A stretch of DNA of 64,000 nt from Fimbriimonadales bacterium. GTDB taxonomy: Bacteria; Armatimonadota; Fimbriimonadia; Fimbriimonadales; GBS-DC. Within the stretch, counting starts at the first letter, position 1. Every line of letters starts with the position of its first letter. The translations under genes were made by a program, and so were the position numbers. Positions 1 through 64,000 of the stretch are shown here, piece by piece. The notes under the pieces were generated by a model. It saw only the letters and a list, made by a program, of their open reading frames with translations, was not told the DNA's origin and did not search any database. The stretch spans positions 1,329,221 to 1,393,220 of the forward strand of contig AP024673.1 of the NCBI GenBank assembly GCA_025998675.1. The letters run 5' to 3'.

Positions 1-30
1 CACGATACCGAAAAGCTTAAACCCTTTCAT
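1..30 (-). CDS. 5' end of an unidentified protein (partial)
   Basis: Only the first ten codons lie in the window (MKGFKLFGIV), reading leftwards off the edge. A clean Shine-Dalgarno sequence GGAGGT (39-44, minus strand) sits 8 bases before the ATG, which is why this is called a real start. The basic-then-hydrophobic beginning would fit a signal peptide, but too little is visible to name a function. Confidence 0.6.
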   Translation of the reverse strand, partial: MKGFKLFGIV

Positions 31-199
31 CCTGTTGTACCTCCGAGTAAGATTAGACGCCGTTTGTGCCTGCCATACGATGGCGGGCATCGAGTATCAC
101 GACATCCACACTTAAAGACTCAAAAAACCCCGCAAAGCGGACAGGGTTTAAAGCGATTTGTGCGATTTTTGGGGCGAATTGGGGCAATCGCGCGTGGAG

Positions 200-205
200 T
201 ATAAT
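200..205 (+). promoter_or_regulatory. -10 box of the tRNA-Arg promoter
   Basis: A perfect TATAAT lies 12 bases before the tRNA 5' end. The best upstream partner is TTGGGG at 179-184 with a short 15-base spacer, so the -35 is weak. Confidence 0.6.
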
Positions 206-217
206 TAATCCACCCGC

Positions 218-293
218 GCCCCCGTAGCTCAATGGACAGAGCAGCGGCCTTCTAAGCCGTTGGTTGTGGGTTCGAATCCCGCCGGGGGCGCCA
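218..293 (+). tRNA. tRNA-Arg (anticodon TCT)
   Basis: A complete cloverleaf can be folded by eye: acceptor GCCCCCG (218-224) with CGGGGGC (283-289), D stem GCTC/GAGC, anticodon stem 244-248/256-260 with loop CTTCTAA, T stem 266-270/278-282 with loop TTCGAAT, discriminator G290 and an encoded CCA (291-293). The anticodon TCT at 251-253 reads AGA, and AGG by wobble. Confidence 0.97.
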
Positions 294-418
294 GTAGTGT
301 ATGCAACGCACGCCCCCCACTACCGATTGCGTTTTCGCCTCTTTTCAGCCGTGAGAGAAAGCTATGCAGCGCAGTGGCCTGAGCGGCTCTGTTGCAAGGA
401 TGGTTGTTCCGCCTTCTG
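294..418. other. Intergenic, no gene seen
   Basis: No convincing ORF or terminator. CTCTGTTGCAA at 387-397 matches the inner part of the terminal repeat of the element at 12047-12196, so this may be a decayed repeat end. Confidence 0.4.
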
Positions 419-571
419 ATACCAATTGGCGGGTCATCGTTGGCAAAGCGGCGCTTCCGCGCATGCTGAAGCTCCCGCTTCAGCACTCCAAAGTAGCAGG
501 GCGCGGGCAACAGTACGCCTCTGCAGGTATGCACGAAGCAAGTATGCAGTCCGCCGCGCCGATTGGTCTCA
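419..571. repeat. MITE-like palindromic element, TACCAATC family, copy 1
   Basis: Left end ATACCAATTGGCG (419) and right end CGCCGATTGGTCT (556-568) are imperfect inverted repeats. In between is the hairpin GCTGAAGC-TCCC-GCTTCAGC (465-484) followed by ACTCC. Aligned against the reverse complement of the copy at 52581-52733 it matches across most of its length, including the CACGCCTCTGCA-like stretch near 516-526. The TGA stop of the GH127 gene lies at the right terminus (569-571). It encodes no transposase. Confidence 0.75.
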
Positions 572-2425
572 CACCGCAGGCAGCCACACGCGCATGGGGC
601 ACGGGCGGCGGTGGTCCCACGCATAGTAGGGAATCGCGCGGAAGGGCTTGAGGGGGCGCGCCCCCAGCGGGCGATAGAGCGCGTCGCCCCACGCCTCGTC
701 GCTCTCTAACAGTTCTGCCGTGCCCTCCAGCGCGACAATCCCGCCCAGCAGTTCAGCCTCCCAGACGCTGTGGAGGGGGTGGTCGCGCCGAATGGCTATC
801 CGCTCCAGCGGCGCGGGCTGGTCGCACTCTTCGAGGCAGTAGACGAGGGGGCCGCGCTGAATCGCCGCCTGCCAGCGGTCGGCGTCCACGCGCGGATGCG
901 CCTCCATCAACGCAGGCGCCATCGGCAGGCGCAGCTCCAGCGCGTCATCGGGCGTCCAGTCGTGTTCCACAACCGCGTAGCCCGACTCGATGCGCAGCGG
1001 GATCAGGTTGCCGTTCATGCGCAGTTCGGGCGCACGACACCATTCGGGAACCCGCAGCATCAGGCGTCGCGGCGCGCCCACAGGCACACGAATGGTCGCC
1101 GTCTCCTGCCAGGGGTAGCCTGTGCGCAGCTCCAGCGTCAGCGGCGCGCCGTTCAGCGTCGTGTTCACCCGACTGCCGATATACAGGTTCACATACAGCG
1201 CGTCGTCGCCCTGCGCGTAGATGTAGTCGCCCAGTGAGGCAATCAGCCGCGCGATGTTCGGCGGACAGCACGCGCAGCCGTACCAGCCCTTGCGGTGGTG
1301 CGTCCCGTCGCTCTCCAGCGGGTTCACATAGAAAAAGCGTTTGCCGTCCAGCGAAACGCCCGCCAGCGCGCCGTTGTAGAGCGCGCGCTCCAGCGCGTCG
1401 TAGAAGCGCGCCTCGCCCAGCAGCAGCCCCAGCCGATGCGCCCAGAAAATCAGCGCAATCGACGCGCAGGTCTCCTGATACGCTGTGCGGTTGGGCAGTT
1501 CGTAGTCGGCGGTGAAGCCCTCGTGCTTGGGTTCGTTGCCAATCCCGCCCGTGATGTAGCGGCGGCGGGAGATGGTATTGTGCCACACGCGCAGCAGCAT
1601 CTGCAGCAGCCGTTCGCGCAGCGCGGGGTCGCTGGTCTCGGCGGCGAGGTCGGTCGCGCCCGCAAACAGATACGCCGCCCGCACCGCATGCCCGACAATC
1701 TCCTGATGTTCCAGCAGGGGCAGGTTGTCCTGCCAGATGGCGCCGTCGTACTGCTCCAGTGGCGTGTTATGCTCCTGCGCGAAAATCTTCTTGCCGCGAT
1801 TGAGCAGGAAAAATTCAGCCAGCCGCTGGTAGCGCGGCTCGCCCGTCGCGTGGGCGAGTCGAAACAGCGCGAGTTCGATCTCGGGATGCCCGCAGTAGCC
1901 CAGCCGCTTGTTGGGTGCGTCGCCGAAGACCGAGTCGATGTAATCGGCGAAGCGTCGGGCGATATTCAGCAGGCGTTCGCTGCCTGTGGCGTAGTAGTGC
2001 GCGACCGCCGCCTCAATCAGGTGCCCTGCGCAGTAGAGTTCGTGCCAGTCGCGCAGGTTCGTCCAGCGTTTGTCGGGCGCGACCACCTGAAAGTAGCTGT
2101 TGAGGTAGCCGTCGGGCTGCTGCGCGCGCTCCAGAATGTCGATGACCTCATCCACCTTCGCGCGGATGGGGTCGTCGGGATGCTGGCGCAGCACATACGC
2201 CGCCGCCTCCAGCGCCTTGTAGAGGTCGGAGTCCATATACACGGGTCCCTGATAGCCCTCGCGTTTGCCTTCGGCGGCGAGGCGCAGGTTGGGGATGTTG
2301 CCCGCGCGTTCCAGCTCCTGAAATAGATGGGGCAGGGTCGCCGTGCGGTTGGTGGTCTGGCGCGGCGTCCAGAAGGCGTCGTCAATCGCCACTTGCGCGA
2401 ACGAGATAGGTCGCAGCCGTTTCAT
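569..2425 (-). CDS. GH127 beta-L-arabinofuranosidase (DUF1680)
   Basis: 618 residues, the normal size for the HypBA1 family, which removes beta-L-arabinofuranose from plant-type glycans. The family's zinc-thiolate site is recognisable: Glu302 (acid/base position), the Glu318-Thr-Cys320 motif, and Cys386-Cys387 in WYGCACCPPN, where Cys386 is the expected nucleophile. No signal peptide, so a cytoplasmic enzyme acting on imported oligosaccharides is likely. The gene lies 18 bp after the alpha/beta hydrolase on the same strand, but also has its own GGGTATCCT box 7 bases before the ATG and no Shine-Dalgarno sequence, suggesting leaderless transcription. The substrate is inferred from family. Confidence 0.93.
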   Translation of the reverse strand: MKRLRPISFAQVAIDDAFWTPRQTTNRTATLPHLFQELERAGNIPNLRLAAEGKREGYQGPVYMDSDLYKALEAAAYVLRQHPDDPIRAKVDEVIDILERAQQPDGYLNSYFQVVAPDKRWTNLRDWHELYCAGHLIEAAVAHYYATGSERLLNIARRFADYIDSVFGDAPNKRLGYCGHPEIELALFRLAHATGEPRYQRLAEFFLLNRGKKIFAQEHNTPLEQYDGAIWQDNLPLLEHQEIVGHAVRAAYLFAGATDLAAETSDPALRERLLQMLLRVWHNTISRRRYITGGIGNEPKHEGFTADYELPNRTAYQETCASIALIFWAHRLGLLLGEARFYDALERALYNGALAGVSLDGKRFFYVNPLESDGTHHRKGWYGCACCPPNIARLIASLGDYIYAQGDDALYVNLYIGSRVNTTLNGAPLTLELRTGYPWQETATIRVPVGAPRRLMLRVPEWCRAPELRMNGNLIPLRIESGYAVVEHDWTPDDALELRLPMAPALMEAHPRVDADRWQAAIQRGPLVYCLEECDQPAPLERIAIRRDHPLHSVWEAELLGGIVALEGTAELLESDEAWGDALYRPLGARPLKPFRAIPYYAWDHRRPCPMRVWLPAV

Positions 2426-2441
2426 CGGCGATAGGATACCC
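2426..2441 (-). promoter_or_regulatory. GG-extended -10, leaderless start of the GH127 gene
   Basis: GGGTATCCT (TATCCT at 2433-2438) lies 7 bases before the ATG; no ribosome binding site is present. Confidence 0.6.
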
Positions 2442-2443
2442 GC

Positions 2444-3595
2444 TCAGCGCAGAATAGTGCGCACGGTTCCGACCGCCATCGTGCCGCCGTCGCGCAGCGA
2501 CAGGGCGCGCACTATCGCTGCATCCTGCGCCGGGCGACGCACGCGCGGGACCAGCACGGCAATCTCCACCGTCGCCGACCCGTCAGGCGCAACGGTTGGC
2601 GTGATGGCAGGGCGCGCCTCCGTCTGCCACTGGTTGCCCTCAATCAGAATCGCGTACTGTTGCGGATAGCGGCTCCTGTTGCGCACGAACAGCCGATGCG
2701 CCATCACGCGCGGGGTCGGCGTGTAGCGAATCGTGTAGTCGGGTTCCAGCGCGACGCCCGACTCGGCGGTGAGCTGAATCAGCGGCTCTTTGCGAACGGC
2801 GTCGCCCCAGACCCACTCCCACGCCTCCAGATGGTTGCGCAGGTAGAGTTCGAAGAAGGCGGTCAGCAGGCGGCGGGTGAGCTGGAGTTGCGTCGCGCGG
2901 GGCAGCGAGCCGCTGTCGCACCCGATAATCGAAGTGTCCTGAAAGCCGCAGTGCCAGCCGCCCTGAATCACAGGCAGCAGTTTCGGCGCGAAGCCCGCGT
3001 TATACATCCGCAGCCCATTGTTGCTCAGCGGTGTGATGCTGTCTGCGCTGCCTGAGATGAGGCTGTGCGGTACGGTAATATTCGGCGACGCCTGAATTGC
3101 CGAGGGGTTCGTCTCCGCCGCCGCGAGGTTGGCGACCGCCCTGATGCGCGTGTCTGCCGCCGCCGCGAGGATGCTCGCCCCGCCGCCCATCGAGTGCCCC
3201 GACACGCCGAAACGGTCAGTCGCCACCTGCCCGAACAGCCACGACGCGGGATCCGCGTGCTGCTCTTCCAGAAAGCTCAGGCAATGGCGCAGGTCTTCCG
3301 CGTAAGTGCGATGGTTGGGGAACAGCTCCAGCCCCGACTCGGTCGCAATCGTGAGGTAGCCCCATGTGGCGAGGTGTTCCAGAATCGAGCGGTAGCGCTC
3401 GGGGGGCTGCAGGAATCCGTGCCCGAACGACACGGCGGGATAGGGCGCGCCGCTGCCGTCGTAGGGCGTGTTGTCGCCCGTCGCCGTCGCGGGGTAATAC
3501 AGCTGCGCGTTGAAGGTGGAGTTATTCGGACGGCGCACCGTCACGCGGCGGCGTCCCGCACGATAGGGTCCGGGCGCGGCATAGTCCAGTTGCAT
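2444..3595 (-). CDS. Alpha/beta hydrolase, cutinase/PETase-like
   Basis: 383 residues. Residues 1-240 form an alpha/beta hydrolase with the nucleophile elbow GHSMGGG (Ser135), a probable acid Asp185 in SGSADSITP and His215 in GGWHCGF; the oxyanion strand is FGHGF at 57-61. The GHSMGGG elbow, the SGSADSIT strand and the spacing resemble actinobacterial cutinases and PETase-type polyester hydrolases. Residues 260-383 look like an added beta-sandwich domain. No signal peptide is evident, unlike most cutinases, so a cytoplasmic carboxylesterase is also possible. The start has a GGGAG ribosome site and a TATACT box at 3619-3624. It precedes GH127 in the same direction. Confidence 0.75.
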   Translation of the reverse strand: MQLDYAAPGPYRAGRRRVTVRRPNNSTFNAQLYYPATATGDNTPYDGSGAPYPAVSFGHGFLQPPERYRSILEHLATWGYLTIATESGLELFPNHRTYAEDLRHCLSFLEEQHADPASWLFGQVATDRFGVSGHSMGGGASILAAAADTRIRAVANLAAAETNPSAIQASPNITVPHSLISGSADSITPLSNNGLRMYNAGFAPKLLPVIQGGWHCGFQDTSIIGCDSGSLPRATQLQLTRRLLTAFFELYLRNHLEAWEWVWGDAVRKEPLIQLTAESGVALEPDYTIRYTPTPRVMAHRLFVRNRSRYPQQYAILIEGNQWQTEARPAITPTVAPDGSATVEIAVLVPRVRRPAQDAAIVRALSLRDGGTMAVGTVRTILR

Positions 3596-3626
3596 AGCTG
3601 TTTCTCCCTTCAGTGGGAAGTATACA

Positions 3627-4268
3627 TCACTGCCGCCCTTCCTGGAGCGACTGATATACGCTGGCGAGCGTGTTTTCCAGCTCTTTCTGGGTGGTGGTGA
3701 GGGTCAGGTCGGCGCGGGTGCGTTCCAGCACGGCGCGCAGTGCGTCGCAGGTGCGCCGCAAGCCGCCCGTGACCGCATCGGGATAATCGAAGGTCACCAG
3801 CTCGTCGTAAATCTCGTCCATCACGCCCAGCAGCGTCTCGGCGTGCGAGAGTTCGCCCGCACGGAGCAGATCCAGCACATAGCGTCGGCACTCGGAGGCG
3901 GCTTCGGCGATGCCGTTCAGGTACGCGCCGACATCGACGCCCAGCTCTTCGGGTTCGGGCAGCGCATCGCCCAGCACGATGGCGTACAGCGTCTCGCCTT
4001 CCACCAGCTCCTTCTCGGCGTCCTGCAGGAAGCCTGCGTAGTAAATCTGGGGGTAAGGGCGGAGCTGGTCGCGGGCGTGGCTGATTTCGTGATATGCCTG
4101 TGTGAGCAGTTCGCGGCAGGCGTCGAACTCGTGGCGGTGCAGGCTCCGAATGGCGCGGGCGCAGAGCTGGGTCGCTTTGCGGCAGGCATGAAGCCCCTGC
4201 TCACGCGCCTGGTGGCGCGCTTCCACTTGCTGGCGGAGCTGCTCGGCAATCTCGCTCCAATGGTTCAT
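3627..4268 (-). CDS. Translin family protein
   Basis: 213 residues, all predicted helical. The pattern of CRKATQLCARAIRSLHR, then EKELVEGETLYA, then PEPEELGVDVGAYLNGIAEA, RRYVLDLLRAGE and FDYPDAVTGGLRRTCD fits the prokaryotic/archaeal branch of the translin (TRAX) family. Eukaryotic translin binds single-stranded RNA/DNA and, with TRAX, forms the C3PO nuclease; the role of bacterial members is not established. A TACAAT box preceded by GGG ends 6 bases before the ATG. No partner gene adjoins it: the prepilin/lipoprotein pair lies behind it. Confidence 0.85.
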   Translation of the reverse strand: MNHWSEIAEQLRQQVEARHQAREQGLHACRKATQLCARAIRSLHRHEFDACRELLTQAYHEISHARDQLRPYPQIYYAGFLQDAEKELVEGETLYAIVLGDALPEPEELGVDVGAYLNGIAEAASECRRYVLDLLRAGELSHAETLLGVMDEIYDELVTFDYPDAVTGGLRRTCDALRAVLERTRADLTLTTTQKELENTLASVYQSLQEGRQ

Positions 4269-4283
4269 GGTTCGATTGTACCC
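4269..4283 (-). promoter_or_regulatory. GG-extended -10, leaderless start of the translin gene
   Basis: GGGTACAAT (TACAAT at 4275-4280), 6 bases before the ATG. Confidence 0.6.
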
Positions 4284-4312
4284 GTTGCGAGATTGCCGAG
4301 CGTTGCGTTGTA

Positions 4313-4495
4313 TCAGTAGCCGCCCGCTTTGCGTTCTTCGGCGGCGGCGCCGGCAGTGTCGGGCGCGCTCTGCTGCCCCATCGGGTTCGTGGTCGGGGGC
4401 GCCGCCGCCTCCCCTTCACCGCCCTGAGTACCACACGCCGTCAGGTTCAGCGCCAGCGTCAGCAGCGTCAGACTCATCAGCATCCAGCGTTTCAT
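4313..4495 (-). CDS. Small lipoprotein (60 aa)
   Basis: The peptide begins MKRWMLMSLTLLTLALNLTAC, a lipoprotein signal with lipobox LTAC (Cys at residue 21), and the mature part is a short Gly/Ala/Pro-rich tail. GGGAG lies 6-10 bases before the ATG. It starts 11 bp after the stop of the prepilin-like gene, so the two are probably co-transcribed and both end up at the cell surface. There is no homologue I can name. Confidence 0.75.
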   Translation of the reverse strand: MKRWMLMSLTLLTLALNLTACGTQGGEGEAAAPPTTNPMGQQSAPDTAGAAAEERKAGGY

Positions 4496-4506
4496 CGGTC
4501 GCTCCC

Positions 4507-5334
4507 TTACGGCCAGTTCTGGTTGTCGGGCAGGTTCAGGCGGGTAATCGCGGGCGAGATGGCGAAGCGCCCCTGCGGCGAGTAGAACCAGTCGTAGCGC
4601 ACCCACTTCGCATGCCCGTCCGCGAAGATGGCGTTCGTGCCGCCGCTGTGCCGCTCGGCAATCATCAGGAACACCTCGTTCCAGTTCGTGCCGCCCGGCT
4701 CGATGTAGGGATACAGGTCAAACGGCAGCGTCGAGGTACCGAACACGCTGCGCAGTCGCTCCGGCACGCCCTCGCTTTGCGCGCGCGCCTCGGTGATGAG
4801 AATCACATCGGCGGTCGTCTCCCAGCCTGCCTCGTTGTGTTCCGCGCCGCTGTAGGTCGTGCGGTAGTAGCCGTAGTTGGCGATGAACTCCTCGTTTTTG
4901 GTGTAGTGCCCGTAGATACGCGGGGCGACCTTCGAGCAGCCGCGCGCCGTGATGGACGCAGGCGCGTTCGTCGGGAAAGTACCGACAATCAGCGAGCCAG
5001 GCGAGTCGTCGTTCGCGCGGCAGCCATCCGCGGCGGTATATTCCACCAGGCGCGGCTTCGGCGCGGACGATTGCGGACACACGAAGATGTCCCAGTTCTT
5101 AATGTACGGGTAGAGCGGGATGTGCCACTCCCACCACATGTAGACATGACGGTCGTCGTAATCCTGGGCATACATGCGCATCGTCGTGCCGAGCTGGCGC
5201 ATGTTGGACAAGCACGAGGTCTGACGCGCTTTGGCGCGCGCCTGGGCAAACACGGGGAACAGAATCGCCGCCAGGATCGCGATAATCGCGATGACCACAA
5301 GCAACTCGATAAGCGTAAACCCTCGTTTGTGCAT
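4507..5334 (-). CDS. Prepilin-type N-terminal domain protein (DUF1559-like)
   Basis: 275 residues beginning [20 protein letters not shown], a type IV prepilin leader cleaved after Gly with the conserved Glu at +5, then [19 protein letters not shown]. Near the C terminus is [16 protein letters not shown], the H-x9-DGH signature of the pseudopilin-like proteins expanded in Armatimonadota and Planctomycetes. A GGAGG five bases before ATG 5334 decides the start over an in-frame ATG at 5346. It is probably a minor pilin or secretion pseudopilin, or a surface protein using the pilin export route; the function of this branch is unknown. Two paralogues lie at 20609 and 31366. Confidence 0.88.
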
Positions 5335-5464
5335 GGTTGCCTCCACAATCGGTAGTATGGCGCGGGGAAAGTTAAGCTTGCGTTAATTCGTTTCAAAATT
5401 CGCGACTATCGGTCTCGATTCGGCGAATTCGCCGCGCAAGTCAGGGCGCGCCGTGCTTCCAATC

Positions 5465-5479
5465 GGTATAATCCCTGCG
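5465..5479 (+). promoter_or_regulatory. GG-extended -10, leaderless start of pgl
   Basis: GGTATAAT (TATAAT at 5467-5472) ends 7 bases before the ATG. Confidence 0.7.
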
Positions 5480-6364
5480 ATGGCGCAACAGAATGGGCGC
5501 TTGATTGACCGGCTCTTGCAGGCGTCCAGCCATGAGGAGCAGGTGCAACTGCTTCTCGGCTGGATGAGCGAGAATCCCGAGCAGAAGCTGCTCTTTCGGC
5601 TGATGTTTCTGCACGGGCGCATACATGACTGGGGCACGGTGCTGTACCTGAACTATTCGCGCCTTGCAGATTACCTCACCGCGTACTGTGCGGAGGTCGT
5701 TCAGCAACGGGGGCAGTGCAACCTCGTGCTGTCGGGCGGGAGGACACCTGAAGCGCTGTATCACGCTTTGGCGCGGCGCAGTCTCCGCCCGACGGTCAAC
5801 TGGCGGCGCGTGCATCTGTTCTGGGGCGACGAGCGGTATGTGCCGCATGACGACCCACGCAGCAACTTCGCGCTGGCGTACCATGCATGGCTGCGCGAGT
5901 CGTCCATCCCACGCGAGAATCTGCACCCGATGCCGACCCACTACGCGGACCCTGAAGACGCCGCACGCGCCTACGAGGCGGAACTGCGCGCCCACTTCGG
6001 CGATGGGACGCCCTACCCGACTTTTGATCTGGTGCTGCTGGGGCTGGGCGACGACGGACACATCGCCTCGCTGTTTCCGGGCGACCCCGCGCTGGACGAG
6101 ACCGAGCGCTGGGTAGTTCCCAGCCGCGCGTCTGTTGAGCCCCACCAGCGACTGACGCTCACCCTGCCCGTGCTGCAAAAAAACCTGCTCTGGTTCCTTG
6201 TGGCAGGCGAGTCCAAAGCGCCCATCATCGAGCAACTGTTCGCAGGGACGCCCGACCCTGCGCTGCCGATTGCGCGACTGGGGTCAAGCCTGATTCACTT
6301 CTGGTGGCTGAGCGACGAACTCTACGCCCGCGTCGCCCCCCATACCCGACCGTGGTGGGTATAG
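5480..6364 (+). CDS. pgl: 6-phosphogluconolactonase
   Basis: 294 residues. Hydrolyses 6-phosphogluconolactone to 6-phosphogluconate in the oxidative pentose phosphate pathway. Family motifs are clear: NLVLSGGRTPEALYHAL, VHLFWGDERYVPHDDPRSNF, FDLVLLGLGDDGHIASLFPG. Typical enzymes are 230-260 residues; this one has about 50 extra N-terminal residues (MAQQNGRLIDRLLQ...) with no homology I recognise. An upstream in-frame ATG at 5453 is rejected because the TATAAT promoter box lies between it and ATG 5480. No other pentose phosphate gene is adjacent. Confidence 0.92.
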   Translation: MAQQNGRLIDRLLQASSHEEQVQLLLGWMSENPEQKLLFRLMFLHGRIHDWGTVLYLNYSRLADYLTAYCAEVVQQRGQCNLVLSGGRTPEALYHALARRSLRPTVNWRRVHLFWGDERYVPHDDPRSNFALAYHAWLRESSIPRENLHPMPTHYADPEDAARAYEAELRAHFGDGTPYPTFDLVLLGLGDDGHIASLFPGDPALDETERWVVPSRASVEPHQRLTLTLPVLQKNLLWFLVAGESKAPIIEQLFAGTPDPALPIARLGSSLIHFWWLSDELYARVAPHTRPWWV

Positions 6365-6370
6365 GAACAT

Positions 6371-6378
6371 GGTAGAAT
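6371..6378 (+). promoter_or_regulatory. GG-extended -10 upstream of the sigma-factor operon
   Basis: GGTAGAAT ends 4 bases before an ATG (6383). The motif matches the window's common promoter box, but the spacing is shorter than elsewhere. Confidence 0.4.
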
Positions 6379-6382
6379 TCTC

Positions 6383-6457
6383 ATGCGTCTAATATACAAG
6401 GAGGGACGGGACACCGTGGGGGAACTTTTGCCGTCGGCGACTCGTAAACTCAACTAA
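6383..6457 (+). CDS. Possible 24-codon leader peptide ahead of the ECF sigma gene
   Basis: ATG-initiated frame MRLIYKEGRDTVGELLPSAT... ending in TAA at 6455-6457. Its last base is the first base of the sigma-factor ATG (TAATG), the geometry of translational coupling. An internal AAGGAGG (6398-6404) precedes an in-frame GTG (6416), so a 13-codon version could also be made. It could simply be chance readthrough of the 5' leader. Confidence 0.35.
   Translation: MRLIYKEGRDTVGELLPSATRKLN
6421..6448 (+). promoter_or_regulatory. ECF-type promoter, probable sigma autoregulation
   Basis: GGAACTT at 6421-6427 and CGTAAA at 6443-6448 (16 bases between GGAACT and CGTAAA) match the -35 GGAAC and -10 CGT signature of sigma-E/SigW-type promoters, directly in front of the ECF sigma gene. 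Confidence 0.55.
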
Positions 6458-7068
6458 TGAGGACGGCGATGACCCACACGGCAGTCGCACAGAGTATGGA
6501 CGATCGCTTACAGCGGGAGTTTGACGAGCTGGTGTATCGCCACTACCAGCAGGCATACAATCTTGCGTACCGCCTGACGGGCAACGCCGCCGACGCGGAA
6601 GATCTCGTGCAGGAGGCGTTCCTGCGCGCCTACCGCTTCTTCGACCGCTACGACCGCAGCATGCCCTTTATGAACTGGTTCAGCCGTATCCTGACGAACC
6701 TGTATATCGACGAGTATCGTCGGCGCGGGCGGCTGCGCACCATCTCCATCGACGAGGTCTACAGCGGCGACGAAGGCGAGGAGGGCACGACGATGGATCT
6801 GCCCGACACTGCGCCCGACCCTCTGGAGCGCGCCCTCAGCAACGAATATCTCCACGCCATCCACGAAGGGCTGCAGCACCTCTCGCCCGAGTTCCGCGTC
6901 GCCGTCGTGTTAGCCGATCTGGAGGGACACTCCTACGAGGAAATCGCCGAAATCACCAGAACCTCCATCGGCACCGTGCGCTCGCGTATCCATCGCGGAC
7001 GCAAGCAACTCCGCGACCACATCAAAAAACGCCATCCCAATCTTTTCGAGCGAGGTGACCTGAAATGA
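6457..7068 (+). CDS. ECF RNA polymerase sigma factor (sigma-E group)
   Basis: 203 residues. Region 2 (about 24-95) contains FDELVYRHYQQAYNLAYRLTG and DAEDLVQEAFLRAYRFFDRY; region 4 (about 128-185) contains LSPEFRVAVVLADLEGHSYEEIAE followed by the helix-turn-helix and RSRIHRGRKQLR. It directs RNA polymerase to an envelope-stress-type regulon, released by its anti-sigma partner. It overlaps the anti-sigma gene by ATGA and is followed by htrA. An ECF-type promoter lies just upstream, so autoregulation is likely. The start could also be ATG 6469. Confidence 0.93.
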   Translation: MRTAMTHTAVAQSMDDRLQREFDELVYRHYQQAYNLAYRLTGNAADAEDLVQEAFLRAYRFFDRYDRSMPFMNWFSRILTNLYIDEYRRRGRLRTISIDEVYSGDEGEEGTTMDLPDTAPDPLERALSNEYLHAIHEGLQHLSPEFRVAVVLADLEGHSYEEIAEITRTSIGTVRSRIHRGRKQLRDHIKKRHPNLFERGDLK

Positions 7069-7664
7069 ATTGCCGCTATGTGCAGTCTCGCCTTTCCGCG
7101 TACATGGATTTCGAGCTTTCGGGAGCAGAGCAACAGCAGATAAGGAGCCATCTGGAAGAGTGTATCGAATGCTCATGTGAATTTGAAAGTTTACGCAGAA
7201 CAAAGCAATTACTCAGGCAGATGCCTATTGTGAAACCTCACACTGGACCAGAGCAAGTGCTTTTGCGGGTACGTCATTCGGCGCCTGTTGCGCCGCGCCA
7301 TGCATTCGGGATTCGCTGGCATGCGCCGCGCTTCTGGCAATATGCGGGCGGTCTCGCGCTGGCGGCGGCAATCATCTTCTGGGGACGCTCCGAAACGCCT
7401 GAGTCAACGCCCCTGACCACCGCCAGTCCACTCATGACCCCCACGACGCCCTCCAGCCCGCTCTTCCCTGCCGTTGCTCCTGAACTCTCCACCATGTACC
7501 GCCCTTACCCTTCGATGCTGTTGAGACGCACTTCCTATCCAATGTATGAACCTTCCCTGATGCCCAGCGTCTCATATTCTGGAGATTCGATACTGGGCTA
7601 TCAACCGATAAGCGATTGGAGCGGCGTGACGCCGCAACCGAAATTCATCGAGACGCCACGATAG
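7065..7664 (+). CDS. Anti-sigma factor with zf-HC2 domain
   Basis: 199 residues. The N terminus carries the putative zinc-finger anti-sigma motif: Cys3, then SHLEECIECSCEF with the His-x3-Cys-x2-Cys arrangement. A single membrane segment (YAGGLALAAAIIFWG, about residues 92-107) is followed by a Pro/Thr/Ser-rich outer part without a recognisable sensor domain. The family holds its ECF sigma at the membrane until stress triggers proteolysis. It overlaps the sigma gene by four bases and ends 12 bp before htrA. Confidence 0.88.
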   Translation: MNCRYVQSRLSAYMDFELSGAEQQQIRSHLEECIECSCEFESLRRTKQLLRQMPIVKPHTGPEQVLLRVRHSAPVAPRHAFGIRWHAPRFWQYAGGLALAAAIIFWGRSETPESTPLTTASPLMTPTTPSSPLFPAVAPELSTMYRPYPSMLLRRTSYPMYEPSLMPSVSYSGDSILGYQPISDWSGVTPQPKFIETPR

Positions 7665-7676
7665 GAGGTCGGAACG

Positions 7677-9173
7677 ATGGTGAAGCGCTGGCAACTGATT
7701 CTGGGTTTGGGTGTGCTGATAGGCGCTGGCATTACCTATGTGACGCTGCAGGGCGGCGCCGCCGCGCAAGAGCGGGCAGTGGTCGCCTTCACCCCGCAAG
7801 AGCGGGCGACGCTGACCAGTCTGGAGTCTGCCCTGACGCGGGTGGCGGAGACGGTGCAGCCAACGGTGGTGCATATCCGCGCCACACGCCAGATAAGCGC
7901 GCGCTCGCGCGACGAGAACGACCCGCTTGAGGAGTTCTTCTTCGGGCGTGGGCGCGTGCAGATTCCACAACCTCGCGTGGAAGGCCAGGGGTCCGGGGTG
8001 ATTATCCGCAGCGACGGCTACATCGTCACGAACGACCATGTGGTGGGCGGCGCGACCGATGTGGAGGTGACCTTCCACGACGGCACGAAAGCCAAAGGCG
8101 AGGTGCTGCGCGCCCCCAGCGCGGACATCGCCGTCATCAAGGTCGATCGCAAGAACCTGCCCGCCGCCGTGCTGGGCGACTCGTCGACGGTCAAGCCCGG
8201 GCAGATTGCCTTCGCAATCGGCAGCCCGTTTGGACTGGAGAACACGCTCACGATGGGCATCATCAGCGCGACGGGGCGACAGGAGGCGATTCCCGGCTCT
8301 GGACGCACGCGCTTCTACCCGGATCTGATTCAGACCGACGCCGCGATTAATTCAGGCAACTCTGGCGGACCGCTGGTCAACGCGCGCGGCGAGGTGATTG
8401 GCATCAACACCGCCATCGTCGCAGGCGGCTTGACAGGCGGCAATGTGGGCATCGGCTTTGCCATCCCCATCAATCGCGTGAAGGTCATCGTGCAGCAGCT
8501 GCTGGAGAAAGGCTCCTACCGACGGGGCTACCTCGGCGTCGCGCTGAGCGACATCCCCGCCGATATGAAAGATGAACTTAAGGCGTCGCAGGGCATCCTC
8601 ATCCGCTCCGTTGAGAAAGGCACGCCCGCCGAGCAGGCAGGCATCGAGGCGGGCGACATCATCACGGAAGTGGACGGCGCGCCCGTGCGCAACGAGACCC
8701 AGTTCCGCGAGATGATTGCCGACAAGGGACCCGACGCGACCGTCACGCTGAAGGTGCTGCGCGACGGGAAGCCGCTGACCGTCAAGGCGACGCTGGGCGT
8801 CCATCCCGACGATGTGGCGGAGCAGACGACCGCACGCGCCGAGCCATCGCGCACGCAAGGTGTGCTGGAGCGACTGGGCATCACGGCGGGCGAGGCTCCC
8901 ACTGCCCTGCAGCGCGAACTGGGCAGTGTGCAGGGCGTCTATGTGAGCATCGTCGCGCCCGATAGCCCCGCCGCCAGCGAGCTGCAGGCAGGCGATGTGA
9001 TTATTGCCGTGAACCGCACGCCGGTCAAAACCGTCGCCGAACTGGAGCGCGCGCTTCAGGCGATTCCAGCGGGGCGCGTCGTGCGCCTGCGCGTGATGCG
9101 TCAGGTGGACGACCGCGTGATGGAGGTTCTGGTAATGTTTCGGATGCCTGACGGGCGCAGTCTGAATCGGTGA
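7677..9173 (+). CDS. htrA: HtrA/DegP-type serine protease with two PDZ domains
   Basis: 498 residues. An N-terminal hydrophobic anchor or signal (QLILGLGVLIGAGITYVTL) is followed by the S1C protease domain with His121 (TNDHVV), Asp150 (ADIAVIKV) and Ser229 (GNSGGP). PDZ1 spans roughly 275-385 (RGYLGVALSDI...) and PDZ2 roughly 395-490 (QGVYVSIVAPDSPAA...). It degrades or refolds damaged envelope proteins. GGAGGT precedes the ATG. Placement after an ECF sigma/anti-sigma pair suggests it is either the effector of that regulon or the site-1 protease acting on the anti-sigma. Confidence 0.95.
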   Translation: MVKRWQLILGLGVLIGAGITYVTLQGGAAAQERAVVAFTPQERATLTSLESALTRVAETVQPTVVHIRATRQISARSRDENDPLEEFFFGRGRVQIPQPRVEGQGSGVIIRSDGYIVTNDHVVGGATDVEVTFHDGTKAKGEVLRAPSADIAVIKVDRKNLPAAVLGDSSTVKPGQIAFAIGSPFGLENTLTMGIISATGRQEAIPGSGRTRFYPDLIQTDAAINSGNSGGPLVNARGEVIGINTAIVAGGLTGGNVGIGFAIPINRVKVIVQQLLEKGSYRRGYLGVALSDIPADMKDELKASQGILIRSVEKGTPAEQAGIEAGDIITEVDGAPVRNETQFREMIADKGPDATVTLKVLRDGKPLTVKATLGVHPDDVAEQTTARAEPSRTQGVLERLGITAGEAPTALQRELGSVQGVYVSIVAPDSPAASELQAGDVIIAVNRTPVKTVAELERALQAIPAGRVVRLRVMRQVDDRVMEVLVMFRMPDGRSLNR

Positions 9174-9174
9174 G

Positions 9175-9206
9175 AACCGCGGGCGCGTTCAGCGCGCCCG
9201 CGGTTT
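9175..9206 (+). terminator. Terminator hairpin after htrA
   Basis: Thirteen-base-pair perfect stem 9175-9187/9193-9205 with loop TTCAG directly after the htrA stop. There is no long T tract, so efficiency is uncertain. Confidence 0.6.
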
Positions 9207-9207
9207 A

Positions 9208-9294
9208 TCAACTCCCCTCCGAAAAAACCCGTTCCATCGCAGGGTCATACCAGCGCACGCCGACTTTCACCAGACCGCCCGTGTGCGCGAGCAT
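9208..9294 (-). pseudogene. Rhs core fragment
   Basis: The minus strand reads [17 protein letters not shown], matching the Rhs core at 11045-11100 almost base for base, then leaves the homology (MERVFSEGS) and stops. A 28-codon ATG frame exists, but this is best seen as the debris of a fourth Rhs tip gene left at the island's edge, immediately after the retropepsin-like gene and against the htrA terminator. Confidence 0.8.
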
Positions 9295-9302
9295 TAAACT
9301 CA

Positions 9303-10592
9303 TCAACCGAATCTCCATGAATCGTCTCTATACTCCACATAGAGCCGACGGCGCGACCCGCGTACGCCTCGCAACTGCTTGGGAATCTCCAGAGTCATCC
9401 GCGACCGCAGATATCCACCCTCAAATTTCAGCTCAGTGCGTGGGAGACGAATCGTATGCATCCAAAACAGCGGCAACCCCAGATAGGCGATGCCTACTGC
9501 ACGGAACCGATTGGTCATCGCCCGTCGCCCATCGAAGTATCGGATGGAGCAGGTCTGCCGCGCCTGCGGGAACATCAGTCGCTGTATCAACGGGATTGTT
9601 TCCCACCTCTCCACAGGAATGCCGTCCACAGCCAGGATTTCGCACAGGTGAGGCGGTAGGGGCGCGCCTTCCTCAGTGGGTATCACAGCGCTGAAAAACC
9701 ATCTCAACGTGCCTCGACTCTCTTCTGCACGCAGCGCCAGCCCGTAGGTTCCCGCAAGGCGCTGACGATAACGCCGCGCAAACAGGCGCTTCGTTGTGAA
9801 ATTGGCAGTAATCTCGTATTCCGTGAGCAGCGGAAACCCCAGAAGCCCATACTCGCCCCATCCCCAAGCAAAGACTTCTGGGTATTGGAAAATGGGCAGC
9901 GGATGCAGCGAGAGGCTTCCCAGAGTCGCGTCTCCGAATCGCCACAACCTTCTGTATTCTATCACAGCTTCCTCTTCTGTGCCATCTTCAAGAGCGGCGT
10001 ACAGTTCATGCCTACCCTGCGGGACAACGGCGCTTTTCCCACCGCGTCGCTGGAGCTGGGCAGCGAGTATATTCGGAGACAGGTAGTTGACGGCGGCTCC
10101 CGTGTCCCAAATCATGCGGATGGGTTGCCCGTCACCCAACCGCACAGGAAACCAGCATCTTCGCCCCTGCACAATTGCAGGCAAACGGATAAGGGAACGC
10201 AGCACAGGCATCGAGCGATGGAATGTGAGATGGGACGCATTCACAGAGAACCACCCCATCTCCGCAATCACATCCATTCCCAGGATTCCTGCGTATTCGT
10301 CTTCAGGGTCATCCTCAGGGATGACATAAGCCAGCAACTGTTTTTTGGAGAAGGCACTGTCGCCTACGCGGAGGGTATCAAGCCCCACAGGACGCGCAGC
10401 AACTTCGCCTTTCCCCAAACGGAAAACACGCAGTTGCATCAGTTGCGGACGCAGCCCGCACCTGCGTGCGGCTGCGTCCGTGATGAATGTAGCGCTTGCT
10501 CCCGTATCAAACAGCATCCACTCGGTGTATTTATCGTTGATCTGCACCTCTACAAGAGCGCCGCCACGATAACGCCTGAATGGGATTTTCAT
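9303..10592 (-). CDS. Tandem retropepsin-like aspartyl protease
   Basis: 429 residues with two copies of a retropepsin-like fold: [13 protein letters not shown] (Asp29) followed by AGILGMDVI, and [13 protein letters not shown] (Asp163) followed by YGLLGFPLL. Each copy has the DTG catalytic triplet and the late hydrophobic-G motif, so both half-sites may be active or the protein may form its own pseudodimer. The last 150 residues are unassigned. No signal peptide or membrane segment. Its ATG overlaps the Rhs tip stop (ATGA), so it is translated with it. By position it could be an immunity protein or a protease acting on the tip. Function unproven. Confidence 0.75.
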
Positions 10593-11368
10593 GGGTCTAC
10601 GAAAACAATTTTCACCTGTTCGACAATCACAGTGCCGTCAGGTCTTCTTTCGGTACGTCGCCACTCATACTCTATTCTGCCACGCTTAGAACTGTTTACT
10701 AGGGTATCCCAAGCCTTTTGGACACCGGGGGGTATGTCTGGAAGAGTACGAGGCGAAATCAGTCCGGGTGGAGCCGTTGGTATCTGGATGTTTCCCGGAA
10801 GAGTCGGAGGCTGATTGATGATGTCCCAGATAGAGACTCTCGAGCCGGAACCGATGTTCTGATTCTGATTACCTCCGAAGTTCAAACCAAAGTTACCGAC
10901 GTTAATCTGCAGATCTATGAGACGAAGTTGTTCGCCAGTGTCATCTATAAAGTTCACAGGAGCGTTCACACAATACCCATACGCATTCAGCGTGAGCGGC
11001 TGCGCCACATCCCCCAACCACGGGTCTTTCTGCAGGAAGCGTCCAATCGCAGGGTCGTACCAGCGCACGCCGACTTTCACCAGACCGCCCGTGTGCGCCT
11101 CATAGCGATAGCCCCACGCCCCGTTCCACGCATAGACATCAGGGCTGCCGCTCACAAGGTCGCCGAACGCATCCAGCACAGGCACAGGCTGCGCAGGCGC
11201 ACTCACCCCGTTCGTCGCCACAAGGTCGCCGCGCCAGCTCCAGTACTGGCTCACATCGCCACGCTGCAGCAGGTCCAGTCCGTACACCATCGGAACCCAC
11301 GCGTTCCCGCGACGCTCAGCAGAGGGTGTGCTGTCCGAGCGGCGCAGGGTTCTGAGCGTTAGCCTCAT
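10589..11368 (-). CDS. Rhs tip protein 1 (Rhs core plus variable C-terminus)
   Basis: 259 residues. A short head [16 protein letters not shown] joins the Rhs core at AERRG; the core runs through [31 protein letters not shown] and NFIDDTG (about residues 20-148). The remaining 110 residues are unique (Gln/Asn/Gly-rich, then Pro-rich, then [20 protein letters not shown]). Full Rhs proteins exceed 1000 residues, so this is a free-standing tip. The start has GGGAGG and a strong promoter shared almost exactly with Rhs tip 3. Toxin activity is inferred only from architecture. Confidence 0.8.
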
Positions 11369-11413
11369 CGCTGAAACCTCCCGTTCAGTGTATGTCCTGT
11401 GTCGAACACTCAT

Positions 11414-11443
11414 AGTGTAGCACAGGTCAGACGGATTTGTCAA
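11414..11443 (-). promoter_or_regulatory. Sigma-70 promoter of Rhs tip 1
   Basis: TTGACA (11438-11443) and TGC-extended TACACT (11414-11419), 18-base spacer. The same boxes, spacing and downstream leader recur before Rhs tip 3 at 15518-15547. Confidence 0.85.
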
Positions 11444-11474
11444 GGGTTATGCAGGGTTAGCACAGCGCACCAAG

Positions 11475-12008
11475 CTACAGCAGAATGCGCCAGTACAGAG
11501 AGACCACACCAGCGCTCGCCCCGCACCACGCAAGCGCGGCAAACCGCCCCACTACAGTCCCTGAACTGGCGTTTAACCGATTGAAATACCGAAACGCTTC
11601 AAACCCGCCCACGATTCCGAACATGTACCCCATCAGGCGAAATATCAACACGCTCCCTGCACTCTCACTGGTGTAGTCCCAGAACACAACGAGCAGACGA
11701 TAGTGATGCAATGCGACATATATTACCGCGCACAGGAGCGCATACAAGCCCCACAACAGAGCCGAGAGAGGTATTTCTTCTGGCGACGCAACGGGCTCTC
11801 TGGACACGCGCTGTGGCGAGGGGGGGCGACTCGACGCGTCATCTTGCCCCCCTGTCGACAGCGCCGCGCGCCAGTGTGCATAGAAGAGCGCACTACTCAA
11901 TATCAGGCAGGCAACATACCACAGCTCGCCTGCAAACAACGACACCACTGCCGCAAAGCCTAACGGTCGCGCTCGTTCCGCTACTTCTGCCTGCACTCTC
12001 CGCTGCAT
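11475..12008 (-). CDS. Small multi-pass membrane protein in the Rhs island
   Basis: 177 residues with about four hydrophobic segments: PLGFAAVVSLFAGELWYVAC, LSALLWGLYALLCAVIYVAL, a weaker one around VLIFRLMGYMFGIVGGF, and FAALAWCGASAGVVSLYW. AAGAGGAG about 6-13 bases before ATG 12008 decides the start. No family recognised. It lies between a MITE-like element and Rhs tip 1, in the array orientation. Membrane immunity proteins are common partners of pore-forming or lipid-targeting toxin tips, so immunity to tip 2 is a guess consistent with its place. Confidence 0.6.
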   Translation of the reverse strand: MQRRVQAEVAERARPLGFAAVVSLFAGELWYVACLILSSALFYAHWRAALSTGGQDDASSRPPSPQRVSREPVASPEEIPLSALLWGLYALLCAVIYVALHHYRLLVVFWDYTSESAGSVLIFRLMGYMFGIVGGFEAFRYFNRLNASSGTVVGRFAALAWCGASAGVVSLYWRILL

Positions 12009-12291
12009 AGACGACGCTCCTCTTGACAAGTGAGTGGACGGATTCTCCTGCTCTGTTGCAAAGAATTAAGAGAGCTGGGCAACAGGACGCAGGAACCGCG
12101 TCCGTACAGGCATGGCGAGGGGCGCGGTCGCCGCGCCCCTCGCAGCGAAACGGACTGTATCTGAAGGCGCAACAAGCACCCTTGCAACAGAGCAGGTTCA
12201 GCCGTCTGGATTCAAGCAAGAAACCTAGACAGTCTTTTAGAGACATTTACAATCATAATCATACCTAATACTCAAAAACCAAAGATAGCAC
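12009..12291. other. Intergenic stretch between island genes
   Basis: Holds the 150-bp inverted-repeat element at 12047-12196 described separately; the remaining 95 bp to the next stop is AT-rich and contains no feature I can support. Confidence 0.5.
12047..12196. repeat. MITE-like element, CTGTTGCAA terminal repeats
   Basis: Perfect 15-bp terminal inverted repeats CCTGCTCTGTTGCAA (12047-12061) and TTGCAACAGAGCAGG (12182-12196). Inside, a 13-bp perfect stem GCGAGGGGCGCGG (12115-12127) pairs with 12131-12143 around TCG. No ORF. Different terminal repeats from the other elements in the window. Confidence 0.8.
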
Positions 12292-12804
12292 TCAAAACAA
12301 AGATTCCAATAAGACTCCATCAGGTTTCCATTCCCATATGCGCGCCCCCTTCAGCAGCCGACAGCACCAGATGGGCTCGCACCACCAACCACAAGTCGCA
12401 GGTGTTTCGGGTGCTGCGTGAACAAGTCCTTGCCTTGTTGGAAGAGTCGGTTCATGGCACATGTTGATGTACAAAATTGCCTCGTTGAGTGAAATCGGAG
12501 TATCAAAGTGATACTCGCGGGTGCAGTGGGCAGTTGTTTCCTGAACTCCCCCCTGTTCATCAGGATATCGGATAGTGAATGTGTATTCTACTCGTAGGTT
12601 GTGGACGCGAACATCTTGTGTGACGCTGTCTGTTAGGGTATTGGCGGCAGGTTGTACAGGCTGCGATGTAAAGACGATCATCAGGCAGATTATTGCTGCC
12701 CTCATTGAGGTAGACAGATTGAATGAAACGTCCAAGTTCCCTGCTGACTTGCTTCTGAAGCAGTGCTTGCAAAAGCTGGCATGCCATAAGCTCATACATC
12801 TCAT
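12292..12804 (-). CDS. Unknown protein downstream of Rhs tip 2, possibly frameshifted
   Basis: The frame of 170 residues starts at an ATG overlapping the tip 2 stop (ATGA), with GGAGGT 12 bases before it. The middle ([20 protein letters not shown], then [17 protein letters not shown]) looks like real protein. However, an internal ATG (12705) begins a signal-like stretch [20 protein letters not shown], and the last 45 codons read more protein-like in another frame ([20 protein letters not shown]). So this is either one intact secreted protein, two overlapping genes, or a decayed immunity gene. GC is visibly lower than in the flanking housekeeping genes. Confidence 0.45.
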
Positions 12805-13565
12805 CTTCGGAAAATCACCTCCAGAATACGGTATATAATTTGAAGTGCTTGTGCAGCTTTGAGGAGTCGACTTCCCACAGCCGTTGCAAGTTGTACGCCT
12901 ATATCAGCAGCTTTGTTCGCAACTTCAATCGGGTCTTTGGCTTCAATCTCAACCTCCATAGAAATATTGAGCTTCAGGTTTACCTCCGCTTTGCCACCAG
13001 GGAGTAGCCCTGAGCTTACTTCTGCCTTCACCGAAACTTCGCCAGATATAGTCACCTTTATCTTGACTTTTTGCAATCCTGTCGAATCTATAAAGTTGAT
13101 TGGATTGTTCACACAGTAGCCGTATCGGTTCAGCGTGAGCGGCTCCGCCACATCCCCCAACCACGGGTCTTTCTGCAAAAACCGCCCAATCGTGGGGTCG
13201 TACCAGCGCACGCCAACTTTCACCAAGCCGCCCGTGTGCGCCTCGTACCGATAGCCCCACGCCCCGTTCCACGCATACACCTCAGGGCTGCCGCTCACAA
13301 GGTCGCCGAACGCATCCACCACAGGCGCGGGCTGCGCAGGCGCACTCACACCGTTCGTCGCCACAAGGTCGCCGCGCCAGCTCCAGTGCTGGCTCACATC
13401 GCCACGCTGCAGCAAGTCCAGCCCGTACACCATCGGAACCCACTCGTTGCCACGACGCTCCGCCACCAGCGTATCGCCTGAGTACGCATACTCCACCACC
13501 GCGCCCGCAACGCCGTCCTGCGTGCGCACGCGACAGCCTTGACCGAAGGATAGAAAACAATCCAT
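12801..13565 (-). CDS. Rhs tip protein 2 (orphan, promoterless)
   Basis: 254 residues. Unlike tips 1 and 3 it enters the Rhs core further upstream ([29 protein letters not shown]), lacks the MRLTLRTLR head and has no strong promoter or ribosome site; it begins 10 bp after the unknown gene at 13576-14676. The core ends at NFIDSTG. The 90-residue tail is charged and repetitive ([17 protein letters not shown]..., [15 protein letters not shown]) followed by an amphipathic helix-rich end ([20 protein letters not shown]). This is the classic form of a displaced orphan rhs-CT. Tail activity unknown. Confidence 0.75.
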
Positions 13566-13575
13566 CTACACAAGA

Positions 13576-14676
13576 TTACCCATTTTCTAAGTCTTCTAAG
13601 TTAAAGAAGGATTTTAACAGCTCTTGTACGCTCTGTGGGACGATCTCGTGATGAACAAAATCGAACCACTGCGTAATATATCTTACTTTGAACGCAAAAT
13701 CGCCGTTTTCCTTGAAGACCACCCTTACCGCAACCCAGTGCTTGCTTTTCGTCAGTGGAGTAGTCGATTTCACAACACAACAAAACTCCGCCACATTCCT
13801 ACGTGGGATGTAGAACCCCGCAATCTCAGCTGTAAGTTCATCAGGACTTCTCTCTGCCTGAAGCCAGATAGAAGGGAACATGCGAGCCGTCTTTTGAGCT
13901 TGGCGAAGGGCAGCTGTGCGAGCTAGTTCACACACTTTTGGGATTTCGAGGTGGGGATATTTCATAAAGAGGGACATCAGTCGCTCTTGCATGACCCGCA
14001 ACTCTTCATGTAAGCAGCGGTTGATTTTCTCCAGTGCTATTGTCTCACATATTGCCTCCAGCGAAAGGTTTGAGATTATTTCCAGAGCTGTCGAGTCGCG
14101 AAGCAGAGCTGCACAAAACCCTGCCTCTTCAAGAAGTGCCATAACCTGGCGATTGCTGAGGTAGGTGGGGGTAATCATTTGAAGCCCTACCTCCATCTGA
14201 CTTGTTTCGGGGAAGAAGAAAATTTCTGTGCCATCTCCAAAAAGTCGGGGCACTACGTGGTGAAGCGCTTTGGTGGAGCAGCGGAATAGCCCACGAGACG
14301 GCGGTTCACTAAGGTGGATAATCTGTACGCTTTTCAGTCGAGCGACTCGCTGACGGAGAGGCTTGCCTTCGATAATGCTGGCGACAGCGATCTTCCACGA
14401 TTGGGTTGCTGAGAGCAATCGCAGCGTGCGGGCGAACACAGGAGCCACGAAGTATTTCAGGAACTCTGCGGGTAGAGAGGTCACGACGCCTCCCTCCGTA
14501 TCGTACAGCCGTAGCGTATAAAGCGAGTATCCACGCTCTCTAAGCCGATTGCACAGGTGGTGGGCAGCGAGCTCACTCTTCACCTGTCCGAACAGCCCCC
14601 ACGCCCGCCGACTCTCTGCTACCGTCCACGGGGAAACCTTGAAAACCGCTCCGCTGAGCATCTTGTTAGTCACCAT
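13576..14676 (-). CDS. Unknown 366-aa protein coupled to Rhs tip 3
   Basis: Soluble protein with no recognised domain, no signal and no membrane segment. The N-terminal half is mixed alpha/beta ([38 protein letters not shown]); the middle is a long helical stretch ([21 protein letters not shown]); the end is beta-rich ([19 protein letters not shown]). It overlaps the Rhs tip 3 gene by seven bases, so the two are translated together, and its size and position suit a cognate immunity or chaperone protein. Base composition is lower in GC than the neighbouring housekeeping genes, suggesting transfer. Confidence 0.6.
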
Positions 14677-15473
14677 GGCAAAGGTATTCTGATTTTTGTT
14701 ATTTTCGAGCTACCTTTCCAGATTTCCACATCTAAATGACCACTGCGATGGATTTCATCGCTGGCGTTCGGATCTGGCTCATCAATTCGGACAACTAGCC
14801 GATAATCCCCAGCTTTGAATTCCAGTTTACCGCCTCTCTGCTTGATGTACTTTACTCCAGAACTTGCAATTTTTCTAAGCTCTGGAGATTTTTCCAGCGC
14901 CTCGCGAATGAGCTTGATTTGTGCTCCCGTTAAGCCTGGTATCGCTAGACAGATTATTCCTATTGCAACACCTACCCAGTCTCCTCGACTAAAATCGTAG
15001 ATTATAAACCCGATATCGACGACTGCATCCAAAAATTTTCCCGTAGGATCCACGCCCTGCACGGGGTCATTCACGCAGTAGCTGTATCGGTTCAGCGTGA
15101 GCGGCTCCGCCACATCCCCCAACCACGGGTCTTTCTGCAAAAACCGCCCAATCGTGGGGTCGTACCAGCGCACGCCAACTTTCACCAAGCCGCCCGTGTG
15201 CGCCTCGTACCGATAGCCCCACGCGCCGTTCCACGCATACACCTCAGGGCTGCCGCTCACAAGGTCGCCGAACGCATCCACCACAGGCGCGGGCTGCGCA
15301 GGCGAACTCACACCGTTCGTCGCCACAAGGTCGCCGCGCCAGCTCCAGTGCTGGCTCACATCGCCACGCTGCAGCAAGTCCAGCCCGTACACCATCGGAA
15401 CCCACTCGTTGCCACGACGCTCAGCAGAGGGTGTGCTGTCCAAGTGGCGCAGGGTTCTGAGCGTCAGCCTCAT
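14670..15473 (-). CDS. Rhs tip protein 3 (Rhs core plus candidate toxin tail)
   Basis: 267 residues. Head [20 protein letters not shown], Rhs core to GVDPTG, then a hydrophobic helix ([20 protein letters not shown]) and a compact C-terminal domain with [38 protein letters not shown] and [13 protein letters not shown] hydrophobic linker plus a small basic/His-containing tail is typical of polymorphic nuclease toxins, and the RIDEPDPNA...GHLDVEI pattern recalls several such tails, but I cannot assign a clan. GGGAGG lies 6 bases before the second of two tandem ATGs; that one matches tip 1 and is chosen as start. Confidence 0.8.
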
Positions 15474-15517
15474 CATTGAACCTCCCATTCAGAACATGTC
15501 CTGCGTCGGACGCTTAT

Positions 15518-15547
15518 AGTGTAGCACAGGTTCTGGGGTTTTGTCAA
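15518..15547 (-). promoter_or_regulatory. Sigma-70 promoter of Rhs tip 3
   Basis: TTGACA (15542-15547), 18-base spacer, TGC-extended TACACT (15518-15523). Nearly identical to the tip 1 promoter and followed by a homologous leader. Confidence 0.85.
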
Positions 15548-15774
15548 GGGGGTGGGAGGCGATTTAACGGAAACTTAACCGTCCTATCTGCGTGTGGATG
15601 GCTCGGAGTGTCTGCGCGCTTTCTGAGGGTGTTCGAGAATCCCGCCGTAGTTCGTGAGCCATCCTGCGCGAGAAAAAGCCCACCTTCATCGGCGACAGCA
15701 AGCACAGGCGGGTTTTGTCAGATAGGAGCGGGTTCCCTTTCCTGCGTAAAAGGCAAATTTCCCAATCGCAGGGG

Positions 15775-15804
15775 TTGACATCCGCGCTCTCGATGGGGTA
15801 TAGT
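15775..15804 (+). promoter_or_regulatory. Strong promoter of the candidate small RNA
   Basis: TTGACA at 15775-15780 and TATAGT at 15799-15804, 18-base spacer. No ORF with a ribosome site follows. Confidence 0.7.
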
Positions 15805-15810
15805 AAAGCT

Positions 15811-15931
15811 GTCGTCAGGAAGACGACCTTTGTGGAGGGTACCATAGGCCACCTCTACGAAGCATCTGGGACACGGAGGTCCCGCCGCATTTTCTGGGGC
15901 AGGCAGGCGCGCCTGCCCCGATTTCGTTTTT
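15811..15931 (+). ncRNA. Candidate structured small RNA, unidentified
   Basis: About 120 nt between a strong promoter and a hairpin terminator. Three local hairpins can be drawn before the terminator: GTCGTC/GACGAC (15810-15826), GTGGAGG/CCTCTAC (15832-15858) and GGGAC/GTCCC (15868-15883). No convincing ORF. It does not match the consensus of 6S RNA, SRP RNA, tmRNA or the common riboswitches as far as I can judge by eye, and no gene follows in the same direction. Confidence 0.5.
15896..15931 (+). terminator. Rho-independent terminator of the small RNA
   Basis: Nine-base-pair stem GGGGCAGGC (15896-15904) with GCCTGCCCC (15911-15919), then TTTCGTTTTT. The T tract runs into the last codon and stop of upp on the opposite strand. 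Confidence 0.8.
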
Positions 15932-16556
15932 ACCGCGCCCCAGTGCCGTAGAGCCGATCGCCGAAATCGCCCAGACCCGGCAGGATGAATTTTCGGTCAT
16001 TCAGCGCGCGATCTATAGAGGCGGCGACGATTCGCACCTGCGGAAATCGCTCGTTGAGCAGGCGCACGCCCTCAGGCGCCGCGACCACGCAGATATGCAC
16101 GATGTCCTGCGCGCCCGCATTGAGTAGCACCTCTATCGCCTGCGCCGCCGAGCCGCCCGTCGCCAGCATGGGATCCAGCAGCAGCACGCGACTCTCACCG
16201 ATGGGGGGCAACTTGCAGTAATACGCGCGCGCGACCGCCGTCGCCTCGTCGCGCTCCAGCCCAATGTAGCCGACGCGCACCTCCGTGAACAGCTCCGTGA
16301 TGGCTTCCAGCATGCCCAGCCCCGCCCGCAAGATGGGCACAGCAACAATCGGCTGCGCCAGCGAGTGTCCCTGCGTCGGCTCCAGCGGCGTCTGTACAAT
16401 GTGTTCCCGAATCGGCAAATCGCGTGTCGCTTCAATCGCCAGCAGGAGAGTTAGCTGTCGCGCCAGCGCACGAAACTGGGCAGGCTCCGTCGTCGCGTCG
16501 CGCAGGCGCGTGAGAATATGCTTCACCAGCGGATGGTGTACGACTTCTATCTGCAT
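15930..16556 (-). CDS. upp: Uracil phosphoribosyltransferase
   Basis: 208 residues, the family length. Converts uracil and PRPP to UMP in pyrimidine salvage. The PRPP loop is VLLLDPMLATGGSA, the uracil-binding end is FGDRLYGTG, and IVAVPILRAGLGML is present. A GGGTACACT box (16574-16579) lies 17 bases before the ATG, giving a very short leader with weak ribosome-site character (GGTGAG). First gene reading left from the ruvX/HD-GYP group but separately promoted. Confidence 0.96.
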   Translation of the reverse strand: MQIEVVHHPLVKHILTRLRDATTEPAQFRALARQLTLLLAIEATRDLPIREHIVQTPLEPTQGHSLAQPIVAVPILRAGLGMLEAITELFTEVRVGYIGLERDEATAVARAYYCKLPPIGESRVLLLDPMLATGGSAAQAIEVLLNAGAQDIVHICVVAAPEGVRLLNERFPQVRIVAASIDRALNDRKFILPGLGDFGDRLYGTGAR

Positions 16557-16583
16557 CCGTGCTCACCGCCCAGAGTGTACCCG

Positions 16584-16988
16584 CTATGGCGTCTCCGCAT
16601 GCTGGAAGATGAGCGCCAGCGCGGCGTAGTCGTCGTAGGGTTCGGGCGGGATGCGCATGCCTTTGGGCAGCAGCCGTCGCCAGCCGCGCGGGGGGTGATA
16701 CTGGAAGTAGAGTTCGCGCGCGCGCAGGGTGGTCTCACGCTCGGCGACAGGCTCCCAGCGCCGCTGGGGAAACCATGCGCGCAGTTGCTCCAGCAGCCGC
16801 TTGCTGCCTGTGCCCGCGCCCACCAGCAGGCGGTCCGGCGTATGTTCGTTCAGAACCATCTGCAGGGTCGCCTGCAACTGCTCCGTCGGGACGACGGCTC
16901 GGTAGCGCACGCGCCACTCCGCGCCGACGCGCTCCGCCACCGCAAGCCCCACCTTATGGCTGCCCGGATCAATCGCTAAGTATCGGAT
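16584..16988 (-). CDS. ruvX: YqgF/RuvX-family putative pre-16S rRNA nuclease, probable AUC start
   Basis: Family motifs are present: YLAIDPGSHKVGLAVAE (catalytic Asp), ERETTLRARELYF and YDDYAALALIF. Family members process the 5' end of pre-16S rRNA or resemble RuvC resolvases. The first usable ATG/GTG/TTG is GTG 16952, but starting there deletes the catalytic IDPG strand. In frame upstream there is no ATG, GTG or TTG before a stop; the only initiation geometry is GGAGG, seven bases, ATC (16988), giving 134 residues, the usual length. The gene overlaps the end of the HD-GYP gene by 13 bases, so translation is probably coupled. Confidence 0.8.
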   Translation of the reverse strand: MRYLAIDPGSHKVGLAVAERVGAEWRVRYRAVVPTEQLQATLQMVLNEHTPDRLLVGAGTGSKRLLEQLRAWFPQRRWEPVAERETTLRARELYFQYHPPRGWRRLLPKGMRIPPEPYDDYAALALIFQHAETP

Positions 16989-17992
16989 TCCGTCGCCTCC
17001 AGTTGCGCCATGCGAAAAGTCGTTGGGTCAAGAAAGGCGTCCACCACCTGCGGGTCGAACTGCTGTTCGCGTTCGGCGCGCAGCGCTTCGATCGCCTGCT
17101 CGTGCGAGAGAGCAGGTCGATAGGGGCGGTCGTTGGTCATGGCGTCGTAGGCGTCCACAACGGCGACGATGCGCCCCCAGAGCGGTATCTGCTCGCCCCG
17201 TAGCCCCTGCGGGTAGCCGTTGCCGTCCCAGCGTTCGTGATGGGTAAGCGCGATGGTCTGCGCCATCTGAATCACGGGATAGACGCATCCCTCCAGAATG
17301 CGCGCGCCGATAATAGTGTGCTGGCGCATGATGTCCCACTCTTCATGAGTGAGCGGCGCGGGCTTGCGCAAAATCGCGTCGGGCACGCCGATTTTGCCCA
17401 CATCGTGCAGGGGCGCGGCATGTCGCAGTTGGAACAAAAGCTCCTCGTCCAGCCCCAGCACGCGCCCGATTTGCTCGCTGAGCCGCCCGACGCGCAGGAT
17501 GTGCTGTCCCGTGAGGTCGTCGCGGTACTCGGCGGCGCGCGCCAGTCGCTCCAGCTCGCGCGCCCGCGACCGATACAACCGACGCATCTCCAGATAGTTG
17601 CGAATGCGCAGCTGCGCCTCCGTAATATCGAAGGGCTTGTTCAAAAAGTCCGACGCGCCCGCCGCCAGCGCGCTGTGCTTGACCGCAGGCGCCATGTCCG
17701 CCGTCAACACAATCACGGGGATAATCTCGTCTGGATAGCTCATACGCAGGCGTCGAATCACAATCCCGCTGTCGTCAGCCCCCAGATGCCAGTCCAGCAG
17801 CACCAGATCAGGGCGTTCACGAGTCAACAGATTAATCGCCTCGAGCGCACTCCCTGCAGTCAGCACGTGCGTATAGCCCGCCTCGCGCAACAGAATCTCC
17901 ATAAACTCCCGAGCGCTTGGCTCATCATCCACAACCAAAATCCTACCCTCATAAGAGCGATGACCCTTGAACATACGCCCACCACCAATCAC
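16976..17992 (-). CDS. Response regulator with HD-GYP output domain
   Basis: 338 residues. Receiver domain 16-132 with phospho-acceptor Asp67 (LVLLDWH) and Lys119 (LNKPF). Then an HD-GYP domain with HDVGKIGVPD (His196-Asp197) and HHERWDGNGYPQGL, intact for cyclic di-GMP phosphodiesterase activity. The likely role is phosphorylation-controlled c-di-GMP breakdown. The start is a GTG, 11 bases after AGGAGGT, or ATG 17974 inside it. No histidine kinase is nearby; ruvX overlaps its 3' end. Confidence 0.9.
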   Translation of the reverse strand: MIGGGRMFKGHRSYEGRILVVDDEPSAREFMEILLREAGYTHVLTAGSALEAINLLTRERPDLVLLDWHLGADDSGIVIRRLRMSYPDEIIPVIVLTADMAPAVKHSALAAGASDFLNKPFDITEAQLRIRNYLEMRRLYRSRARELERLARAAEYRDDLTGQHILRVGRLSEQIGRVLGLDEELLFQLRHAAPLHDVGKIGVPDAILRKPAPLTHEEWDIMRQHTIIGARILEGCVYPVIQMAQTIALTHHERWDGNGYPQGLRGEQIPLWGRIVAVVDAYDAMTNDRPYRPALSHEQAIEALRAEREQQFDPQVVDAFLDPTTFRMAQLEATESDT

Positions 17993-18143
17993 TGAGCCAA
18001 TACACCTCCTATATAAAATTGCTCCCTGCGCTCAGTGTCAGTTAAATATGCCTGTAAACAGGCGATTCCTGCTACTTTTCCGGGGAATCGAGCGCATTTT
18101 GTCCAGCGTCGCTTGTGAGCGAGACAGACGGGGCACTTAATTC

Positions 18144-18160
18144 GGGTATCCTATCGCCCG
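18144..18160 (+). promoter_or_regulatory. GG-extended -10, leaderless start of the aminotransferase gene
   Basis: GGGTATCCT (TATCCT at 18147-18152), 8 bases before the ATG. Confidence 0.65.
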
Positions 18161-19363
18161 ATGCGGAACGGTCTTTCACAGCGGGCGTTGCAGGCGCAGC
18201 CGTCGCCGACCTTAGCCCTCACCGCACGCGCGCAGGCGCTGCGCCAGCAGGGAATCGATGTGCTGAGCTTCACGGCAGGCGAACCCGATTTCGACACGCC
18301 CGACTTCGCCAAAACGGGCGCGCTGGAAGCCATTCACGCGGGCTACACCAAATACACCCCGACGCCCGGCATTATGCCCCTGCGCGAAGCCGTCGCCGAG
18401 AAGTTCGAACGCGAGAACAACCTGCGCTATGCCCCCGACCAGATTGTGGTCTCCTGCGGCGCGAAGCACTCCCTGTTTGCGGCGTTCATGGCGATTCTGG
18501 ACCCTGGCGACGAGGTGGTGATTCCCACGCCGTGCTGGGTGTCGTACCCCGAACAGGTGCGGCTGATGGGCGCGACGCCTGTGTTTGTGCCCGCCGACGA
18601 GACGACCGACTTCCTGCCTGACTATGACGCTCTGCGCCGTGCGATAACGCCCCGCACGAAAGCCATCGTGCTGAACACGCCCTGCAACCCGACCGGCGCC
18701 GTGTACGGGCGCAAGCCGCTCAAGGAGATTGCCTGCCTCGCGCTCACGCACAATCTCTGGATTGTCGCCGATGAGATTTATGAGCATCTGGTGTACGATG
18801 GGCACACGCACGAGAGTATCGGCGCGCTGGGCAAAGAGGCGTTCCAGCGCACGATTACGGTGAACGGCGTCTCCAAGAGTTTTGCGATGACCGGCTGGCG
18901 GATAGGGTATCTGGGCGCGCCGACGGAAGTTGCGCAAGCGGTGAGCCGCCTGCAGGATCAGATGACTTCCAACGCCTGCACGGTGGCGCAGTACGCCGCG
19001 CTGGCTGCCCTGCGCGACGCGACGCCCGACTGGCGCACGCAGTTGCAGGCGACCTTCGACCGACGCCGCCGGCTGATGGTGGAGGGGCTGAACCGAATTG
19101 AGGGCGTCCGCTGCTGGACGCCGCGCGGCGCGTTCTACGCCTACGCGAATGTGCAGGGGCTGCTGGGACGCAGCTATGACGGGCGCATGCTCATCAGCTC
19201 GGCGGATGTGGCGGAGTTTTTGCTCAGCGAGGCGCGCGTCGCTGTCGTGCCCGGCGAGGGGTTCTGCGCTCCGGGCTACATCCGCCTCTCCTACGCGACT
19301 TCTGAAGCCATCATTCAGGCGGGGCTGGAGCGGATTGCAGACGCCGTGAGCCGCTTGCGCTGA
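18161..19363 (+). CDS. aspC: Class I/II aspartate aminotransferase
   Basis: 400 residues, fold type I PLP enzyme. PLP lysine Lys239 in NGVSKSFAMTGWRIGY; NTPCNPTG (Asn176 region), VADEIYEHLVYDG and the C-terminal RLSYATS arginine for the alpha-carboxylate are all present. The sequence resembles the thermophile-type subgroup I-gamma aspartate/prephenate aminotransferases (Thermus-like), with SFTAGEPDFDTP at the start. It transfers an amino group between aspartate and 2-oxoglutarate and may also serve tyrosine or phenylalanine synthesis. Single-gene unit with a leaderless-type promoter. Confidence 0.93.
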   Translation: MRNGLSQRALQAQPSPTLALTARAQALRQQGIDVLSFTAGEPDFDTPDFAKTGALEAIHAGYTKYTPTPGIMPLREAVAEKFERENNLRYAPDQIVVSCGAKHSLFAAFMAILDPGDEVVIPTPCWVSYPEQVRLMGATPVFVPADETTDFLPDYDALRRAITPRTKAIVLNTPCNPTGAVYGRKPLKEIACLALTHNLWIVADEIYEHLVYDGHTHESIGALGKEAFQRTITVNGVSKSFAMTGWRIGYLGAPTEVAQAVSRLQDQMTSNACTVAQYAALAALRDATPDWRTQLQATFDRRRRLMVEGLNRIEGVRCWTPRGAFYAYANVQGLLGRSYDGRMLISSADVAEFLLSEARVAVVPGEGFCAPGYIRLSYATSEAIIQAGLERIADAVSRLR

Positions 19364-19420
19364 TGTCGCCCCTGCGCAAAAAGTTGTCGCTTCACGGGTA
19401 GCATTTTGCCCGCGCCATCG

Positions 19421-19437
19421 CCTACAATTCGCACGCT
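19421..19437 (+). promoter_or_regulatory. -10 box, leaderless start of the secreted dockerin-like gene
   Basis: TACAAT at 19423-19428, 9 bases before the ATG; preceded by CC rather than the usual GG. Confidence 0.5.
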
Positions 19438-20271
19438 ATGCGTACACAAGCGTTGCTACTGGGTTTGAGCCTGTCTCTATGCGCATGGGCGCAGCAAACT
19501 TATCAAGGACAGCCGACAGATGATGTATGGGTCTACGACAACGCCTTCAACGCGGGCTTCACAGCGATTCTGCGCGCGTGGGGCGATGGGCAAAATGCTG
19601 TGGATCCCAACAACCCAGCCTATCCGGGCTCGAACTTCTCCTACTCACTGGCGAAGTGGAGCCTGCAGGGCATTCCAGCAGGCAGGCAGTATCAGGTGCT
19701 GCAGGCGCAGATTACTGTTGTGCATACGCAGCCGCCAGGCTACACGCGCGAGCTGGGCGAACAGTTCCCGTTGGAAGCGCGCGACCTGAGCAGCGCCGAC
19801 TTCTCGGAGGCGACCTGGAGCTACAGCGCGCCCAACAACCCCTATCCAGGCAACACAATTCTCGGCGAGAGTCTGATGACCAACTACCGCACCGACGCGC
19901 CGTTTGCCATCCCCATCCCGCTCGAGGTGGAGTCGTTCGAGCCGTACTTCAACGCGGCGATTAACCAGAACGGCGGCGCGCTGGGGATTGCCTTCGTGTC
20001 GCGCATGAATCCTGCCAATCAAGCGGGGCAAACTTTCTATCGATTCTATTCGCGCAACGACGGCGGCGGGCGCGGTCCCGTGCTGCAGGTGGTCTACCGT
20101 GTGGCGGGCGATGTGAACGGCGACGGCTGCGCCGACGACGCCGACCTGCTGCAGACACTGTTCGCCTTCGGGCAGACGGGCGCGAACCTGCCCGCCGACC
20201 TGAACGGCGACGGCGTGGTGGACGACGCCGACCTGCTGGAGGTGCTGTTCAACTTCGGGAATGGATGTTGA
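19438..20271 (+). CDS. Secreted protein with C-terminal dockerin-like repeat pair
   Basis: 277 residues. Signal peptide MRTQALLLGLSLSLCAWAQ. The middle (about 25-220) is a beta-rich domain like the DNRLRE/carbohydrate-binding sandwich found in secreted enzymes and binding proteins. Residues 224-277 hold two EF-hand-like, dockerin-type repeats: GDVNGDGCADDADLLQTL and DLNGDGVVDDADLLEVL, ending FNFGNGC. The same tail occurs in the HAF-repeat protein at 27640. The tail probably binds calcium and mediates surface attachment or complex formation; this is inference from the motif. Confidence 0.8.
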   Translation: MRTQALLLGLSLSLCAWAQQTYQGQPTDDVWVYDNAFNAGFTAILRAWGDGQNAVDPNNPAYPGSNFSYSLAKWSLQGIPAGRQYQVLQAQITVVHTQPPGYTRELGEQFPLEARDLSSADFSEATWSYSAPNNPYPGNTILGESLMTNYRTDAPFAIPIPLEVESFEPYFNAAINQNGGALGIAFVSRMNPANQAGQTFYRFYSRNDGGGRGPVLQVVYRVAGDVNGDGCADDADLLQTLFAFGQTGANLPADLNGDGVVDDADLLEVLFNFGNGC

Positions 20272-20608
20272 GGGCTGTTGCGCTATATTGCCCCCCCGTT
20301 TACGGGGGATTGGGGGGCTGATTCGATGCGAGGTCGACCAGCCAGCATAGCAGGCACTCAGTCAGCCCCCAGCCCCTCTCCCGCCGGCGGGAGGGGAGAT
20401 GCTTCTGGTGCAGACTTAGTGCAACGGCACTTGAGTGCCTTTGCGCAAGAATTGCGACATGCGCGCACAGCACCATCTTTATGGAGTGCTGAAGCGGGAG
20501 CTTCAGCATGCGGAAGCTCCGCTTCCGCACTCCATATGGATAGCGCTTCGCATGCTTCTTGTAAACATATTGCAAAGACACTTAGTATAACCTTATGGAG
20601 GCAAGCCT
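20272..20608. other. Intergenic region with repeats upstream of a prepilin gene
   Basis: Begins with a small GC hairpin CCCCCG-TTTA-CGGGGG (20293-20308), perhaps a weak terminator, then a CCCTCTCCC-type palindrome (20371-20398), then the MITE-like element at 20432-20584, and ends with GGAGG of the prepilin gene. Confidence 0.5.
20432..20584. repeat. MITE-like element, TAAGTGTCTTTGC family, copy 1
   Basis: Left end TGAGTGCCTTTGC and right end GCAAAGACACTTA are inverted repeats. The first 57 bases align with the copy at 41817 (ATTGCGACATGCGCGC, then ATCTTTATGGAGTGC). The centre is GGAGT, hairpin GCTGAAGC/GCTTCAGC, hairpin GCGGAAGC/GCTTCCGC, ACTCC: the same two hairpins as the other copy but in swapped order. 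Confidence 0.8.
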
Positions 20609-21376
20609 ATGCGATACCGTGCGTTTACACTGATTGAACTACTGGTCGTGATTGCGATTATCGCGATTCTGGGGGCGATTCTGTTGCCTGTGTTTGCGCA
20701 GGCGCGCGAGAAGGCGCGTCAGGCGACCTGCGCGTCGAACCTGCGCCAGATGACGCTGGCAACGCAGATGTATCTGCAGGATTACGACGAGACCTTCTTC
20801 CCAGCGTATTACCTGGCGCGCGGGGGTCAGACTCAACCTGACAACTTTGGGTATTTCTTCTGGCCGTGGCTGGTGCGTCCCTATGCGCCTTCGTTTGAAG
20901 TGTTCTGGTGTCCCACGGAGCCGCGCAGCAACTGCCGCGAGGAGGCGTTTGAACTCTTCGGGTATGTGTTCGGGCGGTTTCCTGCGTGGGGGTTCAATCA
21001 AGTGTACCTTTCGCCCTCGCTGGATGAGTTCAACCCCACAGAGTATCCCTATCGGGGCGCGCCGCTGGCGAAGGTGAAACGCGCGAGCGAGATTGTGATG
21101 TTCGTGGAGAGCGCCACCCTGGACACCCGCGACAATCGGGCGCAGGGTTGCACAGGCTACGATCGGATTGGATATGCGATGGTCTACCCGCCGCGTTTCT
21201 GGCAGGGCGCGCCGCCGCTGCGACCGCTCAGCTACGGGCATGTGTACCCGCGCCATTTCCTGCAGATTCGCGACGGGCAGATTGTGGGCGGCTTCGCGAA
21301 TGTCGCCTTCGTGGACGGGCATGTGCGCCCGATGACGCTGGACAGCCTGCGCCGTCCCGAAGTGTGGGAGGAGTGA
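20609..21376 (+). CDS. Prepilin-type N-terminal domain protein (DUF1559-like)
   Basis: 255 residues: [20 protein letters not shown] then [20 protein letters not shown]. The second half has the usual layout of these proteins, with a CPTEPR-type cysteine, and ends with [14 protein letters not shown]. Here the leader has Ala rather than Gly before Phe (RAFTLIE), which peptidases tolerate. GGAGG 8 bases before the ATG sets the start. It ends one base before the purA stop on the other strand. Confidence 0.87.
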
Positions 21377-21377
21377 G

Positions 21378-22649
21378 TCAGTCGCGCCAGAGGGTCTGCT
21401 CGCGCCCCGGTCCGACCGACACGAGACGGATAGGCGCGCCGACCGCCTGCTCGATGAACTGCAGGTAGGCGCGCGCGTTGGCGGGCAGCTCATTCAGCGT
21501 GCGGCAGCCGTCAATCTCTTCGCGCCAGCCGGGCAACTCTTCGTACACAGGTTCGCAGCGGGCGAGCGCGGGCGCGTCGGCGATAAACTCGCGTGTCGTC
21601 TTGCCGTCCAGTCGGTAGGCGACGCACACTTTCAGCGTCTCGAAGCCCGACAGCACATCGAGCAGCGTGACCGCCAGCGCAGTGAAGCCGTTCACGCGGG
21701 CGGCGTAGCGCAGGGCGACCAGATCGAGCCAGCCGACGCGCCGCGCCCTGCCCGTGGTCGTGCCGTACTCGCGCCCGCGATTACGGATGCGGTCGCCCAC
21801 CGCGTCGGTCAGCTCGGTGGGGAACGGTCCCTCGCCGACGCGCGTGGTGTAGGCTTTCGCCACGCCCCAGATGGCGCTCAGGCGGTTCGGCGCAATCCCT
21901 GTGCCCAGACACGCGCCCGCTGCAATCGGGTGCGATGAGGTCACATACGGGTAAGTGCCGTAGTCCACATCGAGTAGCGTGCCCTGAGCGCCTTCCATCA
22001 GCAGACGCTTCCCCCGCTCGACCGCGCCCATCAGCAGGTGCGGCGCATCGCACACATAGGGGCGAATGCGCTCGGCGTAGGGGGCAAACTCGTCAATCAG
22101 CGCGTCGGCGTCGATGGGCTTGGCGTTGTAAACCCGCTGAATGGTCGGGTTGCGTCGCTGCAGCACGCGCCGCACGCGCTGGGCGAATCGGTCGCGGTCT
22201 AACAAATCGGCGACGCGCACGCCAATCCGCCACGCCTTGTCGCCGTAGGTGGGACCAATCCCCCGCTTGGTGGTGCCGATACGCCCTTCGACCTGCGACT
22301 CCTCCAGCTCGTCGAGCAGGCGGTGGTAGGGCATCGTCAGGTGGACGCCCAGCCCAATACGCAGGCGCGAGAGGTCTACACCCTGCGCCTGCAGCGCGTC
22401 CGCCTCCGCCACGAACGCCCGCAAATCCATCACCACGCCGTCGGCAATCACCGCCGTTGCGTTGGGGTGCAGAATGCCCGAGGGGATCAGGTGGAACTTG
22501 TAGGTGGTTCCGTTCACGCACACGGTGTGCCCTGCGTTGCTGCCGCCCGCGTAGCGCACGACATAATCCGCCTCATGGGCGAGCAGGTCGACGACTTTTC
22601 CTTTCGCTTCGTCGCCCCACTGGGCGCCGACGACGACCGAAACCGACAT
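21378..22649 (-). CDS. purA: Adenylosuccinate synthetase
   Basis: 423 residues, full length. Joins IMP and aspartate using GTP, the first committed step to AMP. The P-loop-like WGDEAKGK (Asp13), GGSNAGHT, RGIGPTYGDK, EGAQGTLLDVDYGTYPYVTSS, and TTTGRARRVGWLD are all intact. GGAGG precedes the ATG. Monocistronic by appearance, with a hairpin at 22674-22709 between it and the gene upstream. Confidence 0.97.
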   Translation of the reverse strand: MSVSVVVGAQWGDEAKGKVVDLLAHEADYVVRYAGGSNAGHTVCVNGTTYKFHLIPSGILHPNATAVIADGVVMDLRAFVAEADALQAQGVDLSRLRIGLGVHLTMPYHRLLDELEESQVEGRIGTTKRGIGPTYGDKAWRIGVRVADLLDRDRFAQRVRRVLQRRNPTIQRVYNAKPIDADALIDEFAPYAERIRPYVCDAPHLLMGAVERGKRLLMEGAQGTLLDVDYGTYPYVTSSHPIAAGACLGTGIAPNRLSAIWGVAKAYTTRVGEGPFPTELTDAVGDRIRNRGREYGTTTGRARRVGWLDLVALRYAARVNGFTALAVTLLDVLSGFETLKVCVAYRLDGKTTREFIADAPALARCEPVYEELPGWREEIDGCRTLNELPANARAYLQFIEQAVGAPIRLVSVGPGREQTLWRD

Positions 22650-22673
22650 AATGCCTCCAGCGTGGAACGCAGT

Positions 22674-22709
22674 CAGGGCGGCGCGCCCGTGTCAGGAAAC
22701 GCCGCCCTG
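22674..22709 (-). terminator. Hairpin between the small membrane protein and purA
   Basis: Ten-base-pair stem CAGGGCGGCG (22674-22683) with CGCCGCCCTG (22700-22709), placed just after the stop of the upstream minus-strand gene. No T tract. Confidence 0.5.
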
Positions 22710-22721
22710 AGTTCCGTGGGT

Positions 22722-22934
22722 TCAGTTATGCTCCGCCAGCCAGCGCGGGATGCGCTCTTCTACCGCCTGCACCTGCTTGACGCCGCGCTGGTAGGCGCGC
22801 TCCGCCCGATACTCTGGCTGGGCTTGCTTCTCCTGCAGCTTGCGGATGATGGCGACTGCGGTCACCACCGCGGTTGCCACCGCCGCGCCGATAAGCCACC
22901 CGTAGTGGCAGCGTGTTGCGCTGTTAGAGTTCAT
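22722..22934 (-). CDS. Small single-pass membrane protein
   Basis: 70 residues: MNSNSATRCHYG, then one membrane segment WLIGAAVATAVVTAVAII, then a charged cytoplasmic or periplasmic helix RKLQEKQAQPEYRAERAYQR. ATG 22934 overlaps the last 11 bases of the response regulator gene, indicating translational coupling; an earlier in-frame GTG (22955) is less likely. The shape resembles YtxH-type small envelope proteins but I cannot assign it to a family. Confidence 0.6.
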   Translation of the reverse strand: MNSNSATRCHYGWLIGAAVATAVVTAVAIIRKLQEKQAQPEYRAERAYQRGVKQVQAVEERIPRWLAEHN

Positions 22935-23328
22935 AGCGTCCGTCACCGTCTTCACCAGTGTCGCGCGAACGGAAGATGCGCTTGACGAAGGTAATCAGCT
23001 CCTGCGGGTTGAACGGCTTGGTGAGATACATATCGACGCCCTCCTGCCAGCCGCGAAACACATCCTGATCCTGCGCTTTGGCGGTCAGCATAATCACGGG
23101 CAGTTCGGCGGTCTCCGGGTTGCGGCGCAGGTTGCGCAGCACCTCGAAACCGTCCATATAGGGCATCATCACATCCAGCACCACCAGGTCGGGCTTTTCG
23201 GATGCGACCTTCTCCAGCGCCTCTTTGCCATCGTGCGCCGTGACGACATTGTAGCCCTGCCGCTCCAGGTTCACCTGAATCAGGCGCACGATATGCCGTT
23301 CGTCGTCTACTACCAGAATCTTCCTCAT
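22924..23328 (-). CDS. Single-domain response regulator
   Basis: 134 residues, a stand-alone receiver: DDE at 8-10, phospho-acceptor Asp52 (LVVLDVMMPYMDG), Thr82 and Lys104 (LTKPF). No output domain, so it passes phosphate or regulates by protein contact, as CheY/PilH/DivK-type proteins do. GGAGG 6-10 bases before ATG 23328 and a GGGTACAAT box (23359-23367 with flank) set the start; the longer upstream frame is rejected. Co-transcribed with a small membrane protein; no kinase nearby. Confidence 0.9.
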   Translation of the reverse strand: MRKILVVDDERHIVRLIQVNLERQGYNVVTAHDGKEALEKVASEKPDLVVLDVMMPYMDGFEVLRNLRRNPETAELPVIMLTAKAQDQDVFRGWQEGVDMYLTKPFNPQELITFVKRIFRSRDTGEDGDGRYEL

Positions 23329-23504
23329 CGATTGTCCTCCGCGCGGTATAGTACCGATATTGTACCCTATCCTGCGCGTTAGGCGCGTGTGCGCCTGCGG
23401 AGGTTCCACAGGGATTATCGGCGCACAGGCGCGTTTTATAGAGTGCGGCGGAAGCATTCACCTGCCGCGAAACAGCACGAACGCTCGCCCCAACAGGCGC
23501 CAGC

Positions 23505-23741
23505 CTATCGCGCGAATAACATCCGACACTGCGCCTCGGTCAGTTCAACAGGACGATAATAGAAAGCCCGCCGTCCGTTCCCCAGTGAACACGAACGCGC
23601 CTTCGCCCAGTCGACCCGCCCATCAGAAAACACCGCCCATATTCTTTCTTTGATGTCCTGATGATGCCACTCACAGGTAATAAACACCTCTTCAGGATTG
23701 CTGGGATCCAGCGTGTTGAACCACCGATGCAACTCCACCAC
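23505..23741 (-). CDS. Small hypothetical protein
   Basis: About 78 residues from a GTG: ELHRWFNTLDPSNPEEVFIT, CEWHHQDIKERIWAVFSDGR, FYYRPVELTEAQCRMLF. The composition and codon pattern look coding, but the start is uncertain because the frame stays open upstream with no good start codon or ribosome site. It lies between mutS2 and the response regulator. No family recognised. Confidence 0.5.
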   Translation of the reverse strand: MVELHRWFNTLDPSNPEEVFITCEWHHQDIKERIWAVFSDGRVDWAKARSCSLGNGRRAFYYRPVELTEAQCRMLFAR

Positions 23742-23809
23742 ACTTGGATCGGAGTGCAGTAAAGGCGAGGGAACCGTGTGGGAACAGGGAGTCCTGCCAG
23801 TGGCGCGTT

Positions 23810-26152
23810 TTATCTGCCGCGAAACAGCACAATCGTGACGCCCTCGCCGCCGTCGCCGATGGGGGCGGGGTGGTACTGACGCACCTGCGGGTGGGTTTTG
23901 AGGTAGGCGTGAACCATCGCTCGCAGCGCGCCTGTGCCCTTGCCGTGATTGATGCGCACGCTGTTGTAGCCCGCCAGTAGCGCGTCGTCGAGGTACTTCT
24001 CCAGCAGGGGCTGGGCGTCCTCGACGCGCATGCCGTGCAGGTCCAGCTCCATCGGCACGGGCTGGGGCGGGCGCGGTTTTGTGTAGCGCGTCGGAGGGGA
24101 CTTCGGGGGCGCGTCGGGCAGCGGTTCAAGGTCGCTCAGCGGGAACTCGGAGCGGAGCTTGCCCACAAAGACGGAGACCCTGCCGTCGCGCGGCGCATCG
24201 GCGAGGGTGCCCTCTTTGTTGAGGCTGCGGATACGCACGCGCATCCCCTTTTGCCACTCGATGGGCTGACCGGGAGAGGGCGGCGCGGCGGCGCGTTCGT
24301 TCTGGGCGCGCGCCTGCGTGATGAGCGTCGTCAGTTGCTCGCGCAGCTGGGCGGTCTGCTTGCTCTCGCGGGGCGCCTGGCGCAGCTGGCGCAGGATTTG
24401 CTCCGCCTCCGCGCGGATTTGCGCCAGCGCGTATTCCTGCTCCTGCTGCAGGCGTTGTTTGTAGGTCTGTTTGTCCTGTTCCAGCGCGGCGCGTTCGGCG
24501 TTGAGGCGCGCCTCGCGCTCGTCCAGCGCGCGCAGGCGCGTGCGCCACTCGGTTTCGGCAGCCTCGGCGTTGCGGCGGGCGCGTTCCAGCTCCTGAATCA
24601 TCTCGGTCAGGGTGGCTTCCTGCACGCCCAGCGACTCGGTCGCGAGGCGCGCCACGCGCTCCGGCAGTCCCAGTCGTCGGGCAATCTCGATGGCGTGGCT
24701 TGCGCCCGGCGCGCCCATCAGCAGGCGGTAGGTGGGCTGCAGGGTTTCGAGGTCGAACTCCATCGCCGCGTTAATCAGCTGCGGGTGGCGGTAGGCGAAC
24801 GCTTTTAGCTCGCCGTAGTGGGTGGTGGCGACCACACGCGCCTCGCGCTCCAGCAGCGTCTGCAGGATGGCGCGCGCCAGCGCCGCGCCTTCGGTGGGGT
24901 CTGTACCTGCGCCAAGTTCATCCAGCAGCACAAGGCTATGCCGCCCCGCCTGCGTCAGGTAGCGGATGATATGGCGCAGATGCCCCGAAAAGGTGGAGAG
25001 CGATTGCTGCAGGCTCTGCTCGTCGCCAATATCGGCGTAAATCCCGTTCGGGATGGCGATTCGCGAGCCTTCGCGGGCGGGGATGTGCAGCCCCAGCAGG
25101 GTCATCAGCGTCAGCAGCCCCAGCGTCTTCAGGCTCACGGTCTTGCCGCCCGTGTTGGGACCCGTAATCAGCACGCCGAGCCACTCGCGCCCCAGCTCGA
25201 GGTCGATAGGCTGTACCTGCGCGCGAGGAATCATCGGATGGCGCGCCTTGCGCAGTTTCCATTCGCCTTGCGTGTTCAGCGCGGGCATCGTGCAGTCCCA
25301 GTCGAGCGCGAGCCTGCCTGCGGCGAGCGCGGCGTCGAGCTGCGTGAGCGCGTCGAGCGTCTCGCGCAGGGCGTCCATCTCGGCTTCGACGGCTCGCGAG
25401 AGACCGTACAGGATGGCGTCGATTTCCTCCCGTTCGGCGGCTTGCAGTTCGCGCAGGCGGTTGCCCAGCTCAATCAGCGGCTCTGGCTCGATAAAGAGCG
25501 TCGCGCCGCTCGCGCTGGCGTCGTGGACGATTCCCTTGACGCGCCCGCGCGAGTCGCTGCGCACAGGCAGGCAGTAGCGTCCGCCTCGAATCGTGTAGTG
25601 CGGCTCCTGCAGGGCGTCGCGCAGGGCGTGAATCAGTCGCTGGAGTTCCTCGCTGATGCGTCGGTGCAGGCGTTGCTGGTCGCGGCGCAGTTGCGCAAGC
25701 CGCTCGCTGGCGGTATCCAGCACCTCGCCCGACGGCGCGATGCACTGTCCAATTTGTTTCTCCAGCGCGCTGAGCGTGTGCAGGCGTTCGGCATGCTGGG
25801 CGAGGGTGGGGTAGCGCTCCGCGCGGGGCAGCAGGTGGCTCTTGTAGAGGCGCGCAGTGTGCAGGAGCTGTTGTACGCTGAGCAGCTCTTCGGGGCTGAG
25901 CGCGCCGCCTTTCTCGGCTTTCAGGAGCGCGGGGCGCGGTTCGAACCCGCGCACGGGGGGCGGCGGCTCGCGCTGGAGCAGGCGCACGGCGTCGTCGGTC
26001 TCCTGCAGGCGCAGGGCAATCAGCGTCTCGTCGCGGCTCAACTCGCGTGCAAGCGCATGCTCGCGCCCGAAGGGCGTATCGGCGCGTTTCGCCCACTCCT
26101 GACGCACATAGTCCAGCTCCAGTACCTGCAGCGTGTGCGCGTCCCACTCCAT
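23810..26152 (-). CDS. mutS2: Endonuclease MutS2
   Basis: 780 residues. The MutS-like core has the Walker A GPNTGGKT (331-338) and a downstream ABC signature region with DELGAGTDPTEG; a long coiled coil (about 520-620, rich in EREARLNAERAALEQDK) leads to the C-terminal Smr nuclease domain (about 706-780) starting MELDLHGMRVEDA and containing INHGKGTGALR. MutS2 limits homologous recombination and in some bacteria rescues collided ribosomes. The start is ATG 26152: a GGTACAAT box ends 8 bases before it, and the upstream ATG 26176 would lie before the promoter box. Confidence 0.95.
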   Translation of the reverse strand: MEWDAHTLQVLELDYVRQEWAKRADTPFGREHALARELSRDETLIALRLQETDDAVRLLQREPPPPVRGFEPRPALLKAEKGGALSPEELLSVQQLLHTARLYKSHLLPRAERYPTLAQHAERLHTLSALEKQIGQCIAPSGEVLDTASERLAQLRRDQQRLHRRISEELQRLIHALRDALQEPHYTIRGGRYCLPVRSDSRGRVKGIVHDASASGATLFIEPEPLIELGNRLRELQAAEREEIDAILYGLSRAVEAEMDALRETLDALTQLDAALAAGRLALDWDCTMPALNTQGEWKLRKARHPMIPRAQVQPIDLELGREWLGVLITGPNTGGKTVSLKTLGLLTLMTLLGLHIPAREGSRIAIPNGIYADIGDEQSLQQSLSTFSGHLRHIIRYLTQAGRHSLVLLDELGAGTDPTEGAALARAILQTLLEREARVVATTHYGELKAFAYRHPQLINAAMEFDLETLQPTYRLLMGAPGASHAIEIARRLGLPERVARLATESLGVQEATLTEMIQELERARRNAEAAETEWRTRLRALDEREARLNAERAALEQDKQTYKQRLQQEQEYALAQIRAEAEQILRQLRQAPRESKQTAQLREQLTTLITQARAQNERAAAPPSPGQPIEWQKGMRVRIRSLNKEGTLADAPRDGRVSVFVGKLRSEFPLSDLEPLPDAPPKSPPTRYTKPRPPQPVPMELDLHGMRVEDAQPLLEKYLDDALLAGYNSVRINHGKGTGALRAMVHAYLKTHPQVRQYHPAPIGDGGEGVTIVLFRGR

Positions 26153-26168
26153 CGGCAGGGATTGTACC
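26153..26168 (-). promoter_or_regulatory. GG-extended -10, leaderless start of mutS2
   Basis: GGTACAAT (TACAAT at 26161-26166), 8 bases before the ATG. Confidence 0.65.
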
Positions 26169-26191
26169 TGTTGCATGCGGGCGTGCAGGGG

Positions 26192-27154
26192 CTATTGAAC
26201 GGGCACGATAAAGATTTCGCGCTGCTCGTTAGTAATCACAATGCGGGTATCGTCCACCCACTCAAGGGCTTCGCACTGCTTGCCGTTGCGGATGGGGATT
26301 CGGCGCGCCCTGCCCTGCGAGAAGAATCGGTCGCCGCGCGCGGGTCGCTCAAAGAGCCAGAGAACCTGCTGCGGCGCCTGACACAGCACGGCGAGCGTGC
26401 GTCCATCGGGCGACATCGCCGCCGCCGTGACCCAGCCGCCCAGGTCGCTGTGCGAATCGACCTTCGTGAGGAAGTTCACGCGGTCGGTATGCATCGTGTC
26501 CAGCCGATAGAGGTTCGCGCTCGGCTCGGGCGTGCTGAGCTGGCGCGGCGCACGGTGCTTGGTGATGAAATAGAGCTTGCCCCTGTAAACGAATACCGCC
26601 TCGCAGTCGTAATGCCACTGCTCGTCGGGGAACGCCTTCTGGTCGGGATAGGCGATGGGGATTCGTTGGAGCGCGTGCGCCTGCAGGGTCGCTTCGGGGT
26701 TCGGCTCCTTGACCACATAGACCGCCAGGTCGCGCCGCGCGTTGCCGTTGTTGCCCACATCGGCGATATAGAGCGTGTCGCCGTCGATGGCGATGTCTTC
26801 CCAGTCGATGTTGACCGCGCCCTCAATCTGGACGCCCTCGTACACGACGGAGGGGTCTTCGGGGCGGTCGGACGAGTCGCGGCGGGAGACAAACGGCGGG
26901 ACGACCACGCTCCCGTCGAGTCGGATGGGGAAGATGCGCGCGCGGTCGCCGCTGTCGTTGTGAACCCAGTAGACTCCTGCATAGGCGCGGCTGCGGGCAA
27001 TCCCGCTCATCTCGTCGATGGGTTTATGCGAGATAGTCGCCTGGGGCTTGAGTTCGAGGGCGTCCTGTCGCGCCGTGCCCGTCGCTGGCAGGTACAGCGC
27101 GGCGACAGACAACCCCGCCGCAACTCCCACCAGCCAACCGTAGAGCCGTCGCAT
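26192..27154 (-). CDS. Secreted beta-propeller-like protein
   Basis: 320 residues. N-terminal signal or anchor MRRLYGWLVGVAAGLSVAAL. The rest is a repetitive beta-strand pattern with propeller-like turns (VYWVHNDSGDRARIFPIRLD, NIDWEDIAIDGDTLYIADVG, AAAMSPDGRTLAVL, RIVITNEQREIFIV). NxDWEDIA-DGDTLYIADxGNN recurs in esterase-like-phytase/strictosidine-synthase-type propellers, so a six- or seven-bladed fold is likely; ligand unknown. The start follows GGCACAAT by 7 bases and lacks a ribosome site. It ends 39 bp before the mutS2 start. Confidence 0.7.
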   Translation of the reverse strand: MRRLYGWLVGVAAGLSVAALYLPATGTARQDALELKPQATISHKPIDEMSGIARSRAYAGVYWVHNDSGDRARIFPIRLDGSVVVPPFVSRRDSSDRPEDPSVVYEGVQIEGAVNIDWEDIAIDGDTLYIADVGNNGNARRDLAVYVVKEPNPEATLQAHALQRIPIAYPDQKAFPDEQWHYDCEAVFVYRGKLYFITKHRAPRQLSTPEPSANLYRLDTMHTDRVNFLTKVDSHSDLGGWVTAAAMSPDGRTLAVLCQAPQQVLWLFERPARGDRFFSQGRARRIPIRNGKQCEALEWVDDTRIVITNEQREIFIVPVQ

Positions 27155-27169
27155 CGTCAGAATTGTGCC
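27155..27169 (-). promoter_or_regulatory. GG-extended -10-like box of the propeller gene
   Basis: GGCACAAT (CACAAT at 27162-27167), 7 bases before the ATG; first position deviates from TAnnnT. Confidence 0.45.
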
Positions 27170-27225
27170 ACACATGAGTTTAAATTGCGGTTAAGTCTGC
27201 GCGCGCCGACGGAAGACAGGTACCA

Positions 27226-27429
27226 TTACCAGCCGCACACGAGCAGCAGGCTCGCGCCCAGAATCAGACACCATGCGGCTGTCGCTGCAGCGCCCATACG
27301 CCATGGAAACTCCAGCCGCGTCAGTAGACGCCATTTCCAGCGGTGATGGGGAAACTGTACCCCAATCGCCGCCTCCATCAGATACAAAAGACCGATTGCC
27401 AGACACATCAGCGCCAAGATTCGGCACAT
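27226..27429 (-). CDS. Small two-pass membrane protein
   Basis: 67 residues: ILALMCLAIGLLYLMEAAIG, a basic middle (HHRWKWRLLTRLEFPWRM) and GAAATAAWCLILGASLLLVC. GAGGGA lies 7-12 bases before the ATG. A hydrophobic hairpin with basic loop; no family recognised. Another frame over the same DNA (78 codons) lacks the membrane pattern and a good start. Confidence 0.55.
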   Translation of the reverse strand: MCRILALMCLAIGLLYLMEAAIGVQFPHHRWKWRLLTRLEFPWRMGAAATAAWCLILGASLLLVCGW

Positions 27430-27639
27430 CTATCTTCCCTCCCCAGCGCGGTAGCGTGAGTTATATACCCGATTGAGCGCGCGTTCGCGCACTGTATCCG
27501 TAAACACACTGAAACCCACCGCACTATCGACTCGTCAAAATACTGGCAGTTTCTAACCAGCGACACGGGTTGGAGACGCCAACCTTTGCGGGGTAAAGGT
27601 TCCTGCACAGGAGCATTTCACTAAGGAGGTGGATGATCG

Positions 27640-28824
27640 ATGCGAGGAAGTTTTCGGTGGGCGCTGGTGAGCGCATGGGTATTCGTGGCGACCGCGGGAT
27701 GGTCGCAATCGCTGACATGGCTGGGCGTGCTTCCGGGCGGCAATTACAGCCGGGCGCATGCCGTCTCCGCTGACGGCGCCGTTGTGGTGGGCGTATCGAC
27801 GACAGGCAGTGGCGAACGCGCCTTCCGCTGGACGCGCGAGACGGGAATGGTCGATCTTGGGACCTTCGGCGGCAACCGCGCCGAGGCGTTCGGCGTTTCG
27901 GCAGACGGGACGGTGGTCGTGGGCTATGCCTATGATAGCAGCAATACCGACCGCGCCTTCCGCTGGACGCCCCAGACAGGCTTGCAGCAACTGGTCTTCG
28001 GCGTCGGGCAGAGCATGGCGACGGGGGTCTCGGCGGACGGCGCGGTGATTGCGGGCTGGGGCTCTACAGGCGCGTTTCTCTGGACGCCCAGCGCAGGCGC
28101 CGTCCCACTGGATGCGCCGCTGGATGGCTTATACGGTCTCGGAGTCTCTGCCGATGGGTCTACCGTCGTCGGCTCGGTTCGGCAAACCTTCTCGCGTCAG
28201 GCGGCGCGCTGGACACGCGAGGCAGGGCTGGAGTTGCTGGGCGCGTTCTCCGGGAGCAACACCCACGCGTTCGCCGCATCGGCGGATGGCTCCGTGGTCG
28301 TGGGACGTGTGGACACTCCGAATGGCTGGTGGCAGCCGTTCCGCTGGACGCGCGAGACGGGCATGGTCGGGCTGGGCACGCTGGGCGGCAATACGGGTAC
28401 GGCGTTCGGCGTGTCGGGCGACGGCTCGGTTATTGTGGGAGTCTCCCCAGCATTTGGTAATAGTCCAACCGCCTTCCGCTGGACGCCCACAGGCGGCATG
28501 GAAAACCTCAACAGCACCTACGCCAACCTGCTCACTGGTCTCTCCTACCTTACTGTGGCGCGAGCCGTCTCCCCCGACGGGCGCTACATCGTGGGTGTGG
28601 GCTTCAACAGCGCGACCGAGCGCACCGAGGCGTTCCTGCTGGATACGGGCTTCCCCCTGCGCGGCGATGTGAACCGCGACGGATGCGTCGATGACGCGGA
28701 CCTGCTGGCGGTACTGCTGGCGTTCGGCGAGAGCGGCTACCGCGCCGAGGACATCGACTGGAACGGCGCCATCGACGACAGCGACCTCCTGCAGGTGCTG
28801 TTCCACTTCGGGAGCGGGTGCTAA
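27640..28824 (+). CDS. Secreted HAF-repeat protein with dockerin-like tail
   Basis: 394 residues. Signal peptide MRGSFRWALVSAWVFVATAGWSQ. Residues 25-340 are seven or so HAF-type repeats of the form AFRWTRETGMVDLGT-FGGN-AFGVSADGTVVVG, a beta-propeller-like extracellular repeat. Residues 342-394 carry a dockerin-type pair (GDVNRDGCVDDADLLAVL; IDWNGAIDDSDLLQVL) ending FHFGSGC; the second repeat has lost one Asp. AAGGAGG precedes the ATG. Shares its tail with the protein at 19438, suggesting a common anchoring or assembly system. Confidence 0.85.
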   Translation: MRGSFRWALVSAWVFVATAGWSQSLTWLGVLPGGNYSRAHAVSADGAVVVGVSTTGSGERAFRWTRETGMVDLGTFGGNRAEAFGVSADGTVVVGYAYDSSNTDRAFRWTPQTGLQQLVFGVGQSMATGVSADGAVIAGWGSTGAFLWTPSAGAVPLDAPLDGLYGLGVSADGSTVVGSVRQTFSRQAARWTREAGLELLGAFSGSNTHAFAASADGSVVVGRVDTPNGWWQPFRWTRETGMVGLGTLGGNTGTAFGVSGDGSVIVGVSPAFGNSPTAFRWTPTGGMENLNSTYANLLTGLSYLTVARAVSPDGRYIVGVGFNSATERTEAFLLDTGFPLRGDVNRDGCVDDADLLAVLLAFGESGYRAEDIDWNGAIDDSDLLQVLFHFGSGC

Positions 28825-28830
28825 GTGATT

Positions 28831-28860
28831 GTCGGGGCGCGCCGTCGTGCGCGCCCCGAC
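28831..28860. terminator. Bidirectional hairpin between convergent genes
   Basis: Perfect 12-bp stem 28831-28842/28849-28860 around CGTCGT in the 41-bp gap between the HAF gene and the SpoIIM-like gene. Confidence 0.65.
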
Positions 28861-28865
28861 GCCCC

Positions 28866-29828
28866 TCAACGCTCTGCCTCGCGCACGCCCAGAAGGTAGC
28901 CCAGTAGCGCAACCAGCGCCACCGTGCCCCACAGGAACTTCGTCCAGCTGGGGAAGGCGTAGAACGAGAAGAACGCCTCCGTGAACGCCGCGATAAGAAT
29001 CAGCATCAGGGAGCCTGCCAGTATCAAAAAAGCATCGGGCGCGACCTGACGCACCGCCTCCGAGCGTGTGAAGTCGCCCGGCGCAATCATCGCGCGCCCC
29101 AGCATCAGCCCCGCGCCCCCACACAGAAACACCGCGCCCAGCTCCGGCACGCCGTGCGGATAGATGGAGACCAGCAGGAAGCCCAGCTTGCCCACATGGT
29201 ACATCTCGCCCGCCAGCGTGCCCAGCAGAAAGCCGTTCGTCATCAGCAGGTAGACCGTCGGTATCCCCCAGAACACCCCCAGCCCGAAGGCGAGCATCGC
29301 CACGCGCGAGTTGTTCACGAAGTAGAAACTGCTCATGATGGACGCCATGCCCGTCTCGCCGGGTTGCCGCTGTACGCCCGATTTCCACTGCTCGAACACG
29401 GGGCGCCACTGGGGGCTGACGAGCGCGTCGGCGACGGCGGGATTGGCGACAATCATCAGGAACGGGATGAGCGCGCCCAGCAGGGTGAGCGCAATCGCCG
29501 TCCACACATAGCCTGCCCGCCGACGCACGGCGGCGGGAAAACCGTACCAGAAGTGTCGCAGCGCGCTGCGCATGCTGCCCCGCCGCGCGCGGTACAGCAA
29601 GCCGTGCGCCCGCCCCATCAGCGCGTTCAGGTACTCCACCACACGGGCGTCCGCGCCCTGCTGCCGCGCATACGCCAGATCCGCCGCCGTCTGACGATAG
29701 AGCCTGCCCAGCTCGTCCAGCGCGGCGCGATCGAGACCCTTGCCGCCCGACCACTGGAGCGCGTCCAGCAGCTGCTCGAACCGCTCCCAGCGCGGCTGGC
29801 GACGCTCCACGAACCGACGCACATTCAC
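28866..29828 (-). CDS. SpoIIM/DUF95-like integral membrane protein
   Basis: 320 residues. A basic, helical N-terminal third (QPRWERFEQLLDALQWS, RLYRQTAADLAYARQQ) is followed by about five membrane segments (AIALTLLGALIPFLMIVA, MLAFGLGVFWGIPTVYLLM, FLLVSIYPHGVPELGAVFL, LILAGSLMLILIAAF, WGTVALVALLGYLL). The IxPHGxxE motif in YPHGVPELG is characteristic of the stage II sporulation protein M family, which in non-sporulating bacteria is widespread and of unknown function. The GTG start follows TATAAT by six bases; longer upstream frames would run into the divergent gene. Confidence 0.85.
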   Translation of the reverse strand: MNVRRFVERRQPRWERFEQLLDALQWSGGKGLDRAALDELGRLYRQTAADLAYARQQGADARVVEYLNALMGRAHGLLYRARRGSMRSALRHFWYGFPAAVRRRAGYVWTAIALTLLGALIPFLMIVANPAVADALVSPQWRPVFEQWKSGVQRQPGETGMASIMSSFYFVNNSRVAMLAFGLGVFWGIPTVYLLMTNGFLLGTLAGEMYHVGKLGFLLVSIYPHGVPELGAVFLCGGAGLMLGRAMIAPGDFTRSEAVRQVAPDAFLILAGSLMLILIAAFTEAFFSFYAFPSWTKFLWGTVALVALLGYLLGVREAER

Positions 29829-29842
29829 GCCACGATTATACC
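29829..29842 (-). promoter_or_regulatory. GG-extended -10, leaderless start of the SpoIIM-like gene
   Basis: GGTATAAT (TATAAT at 29835-29840), 6 bases before the GTG. Confidence 0.7.
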
Positions 29843-29846
29843 GTCG

Positions 29847-29861
29847 GGTAGAATCGCGCCT
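29847..29861 (+). promoter_or_regulatory. GG-extended -10, leaderless start of the flavin reductase gene
   Basis: GGTAGAAT (TAGAAT at 29849-29854), 7 bases before the ATG. Its box lies 8 bases from the divergent one. Confidence 0.65.
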
Positions 29862-30365
29862 ATGCAACCCCTGACCCAGATTGACCGCGACGCATGGCGG
29901 TTTATCAACTCCGTGAGTATCGTGACCGTCTCGGTGAACGGCGTGGTGAACGCGATGAGCGCGGAATGGTGCGCGCCCGTATCGCTCAAGCCGCCGCTGA
30001 TTGGCGTGTTCGTCGGCGAGGAACGCTACACACGCGGGCTGATTGAGCAGGCGACCACTTTCGGCGTCAGCCTGATTGCCGAAGAGCAGGCGTGGATTGG
30101 GCGCGTCTGCGGCAGACACTCCGGCAGCGAAGTGGACAAAATCCGCGCGTTCCAGATTCCGACCGAGCCTGCGATGTATATCGATGCGCCGCTGATTGCA
30201 GGCGCGGCGGCGCAGTTCGAGTGTCGCGTGCTGGATCGGCGCGTCTATGGGAGCCACATGCTCATCGTCGGCGAGCCGCTGCGCGCCGTCGGCGACCCTG
30301 CCAGACGCGCCATCGCCTACTCACGCGGGCGATTCTACAGGCTGGGCGAGGAGATTGAGGGTTAA
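29862..30365 (+). CDS. Flavin reductase-like protein (FMN-binding split barrel)
   Basis: 167 residues. The order of motifs fits the flavin reductase-like split barrel: VSIVTVSVNGVVNAMSAEWCAPVSLKPPLIGVFV, then TRGLIEQATTFGVSLIAEEQ, then AQFECRVLDRRVYGSHMLIVGE. Family members bind FMN and reduce flavins with NAD(P)H or serve as the reductase component of monooxygenases; the substrate here cannot be told. Its stop codon TAA abuts the terminal repeat of the element at 30365. Confidence 0.88.
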   Translation: MQPLTQIDRDAWRFINSVSIVTVSVNGVVNAMSAEWCAPVSLKPPLIGVFVGEERYTRGLIEQATTFGVSLIAEEQAWIGRVCGRHSGSEVDKIRAFQIPTEPAMYIDAPLIAGAAAQFECRVLDRRVYGSHMLIVGEPLRAVGDPARRAIAYSRGRFYRLGEEIEG

Positions 30366-30584
30366 TACCAATCGGCCGATTATCTTTTGGCAGCGCATAT
30401 TCCCCTCACCCCCTTTGTCCCCCTCTCCCAACGGGTTGGGAGAGGGGGATAGCGCATCACGCGACGCTCGCACGACTCCCCTCTCCCGCCTGCGGGAGAG
30501 GGGCCGGGGGTGAGGGCTACAAAATGCGCGGTTCTTGTTGCATGCACAAGAGACAATTGCGAAGTCTGACGCGCCGATTGGTAT
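30365..30584. repeat. MITE-like element, TACCAATC family, copy 2 (composite interior)
   Basis: Ends ATACCAATCGGCC and GCGCCGATTGGTAT are inverted. Unlike the other copies, the centre holds two GC hairpins of the common CCCTCTCCC/GGGAGAGGG type: CCCCCTCTCCCAAC/GTTGGGAGAGGGGG (about 30419-30449) and CCCCTCTCCC/GGGAGAGGGG (about 30479-30504), enclosed by CCCTCACCCCC/GGGGGTGAGGG. It fills the whole gap between the two converging stops. Confidence 0.75.
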
Positions 30585-31366
30585 CAGGTATTGGGCGCGC
30601 CGCCCGGAATGCCCGACAAATCGCATGGCAGCGTGTAGGTGTCCACCTCGCCGCTGCTGCTGAACGAGCGTCCGGGAATCTTCGCATCGCGCCTGTACCA
30701 CTTCGCGTGCCCGTCCACGAAGTTGATGTTGATGCCGTCCTTGTGGCGCGGGTCGCCGGGGAAGTTGTCCCAGCCAAACGGTCCCACCGGGCGCGGGCAG
30801 CGCGGGTCAATCACCGGGTCGTTTGCCCGCTTGTAGACCGAGTCGAAGAACATCGTCGTGTTCACAGGCTCCTGAACCGCCGCCAGCGGCACGACGGGGT
30901 CGTCCGCGAACAGTCCGGGCGGCAGCGCAGGGTCCTGGAACAGCGCGAAGTTGGGCGCATACGAGGCATAGCGGAACACGCCGCTGGTGCGCAGCCCCAG
31001 CGTCGCCAGAATCGATTGCCAGTCAATGCCCGGACGGTTGGACGGACAGATGAGGATATCGATGTTTTTCATATAGGGCATCACGGCGTCGAACACCGTG
31101 AAGACCCGATCGTTGGAGCCGGGCTGCAGAATCGCGCGATCCATGCTGTACGCGCTCTGGGGGAACACCTCGTCATAGTCCTGCACATACGCAAGCGTCG
31201 CCAGCGCGAACTGGCGCAGGTTGCTCAAACACGAAGTCTGGCGCGCGCTCTCCCGCGCCTGAGCGAACACGGGAAACAGGATCGCCGCCAGGATGGCGAT
31301 AATCGCAATCACTACCAGCAACTCAATCAGCGTGAAGCCACGCCGTGCAAAGCCTACGGTTCTCAT
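30584..31366 (-). CDS. Prepilin-type N-terminal domain protein (DUF1559-like)
   Basis: 260 residues: [40 protein letters not shown], and late [18 protein letters not shown]. Closest in layout to the paralogue at 4507-5334. TATACT (31378-31383) ends 11 bases before the ATG and there is no ribosome site, so it is probably expressed with a very short or no leader. The TGA stop is contiguous with the terminal repeat of the adjacent element. Role as in other pseudopilin-like proteins, not known precisely. Confidence 0.87.
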
Positions 31367-31431
31367 AACGGGGGCAAAGTATACTGACCGTTAGGTTAAA
31401 AAAGTGTTATGGCTTGATGGCTCGTCGAATC

Positions 31432-31448
31432 GGGTATAACTTCTCCTG
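31432..31448 (+). promoter_or_regulatory. GG-extended -10, leaderless start of ribH
   Basis: GGGTATAAC (TATAAC at 31435-31440), 8 bases before the ATG. Confidence 0.65.
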
Positions 31449-31922
31449 ATGAGCCATTTTGAGGGCGCACTGAGCGCGACCGGGCTGCGGTTCGCCATCG
31501 TGGTGAGCCGCTACAACGAACTGATTACCGACCGCCTGAAGGAGGGCGCGATTCAGACCCTGCTTCGGCACGGCGCAGACCCGAACGCCATCGATACCTA
31601 CGCCGTACCGGGCAGCTGGGAGATTCCGCTGATTGCCCGCGAATGCGCCCAGTCGGGCGAGTACGACGCCGTGATTTGTCTGGGCGCGGTGCTGCAGGGC
31701 GAAACCAGCCACGCCCAGCACATCAGCAGCGCGGTCTGCTCCGCACTGATGCAAATCATGCTGGAGACGGGCAAGCCGATTGCGCTGGGTGTTTTGACCG
31801 ACGCCACTTTTGAGCAGGGGCTGGCGCGCGCGGGCGGCAAAATGGGCAACAAGGGCAGCGAAGCCGCGCTCAGCGCCATCGAGATGGCAAACCTATTACG
31901 CACGACAGGAGAGAGCCTATGA
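31449..31922 (+). CDS. ribH: 6,7-dimethyl-8-ribityllumazine synthase
   Basis: 157 residues, full length. Condenses 5-amino-6-ribitylaminouracil with 3,4-dihydroxy-2-butanone 4-phosphate, the penultimate riboflavin step; the enzyme forms 60-mer or pentamer shells. Motifs RFAIVVSRYNELITDRLKEG, VPGSWEIPL, GAVLQGETSHAQHIS, IALGVLTDATFEQ and NKGSEAALSAIEM are all present. Overlaps the M42 peptidase start by ATGA. No other rib genes nearby and no FMN riboswitch, consistent with a leaderless start. Confidence 0.96.
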   Translation: MSHFEGALSATGLRFAIVVSRYNELITDRLKEGAIQTLLRHGADPNAIDTYAVPGSWEIPLIARECAQSGEYDAVICLGAVLQGETSHAQHISSAVCSALMQIMLETGKPIALGVLTDATFEQGLARAGGKMGNKGSEAALSAIEMANLLRTTGESL

Positions 31923-32977
31923 GAGCAGAGTCGCTGGCGTTTCTGAAGGCGATTGTGAACGCGCCGTCGCCGTCGGGCTACGAGCAACGCGCGGCGGAGG
32001 TCTACCGCGCCTACACACGCGAGTTCGCCGATAAGGTCTATACCGATGTGATGGGCAACACCATCGCCGTGATCAACCCCGACGGCGCGCCCCGCGTGAT
32101 GTTCGCCGGGCATATGGACGAAATCGGCTTCATCGTGAAATACATCTCCGACGAGGGGTTCCTCTACTTCGGTCCCATCGGCGGGCACGACCCGGTGATC
32201 CCCGTCGGGCAGCGCGTGCGCGTGCATACCAAACAGGGCGCCATCCCCGGCGTCATCGGCAAAAAGCCCATCCACCTGCTGGACGACGACGAGCGCGGCA
32301 AAGCGCCCAAGCTGCACGATTTGTGGATCGACATCGGCGCAAAGGACAGAGAAGACGCCCAATCGAAAGTGCGCATCGGCGACCCCGTGACTTTCGCGGT
32401 GGAGTTCGAGGAGTTGCAGAACGGCTTCGCCACCGCGCGCGGGTTCGACAACAAGATGGGCTCGTTCATTGTGGCGGAGGCGCTGCGCCTGCTTGCGGAG
32501 AACCGCCCGACGGCAGCCGTGTACGCGGTAGCGACGGTGCAGGAGGAGATTGGGCTGCGCGGGGCGCGCACCAGCGCGTATGGCGTGGACGCCCCCATCG
32601 GCATCGCCGTCGATGTGACGCACGCTTCCGACTACCCCACCGTCGACAAGCGGCGCGTGGGCGACATGCGTCCGGGCAAGGGTCCCGTCATCTGTCGGGG
32701 CGCGAACATCAACCCGCGCGTGTTCGAGATGCTGGTCGAAGCGGCGGAGGCGGAGGGCATTCCCTACCAGCTGGAGGCGGCGGGCGGCGGCACAGGCACC
32801 GACGCGAACGCCATGCAACTCAACAAGGCGGGCATGGCGACCGGGCTGGTCTCCGTGCCGTTGCGCTATATGCACACCCCGTGCGAGCTGCTCGCGCTGG
32901 AGGATGTAGAAAACGCCGCACGCCTGCTGGCAGCCTTCACCCGGCGCGTCACGCCCGATACGGACTTTACGCCGTAG
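31919..32977 (+). CDS. M42 family metallo-aminopeptidase
   Basis: 352 residues. Metal ligands are recognisable: AGHMDEIGF (His65, Asp67), GFDNKMGS (bridging Asp), VATVQEEIGLRGA (catalytic and ligand Glu pair), VDVTHASD, and RYMHTPCE (final His). M42 enzymes (TET aminopeptidases) form dodecameric tetrahedra that trim peptides, common in thermophiles and archaea. Translationally coupled to ribH by a four-base overlap, an association with no obvious functional meaning. Confidence 0.94.
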   Translation: MRAESLAFLKAIVNAPSPSGYEQRAAEVYRAYTREFADKVYTDVMGNTIAVINPDGAPRVMFAGHMDEIGFIVKYISDEGFLYFGPIGGHDPVIPVGQRVRVHTKQGAIPGVIGKKPIHLLDDDERGKAPKLHDLWIDIGAKDREDAQSKVRIGDPVTFAVEFEELQNGFATARGFDNKMGSFIVAEALRLLAENRPTAAVYAVATVQEEIGLRGARTSAYGVDAPIGIAVDVTHASDYPTVDKRRVGDMRPGKGPVICRGANINPRVFEMLVEAAEAEGIPYQLEAAGGGTGTDANAMQLNKAGMATGLVSVPLRYMHTPCELLALEDVENAARLLAAFTRRVTPDTDFTP

Positions 32978-32994
32978 GGCGGGCGTTGGTTTGA

Positions 32995-33018
32995 GGGGAT
33001 GCGGGCGCCCGCATCCCC
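32995..33018. terminator. Perfect palindrome, probable terminator
   Basis: GGGGATGCGGGC/GCCCGCATCCCC, 12 bp without loop bases, followed by GAAAA, between the M42 gene and the helicase promoter. Confidence 0.55.
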
Positions 33019-33033
33019 GAAAATCTGCACAGG

Positions 33034-33050
33034 GGGTACACTTTCCCCCG
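33034..33050 (+). promoter_or_regulatory. GG-extended -10, leaderless start of the helicase gene
   Basis: GGGTACACT (TACACT at 33037-33042), 8 bases before the ATG. Confidence 0.65.
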
Positions 33051-35237
<2,187 letters not shown>

Positions 35238-35274
35238 GGCGTATCAGGTGGGTGTTTAATCGCTGAAGACGCTC

Positions 35275-37533
35275 TCAAGTACTAAACCAGCGCGGAATCG
35301 CTCCCTCATACGCCTCACGGCAGCGCGTCAGGGGCAGGTCAATGAGCCGTGCGCCCTGCCAGTCAATCTGGATGCGCTCGCCGCCTGTAGCGCCAATCGT
35401 ATCGCACGCAAGCCCGTGCGCGCGGGCAAGCGCGATAATCTCGCTCGCGTGCTGGGGCGCGGCGGAGAGGATGACGCGCGTCTGTCGCTCGCCAAACAGC
35501 GCGGCGTCGGGGCGCGGCGCATGGTCAACCGCTTCCGCAGGCAGGTCTACCTGTACGCCCACCCCATGCGCCAACGCGCACTCGGTCAGCGCGACGGCGA
35601 AGCCGCCCTCGCTGAGGTCGTGCATCGAGCGCACGAGCCTTCGGCGCGCCAGCGTATGCAGCAGCCGATGGAGCGCGCGCTCCGTCGGCAAGTCCACCGG
35701 GTCGGGCGCGCCGCGCTCCAGCCCGTGAACGACAGACAGGTACTCGCTCGCGCCCAGCCCGAAGTGCGGCTCGGCGTCGGCAGGGCGCGCGGCGGGGCGC
35801 ACCAGCAGCACCACATCGCCCGCCTCGCGGAAGCCCATCCCGACGGCGTCGTCGGCGCGCTCCAGCACGCCCAACATGCCAATCGTCGGCGTCGGGTACA
35901 CCGCGCCGAACTCGCTCTCGTTGTAAAAGCTCACATTGCCCGACACAACGGGCGTCTCGAAAAACTCGCTCGCGTCAGCAATCCCGCGCACTGCCTGCTC
36001 GAACTGGTAGAAGATTTCGGGGCGTTGCGGGTTGCCGAAGTTGAGGCAGTCGGTAATCGCGCGGGGTACAGCGCCGACGCATGCGAGGTTGCGCGCCGCC
36101 TCCGCCACCGCAATCTGCCCGCCCCGGTAGGGATGCAGGTAGCAGTAGCGGGCGTTGCAGTCGATGGTGAGCGCGATTCCGCGGTCCGAGCCGCGCACAC
36201 GCAACGCCGCGGCGTCGCCCGCGCCCGGCGGCAGAATCGTCTGCGTGCCCACCAGCCAGTCATACTGCTCGTACACCCACCGCTTGCTGGCAATCGTTGG
36301 CGAGCCGAGCAGCGCAAGCAGCGCCTCGTTCATGTCGCTGGGGACGGGCACGGACTCAAGCTCAAGCCGCTGCGCCTCCGCAAGGTAGGCAGGTTCATCC
36401 GCCTGAAGGGTGTAGGTCGGGCACTGGGTGGTCAAGTAGTCGGGCGGCAGTTCGGCGACCACCTCGCCCCGATGGCGCACGCGCAGCACAGGCTCCTGCA
36501 GCACGCGCCCAATCACGACGGCGTTCAGCCCCCACTTGCGGAACACCTGTGCGACCTCTTCCTCGCGCCCCGCCTGCACATAGAGCAGCATCCGCTCCTG
36601 CGACTCGGAGAGCATGATTTCGTAGGGGGTCATGTCGGCTTCGCGCGTGGGCACGAGGCTGGTTTCAATCTCGACGCCCGTGCCCGACTTGGAGGTCGGC
36701 TCGCAGGTGGTGCAGGTCAGTCCCGCCGCGCCCATATCCTGCATCCCCAGCACCGCGCCCGTTTCAAGGGCTTCGAGAGTGGCTTCTATCAGCAATTTCT
36801 CCATGAACGGGTCGCCGATTTGCACATTCGGACGCTTCTCTTCCTGATCGTCGCCGAGCGTTTCGGAGGCGAAGGTCGCCCCGTGGATGCCGTCGCGTCC
36901 CGTGCTGGCGCCGACATACATTACCGCGCTGCCGGGCACATCCGCCCGCGCCGACACGATACGCGCCAGCGGCACGACGCCCACCGCCATCGCGTTCACC
37001 AGCGGGTTGCCCGAATAACACGGATGGAAGTAGACCTCGCCCGCGACGGTCGGCACGCCGATACAGTTGCCGTAGCTGGCGATGCCCTCCACCACATGCT
37101 CGAACAGGTAGCGGTTGCGCGGTTCCGTGAGCGGTCCAAAGCGCAGCGAGTTCAGAATCGCGATCGGGCGCGCGCCCATCGTGAAGATGTCGCGAATAAT
37201 CCCCCCGACGCCCGTCGCCGCGCCCTGATGAGGCTCCACGGCAGAGGGGTGGTTGTGGCTTTCCACCTTGAAGGCGACGCCCAGCTGTTCGTCCAGCGGC
37301 ACGACGCCCGCGTTCTCGAAACCTGCGCCTTCCAGCGACTCGCGATACTTGCGGAACAGGCGCAGCACGGGGCGCGAGTATTTGTAGCCACAGTGTTCTG
37401 ACCACATCACGGCGAACATGCCCAGCTCCACATCGGTCGGCTCGCGTCCCAGCAGGGCAACGATGCGTGCGTACTCGGCGTCAGTCAGCCCCATCTCGCG
37501 CCACACTTCGGGCGCACGGCGTTGCGTCGTCAT
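35275..37533 (-). CDS. purL: Phosphoribosylformylglycinamidine synthase subunit PurL
   Basis: 752 residues, the small-PurL form that needs PurS and PurQ (neither in the window). Motifs: FAVMWSEHCGYKYSRPVLR, KVESHNHPSAVEPHQGAATG, GGIIRDIFTMGARPIA, CYSGNPLVNAMAVG, DMGAAGLTCTTCE, RYCYLHPYRGGQIAVAEAAR. Converts FGAR to FGAM with ATP and ammonia from PurQ. GGTACACT lies 8 bases before ATG 37533, excluding the long upstream frame. Confidence 0.96.
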   Translation of the reverse strand: MTTQRRAPEVWREMGLTDAEYARIVALLGREPTDVELGMFAVMWSEHCGYKYSRPVLRLFRKYRESLEGAGFENAGVVPLDEQLGVAFKVESHNHPSAVEPHQGAATGVGGIIRDIFTMGARPIAILNSLRFGPLTEPRNRYLFEHVVEGIASYGNCIGVPTVAGEVYFHPCYSGNPLVNAMAVGVVPLARIVSARADVPGSAVMYVGASTGRDGIHGATFASETLGDDQEEKRPNVQIGDPFMEKLLIEATLEALETGAVLGMQDMGAAGLTCTTCEPTSKSGTGVEIETSLVPTREADMTPYEIMLSESQERMLLYVQAGREEEVAQVFRKWGLNAVVIGRVLQEPVLRVRHRGEVVAELPPDYLTTQCPTYTLQADEPAYLAEAQRLELESVPVPSDMNEALLALLGSPTIASKRWVYEQYDWLVGTQTILPPGAGDAAALRVRGSDRGIALTIDCNARYCYLHPYRGGQIAVAEAARNLACVGAVPRAITDCLNFGNPQRPEIFYQFEQAVRGIADASEFFETPVVSGNVSFYNESEFGAVYPTPTIGMLGVLERADDAVGMGFREAGDVVLLVRPAARPADAEPHFGLGASEYLSVVHGLERGAPDPVDLPTERALHRLLHTLARRRLVRSMHDLSEGGFAVALTECALAHGVGVQVDLPAEAVDHAPRPDAALFGERQTRVILSAAPQHASEIIALARAHGLACDTIGATGGERIQIDWQGARLIDLPLTRCREAYEGAIPRWFST

Positions 37534-37549
37534 CGCACAGGAGTGTACC
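37534..37549 (-). promoter_or_regulatory. GG-extended -10, leaderless start of purL
   Basis: GGTACACT (TACACT at 37542-37547), 8 bases before the ATG. Confidence 0.65.
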
Positions 37550-37589
37550 TGAAGGCGCTCTCGCCTGCGTTTGTAGCCTACCTGCCAGA

Positions 37590-39068
37590 CTAAAGCGCTC
37601 GCGCCAGCGCGCGCGGCGTGCGCAGCTCGTCGCGCAGGCACGCCAGCTGTTCCCACGCATAGCCCACGCGCAGCACGGTCGCTTCGTCGAACGGCTTGCC
37701 GATAATCTGCAGCCCGACGGGCAGGTCGTTCACGAAGCCGCAGGGCACGCTCAAGCCCGGTAGCCCCGCCAGGTTGACCGGGATGGTCAGCACATCGGCG
37801 CGCTTCATCGCCAGCGGGTCGTCCACCAGCTCGCCGAGTTTGAAGGCGGGCGTGGGCGCGGTGGGGCACACCAGCGCGTCCACCTGCTGGAACACGGCGT
37901 CGAACTGCTGGCGCAGCAGCGTGCGCCCTTTCTGCGCCTTGAGGTAAAAGGCGTCGTAGTAGCCCGACGAGAGGGCGTATGTGCCGATAATAATCCGCTG
38001 GATGACCTCCTTGCCGAAGCCTGCCGCGCGAGTGGCTTCCATCATGCCGATATGCCCCTTCTCCGCGCCGACGCGCAGCCCGTAACGCACGCCGTCGTAG
38101 CGCGCGAGGTTCGAGGAACACTCGGCGGGCGCGAGAATATAGTAAATCGCCAGCGACTGCTCTGCCATCGGCAGGGAGACCTCCTGCACCTCCGCGCCGA
38201 TGGATTCCAGCAAGCCAATTGCGCGGCGCACCGTCTCAGCGACTTCGGGCATCACGCCCTGCCCGAAGAACTCCTTCGGCACACCCAGTCGAACGCCCTT
38301 GATGTCGTCCACCAGCGCCTCGCGAAAGTCGGGCACAGGCACATCGACGCTGGTGGCGTCGTGGGGGTCTTTGCCTGCGATGGCGTTGAGCATAATCGCG
38401 CAGTCTTCAACCGTTCTGGTGAGCGGTCCGATTTGATCGAGCGATGAGGCGTAGGCGACCAGCCCATAGCGGCTCACGCGCCCGTAGGTGGGCTTGAGTC
38501 CGACCACCCCGCAGAACGCGGCGGGCTGACGGATGGAGCCACCCGTGTCGGAGCCGAGCGTGGCGTATGCCATATGCGCGGCGACCGCCGCCGCCGATCC
38601 GCCCGACGAGCCGCCCGGCACGCGCTCCAGATCCCACGGGTTGCGCGTCGGGTGGAACGCCGAGAACTCGGTGGACGAACCCATCGCGAACTCGTCCATG
38701 TTGAGCTTGCCGACGAACACCGCGCCCTGTGCCCGCAGGCGTTCGACGACCGTCGCATCGTAGGGCGGTACGAAGTTGTGCAGGATGCGCGAGGCGCAGG
38801 TGGTGCGCACGCCGCGCGTGCAGAGGTTGTCCTTGAGTGCGATTGGTACGCCCAGCAGCGGGGTGCGCTCGCCCGCGTCGAGTCGCGCCTGCGCATGGCG
38901 CGCCATCTCCCGCGCCAGCTCAGGCGTCGGCGTGATGAACGCCTGCACATGCGGCTCGGTCTCGCTGATGTGTGTCAGCACTGCCTCCGTCAGCTCGATG
39001 GCGGAAAGCTCGCGGGCGTGCAGTTTGTGGCTGATTTCGGCAATACTCAGCGTCAGCAGCTCCTTCAT
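37590..39068 (-). CDS. gatA: Asp/Glu-tRNA(Asn/Gln) amidotransferase subunit A
   Basis: 492 residues, amidase-signature enzyme. Catalytic Lys in [12 protein letters not shown], the Ser-rich loop [14 protein letters not shown] and nucleophile region [16 protein letters not shown] are intact. Releases ammonia from glutamine for GatB to amidate misacylated tRNA. It starts immediately after the gatC stop (TAG ATG), with GGAG in the gatC end as ribosome site. gatB is not in the window, so the three genes are not clustered here. Confidence 0.96.
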
Positions 39069-39359
39069 CTACTCCTCCACGATGCGCGGCACGATAAACA
39101 GCCCGTCGCGGGCTTCGGGGGCGTTCGCCAGCGCGTCCGCGCGGGCGAGCGTCGCGCCCACCTCATCCTCGCGAAAGGCGTTGAACACGGGGATCGAGTG
39201 CGAGGTCGGCTCCACCGCGTCCAGCGGCAGCGCCTGCAGCCGCTCGAAATGCTCCATCAGCGCGTTGATCGGGCGCATGAGTTCAGTAAGTTGCTCATCG
39301 GTCAGCTCCAGCCGCGCCAGTTTCGCCGTGTGGCGCATCTGCTCTAAGGTGATTGCCAT
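39069..39359 (-). CDS. gatC: Asp/Glu-tRNA amidotransferase subunit C
   Basis: 96 residues, normal size. MAITLEQMRHTAKLARLELTDEQ is the conserved helix pair; SIPVFNAFREDEV and FIVPRIVEE are the typical middle and tail. GatC wraps around GatA and stabilises the complex. ATG 39359 follows GGGAG; a GGTATACT box at 39378-39383 gives a leader of about ten bases. The longer frame from 39431 is rejected because it overlaps the promoter. Confidence 0.92.
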   Translation of the reverse strand: MAITLEQMRHTAKLARLELTDEQLTELMRPINALMEHFERLQALPLDAVEPTSHSIPVFNAFREDEVGATLARADALANAPEARDGLFIVPRIVEE

Positions 39360-39391
39360 CGCGCACGCTCCCGCAAGAGTATACCTTGCCT

Positions 39392-39859
39392 TCAGCTGTC
39401 CGCACGCAGCCCAACGACCCACACAGGGCACGCAAGCACGCTACGGTAGGTCTCCAGGTCGCGGCGCACTTTGCTGAGGCGAGGGAGGTTCCTGCCGCAC
39501 ACCCCATCGTCATACACAATCTCAACGTCGAGGGCAATCCGCCCCAGGTTGTGCGCCAGCAGGAACTTGAGGAAGTCGTTGGAGCAGTCGGCGGGGTCGG
39601 AGAGCTGAATCTCCACCGCCACTTCGCCCTTCACGAGGTCGAAGCGCAGATGGGTGTGTTCAGGCGATACAGGTTGCTCGCGTTCCCAGCCCCGCGCGGT
39701 GAGCTGCTCTGCCAGCGCGACGGCAGGCGTCGGGCGCACGCCGCGCCCCAGCGGGGTGCGTAACGCGCCAAGAGCCAGCAAGATGTCTTCATACTGCTCC
39801 GAAAAGTGGCGCTGGAGGATGGTTTTGGCGAACTTGAACTCATACTCTGAGTAGCTCAC
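39392..39859 (-). CDS. BglII-like PD-(D/E)XK endonuclease, no methylase
   Basis: 155 residues from GTG. The stretch LRFDLVKGEVAVEIQLSDPADCSNDFLKF has the layout of the BglII/BstYI family active site (Asp, then Glu-x-Gln on the central strand), followed by LDVEIVYDDGVC and a C-terminal strand PVWVVGLRADS. BglII itself is 223 residues, so this is shorter. There is no methyltransferase beside it; instead it follows glycerate kinase by 19 bp. It may be a relic restriction enzyme, a repair nuclease or an anti-phage single-gene nuclease. Family assignment is by motif only. Confidence 0.6.
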   Translation of the reverse strand: MSYSEYEFKFAKTILQRHFSEQYEDILLALGALRTPLGRGVRPTPAVALAEQLTARGWEREQPVSPEHTHLRFDLVKGEVAVEIQLSDPADCSNDFLKFLLAHNLGRIALDVEIVYDDGVCGRNLPRLSKVRRDLETYRSVLACPVWVVGLRADS

Positions 39860-39878
39860 AGAAGCTGGATTCAGCGTA

Positions 39879-40964
39879 TTATGCGAACTCCCTGCTGACA
39901 GCTTCGCGTGTGGTCTGCGCCAGCGCGTCGGCGGGCGGCAGGTCGGGCGCGAGTTCGGCGCAGGCGTACACGCGCACGCGCGGCAGGCTACCGAGCGGCT
40001 CCCAGCCCGCGCCCGTGCGTCCCGCCAGCGCCAGCACAGGTTTGCCAGACGCCACCGCCTGCTGAATCAGCACGCCGACGCCCTTGCCCATCAGCGTCTG
40101 CGCATCCACCTGCCCCTCGCCCGTGATGAGGCAATCCGCCGCCTGCAGACGCGCGTCCCAGTCCACATGGCGCAGCAGCCACATCACGCCCGACACAATC
40201 GGCGCGCGCAGGTAGGCGTGCAGTCCGCCTGCCAGTCCACCCGCCGCGCCTGCGCCCAGCGTCGTTGTGAGGTCTATCCCTGTGTCGCGCAAAGCGATTT
40301 CTGCGAAGCGTTCCAGCGCGCGCGTGAGCGTCTCCACCTGTTCGGGCGTCGCGCCTTTCTGGGGTCCGTACACGCGCGCGGCGTCCAGCAGGGTGTTCTG
40401 CACATCGGCGCACAGCGTCAGCGGCTTGCCCTGCAGTGGGTCATCCGCAGGCGGCTCGACAGCGTGCAGTTCCAGCAGCCCCCGCCCGCCGTGCGCAATC
40501 GGCTCGCCCTGCGCGTTCAGCAGTCGGAAGCCGAGCGCGCGCAACGCGCCCACGCCCGCGTCGGTGGTCGCCACGCCGCCCAGCCCAAGCCAGAGGGCGC
40601 GCGCCTCGGGATGCGCCGCCGCGCGGAGCAGCTCGCCCACGCCCCGCGTACTGGCGTCCAGCGGCGCGCGCGATTCTGGAGAAAGCCAGTGGATGCCCGC
40701 CGCCTGCGCCGACTCGATCACCGCCGCGCCCGACGGCAACAACAGCCATTCGGCGCGTCGGGGACGCAGCAGCGCATCGTGCGAGTCTGTCTCGAAGCGT
40801 CGCGCGTCGGGGAAATGGTAGCCCCAGACCTCCAGCCAGCCCGTGCCGCCGTCAGCAATCGGGCACAGGTCCGCCTCGCCGACAAGGTTATCCGCAATAA
40901 TCTGCGCGGCGCGCATGGGGGAGAGCGTGCCCTTGTAAGCGGTGGGAGCAATCAGGAAGCGCAT
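39879..40964 (-). CDS. glxK: Glycerate kinase, class II
   Basis: 361 residues. IAPTAYKGTLSPMRAAQIIA and CPIADGGTGWLEVW are the N-terminal hallmark, with GLGGVATTDAGVGALRALGF, GAGAAGGLAGGL and ITGEGQVDAQTLMGKG further on. Phosphorylates D-glycerate, usually to 2-phosphoglycerate, in glycerate/serine or photorespiratory-type salvage. It begins 3 bp after the RDD protein stop and is followed by the BglII-like nuclease, forming a three-gene minus-strand operon. Confidence 0.93.
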   Translation of the reverse strand: MRFLIAPTAYKGTLSPMRAAQIIADNLVGEADLCPIADGGTGWLEVWGYHFPDARRFETDSHDALLRPRRAEWLLLPSGAAVIESAQAAGIHWLSPESRAPLDASTRGVGELLRAAAHPEARALWLGLGGVATTDAGVGALRALGFRLLNAQGEPIAHGGRGLLELHAVEPPADDPLQGKPLTLCADVQNTLLDAARVYGPQKGATPEQVETLTRALERFAEIALRDTGIDLTTTLGAGAAGGLAGGLHAYLRAPIVSGVMWLLRHVDWDARLQAADCLITGEGQVDAQTLMGKGVGVLIQQAVASGKPVLALAGRTGAGWEPLGSLPRVRVYACAELAPDLPPADALAQTTREAVSREFA

Positions 40965-40967
40965 CGC

Positions 40968-41762
40968 CTACTCCAGCCTGCCGCGTTCGCGGGCGTAGCG
41001 CGCGGCGACCGCCTCCAGCAAGCCCTCCATCGCCGCGGGCGGCGGGTCGGGCAGGATGCCCGCCGCTGCCAGTCGGCGATAAATTTCCGTCGCCAGCTGC
41101 GCACGCGCGCCCGCCGTCAGCTGGTCGCGCCTGTCCAGAAACGCGCGCAGGGCGCGGTACTCGCTGGGGCTGAGCGCCAGCAACGGCGGCAGATACGACT
41201 CCAGCGGGTGGGGCGCGTCGCTCGTCGCGCGGAGCTGCTCCAGCGTGGGCGCAGGGGTGCGACGCTCCTTAATCACAAATGTGCCCGCCAGCATATCGCC
41301 CAGCCGCTGTCCATACGGGTTGAAAAACGCCAGCACGCCCGCCACATTGTAGCCCATAATGCAAATCGGGAAGGCGTCCACCAGGCGCACCAGCTCGCGA
41401 ATGAGGATTGCCGTCGGCGTCACGGGCGCGCCGTTGAGCATCATTACGCGCAGCCCAAACGCACGCTTGGCAGGCGTCTGCCCGCTCCAGAAAATCTCGA
41501 ACACGATGTAGTACGCGAACCACAGAATGTACGCGAAAAAGATGAGTCCCGCAATCAGCCACCCCTCGCCAATCAGTGTGTAGAGACTGGAGATTGCCTG
41601 CGTGGTTTCTTCCAGCAGGGCGAGCAGCGCTGCGACGACTCCGATAATAGTCAGCACCAGCAGGTCGTCCAGCACCGCCGCCAGCGCGCGCGACCCCAGC
41701 CCCGCAATTTCGTAGCGAATCTCGACCTTCTCCGGACTCTGCAGCACGAACTCGTACGGCAT
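40968..41762 (-). CDS. RDD-family membrane protein
   Basis: 264 residues. Conserved AGLGSRALAAVLDDLLVL (the R-DD core), then membrane segments ILWFAYYIVFEIFW and AGVLAFF, with WSGQTPAKRAFGLRVM and YGQRLGDMLAGTFVI. RDD proteins are small membrane proteins of mostly unknown role, some linked to ion exchange. The C-terminal 90 residues are a soluble helical extension. TATGAT preceded by GGG ends 9 bases before the ATG. Confidence 0.88.
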   Translation of the reverse strand: MPYEFVLQSPEKVEIRYEIAGLGSRALAAVLDDLLVLTIIGVVAALLALLEETTQAISSLYTLIGEGWLIAGLIFFAYILWFAYYIVFEIFWSGQTPAKRAFGLRVMMLNGAPVTPTAILIRELVRLVDAFPICIMGYNVAGVLAFFNPYGQRLGDMLAGTFVIKERRTPAPTLEQLRATSDAPHPLESYLPPLLALSPSEYRALRAFLDRRDQLTAGARAQLATEIYRRLAAAGILPDPPPAAMEGLLEAVAARYARERGRLE

Positions 41763-41780
41763 CGCGCGAGAATCATACCC
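41763..41780 (-). promoter_or_regulatory. GG-extended -10, leaderless start of the RDD operon
   Basis: GGGTATGAT (TATGAT at 41772-41777), 9 bases before the ATG. Confidence 0.55.
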
Positions 41781-41816
41781 ATTTCCAGAAAGCGGTTCCC
41801 GCGCGCAGGAGAACGC

Positions 41817-41978
41817 TAAGTGTCTTTGCACGAGAATTGCGACATGCGCGCGCAGCACCGTCTTTATGGAGTGCGGAAGCGGAGCTTCCGCGAGGCTGAA
41901 GCTCCCGCTTCAGCACTCCAAATTACGCGCATGCGCGGACAGGGGGGAGTCGCCGAAAATTCATTGCAAAGACACTTA
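41817..41978. repeat. MITE-like element, TAAGTGTCTTTGCA family, copy 2
   Basis: Perfect 14-bp terminal inverted repeats TAAGTGTCTTTGCA (41817-41830) and TGCAAAGACACTTA (41965-41978). Centre: GGAGT, hairpin GCGGAAGC/GCTTCCGC, hairpin GCTGAAGC/GCTTCAGC, ACTCC. It fills most of the gap between the divergent RDD and GH50 genes; the rest of that gap holds no other feature beyond the RDD promoter. Confidence 0.88.
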
Positions 41979-42020
41979 AAAGAAGGAATTTTTCTCACGC
42001 ACGCGAAGCCGTAGCGTGCT

Positions 42021-44069
42021 ATGAAGCGCCTCTTCTCCTTTGAGCAGGAGAGCGACCTGGCGGCGGCGACGGCGAATCATACGCGCCTGCGCCTGACCGC
42101 GCGCGGCGCGACGCACGGCAAGCACGCGCTGCAGGTCGAGTTCCTCCCCGACCGCGACTGGCCAAACCTGATTTTTCGCGCGCCGACCGCATGGGACTGG
42201 CGCGGCTACGCGGGGCTGGCGTTTGACCTGTATAACCCGATGCGCGAGGCGGTGCAGTTTGGCATGCGCGTCGACGACGACCCGCGCGCGGATGGCGTGA
42301 ACCACTGTCGTCAGGGGACACACACCGCGCCGCCGGGCAGACGGCTGCGCGTCGTATTTCCGCTGGGGCGCAATCCGATGGACTACGGCATGCGCGGACT
42401 GCCCCCGCTGGGCAAAGACCTCACCCGAATCGGCGTCACGAACGCGGGGGCGATACGGCTGGAGCATATCGTCGCGTTCCAGATTTTTCTCTGGCGCGGC
42501 GACAAGCCCCGCACGCTGATTGTGGACGACATCCGCCTGCTGGAGGGCGATGAATCGCTGGAGGGCATCGTCGACGCGTTCGGTCAGTACGCCCGCGAGG
42601 ACTGGCAGGGCAAGATTCGCAGCCTGAGCCATCTGCGACGCACGCTGACGCAGGAGACGCGCACGCTGGAACGCACGCCCGTCCCTGAAGACTTCGACGA
42701 GTACGGCGCGTGGAAAACGGGACCCCAGCTCCGCGCAACAGGCTACTTCCGCACCGAGAAGGTCGGCGACCGCTGGCAGCTTGTTGCGCCCAACGGCAGA
42801 CTCTTTTTCTCGACGGGGATGGACTGCGTGGACTACGGCAACCCGACTTTCATTACGGGGCGCGACTATATGTTCCGCTGGCTGCCGCGCGAGGGCGAGC
42901 CGCTGGCAAAACACTATGGACACGCGACTGCGTTGATGGGTCCCATCAAAGAGGGTAAGACCTACAACTTCTACGCGGCGAATCTGGAGCGCAAGTACGG
43001 CGCGGACTACCCTGCCCGCTGGCGCGAGCAGACGCTGCGGCGGCTGCGCTCGTGGGGGTTCAACACCATCGGCAACTGGTCGCTGTGGGAGTGGCATCGC
43101 AACGGGCGCATCCCGTATGTGGCGACGGCGGGCGTGTGGGGCGAGCATAAGCGCGTGCCCAGCGGCAGCGACTACTGGGGCAAGATGCACGACCCGTTCG
43201 ACCCGCAGTTCGCCGTGAACGCCCGCGCGAGCATCGAACCCGTCGCCCAGCGCGTGAACGACGATCCGTGGTGCCTGGGCTTTTTCGTGGACAACGAGCT
43301 GAGCTGGGCAGGCCAGGGCGAGGACGGGGGACGCTACGGGCTGGCGTATGGCGCATTGAGCCTGCACGCCGACGAATCGCCCGCCAAACGCGCGTTTCTG
43401 GAGCAGCTGCGGGCGAAATACGGCGCGATTGAACGCCTCAACGAGGCGTGGGGCGCTAACTACGCCAGCTGGGACGCGCTCAAGCCGCCTGTGGCGTTGC
43501 CGCCCGCCGCCACACGCGCCCGCCAGCAGGATTTCGGCGCGTTCGTGCGCGCGCTCGCCCGCCAGTATTTCCAGACAATTCGCGAAACGCTGCGCGCGCT
43601 GGCGCCCAATCACCTCTACCTCGGATGCCGATTCGCATGGTACTCGCTGGACGCGGTGCTGGTCGCCGCCGAGTGGTGCGATGTGCTGAGCTTCAACATC
43701 TACGCGCCGAAGCTGGACTATGGCGCGTACAGCTTCCTCGCGCCGCTGGACAAGCCCGTGATTATTGGCGAGTTCCATTTTGGCGCGCTGGATCGCGGGA
43801 TGTTCCACACGGGGCTGGTCGCCGCCCCGAATCAGCGCGAGCGCGCCCGCATGTACGAGACCTATGTGAATAGCGTGGTAGACCACCCACTGTTCGTGGG
43901 GTGCCACTGGTTCCAGTATGTGGATCAGCCGCTCACGGGACGCGCACTGGACGGCGAGAACTACAACATCGGCTTCGTGACGATTACCGACACGCCCTAT
44001 CCTGAGATGGTCGCCGCCGCACGCCAGACGCACGGGGCGATGTATCGGCGCAGGGCGCGTCGGGGATGA
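42021..44069 (+). CDS. GH50-like glycoside hydrolase (beta-agarase/beta-galactosidase family)
   Basis: 682 residues. An N-terminal beta-sandwich carbohydrate-binding-like region (about 1-180) precedes a TIM barrel. WCLGFFVDNELSW (Glu426, acid/base) and VIIGEFHFGALDRGMFHTG (Glu584, nucleophile) match the GH50 signature, as do WREQTLRRLRSWGFNTIGNWS and HWFQYVDQPLTGR. GH50 contains beta-agarases and recently beta-galactosidases; for an organism without obvious marine agar context the latter is plausible. No signal peptide. Upstream is a MITE-like element; neither a ribosome site nor a clear promoter is seen. Confidence 0.85.
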   Translation: MKRLFSFEQESDLAAATANHTRLRLTARGATHGKHALQVEFLPDRDWPNLIFRAPTAWDWRGYAGLAFDLYNPMREAVQFGMRVDDDPRADGVNHCRQGTHTAPPGRRLRVVFPLGRNPMDYGMRGLPPLGKDLTRIGVTNAGAIRLEHIVAFQIFLWRGDKPRTLIVDDIRLLEGDESLEGIVDAFGQYAREDWQGKIRSLSHLRRTLTQETRTLERTPVPEDFDEYGAWKTGPQLRATGYFRTEKVGDRWQLVAPNGRLFFSTGMDCVDYGNPTFITGRDYMFRWLPREGEPLAKHYGHATALMGPIKEGKTYNFYAANLERKYGADYPARWREQTLRRLRSWGFNTIGNWSLWEWHRNGRIPYVATAGVWGEHKRVPSGSDYWGKMHDPFDPQFAVNARASIEPVAQRVNDDPWCLGFFVDNELSWAGQGEDGGRYGLAYGALSLHADESPAKRAFLEQLRAKYGAIERLNEAWGANYASWDALKPPVALPPAATRARQQDFGAFVRALARQYFQTIRETLRALAPNHLYLGCRFAWYSLDAVLVAAEWCDVLSFNIYAPKLDYGAYSFLAPLDKPVIIGEFHFGALDRGMFHTGLVAAPNQRERARMYETYVNSVVDHPLFVGCHWFQYVDQPLTGRALDGENYNIGFVTITDTPYPEMVAAARQTHGAMYRRRARRG

Positions 44070-44071
44070 AA

Positions 44072-44491
44072 TCAATCCGTTTGCAGGTTGCGGAACCGCT
44101 GCGCCGTGTGATCGAGGTGCAGCAGCAGCGTCTGGTACGCCTGCTCGATGCGCTGGCGGATGTGCTCGGCGCGGGCGCGTTCGGGTGAGCCTTCAGGGAA
44201 TCGGCTGGGGTCGCTCCGCGCCATCAGCTCGCGGTAGGCGCGCCGCACTTCGGCAAGCTCCGCGCCGTCGGGCAGCCCCAGCACGCGATAGGCGCGACTG
44301 AGGGCGGTCTCCTGCGCGCTCGGTTTCGGCGCAGCGGGCGCGGACGGCGCGCGCGTCGGGTCCAGCGCGTCCTGAAGTTCCTGCGCCGCCGTCGACTCCG
44401 CCGTCTCCTCGCGGATGACCTGCTCGACACGCTCGACCAGCTCGCCCCAGTGCGCTTTCATCAGCCGTGTGATCCGTCGTCCCAACGCCAT
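44072..44491 (-). CDS. J-domain-like protein lacking HPD
   Basis: 139 residues. Residues 1-65 are unassigned with an amphipathic helix (HWGELVERVEQVIREETAES); residues 66-135 read as a DnaJ-like domain (AYRVLGLPDGAELAEVRRAY RELM... IEQAYQTLLLHL). The HPD tripeptide needed to stimulate DnaK is replaced by SDPSRFPEGSPER, resembling J-like proteins of cyanobacteria. The start overlaps the preceding stop (TAATG), so it is coupled to the barrel-like secreted protein. Probably a DnaK-independent scaffold. Confidence 0.75.
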   Translation of the reverse strand: MALGRRITRLMKAHWGELVERVEQVIREETAESTAAQELQDALDPTRAPSAPAAPKPSAQETALSRAYRVLGLPDGAELAEVRRAYRELMARSDPSRFPEGSPERARAEHIRQRIEQAYQTLLLHLDHTAQRFRNLQTD

Positions 44492-45348
44492 TACAGTTCC
44501 CCCTGAATCCCGAAGGCGATAAATTCGATTGTACCCTGCTTGCCGCGCAGGGTGAAGTTGAGGCGCACTCGGTCGCCTGCCCGTTGCTGGAGCGCGAGTC
44601 GCCAGCTGAGTTGTTCCGAAGCCGTCTGATACGCCGCCGCAAGTTCGGGCTGGAGCGGCAGCGTGCGCAGGTTCACCCGCGCCGCGAACCAGTGGGTTGC
44701 CTGCACGCGCTTGCCCTCGCTGTAAAGCCATTCCAGCTGCACGGGCGCGCCGCCGAAGTCCAGCAGATAGTCCGCGCCGTAGAGCGTTTCGTAGCCGTCG
44801 GGCGAGCGGGGGCGTTCGGGCAGCTCCCAGAGCGCGAAGGCATGCGGGTCGGTTCCGAAGTGGCGTCCTGTGCCTGCCGAGACGCCGCCGCGCGCCGTAC
44901 CCACCCGCACATAGACCCCCTGCTGCCGATCCGCGCCGTTATACAGGTACGCCACGCGCATCGGCAGGTCGCCAATCGCGAACTGCGTCGGCGACTGCAC
45001 CGCCAGCACGCTTTCGCTCAGCAGCAGTCCCGCGCCGAACGGCGCGTAGAACTTGCCGACGCGCCAGCCTTCGAGCCGCTCGATGTACGCCTCGTCCAGC
45101 GCGGTGCGGGTGCGGTCGCCGCCCAGATTCTGCAGCCGCTGCGCCACATACGCGCCGTAGCCCGCCTCGTGATAGAGCTGCAGGAACACCACCGAGTGCC
45201 GCGCGAGGTCGTCGTACCAGCGCAGGGCGGTCGTGCGTTCATCTGTGCGCGCCTGCACATTGAGCCGCGCCCCGAAAAAGACCGTCGGATACTGCGCCGC
45301 CGCGCTCCCCATCAGCGCAAGGCTCACCGCCAGAGAGAATGCTCGCAT
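44491..45348 (-). CDS. Secreted, probable outer-membrane beta-barrel protein
   Basis: 285 residues. Signal peptide MRAFSLAVSLALMGSAAAQ. The mature protein alternates polar/hydrophobic strands and has many aromatic girdle residues (GYGAYVAQRLQNLG, PMRVAYLYNGADRQQGVYV, GAPVQLEWLYSEGKRVQATHWFAARVNL), ending in a strand IEFIAFGIQGEL. This is the look of a porin-like barrel of 12 or so strands; no family named. GGTACACT lies 9 bases before ATG 45348. Translationally coupled to the J-domain-like gene. Confidence 0.65.
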   Translation of the reverse strand: MRAFSLAVSLALMGSAAAQYPTVFFGARLNVQARTDERTTALRWYDDLARHSVVFLQLYHEAGYGAYVAQRLQNLGGDRTRTALDEAYIERLEGWRVGKFYAPFGAGLLLSESVLAVQSPTQFAIGDLPMRVAYLYNGADRQQGVYVRVGTARGGVSAGTGRHFGTDPHAFALWELPERPRSPDGYETLYGADYLLDFGGAPVQLEWLYSEGKRVQATHWFAARVNLRTLPLQPELAAAYQTASEQLSWRLALQQRAGDRVRLNFTLRGKQGTIEFIAFGIQGEL

Positions 45349-45365
45349 GTGCGGGAGAGTGTACC
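45349..45365 (-). promoter_or_regulatory. GG-extended -10, leaderless start of the barrel-like gene
   Basis: GGTACACT (TACACT at 45358-45363), 9 bases before the ATG. Confidence 0.6.
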
Positions 45366-45394
45366 TCATGAAAGAGATGGTGGGGATTCTGTGC

Positions 45395-45410
45395 GGTATA
45401 CTTTGCGTGC
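45395..45410 (+). promoter_or_regulatory. GG-extended -10, leaderless start of gdx
   Basis: GGTATACT (TATACT at 45397-45402), 8 bases before the ATG. Confidence 0.65.
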
Positions 45411-45740
45411 ATGGCGTGGCTCTACCTGCTTATTGCGGGCTTGCTGGAGATTGTCTGGGCGACGGCGTTGAAGTTTTCGGACGGCTTCTCGCGTTTACTG
45501 CCGACGGTGGTCGCGCTGACAACGGCATGGGCGAGCTTCTGGTTCCTGTCGCTGGCAATCCGCAAGATTCCCATCGGCACGGCGTATGCGGTATGGGTGG
45601 GCATCGGCGCGGTGGGCGTGGCGGTGGTGGGCATGGTGTGGTTCCGCGAGTCGCGCGACTTCTGGCGGCTTCTTTTTATTGGGCTGATTGTGGCGGGCGT
45701 GGTGGGCTTGAAACTGGTCTCGCGCGATGAGGGACTCTGA
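45411..45740 (+). CDS. gdx: SMR-family guanidinium exporter (Gdx/SugE type)
   Basis: 109 residues, four membrane helices. AGLLEIVWATALKFSDGFSR with the essential Glu13, and PIGTAYAVWVGIGAVG, match Gdx (SugE) rather than the EmrE drug-exporter subtype. Dual-topology proton antiporter exporting guanidinium. No guanidine riboswitch precedes it; the promoter is leaderless. Its last 14 bases overlap the murJ start. Confidence 0.9.
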   Translation: MAWLYLLIAGLLEIVWATALKFSDGFSRLLPTVVALTTAWASFWFLSLAIRKIPIGTAYAVWVGIGAVGVAVVGMVWFRESRDFWRLLFIGLIVAGVVGLKLVSRDEGL

Positions 45741-47313
45741 ACCGCAGCAGGCAGGCTACAGCTGGGCGCGCGCGTCGGCGGTGATGATGACCGCCATCCT
45801 CGCGAGCCGCCTGCTGGGGATGTTCCGCGACACAGTGATTGCCTTTCGCTTCGGGCAGAACGAACTCACGGACGCCTACCGCGCCGCGTTCCAGCTGCCC
45901 GATTTGCTGTTTTTCATGGTGGCGGGCGGCGCGCTCTCCTCGTCGCTGATGCCCGTCTTCTCGCGCTACTGGGAGACGGGACAGCGCGACGAGGCGTGGC
46001 GCGTGTTCTCCATCGTGGCGACGGTGATGGTGAGCCTCACGACCGCGCTGGTGCTGCTGCTGGAACTCATCGCGCCGCTGGCGGTCGCGCTGATGTTCCC
46101 GGGTTTCGACGCCGAGCGATTGACGCTCACGACTCACCTCACGCGCATCGTATTGCCCGCGCAGATTTGCTTCCTGCTGGGCGGGCTGATGATGGCGACG
46201 CTCTATGCCCGCAAGCACTTCCTTGCGCCCGCGCTGGGACCGAACATCTACAATCTGGGGATTATCTTCGGGGGTCTCGCGCTGGCGTTGTGGCTGGGCG
46301 TTTCGGGGCTGGCATGGGGCGCGCTGGCGGGCGCGTTCATCGGCAGTGTGCTGTTGCCGCTCGTGGTGATGCGGCGGCTGGGGAGCGCGTTTCGGCTGGA
46401 GTTCAACCTGCGCCATGAGGGGGCGCGCGAAGTGTTCCGTCTGATGCTGCCTGTAATGTTCGGGCTCTCGCTGCCCGGCATCTACATGCTGATACTGCGC
46501 GTGTTTGCGTCGTGGCTGCCTGCGGGGGCGATTTCCGCGCTGGACAACGCGAATCGGCAGATGCAGGCGCCGCTGGGGATCGTGGGTCAGGGGATTGCGC
46601 TGGCGGTGTTCCCTGCCCTGACGACGCTGGCGGCGCGCGGCGAGTGGGACGCCCTGCGCCAGACGCTGCGCCGCGGGCTGCGTCTGGTGTGGTTCCTGAC
46701 CGCCCCCGCGACCGTGCTGCTGCTTGTGCTGGCGGAGGACATCAGCCGCATCCTGCTGCAGTACGGCAAGTTCACGGCGAGCGACACGCAGCTGGTGGCG
46801 AGCGCGCTGCGGGCGTTCGCGCTGGGGCTGTTCGCATGGTCGGGGCAGGCGCTGATTGCGCGGGGCTTTTTCGCGTTGCGCGACTCGCTCACGCCCGTGC
46901 TGGTCGGCACGGCGGTGACGGTGGTCTTTGTACCCCTGTGTGTGCTGCTCATGCGGGTGCTGGCGCTGGGGCATGTGGGGCTGGCGCTGGCAACCTCGCT
47001 CGCGGCGACGCTGCAGATGGTGTGGATGGCGCGCCTGCTGAATCGGCGTATCCCCAGTGAGTCGCACACAGACGACAGGTCGCTGGGACGGTTTCTGACG
47101 GCGACAGGCGTCGCCGCCGCACTTATGGGGCTGACGGCGTTCGCGCTGCACGCGGGACTGCACGCGATCCTACCCGATTTCCAGCCGAATCTGCGCGCTC
47201 TGGTGATTGCCCTGCTGGTCGGGCTGCTGTCGATGGGGGTCTACACAGGCGCGTGCGCACGCCTGGGCGTGCAGGAGATGGATTATGTACGACGCGCGCT
47301 GCGACGCCGCTAA
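45727..47313 (+). CDS. murJ: Lipid II flippase MurJ
   Basis: 528 residues with about 14 membrane helices. ASRLLGMFRDTVIAFRFG, TDAYRAAFQLPDLLFFMVAGGALSSSLMPVFSRY are the conserved first helices of the MviN/MurJ family, and the central cavity arginines are present. Flips lipid II across the inner membrane in peptidoglycan synthesis. Overlaps gdx by 14 bases and its stop overlaps the rhodanese stop on the other strand. Confidence 0.94.
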   Translation: MRDSEPQQAGYSWARASAVMMTAILASRLLGMFRDTVIAFRFGQNELTDAYRAAFQLPDLLFFMVAGGALSSSLMPVFSRYWETGQRDEAWRVFSIVATVMVSLTTALVLLLELIAPLAVALMFPGFDAERLTLTTHLTRIVLPAQICFLLGGLMMATLYARKHFLAPALGPNIYNLGIIFGGLALALWLGVSGLAWGALAGAFIGSVLLPLVVMRRLGSAFRLEFNLRHEGAREVFRLMLPVMFGLSLPGIYMLILRVFASWLPAGAISALDNANRQMQAPLGIVGQGIALAVFPALTTLAARGEWDALRQTLRRGLRLVWFLTAPATVLLLVLAEDISRILLQYGKFTASDTQLVASALRAFALGLFAWSGQALIARGFFALRDSLTPVLVGTAVTVVFVPLCVLLMRVLALGHVGLALATSLAATLQMVWMARLLNRRIPSESHTDDRSLGRFLTATGVAAALMGLTAFALHAGLHAILPDFQPNLRALVIALLVGLLSMGVYTGACARLGVQEMDYVRRALRRR

Positions 47314-47705
47314 TCGCTCGAAACGACAGGCAGTCCCTCCCGATGCCATGCAATCATCCCGCCTTCCATATTGTAGGTATTCGCCAAACCTTTCTGGGCA
47401 GCTATACGCTGCGCAATCCCGCTGCGGTTGCCGCTACGACACACGAAGTAAATTGTCTTATCCTTCGGCAATTCGGGCAGCCATTTCTCAATAGAATCCA
47501 GCGGCTTGTTCACCGCCTGCTCGATGCGCTCGTGTCGATATTCGGCTGGCGTGCGCACATCGACAATCAGTACCTTCTCATCCGAGCGACGCTCGTACAC
47601 CTCGCGCGGCGAAACGGTCGTTTTACGCGCTGTACCTTGCGTCTCGTCGCAGCCCGACAGGGCAAACAGACTCGCAAGCAGTGCGCCGATAGCAGTCCAT
47701 CGCAT
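47310..47705 (-). CDS. Rhodanese-domain lipoprotein
   Basis: 131 residues. Lipoprotein signal MRWTAIGALLASLFALSGCD with lipobox Cys19, then a single rhodanese domain: VLIVDVRTPAEYRHERIEQAVNKPL and the active loop FVCRSGNRSG (Cys89). Transfers sulfane sulfur or senses cyanide or sulfide at the membrane surface; physiological acceptor unknown. GGAGGT 9 bases before ATG 47705 fixes the start. Convergent with murJ, the two stops sharing two bases. Confidence 0.9.
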   Translation of the reverse strand: MRWTAIGALLASLFALSGCDETQGTARKTTVSPREVYERRSDEKVLIVDVRTPAEYRHERIEQAVNKPLDSIEKWLPELPKDKTIYFVCRSGNRSGIAQRIAAQKGLANTYNMEGGMIAWHREGLPVVSSD

Positions 47706-47752
47706 GGTGTGCATACCTCCAATCGTTGGAGGCGTGCATCCACCAAAAGGAT

Positions 47753-48766
47753 TCACCCCCGCTGGGCATACCACTGTTGCACAAACGCCTGATAGTCCTC
47801 CCTGTTGTGCAGGATGGGCTGCCACCATTCGGGGTGGTTGGCGTACCACAGCACGGTTTCGCGCAGAGCGGTCTCAAAATCGGCTTCAGGGCGCCAGCCC
47901 AGCGCGCGGAGCTTGGAGTCGTCCAGCGCGTAGCGGCGGTCGTGTGCGGGGCGGTCCTTGACGAACTGGAGCAGGCTTTCTGGCTTGCCCAGTGTGTGCA
48001 GGATTAAGCGCGAAACCTCTATATTGGGGCGTTCGTTGCTCCCTGCGATGTTATAGGCTTCGCCGACCTGCCCGTGATGCAGCACAGTGTCGATGGCGCG
48101 CACATGGTCGCGCACAAAGAGCCAGTCGCGTCGCTGCTGCCCGTCGCCGTACAGGGGCAGCGGCTGGTCGTGCAGGGCGCGCACGGTGAAAAACGGGATG
48201 AGTTTTTCGGGGTACTGGCGCGGTCCGAAAGTGTTGCTGGGGCGTACAATCAGCACGGGCAGCCCATAGGTACGCGCATACGCCTGCGCCAGCAAATCTG
48301 CGCCTGCCTTGCTCGCCGCGTAGGGGCTGCTGGGCTGAAGCGGCGAGCCTTCTGTGAACGCGCCCTGCTCTATCGAGCCGTATACCTCGTCCGTGCTGAC
48401 ATGCACGAACCGCTCCACGCCGACCTGACGCGCCGTCTCCAGCATCACGAAAGCGCCATACACATCGGTGGTGATGAAGGCGTCGGGGTCTAAAATGGAG
48501 CGGTCTACATGCGTCTCGGCGGCGAAGTGGACGACAAAATGCGCGCCCTGCATCGCCGCATGCACCGCCTGTTTGTCGCGCACATCCCCATGCATGAAAG
48601 TGAAGCGTGGATTGCCCTCCACCGCCGCCAGGTTCTCCCGCCTGCCCGCATAGGTGAGCGCGTCCAGCACACGCGCCTCATAATCGGGATACTGCTCCAG
48701 AAGATACTCCACAAAATGGCTGCCGATGAAGCCTGCGCCGCCCGTAATTAGCACCGTTTTGCGCAT
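47753..48766 (-). CDS. rfbB: dTDP-glucose 4,6-dehydratase
   Basis: 337 residues, extended SDR. NAD motif GGAGFIGS (9-16), Thr125-Asp126-Glu127, Tyr149 and Lys153 (SPYAASKAG), and RPSNTFGPRQYPEKLIPF are intact. Makes dTDP-4-keto-6-deoxyglucose for dTDP-rhamnose and other 6-deoxysugars of surface glycans. rfbA, rfbC and rfbD are not adjacent. GGTATCCT ends six bases before ATG 48766; ATG 48772 would lie inside the promoter-to-start gap. Confidence 0.94.
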   Translation of the reverse strand: MRKTVLITGGAGFIGSHFVEYLLEQYPDYEARVLDALTYAGRRENLAAVEGNPRFTFMHGDVRDKQAVHAAMQGAHFVVHFAAETHVDRSILDPDAFITTDVYGAFVMLETARQVGVERFVHVSTDEVYGSIEQGAFTEGSPLQPSSPYAASKAGADLLAQAYARTYGLPVLIVRPSNTFGPRQYPEKLIPFFTVRALHDQPLPLYGDGQQRRDWLFVRDHVRAIDTVLHHGQVGEAYNIAGSNERPNIEVSRLILHTLGKPESLLQFVKDRPAHDRRYALDDSKLRALGWRPEADFETALRETVLWYANHPEWWQPILHNREDYQAFVQQWYAQRG

Positions 48767-48780
48767 AGGCATAGGATACC
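48767..48780 (-). promoter_or_regulatory. GG-extended -10, leaderless start of rfbB
   Basis: GGTATCCT (TATCCT at 48773-48778), 6 bases before the chosen ATG. Confidence 0.6.
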
Positions 48781-48799
48781 CTGCCCTTCGCGCGCACAT

Positions 48800-48816
48800 T
48801 TGGCACGAAAGTTGCT
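48800..48816 (+). promoter_or_regulatory. Candidate sigma-54 promoter
   Basis: TTGGCAC-GAAAG-TTGCT, an exact match to the -24/-12 consensus TGGCAC-N5-TTGC, in an intergenic region upstream of a hairpin and terminator. Confidence 0.5.
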
Positions 48817-48826
48817 GTAGGTAGAG

Positions 48827-48926
48827 TGGGTGGAGAGCAAAGCCTGCCCTCATAAGGAGGTTGCGACCGGAGCATCTCTTATGAGGCACATGCGCCGGAG
48901 GCGTCGCCTTCGGCGCATGCGTTTTT
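48827..48926 (+). ncRNA. Candidate small RNA between rfbB and thiS
   Basis: About 100 nt from the predicted sigma-54 start to a terminator. A nine-bp stem CCTCATAAG (48848-48856) pairs with CTTATGAGG (48878-48886), its loop presenting GAGGTTGCGACCGGAG. The only frame, a 15-codon Arg-rich one across the terminator, is probably chance. Identity unknown. Confidence 0.45.
48889..48926 (+). terminator. Rho-independent terminator
   Basis: Fourteen-bp stem 48889-48902/48906-48919 with loop GTC, followed by CGTTTTT. Confidence 0.85.
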
Positions 48927-48930
48927 AATC

Positions 48931-48946
48931 GGGTATACTCTGTGCG
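48931..48946 (+). promoter_or_regulatory. GG-extended -10, leaderless start of the thiS operon
   Basis: GGGTATACT (TATACT at 48934-48939), 7 bases before the ATG, directly after a terminator. Confidence 0.7.
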
Positions 48947-49150
48947 ATGGCGCAGGTACGCATCAACGGCAAAGAACGCGAGCTGCCCGAACCAATCTCC
49001 CTGCTCCAACTGCTTCAGGAGCGCGGTATCGACCCGCGCACGGTGGTGGTGGAGTATAACTATGAAATCGTCCCCCGCGACCAGTACGAACAGATTACCC
49101 TGCGCGATGGCGATACCCTCGAAATCGTGCAGATGACCGCAGGAGGCTGA
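48947..49150 (+). CDS. thiS: Sulfur carrier protein ThiS
   Basis: 67 residues, ubiquitin-like beta-grasp fold: VRINGKERELPEPISLLQLL, VVVEYNYEIVPRDQ, LRDGDTLEIVQMTAGG. The C-terminal Gly-Gly is the thiocarboxylate attachment site donating sulfur for the thiazole of thiamine. First gene of a thiS-thiO-nadE-glutaminase run; no TPP riboswitch is visible between the terminator at 48926 and the start. Confidence 0.95.
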   Translation: MAQVRINGKERELPEPISLLQLLQERGIDPRTVVVEYNYEIVPRDQYEQITLRDGDTLEIVQMTAGG

Positions 49151-49152
49151 CC

Positions 49153-50256
49153 GTGCGCGTACTTGTGATTGGCGCAGGGGTCATTGGCGCGGCGATTGCC
49201 TGGGAGCTGCGCCAGCGTGGGGCGGAAGTTGTGCTGCTGGAGGGGTCTGCGGAGGGCGGGCACACCTCTGCCGCTTCTGCAGGCATGGTAAATCCCTTCA
49301 GCCTGACGCCCGACGACTCCCCAGCCCTGCCCCTCTACTGGCAGAGCCTGCAGATGTACCCCGAGTGGACGCGCACCCTCTACGAGCAGACGGGAATCGA
49401 CCCTGAATGGCGGCAAGCGGGATGTGTGCGTATCGCACTCACCGATGCAGACGCTGACCACCTTGAAGCAAGTCTGGCATGGATTCGCCGCTACGACCCA
49501 CGCGCCGAGCGAATAGACAGCCACACTGCGCGTCAGATGGAGCCAGCGCTGAACCCGGAGATTGTCGACGCGATCTACATACCCAGTGAAGGCTGGGTGC
49601 ATACGGCGCGGCTCATACGCGCGCTGCATCGTGCGGTGCAACTTTATGGCGTAAACCTTTACACAGGCTCCCCTGCTCTGAGCCTGATTGTGCAGAGTGG
49701 CGCCCTGCGCGGCGTGCAGACGCCTCACGGCGTCATGGAAGGCGATGCGGTGGTCGTCGCGGCGGGCGCGTGGGCAGGCGCGCTGCTGCAGCCCCTGGGG
49801 ATACACGCCCCGACTGTGCCCGTGCGCGGCGTGATTCTGGCGCTGGGCGACCTCCCCGTACCCATTCAGCATATTCTCTCGATGCCTGGAGGCTATCTTG
49901 TACCCCGTGCAGACGGCACGGCGTTGCTGGGCGCGACGCGCGAACAGGCAGGCTATGACGCCCGCGCGACCGCCGAAGCGTATGCACTGCTGATGCATAC
50001 CCTCGCGCGCCTTGCGCCCCGCCTGATGCACGCAACGGTGCAGGGGCACACCGTCGGATTGCGCCCCGACACGCCCGACCACAACCCCTACATCGGCGCA
50101 GCAGAGGGCTTTGCAGGGCTGTACCTTGCGGCAGGGCACGCCTATCACGGCATCCTGCTTGCCCCGGCAACGGCGCGCGCCCTTGCTGACCTTATCCTCA
50201 ACGGCGCGACCGACCTGCCGATTGCGCCGTTTAATCCCAACCGCTTTATGAGGTGA
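49153..50256 (+). CDS. thiO: Glycine oxidase ThiO
   Basis: 367 residues, DAO-type flavoprotein. FAD dinucleotide motif VLVIGAGVIGAAIAWEL, then SAGMVNPF, VVAAGAWAG, and the C-terminal GLRPDTPDHNPYIGAAEGFAGLYLAAGHAYHGILLAP. Oxidises glycine to the imine used by ThiG for thiazole formation. GTG start, two bases after the thiS stop, with GGAGG ten to six bases before it. thiG is not in the window. Confidence 0.94.
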   Translation: MRVLVIGAGVIGAAIAWELRQRGAEVVLLEGSAEGGHTSAASAGMVNPFSLTPDDSPALPLYWQSLQMYPEWTRTLYEQTGIDPEWRQAGCVRIALTDADADHLEASLAWIRRYDPRAERIDSHTARQMEPALNPEIVDAIYIPSEGWVHTARLIRALHRAVQLYGVNLYTGSPALSLIVQSGALRGVQTPHGVMEGDAVVVAAGAWAGALLQPLGIHAPTVPVRGVILALGDLPVPIQHILSMPGGYLVPRADGTALLGATREQAGYDARATAEAYALLMHTLARLAPRLMHATVQGHTVGLRPDTPDHNPYIGAAEGFAGLYLAAGHAYHGILLAPATARALADLILNGATDLPIAPFNPNRFMR

Positions 50257-50259
50257 ACT

Positions 50260-51126
50260 ATGTCAACGATTCCTGTGATTAAGCCGACGCTGTACGACCC
50301 GCATTCGGACGAGCCGCTGCGCATCAACGCCCCGCTGGTCGCCGGGTGGCTGGTGGAGTTTCTGCGCGACGAGGTGCAGCGGCGGCGCGGGTTCTCAAAA
50401 GCCTTGCTGGGGCTTTCAGGCGGCGTCGACTCGTCCGTTGTCGCCTACCTCTGCGCGCGGGCGTTCGGCGCCGAGAATGTGTATGCATTCCTGATGCCCT
50501 ATAAGGTCAGCAGCCCCGAATCGCTGGGACACGGGATGCTGGTCGTGCGCGAGCTGGGCATCCAGCACCGCGTGATTGAGATTACCCCGATGGTGGACGC
50601 CTACCTGGCGGGGTACGAGCCCGACGCCAGCCCGACGCGGATTGGCAATATCTGCGCCCGCACCCGCATGATTATCCTGTTTGACCAGTCGGCGAAGCTG
50701 GGCGCACTGCCCATCGGCACAGGCAACAAGAGCGAGCGCCTGTTCGGCTACTTCACCTGGCACGCGGACGACTCGCCCCCCGTGAACCCCATCGGCGATT
50801 TGTTCAAGACGCAGGTATGGCAGCTGGCGCGTTATCTGGGCGTGCCTGAGGTGATTGTGCAGAAGCCTGCCTCAGCCGACCTCATCGTGGGGCAGACCGA
50901 CGAGGGCGATTTCGGCATCTCGTACCAGCGCGCCGACCGAATCCTGCACTATCTCACGCAGGGCTATTCACCCGAACGCCTGATCGAGATAGGCTTCCCT
51001 GCAGAGGATGTATGGCTGGTCAAAAACAAAGTGGACAGCACACACTGGAAGCGCCACCTGCCCACCGTCGCGATGCTCTCCACTACTGCTATCGGGGAGT
51101 ATTACCTACGCCCTGTGGACTATTGA
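50260..51126 (+). CDS. nadE: NAD(+) synthetase, synthetase subunit
   Basis: 288 residues. ATP pyrophosphatase loop LSGGVDSS (53-59), PIGTGNKSERLFGYFT, PIGDLFKTQVW, KPASADLIVGQTDEGDFG and a C-terminal Lys region are present. Amidates nicotinic acid adenine dinucleotide to NAD. It lacks the glutaminase domain, but the next gene, 9 bp on, is a nitrilase-fold protein of the NadE-glutaminase type, so the two probably work as a glutamine-dependent pair. GAGG precedes the ATG, three bases after the thiO stop. Confidence 0.95.
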   Translation: MSTIPVIKPTLYDPHSDEPLRINAPLVAGWLVEFLRDEVQRRRGFSKALLGLSGGVDSSVVAYLCARAFGAENVYAFLMPYKVSSPESLGHGMLVVRELGIQHRVIEITPMVDAYLAGYEPDASPTRIGNICARTRMIILFDQSAKLGALPIGTGNKSERLFGYFTWHADDSPPVNPIGDLFKTQVWQLARYLGVPEVIVQKPASADLIVGQTDEGDFGISYQRADRILHYLTQGYSPERLIEIGFPAEDVWLVKNKVDSTHWKRHLPTVAMLSTTAIGEYYLRPVDY

Positions 51127-51135
51127 GGAGGTTCT

Positions 51136-52047
51136 ATGCCGCGTCAACTCTTTGAGGGTGTCCAGCGCAGGTTCACCGTAGGCATTGGTCAGTTCAAACC
51201 GTACAAGGGGCAGTACGCGCGCAATCTGGAGCGTATCGGCGCGCTGATGCGCCAGTCGCTGCAGGAGGGCGTCGATGTGCTGGCGCTGCCCGAAACGGCG
51301 ACGACGGGCTATTTCGTGGAGGGCGGCGTGCGCGAGCTGGCAATCCCCGCGTCGCAGCTGCTCCATGACCTCGCCTGCCTCTACGCCGACCTGCAGCCCG
51401 AACGCTCGCTCGATGTCTGCCTCGGCTTCTACGAGTATCTCGACGGCGAATATTTCAACTCCGCGTTGTATGCAACTTTAGCCCCAGAACCTGCACACTC
51501 ATTCACGGTGCATGTGCATCAGAAATTCTTCCTACCGACCTATGGGGTGTTTGAAGAGGAGCGGTTCGTGGCGCGGGGGCGTCGTCTGGAGGTGTTTCCG
51601 ACACGCTTCGGGCGCGCGGCGATGCTGATTTGCGAAGATGTGTGGCATTCGATCACCAGCGCCATCGTCGCGCTCAAGGGCGCACAGGTGCTGTATGTAC
51701 CGACCGCTTCACCAGCGCGCGGATTCCACGCCGAGCAGATTGAGAATGTGGAGGCGTATCGGCGTATGCTCACCCAGATTGGCGGCGAGCATACGCTCTA
51801 TGTGGTTCAGTCCAGTCTGGTCGGCTTCGAGGGCGGGAAGGGGTTCGTGGGCGCGTCGTGGGTGGTGAACCCCTTCGGCAAAGTGATGGCGCAGGGTCCC
51901 GTCAATCAGGAGGCGTTGGTCGTTGTCCCGCTGGACTTAGACGATGTGGCGATTGCGCGCGCGCAGTTGCCCCTGCTGTCCGATTTGCGCTCGGTGGTGG
52001 CTGACCTCGCGCTGGAGTTTGAGCAGCTGGCGCGACGCGAGCCGTAG
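51136..52047 (+). CDS. Nitrilase-family glutaminase subunit of NAD synthetase (probable)
   Basis: 303 residues, carbon-nitrogen hydrolase fold with Glu53 (ALPETATTGYF), Lys130 (HQKFFLPTYGVFEEERF) and Cys166 (LICEDVWH). The LPTYGVFEEER and ICEDVWH forms are those of the amidotransferase domain of glutamine-dependent NAD synthetases, not of nitrilases or ureidopropionases. In most bacteria this domain is fused to NadE. AGGAGG 4-9 bases before the ATG. Likely to release ammonia from glutamine and channel it to the preceding gene product; a free amidase is the alternative. Confidence 0.85.
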   Translation: MPRQLFEGVQRRFTVGIGQFKPYKGQYARNLERIGALMRQSLQEGVDVLALPETATTGYFVEGGVRELAIPASQLLHDLACLYADLQPERSLDVCLGFYEYLDGEYFNSALYATLAPEPAHSFTVHVHQKFFLPTYGVFEEERFVARGRRLEVFPTRFGRAAMLICEDVWHSITSAIVALKGAQVLYVPTASPARGFHAEQIENVEAYRRMLTQIGGEHTLYVVQSSLVGFEGGKGFVGASWVVNPFGKVMAQGPVNQEALVVVPLDLDDVAIARAQLPLLSDLRSVVADLALEFEQLARREP

Positions 52048-52048
52048 C

Positions 52049-52546
52049 TCACCACAGCGCGACGCCCGCGAACACCGTCGTGTAGAGTTCGACCTGCGCC
52101 TCAATTGCGACCACCTCCAGTCGCGCAATTTTGAGGTTGCGGTCTTCCATCGCCTCTTCTGCCATCGCGGCAACCATCTCGTGCGCCTCGCGCTCAGTCA
52201 TGTAGCCCTCCGCCTCCATAATCACGCCGACGGCATGGGGGTCTGTGGGAAACGCCAGCGAGACGGCGGCGGCGATTGTGCGCTCGGCTTCGTCCGAACT
52301 GAACACGCCGTAAGCAATCGGCAGTAGACTTCCTTTAGGAACCTCTACCGCAGGGCGCAGCGCCACGCTAGGGGGCAAAATGCTCGACACACGCAGCAGG
52401 TTATAATCGGCAAAGCCTGCCTGACGCAACGCACGGTCAAATGACACCAGTTCGAACGCCGAAACGCCGACGCCTGCGCCCGCCGTGCAGTGGCGCGCCA
52501 GACGCAGCAGCGGCGACGCAGTCGGTACATCCCTGACCTCGTACAT
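52049..52546 (-). CDS. pdaD: Pyruvoyl-dependent arginine decarboxylase
   Basis: 165 residues, the size of the archaeal/chlamydial proenzyme. SFDRALRQAGFADYNLLRVSSILPPS contains the self-cleavage site at Ser54-Ser55, after which Ser55 becomes the pyruvoyl group; GSLLPIAYGVFSSDEAERTI and YMTEREAHEMVAAMAEEAM follow. Makes agmatine from arginine for polyamines. GGAGG 6-10 bases before ATG 52546 fixes the start; the longer frame would run into the adjacent repeat element. Confidence 0.92.
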   Translation of the reverse strand: MYEVRDVPTASPLLRLARHCTAGAGVGVSAFELVSFDRALRQAGFADYNLLRVSSILPPSVALRPAVEVPKGSLLPIAYGVFSSDEAERTIAAAVSLAFPTDPHAVGVIMEAEGYMTEREAHEMVAAMAEEAMEDRNLKIARLEVVAIEAQVELYTTVFAGVALW

Positions 52547-52580
52547 AGCCTGCCTCCAGAAACGGTTGTCGTGTATTTTT

Positions 52581-52733
52581 ATACCAATCAGTGAGTCAGA
52601 CCGCGTAATTGCCTTGCACCTACACATGCAGAGGCGTGCCTTTGTCCGCATCACGCTACTATGGAGTGCTGAAGCGGTAGCTTCAGCACTCCATAAATCG
52701 ACGCTTTACGAATGATGACTCACCGATTGGTAT
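52581..52733. repeat. MITE-like element, TACCAATC family, copy 3
   Basis: Terminal inverted repeats ATACCAATCAGTGAGTCA (52581-52598) and TGACTCACCGATTGGTAT (52716-52733). A 16-bp perfect stem TATGGAGTGCTGAAGC (52660-52675) with its complement (52680-52695) around GGTA is the same GGAGTGCTGAAGC module found in the TAAGTGTC family. Nothing else is seen in the 216-bp gap. Confidence 0.88.
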
Positions 52734-52762
52734 ACTCTTCTTTGAGCCAATTTACGCTTCGG

Positions 52763-54703
52763 TCAGTAGAACGCCGTCAGCAGGTCGAAGCTCCAGCGCT
52801 TCGTGAAGGACGACCAGGTCAGCGCCACCTCTCGGAAACCTATCCGATAGGCAATCGTGAAAGTCTGGTCGCGAAAGTCATACTGCTGATAGCGCTGCCA
52901 AGTATACCCTAAGCCCATCCGCCAGAGGGGGCTGATTCGCCACGAGAAATCCCCGACATAACTAACAGAATTGGCGTCTAAGGCGCGACTGAAGTAGCCT
53001 GTGAGATAGTAGCGCTCGCCTGCGCTCCAGCTGAGGCTCCCGGACAGGCGATGTCTTCCCAGCAGGTTCGCGCCGAGCGCGTCTTGGGCGTAATCGTAGT
53101 TGAGGCTCAGTGCGCCGCCTGTGCCCAGCGCCTGCGTGACGCCCAGCGTCCCTGTGAGGCTCCATCCCGCGTTGGGCAGATTGCCCACGAATCGCCCCAG
53201 CGTGATGCCGCCCGTGAGGGTCGCGCCCTTCCCCACTGATTGGGGGATTAGATTCCAGCGTGCGCGGACGCCGACGCCTTCGCGCGTTTGTGCCGCTAAG
53301 CCGCCGTGCACTCGATGGCTCGTCAAATTGAGCGAGAGGCTCTGGCGCAGGGGCAAGTCCGCCACGCGGCGCGGGGTCGTCTCCACGAACACATCGGTAC
53401 GCAGGCTCTGCACACGCGCGCCTTTCCAGTAGGTGCTGCCCGCGAGGGTTGCTCCCGTCGTGTAGCCGCGCGCCTGATGGGACAACTGCAGAGATCCATA
53501 AAGCCCCTGATGCGCGGGCGAGTCGAGCCAGAGCGCGAGGCGTGTGCTGGGCGAAAGCGGTTGCTGATGCCGCCAGTTCACCCCCCAGTCGTTGCGCGCC
53601 AGACCGTTCAGGCTCACCATCCCCGTGCCCAAGCCGACCCGATATTCGTGTTCCAGGTCGAGGAACATCCCGCGCGCCGCGCCCATCGTGCGCCCCCCAA
53701 CCTGCGCGGTGCGCAGTCGGAGCGCGCCAATCTGGGTGGGGGAAAGCGTGTAGTAATAGGGCACATCCAGATAGACCTGCCCGCTTTGCACCCCAATCAG
53801 CGTGTCGCTGCCGACGCCGCCGCTCCAGAGGCTCTGGGAATAGAGCGGCAAGCTGAGCGAGCGCACCTCGCCGACATAAAACTCCGCGCGATGAAACTGG
53901 ATACGCTCGTTGGGATAGAACCATATCTGAGCCGCTTTAATCACCAGCTCCGACTCGGAGATGTCCGCAAATTGGAATAGCTCTGGGGGTACGACGGCGT
54001 CAAACGGCTCGACCGCGCCATAGCGGATACGCGCCAGTGCCCAGCGTCCCTCGCGCTGCGCGAGTCCGTAGCCCTGAGAGGTGCGCAGTTCATAGCTCAG
54101 CTCGGCAAACTCCGCCGTTTCGGAGCCGTACTGCAGGCGGGCGTTCCGCGCCCTGACGCGCAGGCTTTCGACCTCCAGCTGCAGGTCGTCTGCCTCGATG
54201 CGCGTGAAGCCGAAGCGGACGCTTGCGCCGCGCTCCTTGCCCGACGCGGCGATAATGCGCTGTTCGTTGGCGTAGGCGAGATACTCGGCGCCCAGCACCT
54301 GCACATAATCCGTCGCACTGCGCAGTTCCTCCTGGGTGGCGACAAAGAGCGCCTGCGTCTCGCCCACCACGCCCTGTCCGACGGCAGTCGCGGTGATGGT
54401 GGCTGTGCCCGGCGTCTGGCTGGCAATGAGCGTGGCGCGCGCGACGCCGCCTTCGATGGCAACGACAGGCTCGCGGAACGCCCCCAGGGTCGTGTTGAAC
54501 GCCACTTGCGTGCCGTCAGGCGCGGGTTTGCCCTGAGCGGTGCGCACCTCGGCGACCACCAGAATCTGCGACACGCCGTCGGCGACTGCCGCCGCGGGAT
54601 AGACGCTCAGGCGTATAGCGCCGTTCGCCCAGCAAGCAAGAAGGCAGAGGAGCCACAGCCCCCCTGCCCCGCCCAGACGCGCGTTCGGATACCGCCGTTG
54701 CAT
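52763..54703 (-). CDS. Outer-membrane beta-barrel protein with N-terminal Ig-like domain
   Basis: 646 residues. A signal or anchor (GLWLLCLLACWANGAIRL) precedes an invasin-type Big_1 Ig-like domain, about 30-125 (VADGVSQILVVAEVRTAQGK, then GGVARATLIASQTPGTATIT). Residues 140-300 have LptD/OstA-like phrases (IKAAQIWFYPNERIQFHRAE FYVGEVRSLSLPLYSQ). The remainder is a long run of barrel strands with aromatic ends, finishing SFDLLTAFY. The combination suggests a surface-exposed barrel or a divergent LptD-like transporter. Starts one base after the upstream stop. Confidence 0.7.
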   Translation of the reverse strand: MQRRYPNARLGGAGGLWLLCLLACWANGAIRLSVYPAAAVADGVSQILVVAEVRTAQGKPAPDGTQVAFNTTLGAFREPVVAIEGGVARATLIASQTPGTATITATAVGQGVVGETQALFVATQEELRSATDYVQVLGAEYLAYANEQRIIAASGKERGASVRFGFTRIEADDLQLEVESLRVRARNARLQYGSETAEFAELSYELRTSQGYGLAQREGRWALARIRYGAVEPFDAVVPPELFQFADISESELVIKAAQIWFYPNERIQFHRAEFYVGEVRSLSLPLYSQSLWSGGVGSDTLIGVQSGQVYLDVPYYYTLSPTQIGALRLRTAQVGGRTMGAARGMFLDLEHEYRVGLGTGMVSLNGLARNDWGVNWRHQQPLSPSTRLALWLDSPAHQGLYGSLQLSHQARGYTTGATLAGSTYWKGARVQSLRTDVFVETTPRRVADLPLRQSLSLNLTSHRVHGGLAAQTREGVGVRARWNLIPQSVGKGATLTGGITLGRFVGNLPNAGWSLTGTLGVTQALGTGGALSLNYDYAQDALGANLLGRHRLSGSLSWSAGERYYLTGYFSRALDANSVSYVGDFSWRISPLWRMGLGYTWQRYQQYDFRDQTFTIAYRIGFREVALTWSSFTKRWSFDLLTAFY

Positions 54704-54704
54704 C

Positions 54705-55403
54705 CTAAAACTGGGAGCCGCCCAGCACCGCGCCGAGGATAATCGCAAATAGGGTCACGGCGGCGCGTTCACGCTTGCGGTCTACACGGCGCGGCTCCTG
54801 CGGCTGGGTTGGTTGCTCCACTGGGGGCGCGAGACGCTCACGTACCGCCGCGCCTACTTTCTGAGCGACATCTGCCACTGCCGCGATGCGCGCGCGATTC
54901 ACATCTTCATCGTCGGAGCCTAACCGCGCGCGTCCCGACTCCGCCACCGAGACAATCACCTCGCCTGTGCGTACATCGATCAGGTCGCCGCTAAGGGTGA
55001 TAATCGCCTCACGGGTATTGGGGTCGTAGCTGAACTCCTCGATGCGACCGGCGAACGCAAGGTCCACATCCAGCAATGCGCCCACACGCGCCGCCCGCCA
55101 TGTGCCGTCCGCCTCGCGCTCGTTGAACGGCGGATTCAGACGGTCGCGACGAATGCGGTTCTCTTCGATGGCGCGCGTCACGGACGGGTTCGTCTCACGA
55201 AAGCGCAGCACATACACGCCGGGAATCTCTTTCAACTGGGCGTAGAGGGCGTTGAGCGCCTCCGTATTGACATTAAAATCCTCGGTCGGCTGCACCGCTG
55301 CTCCCTGCGCGAACGGGAACAGCACCAGCTCGCGCGTTTGCGCAGCAGCCAGTCCGAACGACAGACACCCGGCAATTGCCGCTATCCAGAAAGTTCTCAC
55401 CAT
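54705..55403 (-). CDS. Secreted CsgG-like periplasmic/lipid-side protein
   Basis: 232 residues. Signal peptide MVRTFWIAAIAGCLSFGLAAAQ. ELVLFPFAQGAAVQPTEDFN, ALLDVDLAFAGRIEEF, AIITLSGDLIDVRTGEVIVSV and AAVADVAQKVGAAVRERLAP follow the layout of the CsgG/FlgO-type domain, which in curli systems forms the outer-membrane secretion pore. It ends with a hydrophobic segment (VTLFAIILGAVLGGS). GGAGG precedes the ATG. In the same run as a larger CsgG-like protein at 61171. Confidence 0.65.
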   Translation of the reverse strand: MVRTFWIAAIAGCLSFGLAAAQTRELVLFPFAQGAAVQPTEDFNVNTEALNALYAQLKEIPGVYVLRFRETNPSVTRAIEENRIRRDRLNPPFNEREADGTWRAARVGALLDVDLAFAGRIEEFSYDPNTREAIITLSGDLIDVRTGEVIVSVAESGRARLGSDDEDVNRARIAAVADVAQKVGAAVRERLAPPVEQPTQPQEPRRVDRKRERAAVTLFAIILGAVLGGSQF

Positions 55404-55419
55404 TACGCCTCCTTTGATA

Positions 55420-55443
55420 GGGGCTGGGAAGATGCCCAGCCCC
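55420..55443 (-). terminator. Intergenic hairpin in the surface cluster
   Basis: Nine-bp stem GGGGCTGGG/CCCAGCCCC with loop AAGATG in the 48-bp gap. No T tract; may be an mRNA processing or attenuating hairpin. Confidence 0.45.
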
Positions 55444-55451
55444 AGTCTGTC

Positions 55452-58148
55452 TTAGCGGGTCAGCACCAGCGGACGCACCGCGCGCGCGGTCTGACCATCT
55501 TCAGTGCGCGCTTCCACCTGCACCTGATAGGTTCCGGGCGGGACGGCGCGTCCCTGATCGTCGCGCAGGTTCCACGAGACGGTGTTGACGCCGCGGGTCG
55601 CTGCGCGCCCCCGATGCAGGTTAGCAATCGTGCGCCCATCGTTGCCCAGAATCTGGATGCTGGTCTGCGCGTTGTCCGCCAGCACATACGAGATGGACAC
55701 ACTACTGACGCCGCGCCCCGCGCTGCCCACATTCACGCTGGTGATGAGCGCGCCCGTGCGCGCCGCGCGCTCCACAGTCAGTTGCAGGCGCGTGCGCCCT
55801 GTGGACACGAAGCGATACTCAGGCGTGGCGCGCAGATCGACTGTGCGCCCGGTATTCAGGTCGGTCAGGCGCAGGCGATAGCCTGATGGCACTGTGTTCA
55901 GGTTCGGGAAGGTGAGCGTCACTTCCTCGCCAGACGCCGCCTCCACCAGCAGGTCGAACTGCTGGCGATTGGCGAGCGGGCGAATCTCCTGCATCAGCGC
56001 CGCGCCTGTGCCCGATTTGAGGATGACCAGGTTCACCGGTCGGTCAGGGAGCGGCGTCGGCGGCTCCTCGATGTCGCCCGCACTGCGTCCGCTGCTCACG
56101 CCGATAAAGTTCTGGGTGTCTGCGCCGCGCGCCGTTCGCGCCACAATCTGCAGGCGCCAGTCATTGGGCAGGTTTGGACGCTCCTCTGCAGAGCGATTAA
56201 TCACGCCACCGAAACCAGTTCCGGGCAGGAACACAGGCGGGTAGATGAACTCGATGTCTTCGTTGGTTTTGATCCAGTAGCCCCGATGCGGCAGCAGCGG
56301 CGTGTTGGGGTCGGAGGTGAACTTATACTCGCGCGTGAACTCGTCCCAGTAGTAGAGGACGCCGCGAATCACCCCGCGTTGCGCCGCCTCGAAGAAGCTG
56401 ATGCTGCGCGACGGGTCGCTGGCAGGCACAATCACCACCTGCCCCAGCACAAGCGGATAGGGATAGGGGTTTCCAATCTGATTCCAGCCGCGCTTAAGGG
56501 GCAGCGGCGTGCTGGCGTTGAACACATTGTCGGGGAACTGCAGAGTAGTGGTGTCATACAGGGCAACCGTTGCGTCGCCGGGCAGGAAGAGCCAGAAGCC
56601 CTGACCAGGCTGAATGGTGTCTATCGTCTCGTACAGCTCGCGTTCGGGATTCCAGCGCTTTGCCTGGTATGCGCCGGGCAGGTTCAGCACCTCATCCAGC
56701 GAACTGGTCGTTGTGAAGGGGATAGAAACGATCTGGAATCCCGACTCCAGTTTGCGGTTCGCAGTTGCAGAGATGAGAATGGTGCGCGACACGGACTTTG
56801 TGGGCGCTGGAGGCGCCTGTACCGAGACGCGGAAGGTCACGAACCCCACTGTGGTTGGGTCTGCCACCACACGCCACCGCAACGGCGCAGTTTGCCCGGG
56901 CGAGAGGCGTGCAATCGTACGGGTGCGCGTCTCCCCTGACGCGAGCGAGACGCCCGAAGGCAACGACAGGTCCACCGACACATTCGTCAGGTCAATCTCG
57001 CGTCCAACGACGAAATACTGGTTGGTGACATTCGCCACAATCTCGAATTGCCCGCCATTTGCAAGCTGTGAGAGATCTTCCGAGTCAGGCTCCACGACGG
57101 GCAACGCCTCGATGCCCACCGCCACAGGCGGTTGCACATCCAGATCCACAGGGGTTAGCGTCACATAGAAGACATACTCGCGCTCCTGACCGGGCGCAAA
57201 ATTGCGGGCGTTGACGAACAGGTTAATGGCGACATCGCTGATGAACGCATCGGGGAACAGTGTCGGCTCCCAGATTGTCGTGCCCTGCACAAAGAACCAG
57301 CTGCCGATGACCAGACGGTCGATGGAGGTCTGGTCTTCGAAGCCCTTGACAGGGCGCAGCAGGTATCGCGAGGAGCCCGCGAGGTTGCCGCGCCCCAGAT
57401 AGAACTCGATGGCGTTGGGAATCTGAACCCCGCGCAGCTCCGTCTGGGTTCGGACAGGGCGCTGCCCCTGCACATAGACATAGGGCGGCCGCGACGCGCC
57501 GTTGCGGTCGAAGCCCTCTTCTACGCCCGCCTCCACATCCGACGCCAGTCGGAGCGCGAGCGAAGCGGGCGTGTCGCCGTTGTTGCGCACACGCAGGCTG
57601 ATACGCGCGGCAGACTGAATGAGGTCAATTCGCAGGTCCGTGTCCCAGCCTTGCACATTCCAGATGCGGCGGATGTAGAACCCGCTCGCGCCGCGCCACG
57701 CCTGGTCGAAAGTGGGGGTGGGACCGCCTTCACCTCCCCAGACGAAGGTCTCGGTCTGCCCCTCGCGTTGCGCCTGCATGGTGATATACATCCCGCCGGG
57801 ATAAGCGCCCCACGGATAGCCCGATGTGAGCGCTATCCCGCGATCGCCCAGCAGCGTGTTGCCGCCGGAGGTTCCCAGCTGGATGCTCCCTTCTGCAGGG
57901 CGGGTGGTACAGGTTGCATTCTCCACGGGGAAACAACCCGTAAGCCATGTGACGGTTCCACCCAGTCCGAGAGTAGCGCCCAGCACGCCGTTATCCACAG
58001 AGAGCGCGGCATAGTCGTCGCTTACGGGGTCCTGGTTATCCGGGCAACCACATGGTTGTCCGGGACCGGGCTGATAGCTCCCGCCTTGCGCGAAGGCGAA
58101 CCCTGCCGCTATGCTACTGCACAAAATCGCTGCTATCCATCGTTTCAT
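55452..58148 (-). CDS. Large secreted surface protein with C-terminal FlgD-like domain
   Basis: 898 residues. Signal peptide MKRWIAAILCSSIAAGFAFA. Residues 20-330 are an unassigned beta-rich domain; 370-460 resembles a bacterial Ig/CARDB-like module (VSVDLSLPSGVSLASGETRT). Around 510-570 lies LPLKRGWNQIGNPYPYPL, a module shared with the subtilase and the protein at the right edge. The last 80 residues (SIQILGNDGRTIANL, NTVSWNLRDDQGRAVPPGTY, VRPLVLTR) are a FlgD-type Ig domain, used by several phyla as a surface-sorting tail. Starts 18 bp after the subtilase. Confidence 0.8.
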   Translation of the reverse strand: MKRWIAAILCSSIAAGFAFAQGGSYQPGPGQPCGCPDNQDPVSDDYAALSVDNGVLGATLGLGGTVTWLTGCFPVENATCTTRPAEGSIQLGTSGGNTLLGDRGIALTSGYPWGAYPGGMYITMQAQREGQTETFVWGGEGGPTPTFDQAWRGASGFYIRRIWNVQGWDTDLRIDLIQSAARISLRVRNNGDTPASLALRLASDVEAGVEEGFDRNGASRPPYVYVQGQRPVRTQTELRGVQIPNAIEFYLGRGNLAGSSRYLLRPVKGFEDQTSIDRLVIGSWFFVQGTTIWEPTLFPDAFISDVAINLFVNARNFAPGQEREYVFYVTLTPVDLDVQPPVAVGIEALPVVEPDSEDLSQLANGGQFEIVANVTNQYFVVGREIDLTNVSVDLSLPSGVSLASGETRTRTIARLSPGQTAPLRWRVVADPTTVGFVTFRVSVQAPPAPTKSVSRTILISATANRKLESGFQIVSIPFTTTSSLDEVLNLPGAYQAKRWNPERELYETIDTIQPGQGFWLFLPGDATVALYDTTTLQFPDNVFNASTPLPLKRGWNQIGNPYPYPLVLGQVVIVPASDPSRSISFFEAAQRGVIRGVLYYWDEFTREYKFTSDPNTPLLPHRGYWIKTNEDIEFIYPPVFLPGTGFGGVINRSAEERPNLPNDWRLQIVARTARGADTQNFIGVSSGRSAGDIEEPPTPLPDRPVNLVILKSGTGAALMQEIRPLANRQQFDLLVEAASGEEVTLTFPNLNTVPSGYRLRLTDLNTGRTVDLRATPEYRFVSTGRTRLQLTVERAARTGALITSVNVGSAGRGVSSVSISYVLADNAQTSIQILGNDGRTIANLHRGRAATRGVNTVSWNLRDDQGRAVPPGTYQVQVEARTEDGQTARAVRPLVLTR

Positions 58149-58166
58149 AATCCGTTGCCTCCTTCC

Positions 58167-61088
58167 TTAGCGGGCGACCACAATCGGTCGTACCACACGC
58201 GCGACCTCGCCCTCGTCGCCAGTGGCGATAATCTGCACCTGATAGGCGCCTGGGGGCACTGCTATCCCGGTATCGGTGCGCCCATTCCAGGTCGCGGTGC
58301 TGACGCCCGACGATCGAGTCCCTGCCTGTAGACGCGCGACGGTCTTGCCCGTTGCATCCTGAACCAGCACCTGCACCGCTGCTTCGTTGTTCAGCGCGTA
58401 CTGGATGGCGAACTGGTTGCCACGCGACTGTGTAATGGACACATTCGTCACCTGCAGGCGGCTGGCGCGCGCTGGCTGCGCCTCTATGGCGAACCGTCGA
58501 CGGCTGGTCTCATCGGTGCGGAAGCGATGCGAGCTGTTCTGGAGCATCGGGATGCGCTCGCCAGTCGTCTGGTCAATGAGTACCAGCCGCGTTCCGCGCG
58601 GGACGGGCAATTCCTGGCTCCACTGGAGGGTGACCTCCGCGTCCGGCTGGTCGGTGACCACCTCGATCTCCCAGCGCTGGGCGCGTCGGGTGTTGCGCCG
58701 GAGGTCTTGCGCCAGAGCGGCGCGCGTGCGCGCGTCTATGATGTGCAGCGCGACATACGATTGGAACGCCGGCGGCTTCTCCACACTGCCTGCCCCCGCC
58801 TGCTCGTCGACCTGTGAGGCGGTTCCGATGAAGTTGTTGGAGTCCTCGCGGTCGCCGCTGCGTGCGATCAGGCGCAAGAGCCAGCCATCGGACTGAGTGG
58901 GCGCGACGCGCGGCGTCTCCTCGGACTGGCTGCGCAGGCTGCCCACAGGCGGCACTACGAGCGTGCATGGCTTGAGCGCTTTGACCCAGTGCGCTTGCCA
59001 GGCAATCAGTTCGCCCAGTGGGGCGGTACGCCAGGTATATTCGCCGGTCAGCGGGATGTAGCGGTAGATTTGCAGTCGAATGTATTCGCGTTCCGCAGCT
59101 TCCTGAAGGCTCAGGCGCTGCACGACGCCGCCCGCGCCAACCACCTCGACCTCACACGCCGCCCACGGCACATTGAAGGGGAACGGGTTGCCAATCATGT
59201 TCCAGCCTTCCTGCAGCGGAATCAGGTAGGCAGTGTTGACATCCACCTGCTCATCGCCCAGAATGAAGGTGGGCGCGGTGGTGCGCAGGAAGTAGCCCAG
59301 CCCGCGAGGCGGCGTGGGGGTGTTCGAACCGTCGGGACGCACCGCCACACCTGGAGGGTTGAAGCTCGCGCGCGGGTCTTTACTGGCGGCGGAGTAGCGG
59401 GCGTATGCGCCCTCTGTGGGCAGGTAGCGCGCCAGGATTGCGTCGTTACCGAATACCTCCTCAGGAGTCAGCGAGATGGCGTAAGGGGTGGAGAACATCG
59501 CCAGCCCGGCGTTCTGCACCCACGCTTTCGCAATCACGCGGGTGGAGCCGCTGCCGCTGACGCCATCCTGTCCGACTGCCTCAACGGAGATGGTATGGCG
59601 TCCTTCGCCCGGCAGGGCGACCACGAAGTCAAGCGTGATCGTTTTCTGCGACGGATTGACTACTGCCGATGGCTCCCACTGGCTGCGGGGCAGCGGGTCG
59701 CCGTTGAGACGCACATTCAAAATGTTCGCCGGGTCGTTGTTCAGCACGCGGCGCACCACGACCTGTACGCGCACGAGCCGCGTGTCGATGGTTGTGCCCG
59801 ACACGGGTTGCACAAACGCCACATTCACGCCGCCAACGCCGCGCAGCGCCTGGTCGACATTGATAATCCCCCAGCCCAGTTCAGGGTCGGGTACATTGCG
59901 CCCGCGCGGATCCGCAGTTTCTTTGAGCGCCACAACCGCTTCAGGCTCCACAGTGTTCGCATCGTGGCGTGGCGCGCCTGCAGAAATCACCAGCGCCACC
60001 GCCGCCGCTACATAGGGCCCCGAATAAGAGGTGCCCTGCACATAGTCGTACTGGTTGGAGGTAGAAGCGGTTGTAATCACGCCGTCGAAGTAGCTGCTTT
60101 CCTGGTCGCCGCCGGGCGCCGCGAGATCGATACTGCCATAGTTCGAGTACGACGCTTTGGCGCCCGTGCGCCCCACCGCAGAGACATTCACGACATTCTC
60201 ATAATTTGCTGGATAGCTGGGGATGTTCACATTGTCGTTGCCAGCAGAGGCGACGGGAACCACCCCGCGTCGGTAAATCTCCTGAATGAGCGCATTCGAC
60301 TGCTGCGAGAAGAAGTAGCCGCCGTAGCTCATGTTCAGCACATGGATCTGTGCGGCGTTATCAATCACATGCTGATAGGCTTCCAGGACATTTTCGGTGA
60401 ATAGCGGACCCAGTGGGCGTTGTGTGACCTTCAAGCCAACGATTTTCACATTTTCCCAGAGCAGTCCGGCGATTCCGATACCGTTGTTGGTAACGGCTGC
60501 TGCGACGCCCACGGTGGAGGTGCCGTGCGAGAAGCCGGCGCCTTCAGGGTCGATATTGTCATCAGGCGTATCAGCCGCGAAGTTGCGGGAGAGCGGATCG
60601 AACAAGCCTGCCAGATCGGGATGCGACCGCTGGAAGTTGTCGTCGATGAAGGCGACACGGATACCCGGCTGCCCTTTCTCGATGTCCCACGCCGCGGGCA
60701 TCTGCATCATCGTGAGCGCCCACTGCTCCGAAAAGAGCGGGTCGTTCGGAACATCGTGATAGCGCAGGATGTAGTGCGGCTCGATATACAGAACATCCGG
60801 GTGCGTTTCGAGGGTTTTCACGGCGTCCTGTACCTTCTGGAGCAGTGTCGCCGCCGCGACTCCCTGCTCGCGCAGGCGCAACACATAGGTGTCCTGCACG
60901 CGAATGGGGCGCGCGTCGGCGTTCACCGTACCTGCGACGGCACGCGCGGTATCAATCGTGCGTCCGGGTTTGAGGCGCACAATCATCTCGCCAGGTACCA
61001 CATCGTCTGGCGTCAACTGCGGCGCCTGCGCCCATGCGCCCTGCGCCGCTATCAACACTCCAAGCAGCCATAGCCACATCCGTCTCAT
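58167..61088 (-). CDS. Secreted subtilisin-like serine protease with C-terminal sorting-type domain
   Basis: 973 residues. Signal peptide MRRMWLWLLGVLIAAQGAWA; propeptide-like region 30-110 (GEMIVRLKPGRTIDTARAVA). S8 catalytic domain with Asp149 (AFIDDNF), His188 (SHGTSTVGVAA), Asn284 (SAGNDN) and Ser354 (GTSYSGPYVAAAVAL). Then Ig-like region 430-530, the IPLQEGWNMIGNPFPF module near 640, and a FlgD-like tail ending VVRPIVVAR. An extracellular or cell-bound protease, possibly processing its cluster partners. Confidence 0.92.
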   Translation of the reverse strand: MRRMWLWLLGVLIAAQGAWAQAPQLTPDDVVPGEMIVRLKPGRTIDTARAVAGTVNADARPIRVQDTYVLRLREQGVAAATLLQKVQDAVKTLETHPDVLYIEPHYILRYHDVPNDPLFSEQWALTMMQMPAAWDIEKGQPGIRVAFIDDNFQRSHPDLAGLFDPLSRNFAADTPDDNIDPEGAGFSHGTSTVGVAAAVTNNGIGIAGLLWENVKIVGLKVTQRPLGPLFTENVLEAYQHVIDNAAQIHVLNMSYGGYFFSQQSNALIQEIYRRGVVPVASAGNDNVNIPSYPANYENVVNVSAVGRTGAKASYSNYGSIDLAAPGGDQESSYFDGVITTASTSNQYDYVQGTSYSGPYVAAAVALVISAGAPRHDANTVEPEAVVALKETADPRGRNVPDPELGWGIINVDQALRGVGGVNVAFVQPVSGTTIDTRLVRVQVVVRRVLNNDPANILNVRLNGDPLPRSQWEPSAVVNPSQKTITLDFVVALPGEGRHTISVEAVGQDGVSGSGSTRVIAKAWVQNAGLAMFSTPYAISLTPEEVFGNDAILARYLPTEGAYARYSAASKDPRASFNPPGVAVRPDGSNTPTPPRGLGYFLRTTAPTFILGDEQVDVNTAYLIPLQEGWNMIGNPFPFNVPWAACEVEVVGAGGVVQRLSLQEAAEREYIRLQIYRYIPLTGEYTWRTAPLGELIAWQAHWVKALKPCTLVVPPVGSLRSQSEETPRVAPTQSDGWLLRLIARSGDREDSNNFIGTASQVDEQAGAGSVEKPPAFQSYVALHIIDARTRAALAQDLRRNTRRAQRWEIEVVTDQPDAEVTLQWSQELPVPRGTRLVLIDQTTGERIPMLQNSSHRFRTDETSRRRFAIEAQPARASRLQVTNVSITQSRGNQFAIQYALNNEAAVQVLVQDATGKTVARLQAGTRSSGVSTATWNGRTDTGIAVPPGAYQVQIIATGDEGEVARVVRPIVVAR

Positions 61089-61132
61089 CGGCTGTTCCTC
61101 CCGATAATTGCTGTCTATAAAGACGATTCATC

Positions 61133-61162
61133 GGGGCGCAGGTTTCCTCTACCCTGCGCCCC
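61133..61162 (-). terminator. Hairpin after the CsgG-like gene
   Basis: Ten-bp stem GGGGCGCAGG/CCTGCGCCCC with a ten-base loop in the 82-bp gap before the subtilase gene; no T tract. Confidence 0.5.
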
Positions 61163-61170
61163 AGAGCGCC

Positions 61171-62946
61171 CTACGGGCTGGGCGGCAGCTCCTGCGTGGT
61201 GAACTCGAACGGTCGGCTCCACACATAGCGCAGACCGCCGGGTCCGGGGATCGGTCCCGGATTGTCTCCCAGATTGCGCGAACCCACGCGCCAGTAGAGC
61301 GTGACGCGCTGTCCGGTCAGCCCCAGCCGGTTGAGCAATCCTGTCTCCAGATTGATCCGCTCGGTGGAGACGGGCGAACCGCCCACTGCTGTGGAGAGAA
61401 TCTCGGGCGACACGAAGGTCCGGTTCCGATCCTGGAAGGTCGGGTCAAGCGAGACCTCCACGCGATAGGCGTTCGCGCCCTCTGCCGCCAGCCAGCTGAA
61501 GCGTACATCTTTGGGGTCGACATCCTCACTGCGCTGGACTGGGGTCAGCAACTGCACGGGCAGCAGCACCGTTGCCTGACCGGAGCGCACGCGATCCGAG
61601 AGTTTGTACAGAATCACCGTCTGACCCTCGGCGTCGATGCGCTCGCGATACACCAGGGCGAGTTGGTAGGTGTACGAGCGTCCTGCGGCGACGCCCGGTG
61701 CGGGGTCAATCTCTTCGAGTTCCAGGTCCTCGCTGCCTTCGCGCGGCAGGCTGGCATAGCTAAAGGTACGCGCCACCGTGGTGTCCACAAAGAAGTTCTG
61801 ATTGCCAGGGGTGACGCCCACAGGCTGCAGATTGCCGTTCCCGTCGGTGCCGATAAAGTCCGAGCGGAAGATTTGCCACTGGATGGTGTCGGGCGCGCTC
61901 TTGGCGAAGAGGGTGGTTTTCCACGACACGCGCACGAACGGCTCGAAGTTGCCATCAGCGCCCGCCTCCGCCAGCACACTCTGAACGGGGGTATTGCCGC
62001 CCGACGAGCCGCGCGCCACACCGAAGGCAATCAGCCCGATGATGAGAATGGGTCCGAGCGCGCGGAGCAGTTTGTTGCCCTCGCCGCGCTGTCGGGGACG
62101 CTCGGTGACCACGCGCCCCGCCTTGACCTCGACGGTGGGCACGCGGAACACCGCGCGGGCACGATCTTCGCTCTGGATACCCCGCCCGAAGTCGATGATT
62201 TCGCCCACCGCGTCGCTATCGGAGACCTGGGTGACGCGGATTCGTCCGACTTCCTCGCCGCGCCGCACGACAATCATCTCCATGCCGGGCTGCAATCCGC
62301 CGCGGATGCCGCGATTCAGCAAAACTTCCTGCCCCGCGCGCGTGGTCAGGATGGTCGCTTCGGGGATGGTGTAGTTGTTGATGATACGCACGGCTTCGAA
62401 CGCGGCGTTGCGAATCGCTTCCTGGACAAGGGTGTCGTCGTCGCCTGTGTAGCCGGGGCGTCGGTTGCTGAAGCCTGTAGCGACCGCGCCGTTAATCGGC
62501 TCGCCCGAGGCGATATCGATGACGCGCACGGTGATGACCACCTGCGCCTGCTTGGGGCTGCCCACGAAGTTCACCGCGTTCACTTCGCCCGTGATAAGCG
62601 ATTCCGTTTGCAGCGTGCGTCCCAGTCGCAGGAACCCGGTTTTGTCCAGGGGCAGCGCCAGGTCAAGGTCGCGCAGCTGCTGTTCGATTTCGCCGCGCGC
62701 CAGCACTTCGAACTTGCCTGATTTTTGATACTCTCCCGCCACCGCGTCGGTCGCCGCGCGGGCGATACTGGCGCCGCCGTAGCCGCTCTTGTTCTCGAAG
62801 TTCAGCACTGCCACGCGCGGCAGTTGCACCAGCTGGGCGTAGGCGCGCGCAGCGCCCAGTGGGTAGAGCAGTCCCACCGCGAGCATGCTCAGCACGCCGA
62901 GATACGCTGTGCGCGTTGTCCAAGTTCGTCTCATCCGTGTTTTCAC
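61171..62946 (-). CDS. CsgG-domain protein with fibronectin-like C-terminus
   Basis: 591 residues. Signal region (YLGVLSMLAVGLLYPLGA). Residues 40-200 form a CsgG domain: RVAVLNFENKSGYGGASIAR, KFEVLARGEIEQQLRDLDLA, ITGEVNAVNFVGSPKQAQVVI. Residues 205-280 look like a stand-alone beta domain (QPGMEMIVVRRGEEVGRIRV). One membrane helix (ALGPILIIGLIAFGVAR, about 298-315) separates it from two fibronectin-III-like repeats (FVRVSWKTTLFA..., VRFSWLAAEGANAYRVEVSL). GTG start after AAGGAGG. Probably part of a secretion channel or surface assembly for the neighbouring proteins. Confidence 0.8.
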   Translation of the reverse strand: MKTRMRRTWTTRTAYLGVLSMLAVGLLYPLGAARAYAQLVQLPRVAVLNFENKSGYGGASIARAATDAVAGEYQKSGKFEVLARGEIEQQLRDLDLALPLDKTGFLRLGRTLQTESLITGEVNAVNFVGSPKQAQVVITVRVIDIASGEPINGAVATGFSNRRPGYTGDDDTLVQEAIRNAAFEAVRIINNYTIPEATILTTRAGQEVLLNRGIRGGLQPGMEMIVVRRGEEVGRIRVTQVSDSDAVGEIIDFGRGIQSEDRARAVFRVPTVEVKAGRVVTERPRQRGEGNKLLRALGPILIIGLIAFGVARGSSGGNTPVQSVLAEAGADGNFEPFVRVSWKTTLFAKSAPDTIQWQIFRSDFIGTDGNGNLQPVGVTPGNQNFFVDTTVARTFSYASLPREGSEDLELEEIDPAPGVAAGRSYTYQLALVYRERIDAEGQTVILYKLSDRVRSGQATVLLPVQLLTPVQRSEDVDPKDVRFSWLAAEGANAYRVEVSLDPTFQDRNRTFVSPEILSTAVGGSPVSTERINLETGLLNRLGLTGQRVTLYWRVGSRNLGDNPGPIPGPGGLRYVWSRPFEFTTQELPPSP

Positions 62947-62975
62947 CCTGATTGCTCCTCCTTCATAGTCTGTTC

Positions 62976-64000
62976 TCAGCGCGTGAGCACCAGCGGCGCG
63001 GTTGCGCGAGCAACCTGACCGTCTTCGCTCACGGCTCGAATCTCGATGGTGTAGGCGCCGGGCGGCAGCGCGACGCCGCTCTGGTCGCGTCCGTCCCAGG
63101 TGGCTTGCTGCACGCCGCTGCGAGTCGCCTGGTTGAGCAGTTGGCGCACGAGCTTACCACCCGACAGAACATTCACCTGCACGGTCGCATCGCCTGTCAG
63201 CTGGAAGGCGACGGTGTGCTGGGCGCCGCGCCCTGTCTGTACCTGCACCTGCTGGATGCGCAGCAGCCCGCCGCTGGACGCCATTTCGAGGCGGAATCGG
63301 CTCACGCCGCTGGCGTTGGTGCGGAAGGTGTACGCGCCCGTTGTGCGCAGGTAGCGTCGCTCGCCCGTTTCGAGGTTCACCAGCACGAGGTTCGCGGCGC
63401 GCGGCAGCTGCTGCGCGTCGGGCCAGTGCAGGCTCACTTCGCGGTTCGGTTGGCTGGTCTCCACCGTGAACTCCCAGCTTGCGCTGCGAGTGGCGGGCTG
63501 GATGTCCACGCCGTACACGCCGCTCTGTGCGCCCCAGCTCAGGCGCGGCAGGCTGATATGCACATAGTCTGCACCGACAGGCGGCGGCTTGAGCAGGTCG
63601 TGCGCGTGGTCATAGCCCGGGGTCGCGCTGCGCGACACACCGATGTACGCGCGATCCTTCAGGTCACCCGACTGAACCTCCAGCGTCAATCGCCAGCCGC
63701 CCGCGTCGGTGTTCGCGCTTCGGCTGGACGCGCTGGCAGCCGCGGCAGTCGGCGGGATAATCAGCGTCGTCGCGCGGTAGGCGTACACCCAGTAGCCTTC
63801 CCAGACCTTCATGCGGGTGGTCGCGGCGTAGCTGCCGAACGAGTAGCCCCACAGCGCGTTCGCCACGATACCCTTGCCCACTGCTGTCGGCAGAGAGACG
63901 GCAGTGCTGGTGTCCGGATCGATGAACTGCACCTGGCTCCAGTTCACATCGAAGGTGAACGGGTTGCCAATCAGGTTCCAGCCGACCTGCAGCGGAATCT
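62976..64000 (-). CDS. Surface protein, C-terminal part only (partial)
   Basis: The last 340 residues are in the window; the frame stays open to the right edge, reading IPLQVGWNLIGNPFTFDVNW there, so an internal GTG near 63947 is not the start. It carries the same GW-IGNPF module, a TL-EVQ-SGDLKDRAYIGVSR middle also seen in its two paralogues, and the FlgD-like tail (ATWDGRDQSGVALPPGAY, APLVLTR). Stops 29 bp before the CsgG-domain gene. What stands in front of these shared modules is outside the window. Confidence 0.8.
   Translation of the reverse strand, partial: IPLQVGWNLIGNPFTFDVNWSQVQFIDPDTSTAVSLPTAVGKGIVANALWGYSFGSYAATTRMKVWEGYWVYAYRATTLIIPPTAAAASASSRSANTDAGGWRLTLEVQSGDLKDRAYIGVSRSATPGYDHAHDLLKPPPVGADYVHISLPRLSWGAQSGVYGVDIQPATRSASWEFTVETSQPNREVSLHWPDAQQLPRAANLVLVNLETGERRYLRTTGAYTFRTNASGVSRFRLEMASSGGLLRIQQVQVQTGRGAQHTVAFQLTGDATVQVNVLSGGKLVRQLLNQATRSGVQQATWDGRDQSGVALPPGAYTIEIRAVSEDGQVARATAPLVLTR

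Follow-up and report, generated by a model that had tools for sequence, protein, structure and literature searches.

A conserved small RNA of Armatimonadota with two GGA-bearing hairpin loops, a candidate CsrA antagonist in genomes that encode FliW

Introduction

Antagonists of CsrA are thought to be of two largely exclusive kinds, small RNAs (sRNAs) in gammaproteobacteria and the protein FliW elsewhere; titration of CsrA by an sRNA is known mainly from gammaproteobacteria and is unexpected in bacteria with FliW control. The known Csr/Rsm sponges usually have many CsrA sites, and McaS, an enterobacterial sRNA that also pairs with mRNAs, shows together with other CsrA-binding sRNAs of few sites that few sites are enough. 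FliW is strongly anti-correlated with BarA-UvrY, the system that transcribes the gammaproteobacterial Csr sRNAs (PMC4682653), and the joint action of FliW and sRNAs in any species is described as left to be determined (PMC7652899).

In C. jejuni, the flaA leader is a dual-function, CsrA-titrating mRNA (PMC4894983), and machine learning has predicted RsmA-regulating sRNAs in Geobacter sulfurreducens and Oceanobacillus iheyensis (PMC5568370). The idea of a CsrA sponge outside the gammaproteobacteria is not new, given the Geobacter predictions treated in PMC5568370 and PMC11934962. At the level of titles and abstract openings, we found no species with FliW for which titration of CsrA by an sRNA is proven, and searches for CsrA with an Armatimonad small RNA and for Fimbriimonad noncoding RNA returned no papers in the library searched. 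Here, we describe a locus from a Fimbriimonadales genome that we read, with a probability of roughly 0.6 and from its sequence and that of its relatives, as a compact CsrA-titrating sRNA with two sites, from a phylum that encodes FliW.

Results

The locus lies in a 64,000-nucleotide stretch of contig AP024673.1 (the window), for which an earlier note had proposed a strongly promoted, structured RNA with three local hairpins and a terminator, about 120 nt long and lacking an open reading frame. The proposed sigma-70-type promoter, TTGACA-N18-TATAGT (15775–15804, plus strand), is present and near-consensus, with the −35 box at 15775–15780, an 18-nt spacer and the −10 box at 15799–15804 matching at 11 of 12 positions. 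In addition to the promoter scan, a TTGACA or TTGACT paired with a TATAAT-like box was found at the equivalent place in the 13 relatives with upstream DNA examined, and the surrounding 3-kb stretch contains three promoter-like sites against a shuffled mean of 0.8. From the promoter position, the fold and the T tract, we place the predicted sRNA at 15811–15931 on the plus strand, with a putative 5′ end about 7 nt past the −10 box and a 3′ end at the T tract; if transcribed, it would be about 115–120 nt long. The intrinsic terminator (15895–15931, plus strand) consists of a stem at 15895–15920 followed by T-rich sequence up to TTTTT at 15927–15931; its stem varies in sequence among relatives, and terminator-like sites in the 3-kb stretch are not above chance (two against a shuffled mean of 2.4). 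At the sequence level, the locus is a free-standing unit with its own promoter and terminator, as Csr/Rsm sRNAs are. The hairpins and terminator are present as the note had described them, and the fold bears them out. The absence of an open reading frame holds in substance, since the mechanically called frames that cross the region are broken, in the alignment, by single-base indels in hairpin 1 and the linker that shift the frame among relatives. A small protein from the GTG frame, which was read by eye, was likewise rejected, as substitutions fall at all codon positions in the relatives and the indels break its frame.

The convergent neighbour is upp, encoding uracil phosphoribosyltransferase (15930–16556, minus strand; PF14681, and TIGR01091 at 232 bits, above its cut-off of 208). 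The T tract shares two bases with the complement of the upp stop codon (15930–15932), which confirms the overlap that the note had pointed out, and upp adjoins the RNA on the opposite strand in loci L001–L014. In genome G016, the same promoter and core adjoin hpf, a ribosome-hibernation (S30AE) gene, instead of upp, which lies about 20 kb away on the same contig with nothing resembling the RNA in its inspected flanks. The position of the RNA is therefore not tied to upp, and because one genus carries it beside hpf, the RNA most likely acts in trans. The upstream neighbour also varies among relatives, as in genome G001, where the RNA is preceded by a gene for 16S rRNA (L010:1-1193, minus strand). 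On the minus strand of the window are two RHS-core tails (12801–13565 and 14670–15488; TIGR03696), whose first part is mostly common before they diverge, with a 366-aa frame without assignment between them; they resemble orphan RHS C-terminal cassettes. Another good promoter-like site, TTGACA-N18-TACACT preceded by TG (15547–15518, minus strand), is directed towards the RHS frame.

The predicted fold of the 121-nt strand comprises three hairpins and the terminator, with a folding energy of −55.6 kcal/mol against −41.0 ± 3.75 for dinucleotide shuffles (z = −3.9), none of 200 of which was as stable. Hairpin 1 (GUCGUC-AGGAA-GACGAC, 15811–15827, plus strand) carries a GGA in its loop at 15818–15820; hairpin 2 (15828–15862) has 10–11 pairs, a GGA in its stem at 15834–15836 and a partly conserved apical loop; a linker CAUCN follows at 15863–15867; and hairpin 3 (GGGAC[ACGGAG]GUCCC, 15868–15883) presents an ANGGAN hexaloop, a candidate CsrA site, with its GGA at 15875–15877. 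In an alignment of 14 sequences, from which we also built a covariance model, 96.9% of 293 cells of the three-hairpin structure are paired, and pairing drops to 43–52% in controls in which the structure was slid along the alignment. Five pairs are changed on both sides, three of the six in hairpin 1 and two of the ten in hairpin 2, and between 0 and 2 of 500 shuffles matched the structure in pairing or covariation, depending on the measure. Unprompted, RNAalifold recovers 19 of the same pairs. The stem of hairpin 3 is invariant in the 14 genomes, such that covariation speaks neither for nor against it. In single-sequence minimum-energy folds, hairpin 1 forms in 11 of 14 sequences and hairpin 3 likewise in 11, three of the latter with the loop narrowed to CGGA. 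The compensatory changes in hairpins 1 and 2, which the note had named as a check, were thus found in the relatives, and the alignment indicates that the three-hairpin fold is under selection. The CAUC linker and parts of the apical loop of hairpin 2 are invariant in all 14 genomes and accounted for by neither pairing nor CsrA; these unpaired residues can be seen in L013, L061 and other loci.

The loops resemble CsrA sites. As set out in PMC7652899, such a site is an ANGGAN hexaloop with AC and GU closing and the GGA unpaired, the CsrB repeat reads CAGGA(U/A/C)G, and CsrA can bridge a pair of sites separated by 10 to 63 nt. Hairpin 3 reads GGGAC[ANGGAN]GUCCC over 16 columns in 14 of 14 genomes, with variation confined to the two Ns (C/U and G/U); it is conserved beyond what CsrA binding requires. 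The loop of hairpin 1 retains GGA in all 14 genomes, as AGGA or A(G/C)GGA, while its stem pairs covary: nine, the window's copy among them, have a pentaloop AGGAA or AGGAG with A at −1, of which three fit CAGGA(U/A/C)G exactly, and five have ANGGAN. In the window's genome (G000), the loop region reads CAGGAAG, and the two loop GGAs are spaced 57 nt apart (15818 and 15875). The GGA in the stem of hairpin 2 is present in nine of 14 genomes and lost in five; conservation thus extends to the GGAs of the loops but not to that of the stem. GGA in hairpin loops, as in Csr/Rsm sRNAs, is hence found here (ANGGAN in 14 of 14 genomes for hairpin 3 and five of 14 for hairpin 1), and the many sites that would serve several CsrA dimers are not, with two loop sites and one unconserved stem GGA. 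Two such GGA loops in one fold occurred in none of 2000 dinucleotide shuffles and in two of 2130 window tiles, one of which is the small RNA itself, counts that refer to a motif recognised post hoc and do not constitute a pre-planned test. Single ANGGAN hairpins with stems of five or more pairs number three in the window, with no enrichment over control motifs (2 to 11).

No Rfam family accounts for the locus. Rfam 15 at gathering score gave zero family matches on the small RNA, including from its Csr/Rsm models, and covariance models of 6S RNA, SRP RNA and riboswitches did not match. With five related loci included, the sole matches around the RNA at gathering score were one tRNA and one 16S rRNA, and a known Rfam family was rejected for the RNA in the window and in these five loci, which leaves no family by which to rename it. 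In a permissive scan, the only sub-threshold match on the strand of the RNA was RsmV at 8.3 bits (E = 2.5, gathering score 100), covering hairpin 3, which we take as a hint of the loop motif and not of homology; the other strand gave P24 (E = 8.8). Of the note's assignment to an unknown class, the absence of an Rfam family stands, and the class itself is narrowed by loops that point to CsrA.

Next, we consider the distribution of the RNA. A BLAST-type search of 41 genomes recovered copies beside upp, and the covariance model found one copy each in 15 of the 18 genomes of the window's family, the 14 model sequences included. Across the order it matched 15 of 113 genomes and across the phylum 16 of 291, in searches that scored 43 or 16 candidates per genome and may miss diverged copies; the sixteenth match (G182, E = 0.048) is expected by chance among 291 genomes, leaving no convincing copy outside the family. 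Public records with the exact core (n = 14) are, by title, 13 Armatimonadota/Fimbriimonadales or HRbin15 assemblies and one 'bacterium isolate MAG_7'. The locus is a conserved small RNA gene of hot-spring Armatimonadota. The covariance model found no copy in three family genomes, G010, G015 and G017. In G010, which is 93% complete, upp was not found either, and the contig may therefore be absent; in G015 and G017, upp is present, its inspected flanks contain no RNA-like sequence, and the model search of the genome was also empty. A repeat element was rejected, the RNA having one full genomic copy, with other matches being short fragments, many of which fall within the stem of the terminator.

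Among the 41 genomes, csrA is found in 39 and fliW in 36. In the window's genome, fliW lies directly upstream of csrA and the pair behind a flgL-like gene, a reading made from inspection (with a weaker flagellin-N match at 802187–802597). The CsrA of this genome has 77 aa and, counted manually on the translation, retains L4, R6, R44 and E46, as well as N55 (for FliW), residues with roles described in PMC7652899 and PMC11934962. Among PDB structures, it is matched best by 5dmb (a carbon storage regulator homologue) and also by 2jpp, an entry for RsmE with RNA. A CsrA with RNA-binding residues is thus encoded in the RNA's own genome, as for Csr/Rsm sRNAs.

Flagellin leaders served as an independent control. 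Flagellin matches were obtained in 17 of 18 family genomes, with loci for 30 of the matches, from which 28 leaders were read (type 2, 13; type 1, 15), two G012 loci without a start being excluded. An ANGGAN hairpin lies 50–60 nt before the start in 11 of 13 type-2 leaders (for example L126), with loops ACGGAA (eight), ACGGAU (one), AGGGAU (one) and AUGGAG (one) that vary at the Ns alone, and with a second pair that is U-A in G000 and C-G or U-G in relatives. In minimum-energy folds, this hairpin has the hexaloop in eight of 11 leaders, narrows to a tetraloop in two and is unformed in one. A further ANGGAG is situated at the Shine-Dalgarno of type-2 leaders, and is less telling because it is similar to any strong Shine-Dalgarno; type-1 leaders carry ANGGAA directly at the start codon in 11 of 15 by manual count. 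From its sequence, the type-2 leader hairpin is likely a CsrA target site. The two type-2 leaders without it belong to G015 and G017, the family genomes with upp and without the RNA, a co-absence that may reflect one split in the tree and little more than one event.

Discussion

We propose that the locus encodes a stand-alone sRNA that, transcribed from its sigma-70 promoter to its own terminator, would bind and titrate CsrA. Hairpin 1 would offer A-GGA or ANGGA and hairpin 3 an ANGGAN hexaloop with AC/GU closing it. Hairpin 2 would space the two, such that a single CsrA dimer could bridge hairpins 1 and 3. Occupation of CsrA by the sRNA would relieve repression of CsrA targets, the most plausible being the flagellin mRNA, whose leader has a like hairpin and a second GGA at the Shine-Dalgarno. 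The sRNA would work alongside FliW, the protein antagonist encoded beside csrA. We favour this reading as the simplest one because a single loop motif, variable at its free positions alone, recurs in the stand-alone RNA and in the leader of a flagellin mRNA, in genomes with csrA and fliW; that the RNA is transcribed, that it binds and titrates CsrA, and which way this would act are predictions from the sequence. Its weaknesses are the few sites, the pentaloop in most copies and the unexplained invariant linker.

That linker speaks for a trans base-pairing sRNA, whose seed would be the invariant GAAGCAUC with the unpaired linker CAUC, or the apical loop of hairpin 2. The GGA loops would then be incidental, protective or a means of recruiting CsrA in the matchmaker role described for SR1/ahrC in B. 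subtilis, where CsrA promotes the pairing (PMC7652899). Such pairing would account for the CAUC and apical-loop residues that are otherwise unexplained in all 14 genomes; however, duplexes between the RNA and the flagellin leaders (both leaders, nine genomes), which are candidate targets only, beat all 100 mononucleotide shuffles in one of 18 cases and shared no pairing site, and we regard this explanation as rather unlikely.

A near-consensus promoter, a strong structure and a single copy per genome would also suit a scaffold or housekeeping RNA with another protein as partner, in a 6S-like or SRP-like RNP. This we judge improbable, since no 6S, SRP or other Rfam model matches at gathering score and an RNA found in 15 of the order's 113 genomes, all from a single family, is distributed too narrowly for housekeeping. 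The note had also suggested an effect on upp mRNA 3′ ends, and a cis element for upp, either a convergent antisense RNA or a terminator shaping these ends, would fit the two-base overlap and the adjoining upp of L001–L014. A conserved role of this kind is weakened by G016, in which the RNA sits beside hpf and far from upp; conservation covers the promoter and the hairpins but not the overlap, and the terminator stem differs among relatives; we consider a cis element very improbable. The note's broader suggestion of a trans-acting, structured, stand-alone RNA gene is supported by the hpf-side copy and the compensatory changes. In the CsrA-titrating reading, upp is not part of the proposed mechanism.

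If CsrA titration is correct, it would be a case in which an RNA that titrates CsrA arose independently. The more specific proposition, that an RNA antagonist on the RNA-binding face and FliW on the C-terminal side of CsrA operate in one cell, with an origin in Armatimonadota separate from that in gammaproteobacteria and gained with a strong ANGGAN site in the flagellin leader, has in our estimation an even chance. A conserved candidate in a clade with csrA and fliW makes the question of joint FliW and sRNA action directly testable.

Among known systems, the Csr/Rsm antagonists (CsrB, CsrC and RsmX/Y/Z/V, with Rfam clan CL00106 for RsmV) are likewise stand-alone, with GGAs in loops and their own promoter and terminator. 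The RNA described here differs from them in having no detectable homology and two loop sites instead of many, and in occurring with a sigma-70-like promoter in a FliW-encoding phylum. McaS shares with it the small number of CsrA sites, but belongs to enterobacteria and has mRNAs as pairing partners as well. The predictions of PMC5568370 are also CsrA-binding sRNA candidates, defined by at least two ANGGA and a terminator, and Geobacter has fliW; they are single-genome predictions, for which we saw no comparative support and no mention of Armatimonadota, and under a strict two-ANGGA rule the RNA here would fail on its loops in nine of 14 genomes. Nor did we see comparative evidence of the present kind for the Geobacter predictions in PMC11934962. 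The C. jejuni flaA leader, from an organism with CsrA and FliW, also presents GGA in two hairpin loops, which a single CsrA dimer is believed to occupy (PMC4894983); there the loops belong to a coding mRNA, whereas the RNA described here stands alone, and a separate site is found in the flagellin leader.

Follow-up and report, generated by a model that had tools for sequence, protein, structure and literature searches.

A cluster of genes for surface proteins with type IX-like C-terminal tails and two candidate envelope partners in Armatimonadota

Results and Discussion

A six-gene cluster with three tailed surface proteins

Three neighbouring genes of a Fimbriimonadales bacterium (Armatimonadota) encode surface proteins that end in the same large C-terminal module, and sequence comparisons show that this module is related to the type-A sorting tails of the type IX secretion system (T9SS). 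The cluster also holds two envelope genes, B and F, that are found across the phylum. We tentatively read it as an operon for tail-bearing surface proteins that are displayed without a T9SS and have B and F as their partners in the envelope.

The window, that is, the whole stretch of 64,000 nucleotides that was analysed (C1:1329221-1393220), lies within a single-contig genome of 2.99 Mb. Six genes with small gaps between them follow one another in the order A-B-C-D-E-F:

62976..64000, minus strand: gene A, the right-edge protein (3' part, 340 of about 1,900 aa); the tail occupies the part inside the window and begins past its edge
L007:12197-17998, minus strand: full open reading frame (ORF) of gene A, about 1,900 aa, continuing outside the window
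Outside the window, minus strand: upstream domains of gene A, with PD40 propeller repeats and four CarboxypepD_reg domains, then the tail
61171..62946, minus strand: gene B, 591 aa, phylum-wide; a signal peptide precedes a domain of the CsgG/PelC/TolB_N fold (40-193), a domain like FlgT_C/TsaP (195-282), a hydrophobic helix at 294-308 and, at the C-terminus, fibronectin-type domains
58167..61088, minus strand: gene C, subtilase (PF00082), 973 aa, tailed; D, H and S motifs intact by inspection
58170..59546, minus strand: tail module of C, C-terminal
55452..58148, minus strand: gene D, surface protein, 898 aa, tailed; beta-rich N-terminal region, possible NEW3 domain
55455..56786, minus strand: tail module of D, C-terminal
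54705..55403, minus strand: gene E, 232 aa; signal peptide, a domain akin to the first domain of B, C-terminal hydrophobic segment
52763..54748, minus strand: gene F, 661 aa, phylum-wide; a signal peptide precedes an Ig domain of the invasin type (Big_1/Invasin_D3), a beta domain resembling OstA/LptD and a beta-barrel of the outer membrane

The first-pass annotation had the tailed proteins alternate with CsgG-like genes; the two kinds of genes are interleaved, but their order is not a strict alternation. D is the tail protein most commonly located immediately before F. The gene that follows F encodes a pyruvoyl arginine decarboxylase and was judged unrelated to the cluster.

The tail is a large module shared by proteins with unrelated N-termini

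The tail module comprises 370-460 aa, is common to A, C, D and a fourth protein, and has arginine as its last residue. A degenerate first GW-type repeat is followed by a GW-x-IGNP repeat, a beta-rich stretch and a FlgD_ig domain. The GW-x-IGNP(F/Y) motif reads GWNQIGNPY in D, GWNMIGNPF in C and GWNLIGNPF in A, and the three proteins end in RPLVLTR, RPIVVAR and APLVLTR, respectively. Pairwise blastp matches extend over 371-454 aa (E 5e-46 for C/D, 2e-48 for A/C and 2e-31 for A/D), and FlgD_ig (PF13860) scores above the Pfam cut-off in all three window tails (32.8, 52.0 and 41.8 bits; gathering score 27). The motif and the FlgD-type Ig end had already been noticed in the three proteins, and these values confirm them; the module is larger than described then, as conservation spans its whole length and not just the last 80 aa. 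A chance match, or FlgD itself, is ruled out by the homology of the full module.

A genome-wide search yielded the fourth copy, in a protein of 1,020 aa (G1020) at C1:546.7 kb; beyond the four, no further copy was found below E 0.005 in the 2.99-Mb genome. Blastp among the four tailed proteins matches the tails alone, in agreement with the earlier view that their N-termini are unrelated.

The tail is strictly C-terminal and belongs to exported proteins

In most copies at the Armatimonadota loci the blast match runs to the very last residue, and in all of them it ends at most 13 residues short of it. Of 79 Armatimonadota tails, 75 end in R, compared with 37 of 251 other ORFs; the tails, being related, do not represent 79 independent events. 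An export-like N-terminal segment is present in 66 of 69 tailed ORFs, compared with 74 of 155 background ORFs, and at least two of the three tailed ORFs without it look like over-extended starts. The tail thus belongs to exported proteins, as had been supposed.

A scan of named genomes, with a pattern that favoured copies with the motifs GWN-x-IG and W-N/D-G-R, detected the module throughout Armatimonadota and, outside this phylum, in Bacteroidota, KSB1, WOR-3, Eisenbacteria, Latescibacterota, Neomarinimicrobiota and Calditrichota; the nearest named records show 80-93% identity in the tail. Tails were detected in 238 of 251 Armatimonadota genomes, the counts per genome being lower bounds (seven candidates were scored in each). 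Nine genomes of the families f22 and f31 keep B and F and have no detectable tail. The first-pass annotation had tied the tail both to secreted proteins and to genomes with CsgG-like genes. The first tie holds, with no tail on cytoplasmic proteins, but the second does not: other phyla, in which a T9SS is present, carry the tail in genomes that show no clear B gene.

Kinship with T9SS type-A tails

Profiles of 35 Armatimonadota tails and of 24 tails from Bacteroidota and allied phyla (FCB) were aligned with hhalign over 398 columns (E 1.4e-66). The T9SS type-A domain TIGR04183 matches all 24 FCB tails and, weakly, 16 of the 35 Armatimonadota tails; of the window tails, C reaches 13.6 bits, under the cut-off of 23 bits, and A and D have no match. 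Motif D (G-x-Y) is kept in 34 of the 35 Armatimonadota tails and a basic terminal residue (K/R, motif E) in all 35, whereas YPNPF (motif B) is found in none of them, compared with 17 of the 24 FCB tails. In the T9SS, the lysines of motif E and the final 13 residues are reported to be required for secretion, and motifs B, D and E have been modelled in contact with PorV (PMC10202324). The profile alignment shows that the Armatimonadota tails share descent with T9SS type-A tails. Their carriers resemble type-A cargo (TIGR04183/PF18962) in the homologous tail of about 400 columns, the Ig-type last domain, the strictly C-terminal position, motif D, the terminal K/R and the Sec-type N-terminus. They differ from it in the scores under the TIGR04183 cut-off, the missing YPNPF, the linkage to B and F, and in belonging to a phylum without SprA.

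No T9SS channel is detected in Armatimonadota

SprA (TIGR04189) is above cut-off in none of the 251 Armatimonadota genomes, including the one studied here. In the positive control, 23 FCB genomes with tails, the profile exceeded its cut-off in 22, and the remaining genome has a divergent match in an ORF of 2,034 aa; proteins of 1,771-2,296 aa are picked up even in very distant FCB phyla. SprA fragments of 60-100 residues in Armatimonadota (profile positions about 590-690) were rejected as shared-domain matches in unrelated ORFs of 366-1,461 aa. PorV (NF033709) was not found in this genome and is above cut-off in one of the 251 Armatimonadota genomes (G125). Part of the phylum has distant PorV-family barrels, and in G001, G016 and apparently also G030 the next gene downstream of F encodes such a barrel. 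GldM/PorM (TIGR03517) gave no match in the 251 genomes, but no positive control responded either. Taken together, these profile searches indicate that Armatimonadota are without the T9SS channel.

A genuine T9SS that has diverged very far, with SprA beyond the reach of the profile and the tails as ordinary T9SS signals, would be in line with the retained motif D and terminal K/R, and the PorV-family barrels, both the one in G125 and those next to F, also fit. We regard it as quite improbable: a profile that detects very distant FCB proteins finds nothing but short fragments in unrelated Armatimonadota ORFs, this genome has no PorV, and the GldM count of zero comes without a working positive control.

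B, to which E is related, has a CsgG-like fold but is probably not a CsgG channel

B is present in 241 of the 251 Armatimonadota genomes (177 of the 179 good ones). Its match to the CsgG family PF03783 scores 16.9 bits with a cut-off of 20.8 (21.6 bits when summed over pieces) and covers positions 8-141 of 210; E, which is akin to the first domain of B (hhalign E 5e-11), scores 12.8 bits and is likewise under the cut-off. In the structural model of B (mean pLDDT 82), the top match of the first domain is PelC (Z 13.6; 2.8 A, 124 residues), followed by CsgG (Z 12.7; 3.6 A), with TolB and LpoB also behind PelC. Domains 1 and 2 together match FlgT (Foldseek E 3e-11), and the sequence profile of B matches TsaP (E 1.2e-5) and also LpoB. 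A lipobox Cys is conserved nowhere among B and 18 homologues, which have an AxA-Q-type signal peptidase I end instead. The CsgG-fold domain is PelC-sized (about 154 residues), and the single-chain model shows none of the extra membrane hairpins of CsgG.

B is therefore a PelC/FlgT/CsgG-fold protein and very probably not a CsgG channel. The name 'CsgG-domain proteins' given to B and E stands with regard to the fold, which B has and to which E is related, although both are under the single-hit cut-off of PF03783; as a statement on function it fails, the channel-defining features being either not borne out or not seen. In addition to the missing lipobox and a model that gives no sign of hairpins, B differs from CsgG in its added FlgT_C-like and fibronectin domains. 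Among outer-membrane accessory proteins of the ring type, PelC and FlgT are its best matches by structure and TsaP is a match by sequence; it differs from these in the fibronectin C-terminus and in a cluster without pel, H-ring or pilus genes.

Gene C matches PF00082 with 127.4 bits, and the IDD, HGT and GTS motifs are present by inspection. The Fimbriimonadaceae cluster consists of B-D-F and has neither the subtilase nor A. Since C is missing there and carries a tail itself, we consider it an optional tailed surface protein and not a needed processor.

These data bear directly on the mechanism that had been put forward for the locus, in which the tail is the sorting signal, B and E form the channel and the subtilase processes the cargo. 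The CsgG fold of B, the related E and the conservation of the cluster agree with it. PelC, however, matches B no less well than CsgG does, the match to PF03783 is partial, no conserved lipobox and no sign of the channel hairpins are seen, B carries a helix and fibronectin domains, and the subtilase is dispensable; we therefore hold this mechanism to be very improbable. What stands of the proposed dedicated secretion-and-attachment system are the exported proteins, the strictly C-terminal tail with T9SS homology and the linkage to B and F, and what finds no support are the CsgG channel and the processing subtilase.

F is a predicted LptD-like barrel with an invasin-type Ig domain

F was found in 242 of the 251 Armatimonadota genomes (173 of the 179 good ones). 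In its structural model (mean pLDDT 78.7), an Ig domain of the invasin type and a beta domain like that of OstA accompany a barrel that ends in an aromatic C-terminus. The 14 best Foldseek matches are full-length LptD proteins, with E-values down to 4e-16 but a low TM score of about 0.3. In VIA-align TonB-type barrels lead, which we read as generic barrel similarity, and the sequence profile of F matches LptD with E 0.07. The LptD family PF04453 is above cut-off in none of the 251 genomes, and its weak matches are never F genes. F as the LptD of Armatimonadota is disfavoured: the PF04453 matches lie in other ORFs, and the relative G206 has an ordinary LptD-like gene elsewhere (L106).

On the basis of the model, F is probably a relative of LptD that combines a barrel in the outer membrane with an Ig domain of the invasin type, and it is the plausible outer-membrane pore of the cluster; the barrel noticed earlier beside the tail genes is confirmed by this prediction. 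In the model it resembles LptD in the succession of OstA-like beta domain and barrel, and it differs from LptD in the missing PF04453 match, the smaller barrel and the N-terminal invasin-type Ig.

Tails, B and F are linked across the phylum

Tails, B and F are all near-universal in Armatimonadota, so that presence and absence give little test of their association, and gene linkage was used instead. The distance between the best B and the best F was compared in 115 genomes; in all 91 that have both on one contig it is at most 20 kb, with a median of 5.4 kb, and the other 24 have B and F on different contigs. Of the 134 strong tails among the matches listed, 120 have B or F no more than 16 kb away. 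Chthonomonas calidirosea, Fimbriimonadaceae, WS1 and others share the order B-(C)-D-F, at 25-35% identity. The tail thus accompanies B and F throughout the phylum, in line with the suggested co-occurrence with CsgG-like genes, and tails are frequent companions of B and F. In G225, F adjoins B and D was lost; as the f22 and f31 genomes also keep B and F without tails, B and F have core work that is independent of tails.

Display of tailed proteins or a structural end module

In the operon reading that we tentatively favour, A, C and D would leave the cytoplasm by Sec. Their common C-terminal module, which is related to the type-A tail for sorting and attachment in the T9SS, would then be held or passed on by an outer-membrane complex of F and B (plus E in this family). 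Within this complex F would supply the LptD-like barrel, together with its periplasmic beta domain and invasin-type Ig, and B would be a PelC/FlgT-like protein of the ring-forming type. The tail, which B and F may recognise, would anchor the proteins at the surface or sort them to it without a T9SS. A more far-reaching version, an export/attachment system dependent on a C-terminal signal in which F, B and E stand in for the channel and shuttle of the T9SS and serve tails homologous to its signals, seems rather unlikely to us. The small number of tailed proteins in this genome, just four, counts against a sorting pathway, and linkage of tails to B and F can reflect shared regulation alone.

Nearly as likely as the display operon is a tail that serves as an Ig-type end module, structural or adhesive, and has no sorting role; it would have been retained when the T9SS was lost, or following transfer from T9SS-bearing ancestors, and the genes would then be grouped as builders of one outer surface structure whose proteins are secreted by another route. 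The loss of motif B, the one modelled at PorV (PMC10202324), conservation over the whole module, the four tails and the genomes with B and F but no tails all point this way. For a purely structural domain, however, there is no need of a strictly C-terminal place in proteins whose N-termini are unrelated, or of a terminal R/K that nearly every copy retains.

Every part of the cluster has a recognisable relative, and a search of the open-access literature yielded no publication that treats this tail or this cluster. The T9SS tail and the T9SS core components are reported to be co-distributed with few exceptions (PMC10202324); homologous tails throughout a phylum without SprA break this coincidence. 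Either these tails use other machinery, or the tail had an older role that was later taken over by the T9SS. As near-universal, uncharacterised envelope genes of Armatimonadota, B and F are the obvious candidates. A similar arrangement exists in T9SS type-B cargo, whose genes cluster with the gene for the PorP/SprF barrel partner (PMC10202324). There too, a surface-protein gene adjoins an outer-membrane barrel gene; in the Armatimonadota cluster, by contrast, the barrel protein F resembles LptD and carries an Ig domain, and the kinship of the tail is with type A.

Genes around F and tailed proteins outside the B-F cluster

F, the LptD-like outer-membrane barrel gene with an invasin Ig domain, is followed in the window by the first gene listed below. 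In Armatimonadota genomes of family f5, a distant PorV-family barrel gene (30-52 bits, below the cut-off) lies immediately 3' of F, and a single genome of the phylum, G125, has a PorV-family gene above the cut-off, which is not near F and could be due to transfer or contamination.

Window 52049-52654, same strand as F: pyruvoyl-dependent arginine decarboxylase gene
L111:8053-8958 (G016): PorV-family barrel gene downstream of F
L109:1182-2255 (G001): PorV-family barrel gene downstream of F
C257 from 17578 (G030): PorV-family barrel gene, apparently downstream of F
L112:5478-6383 (G125): PorV-family gene, 174 bits

An ordinary LptD-like ORF adjoins an ABC-2-type permease in G206 (L106:1195-3249). 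This ORF type, missed by the LptD profile PF04453 in nearly all genomes, is probably the LptD of the phylum.

In G225 (L113, C58), the CsgG-fold envelope gene B directly adjoins F and the tailed surface protein D is lost; a search of this genome for the tail found none. This pair is a natural cluster without cargo.

At L008:5773-9737, the fourth tailed protein of the genome, G1020, is followed by H301, a small CarbopepD_reg-like protein. The pair is also conserved in L017 and L044; apparently it forms another module with a tailed protein, distinct from the one that includes B and F. Tailed subtilases occur in tandem in other Armatimonadota (L037, L041 and L046), apparently away from the B-F cluster.
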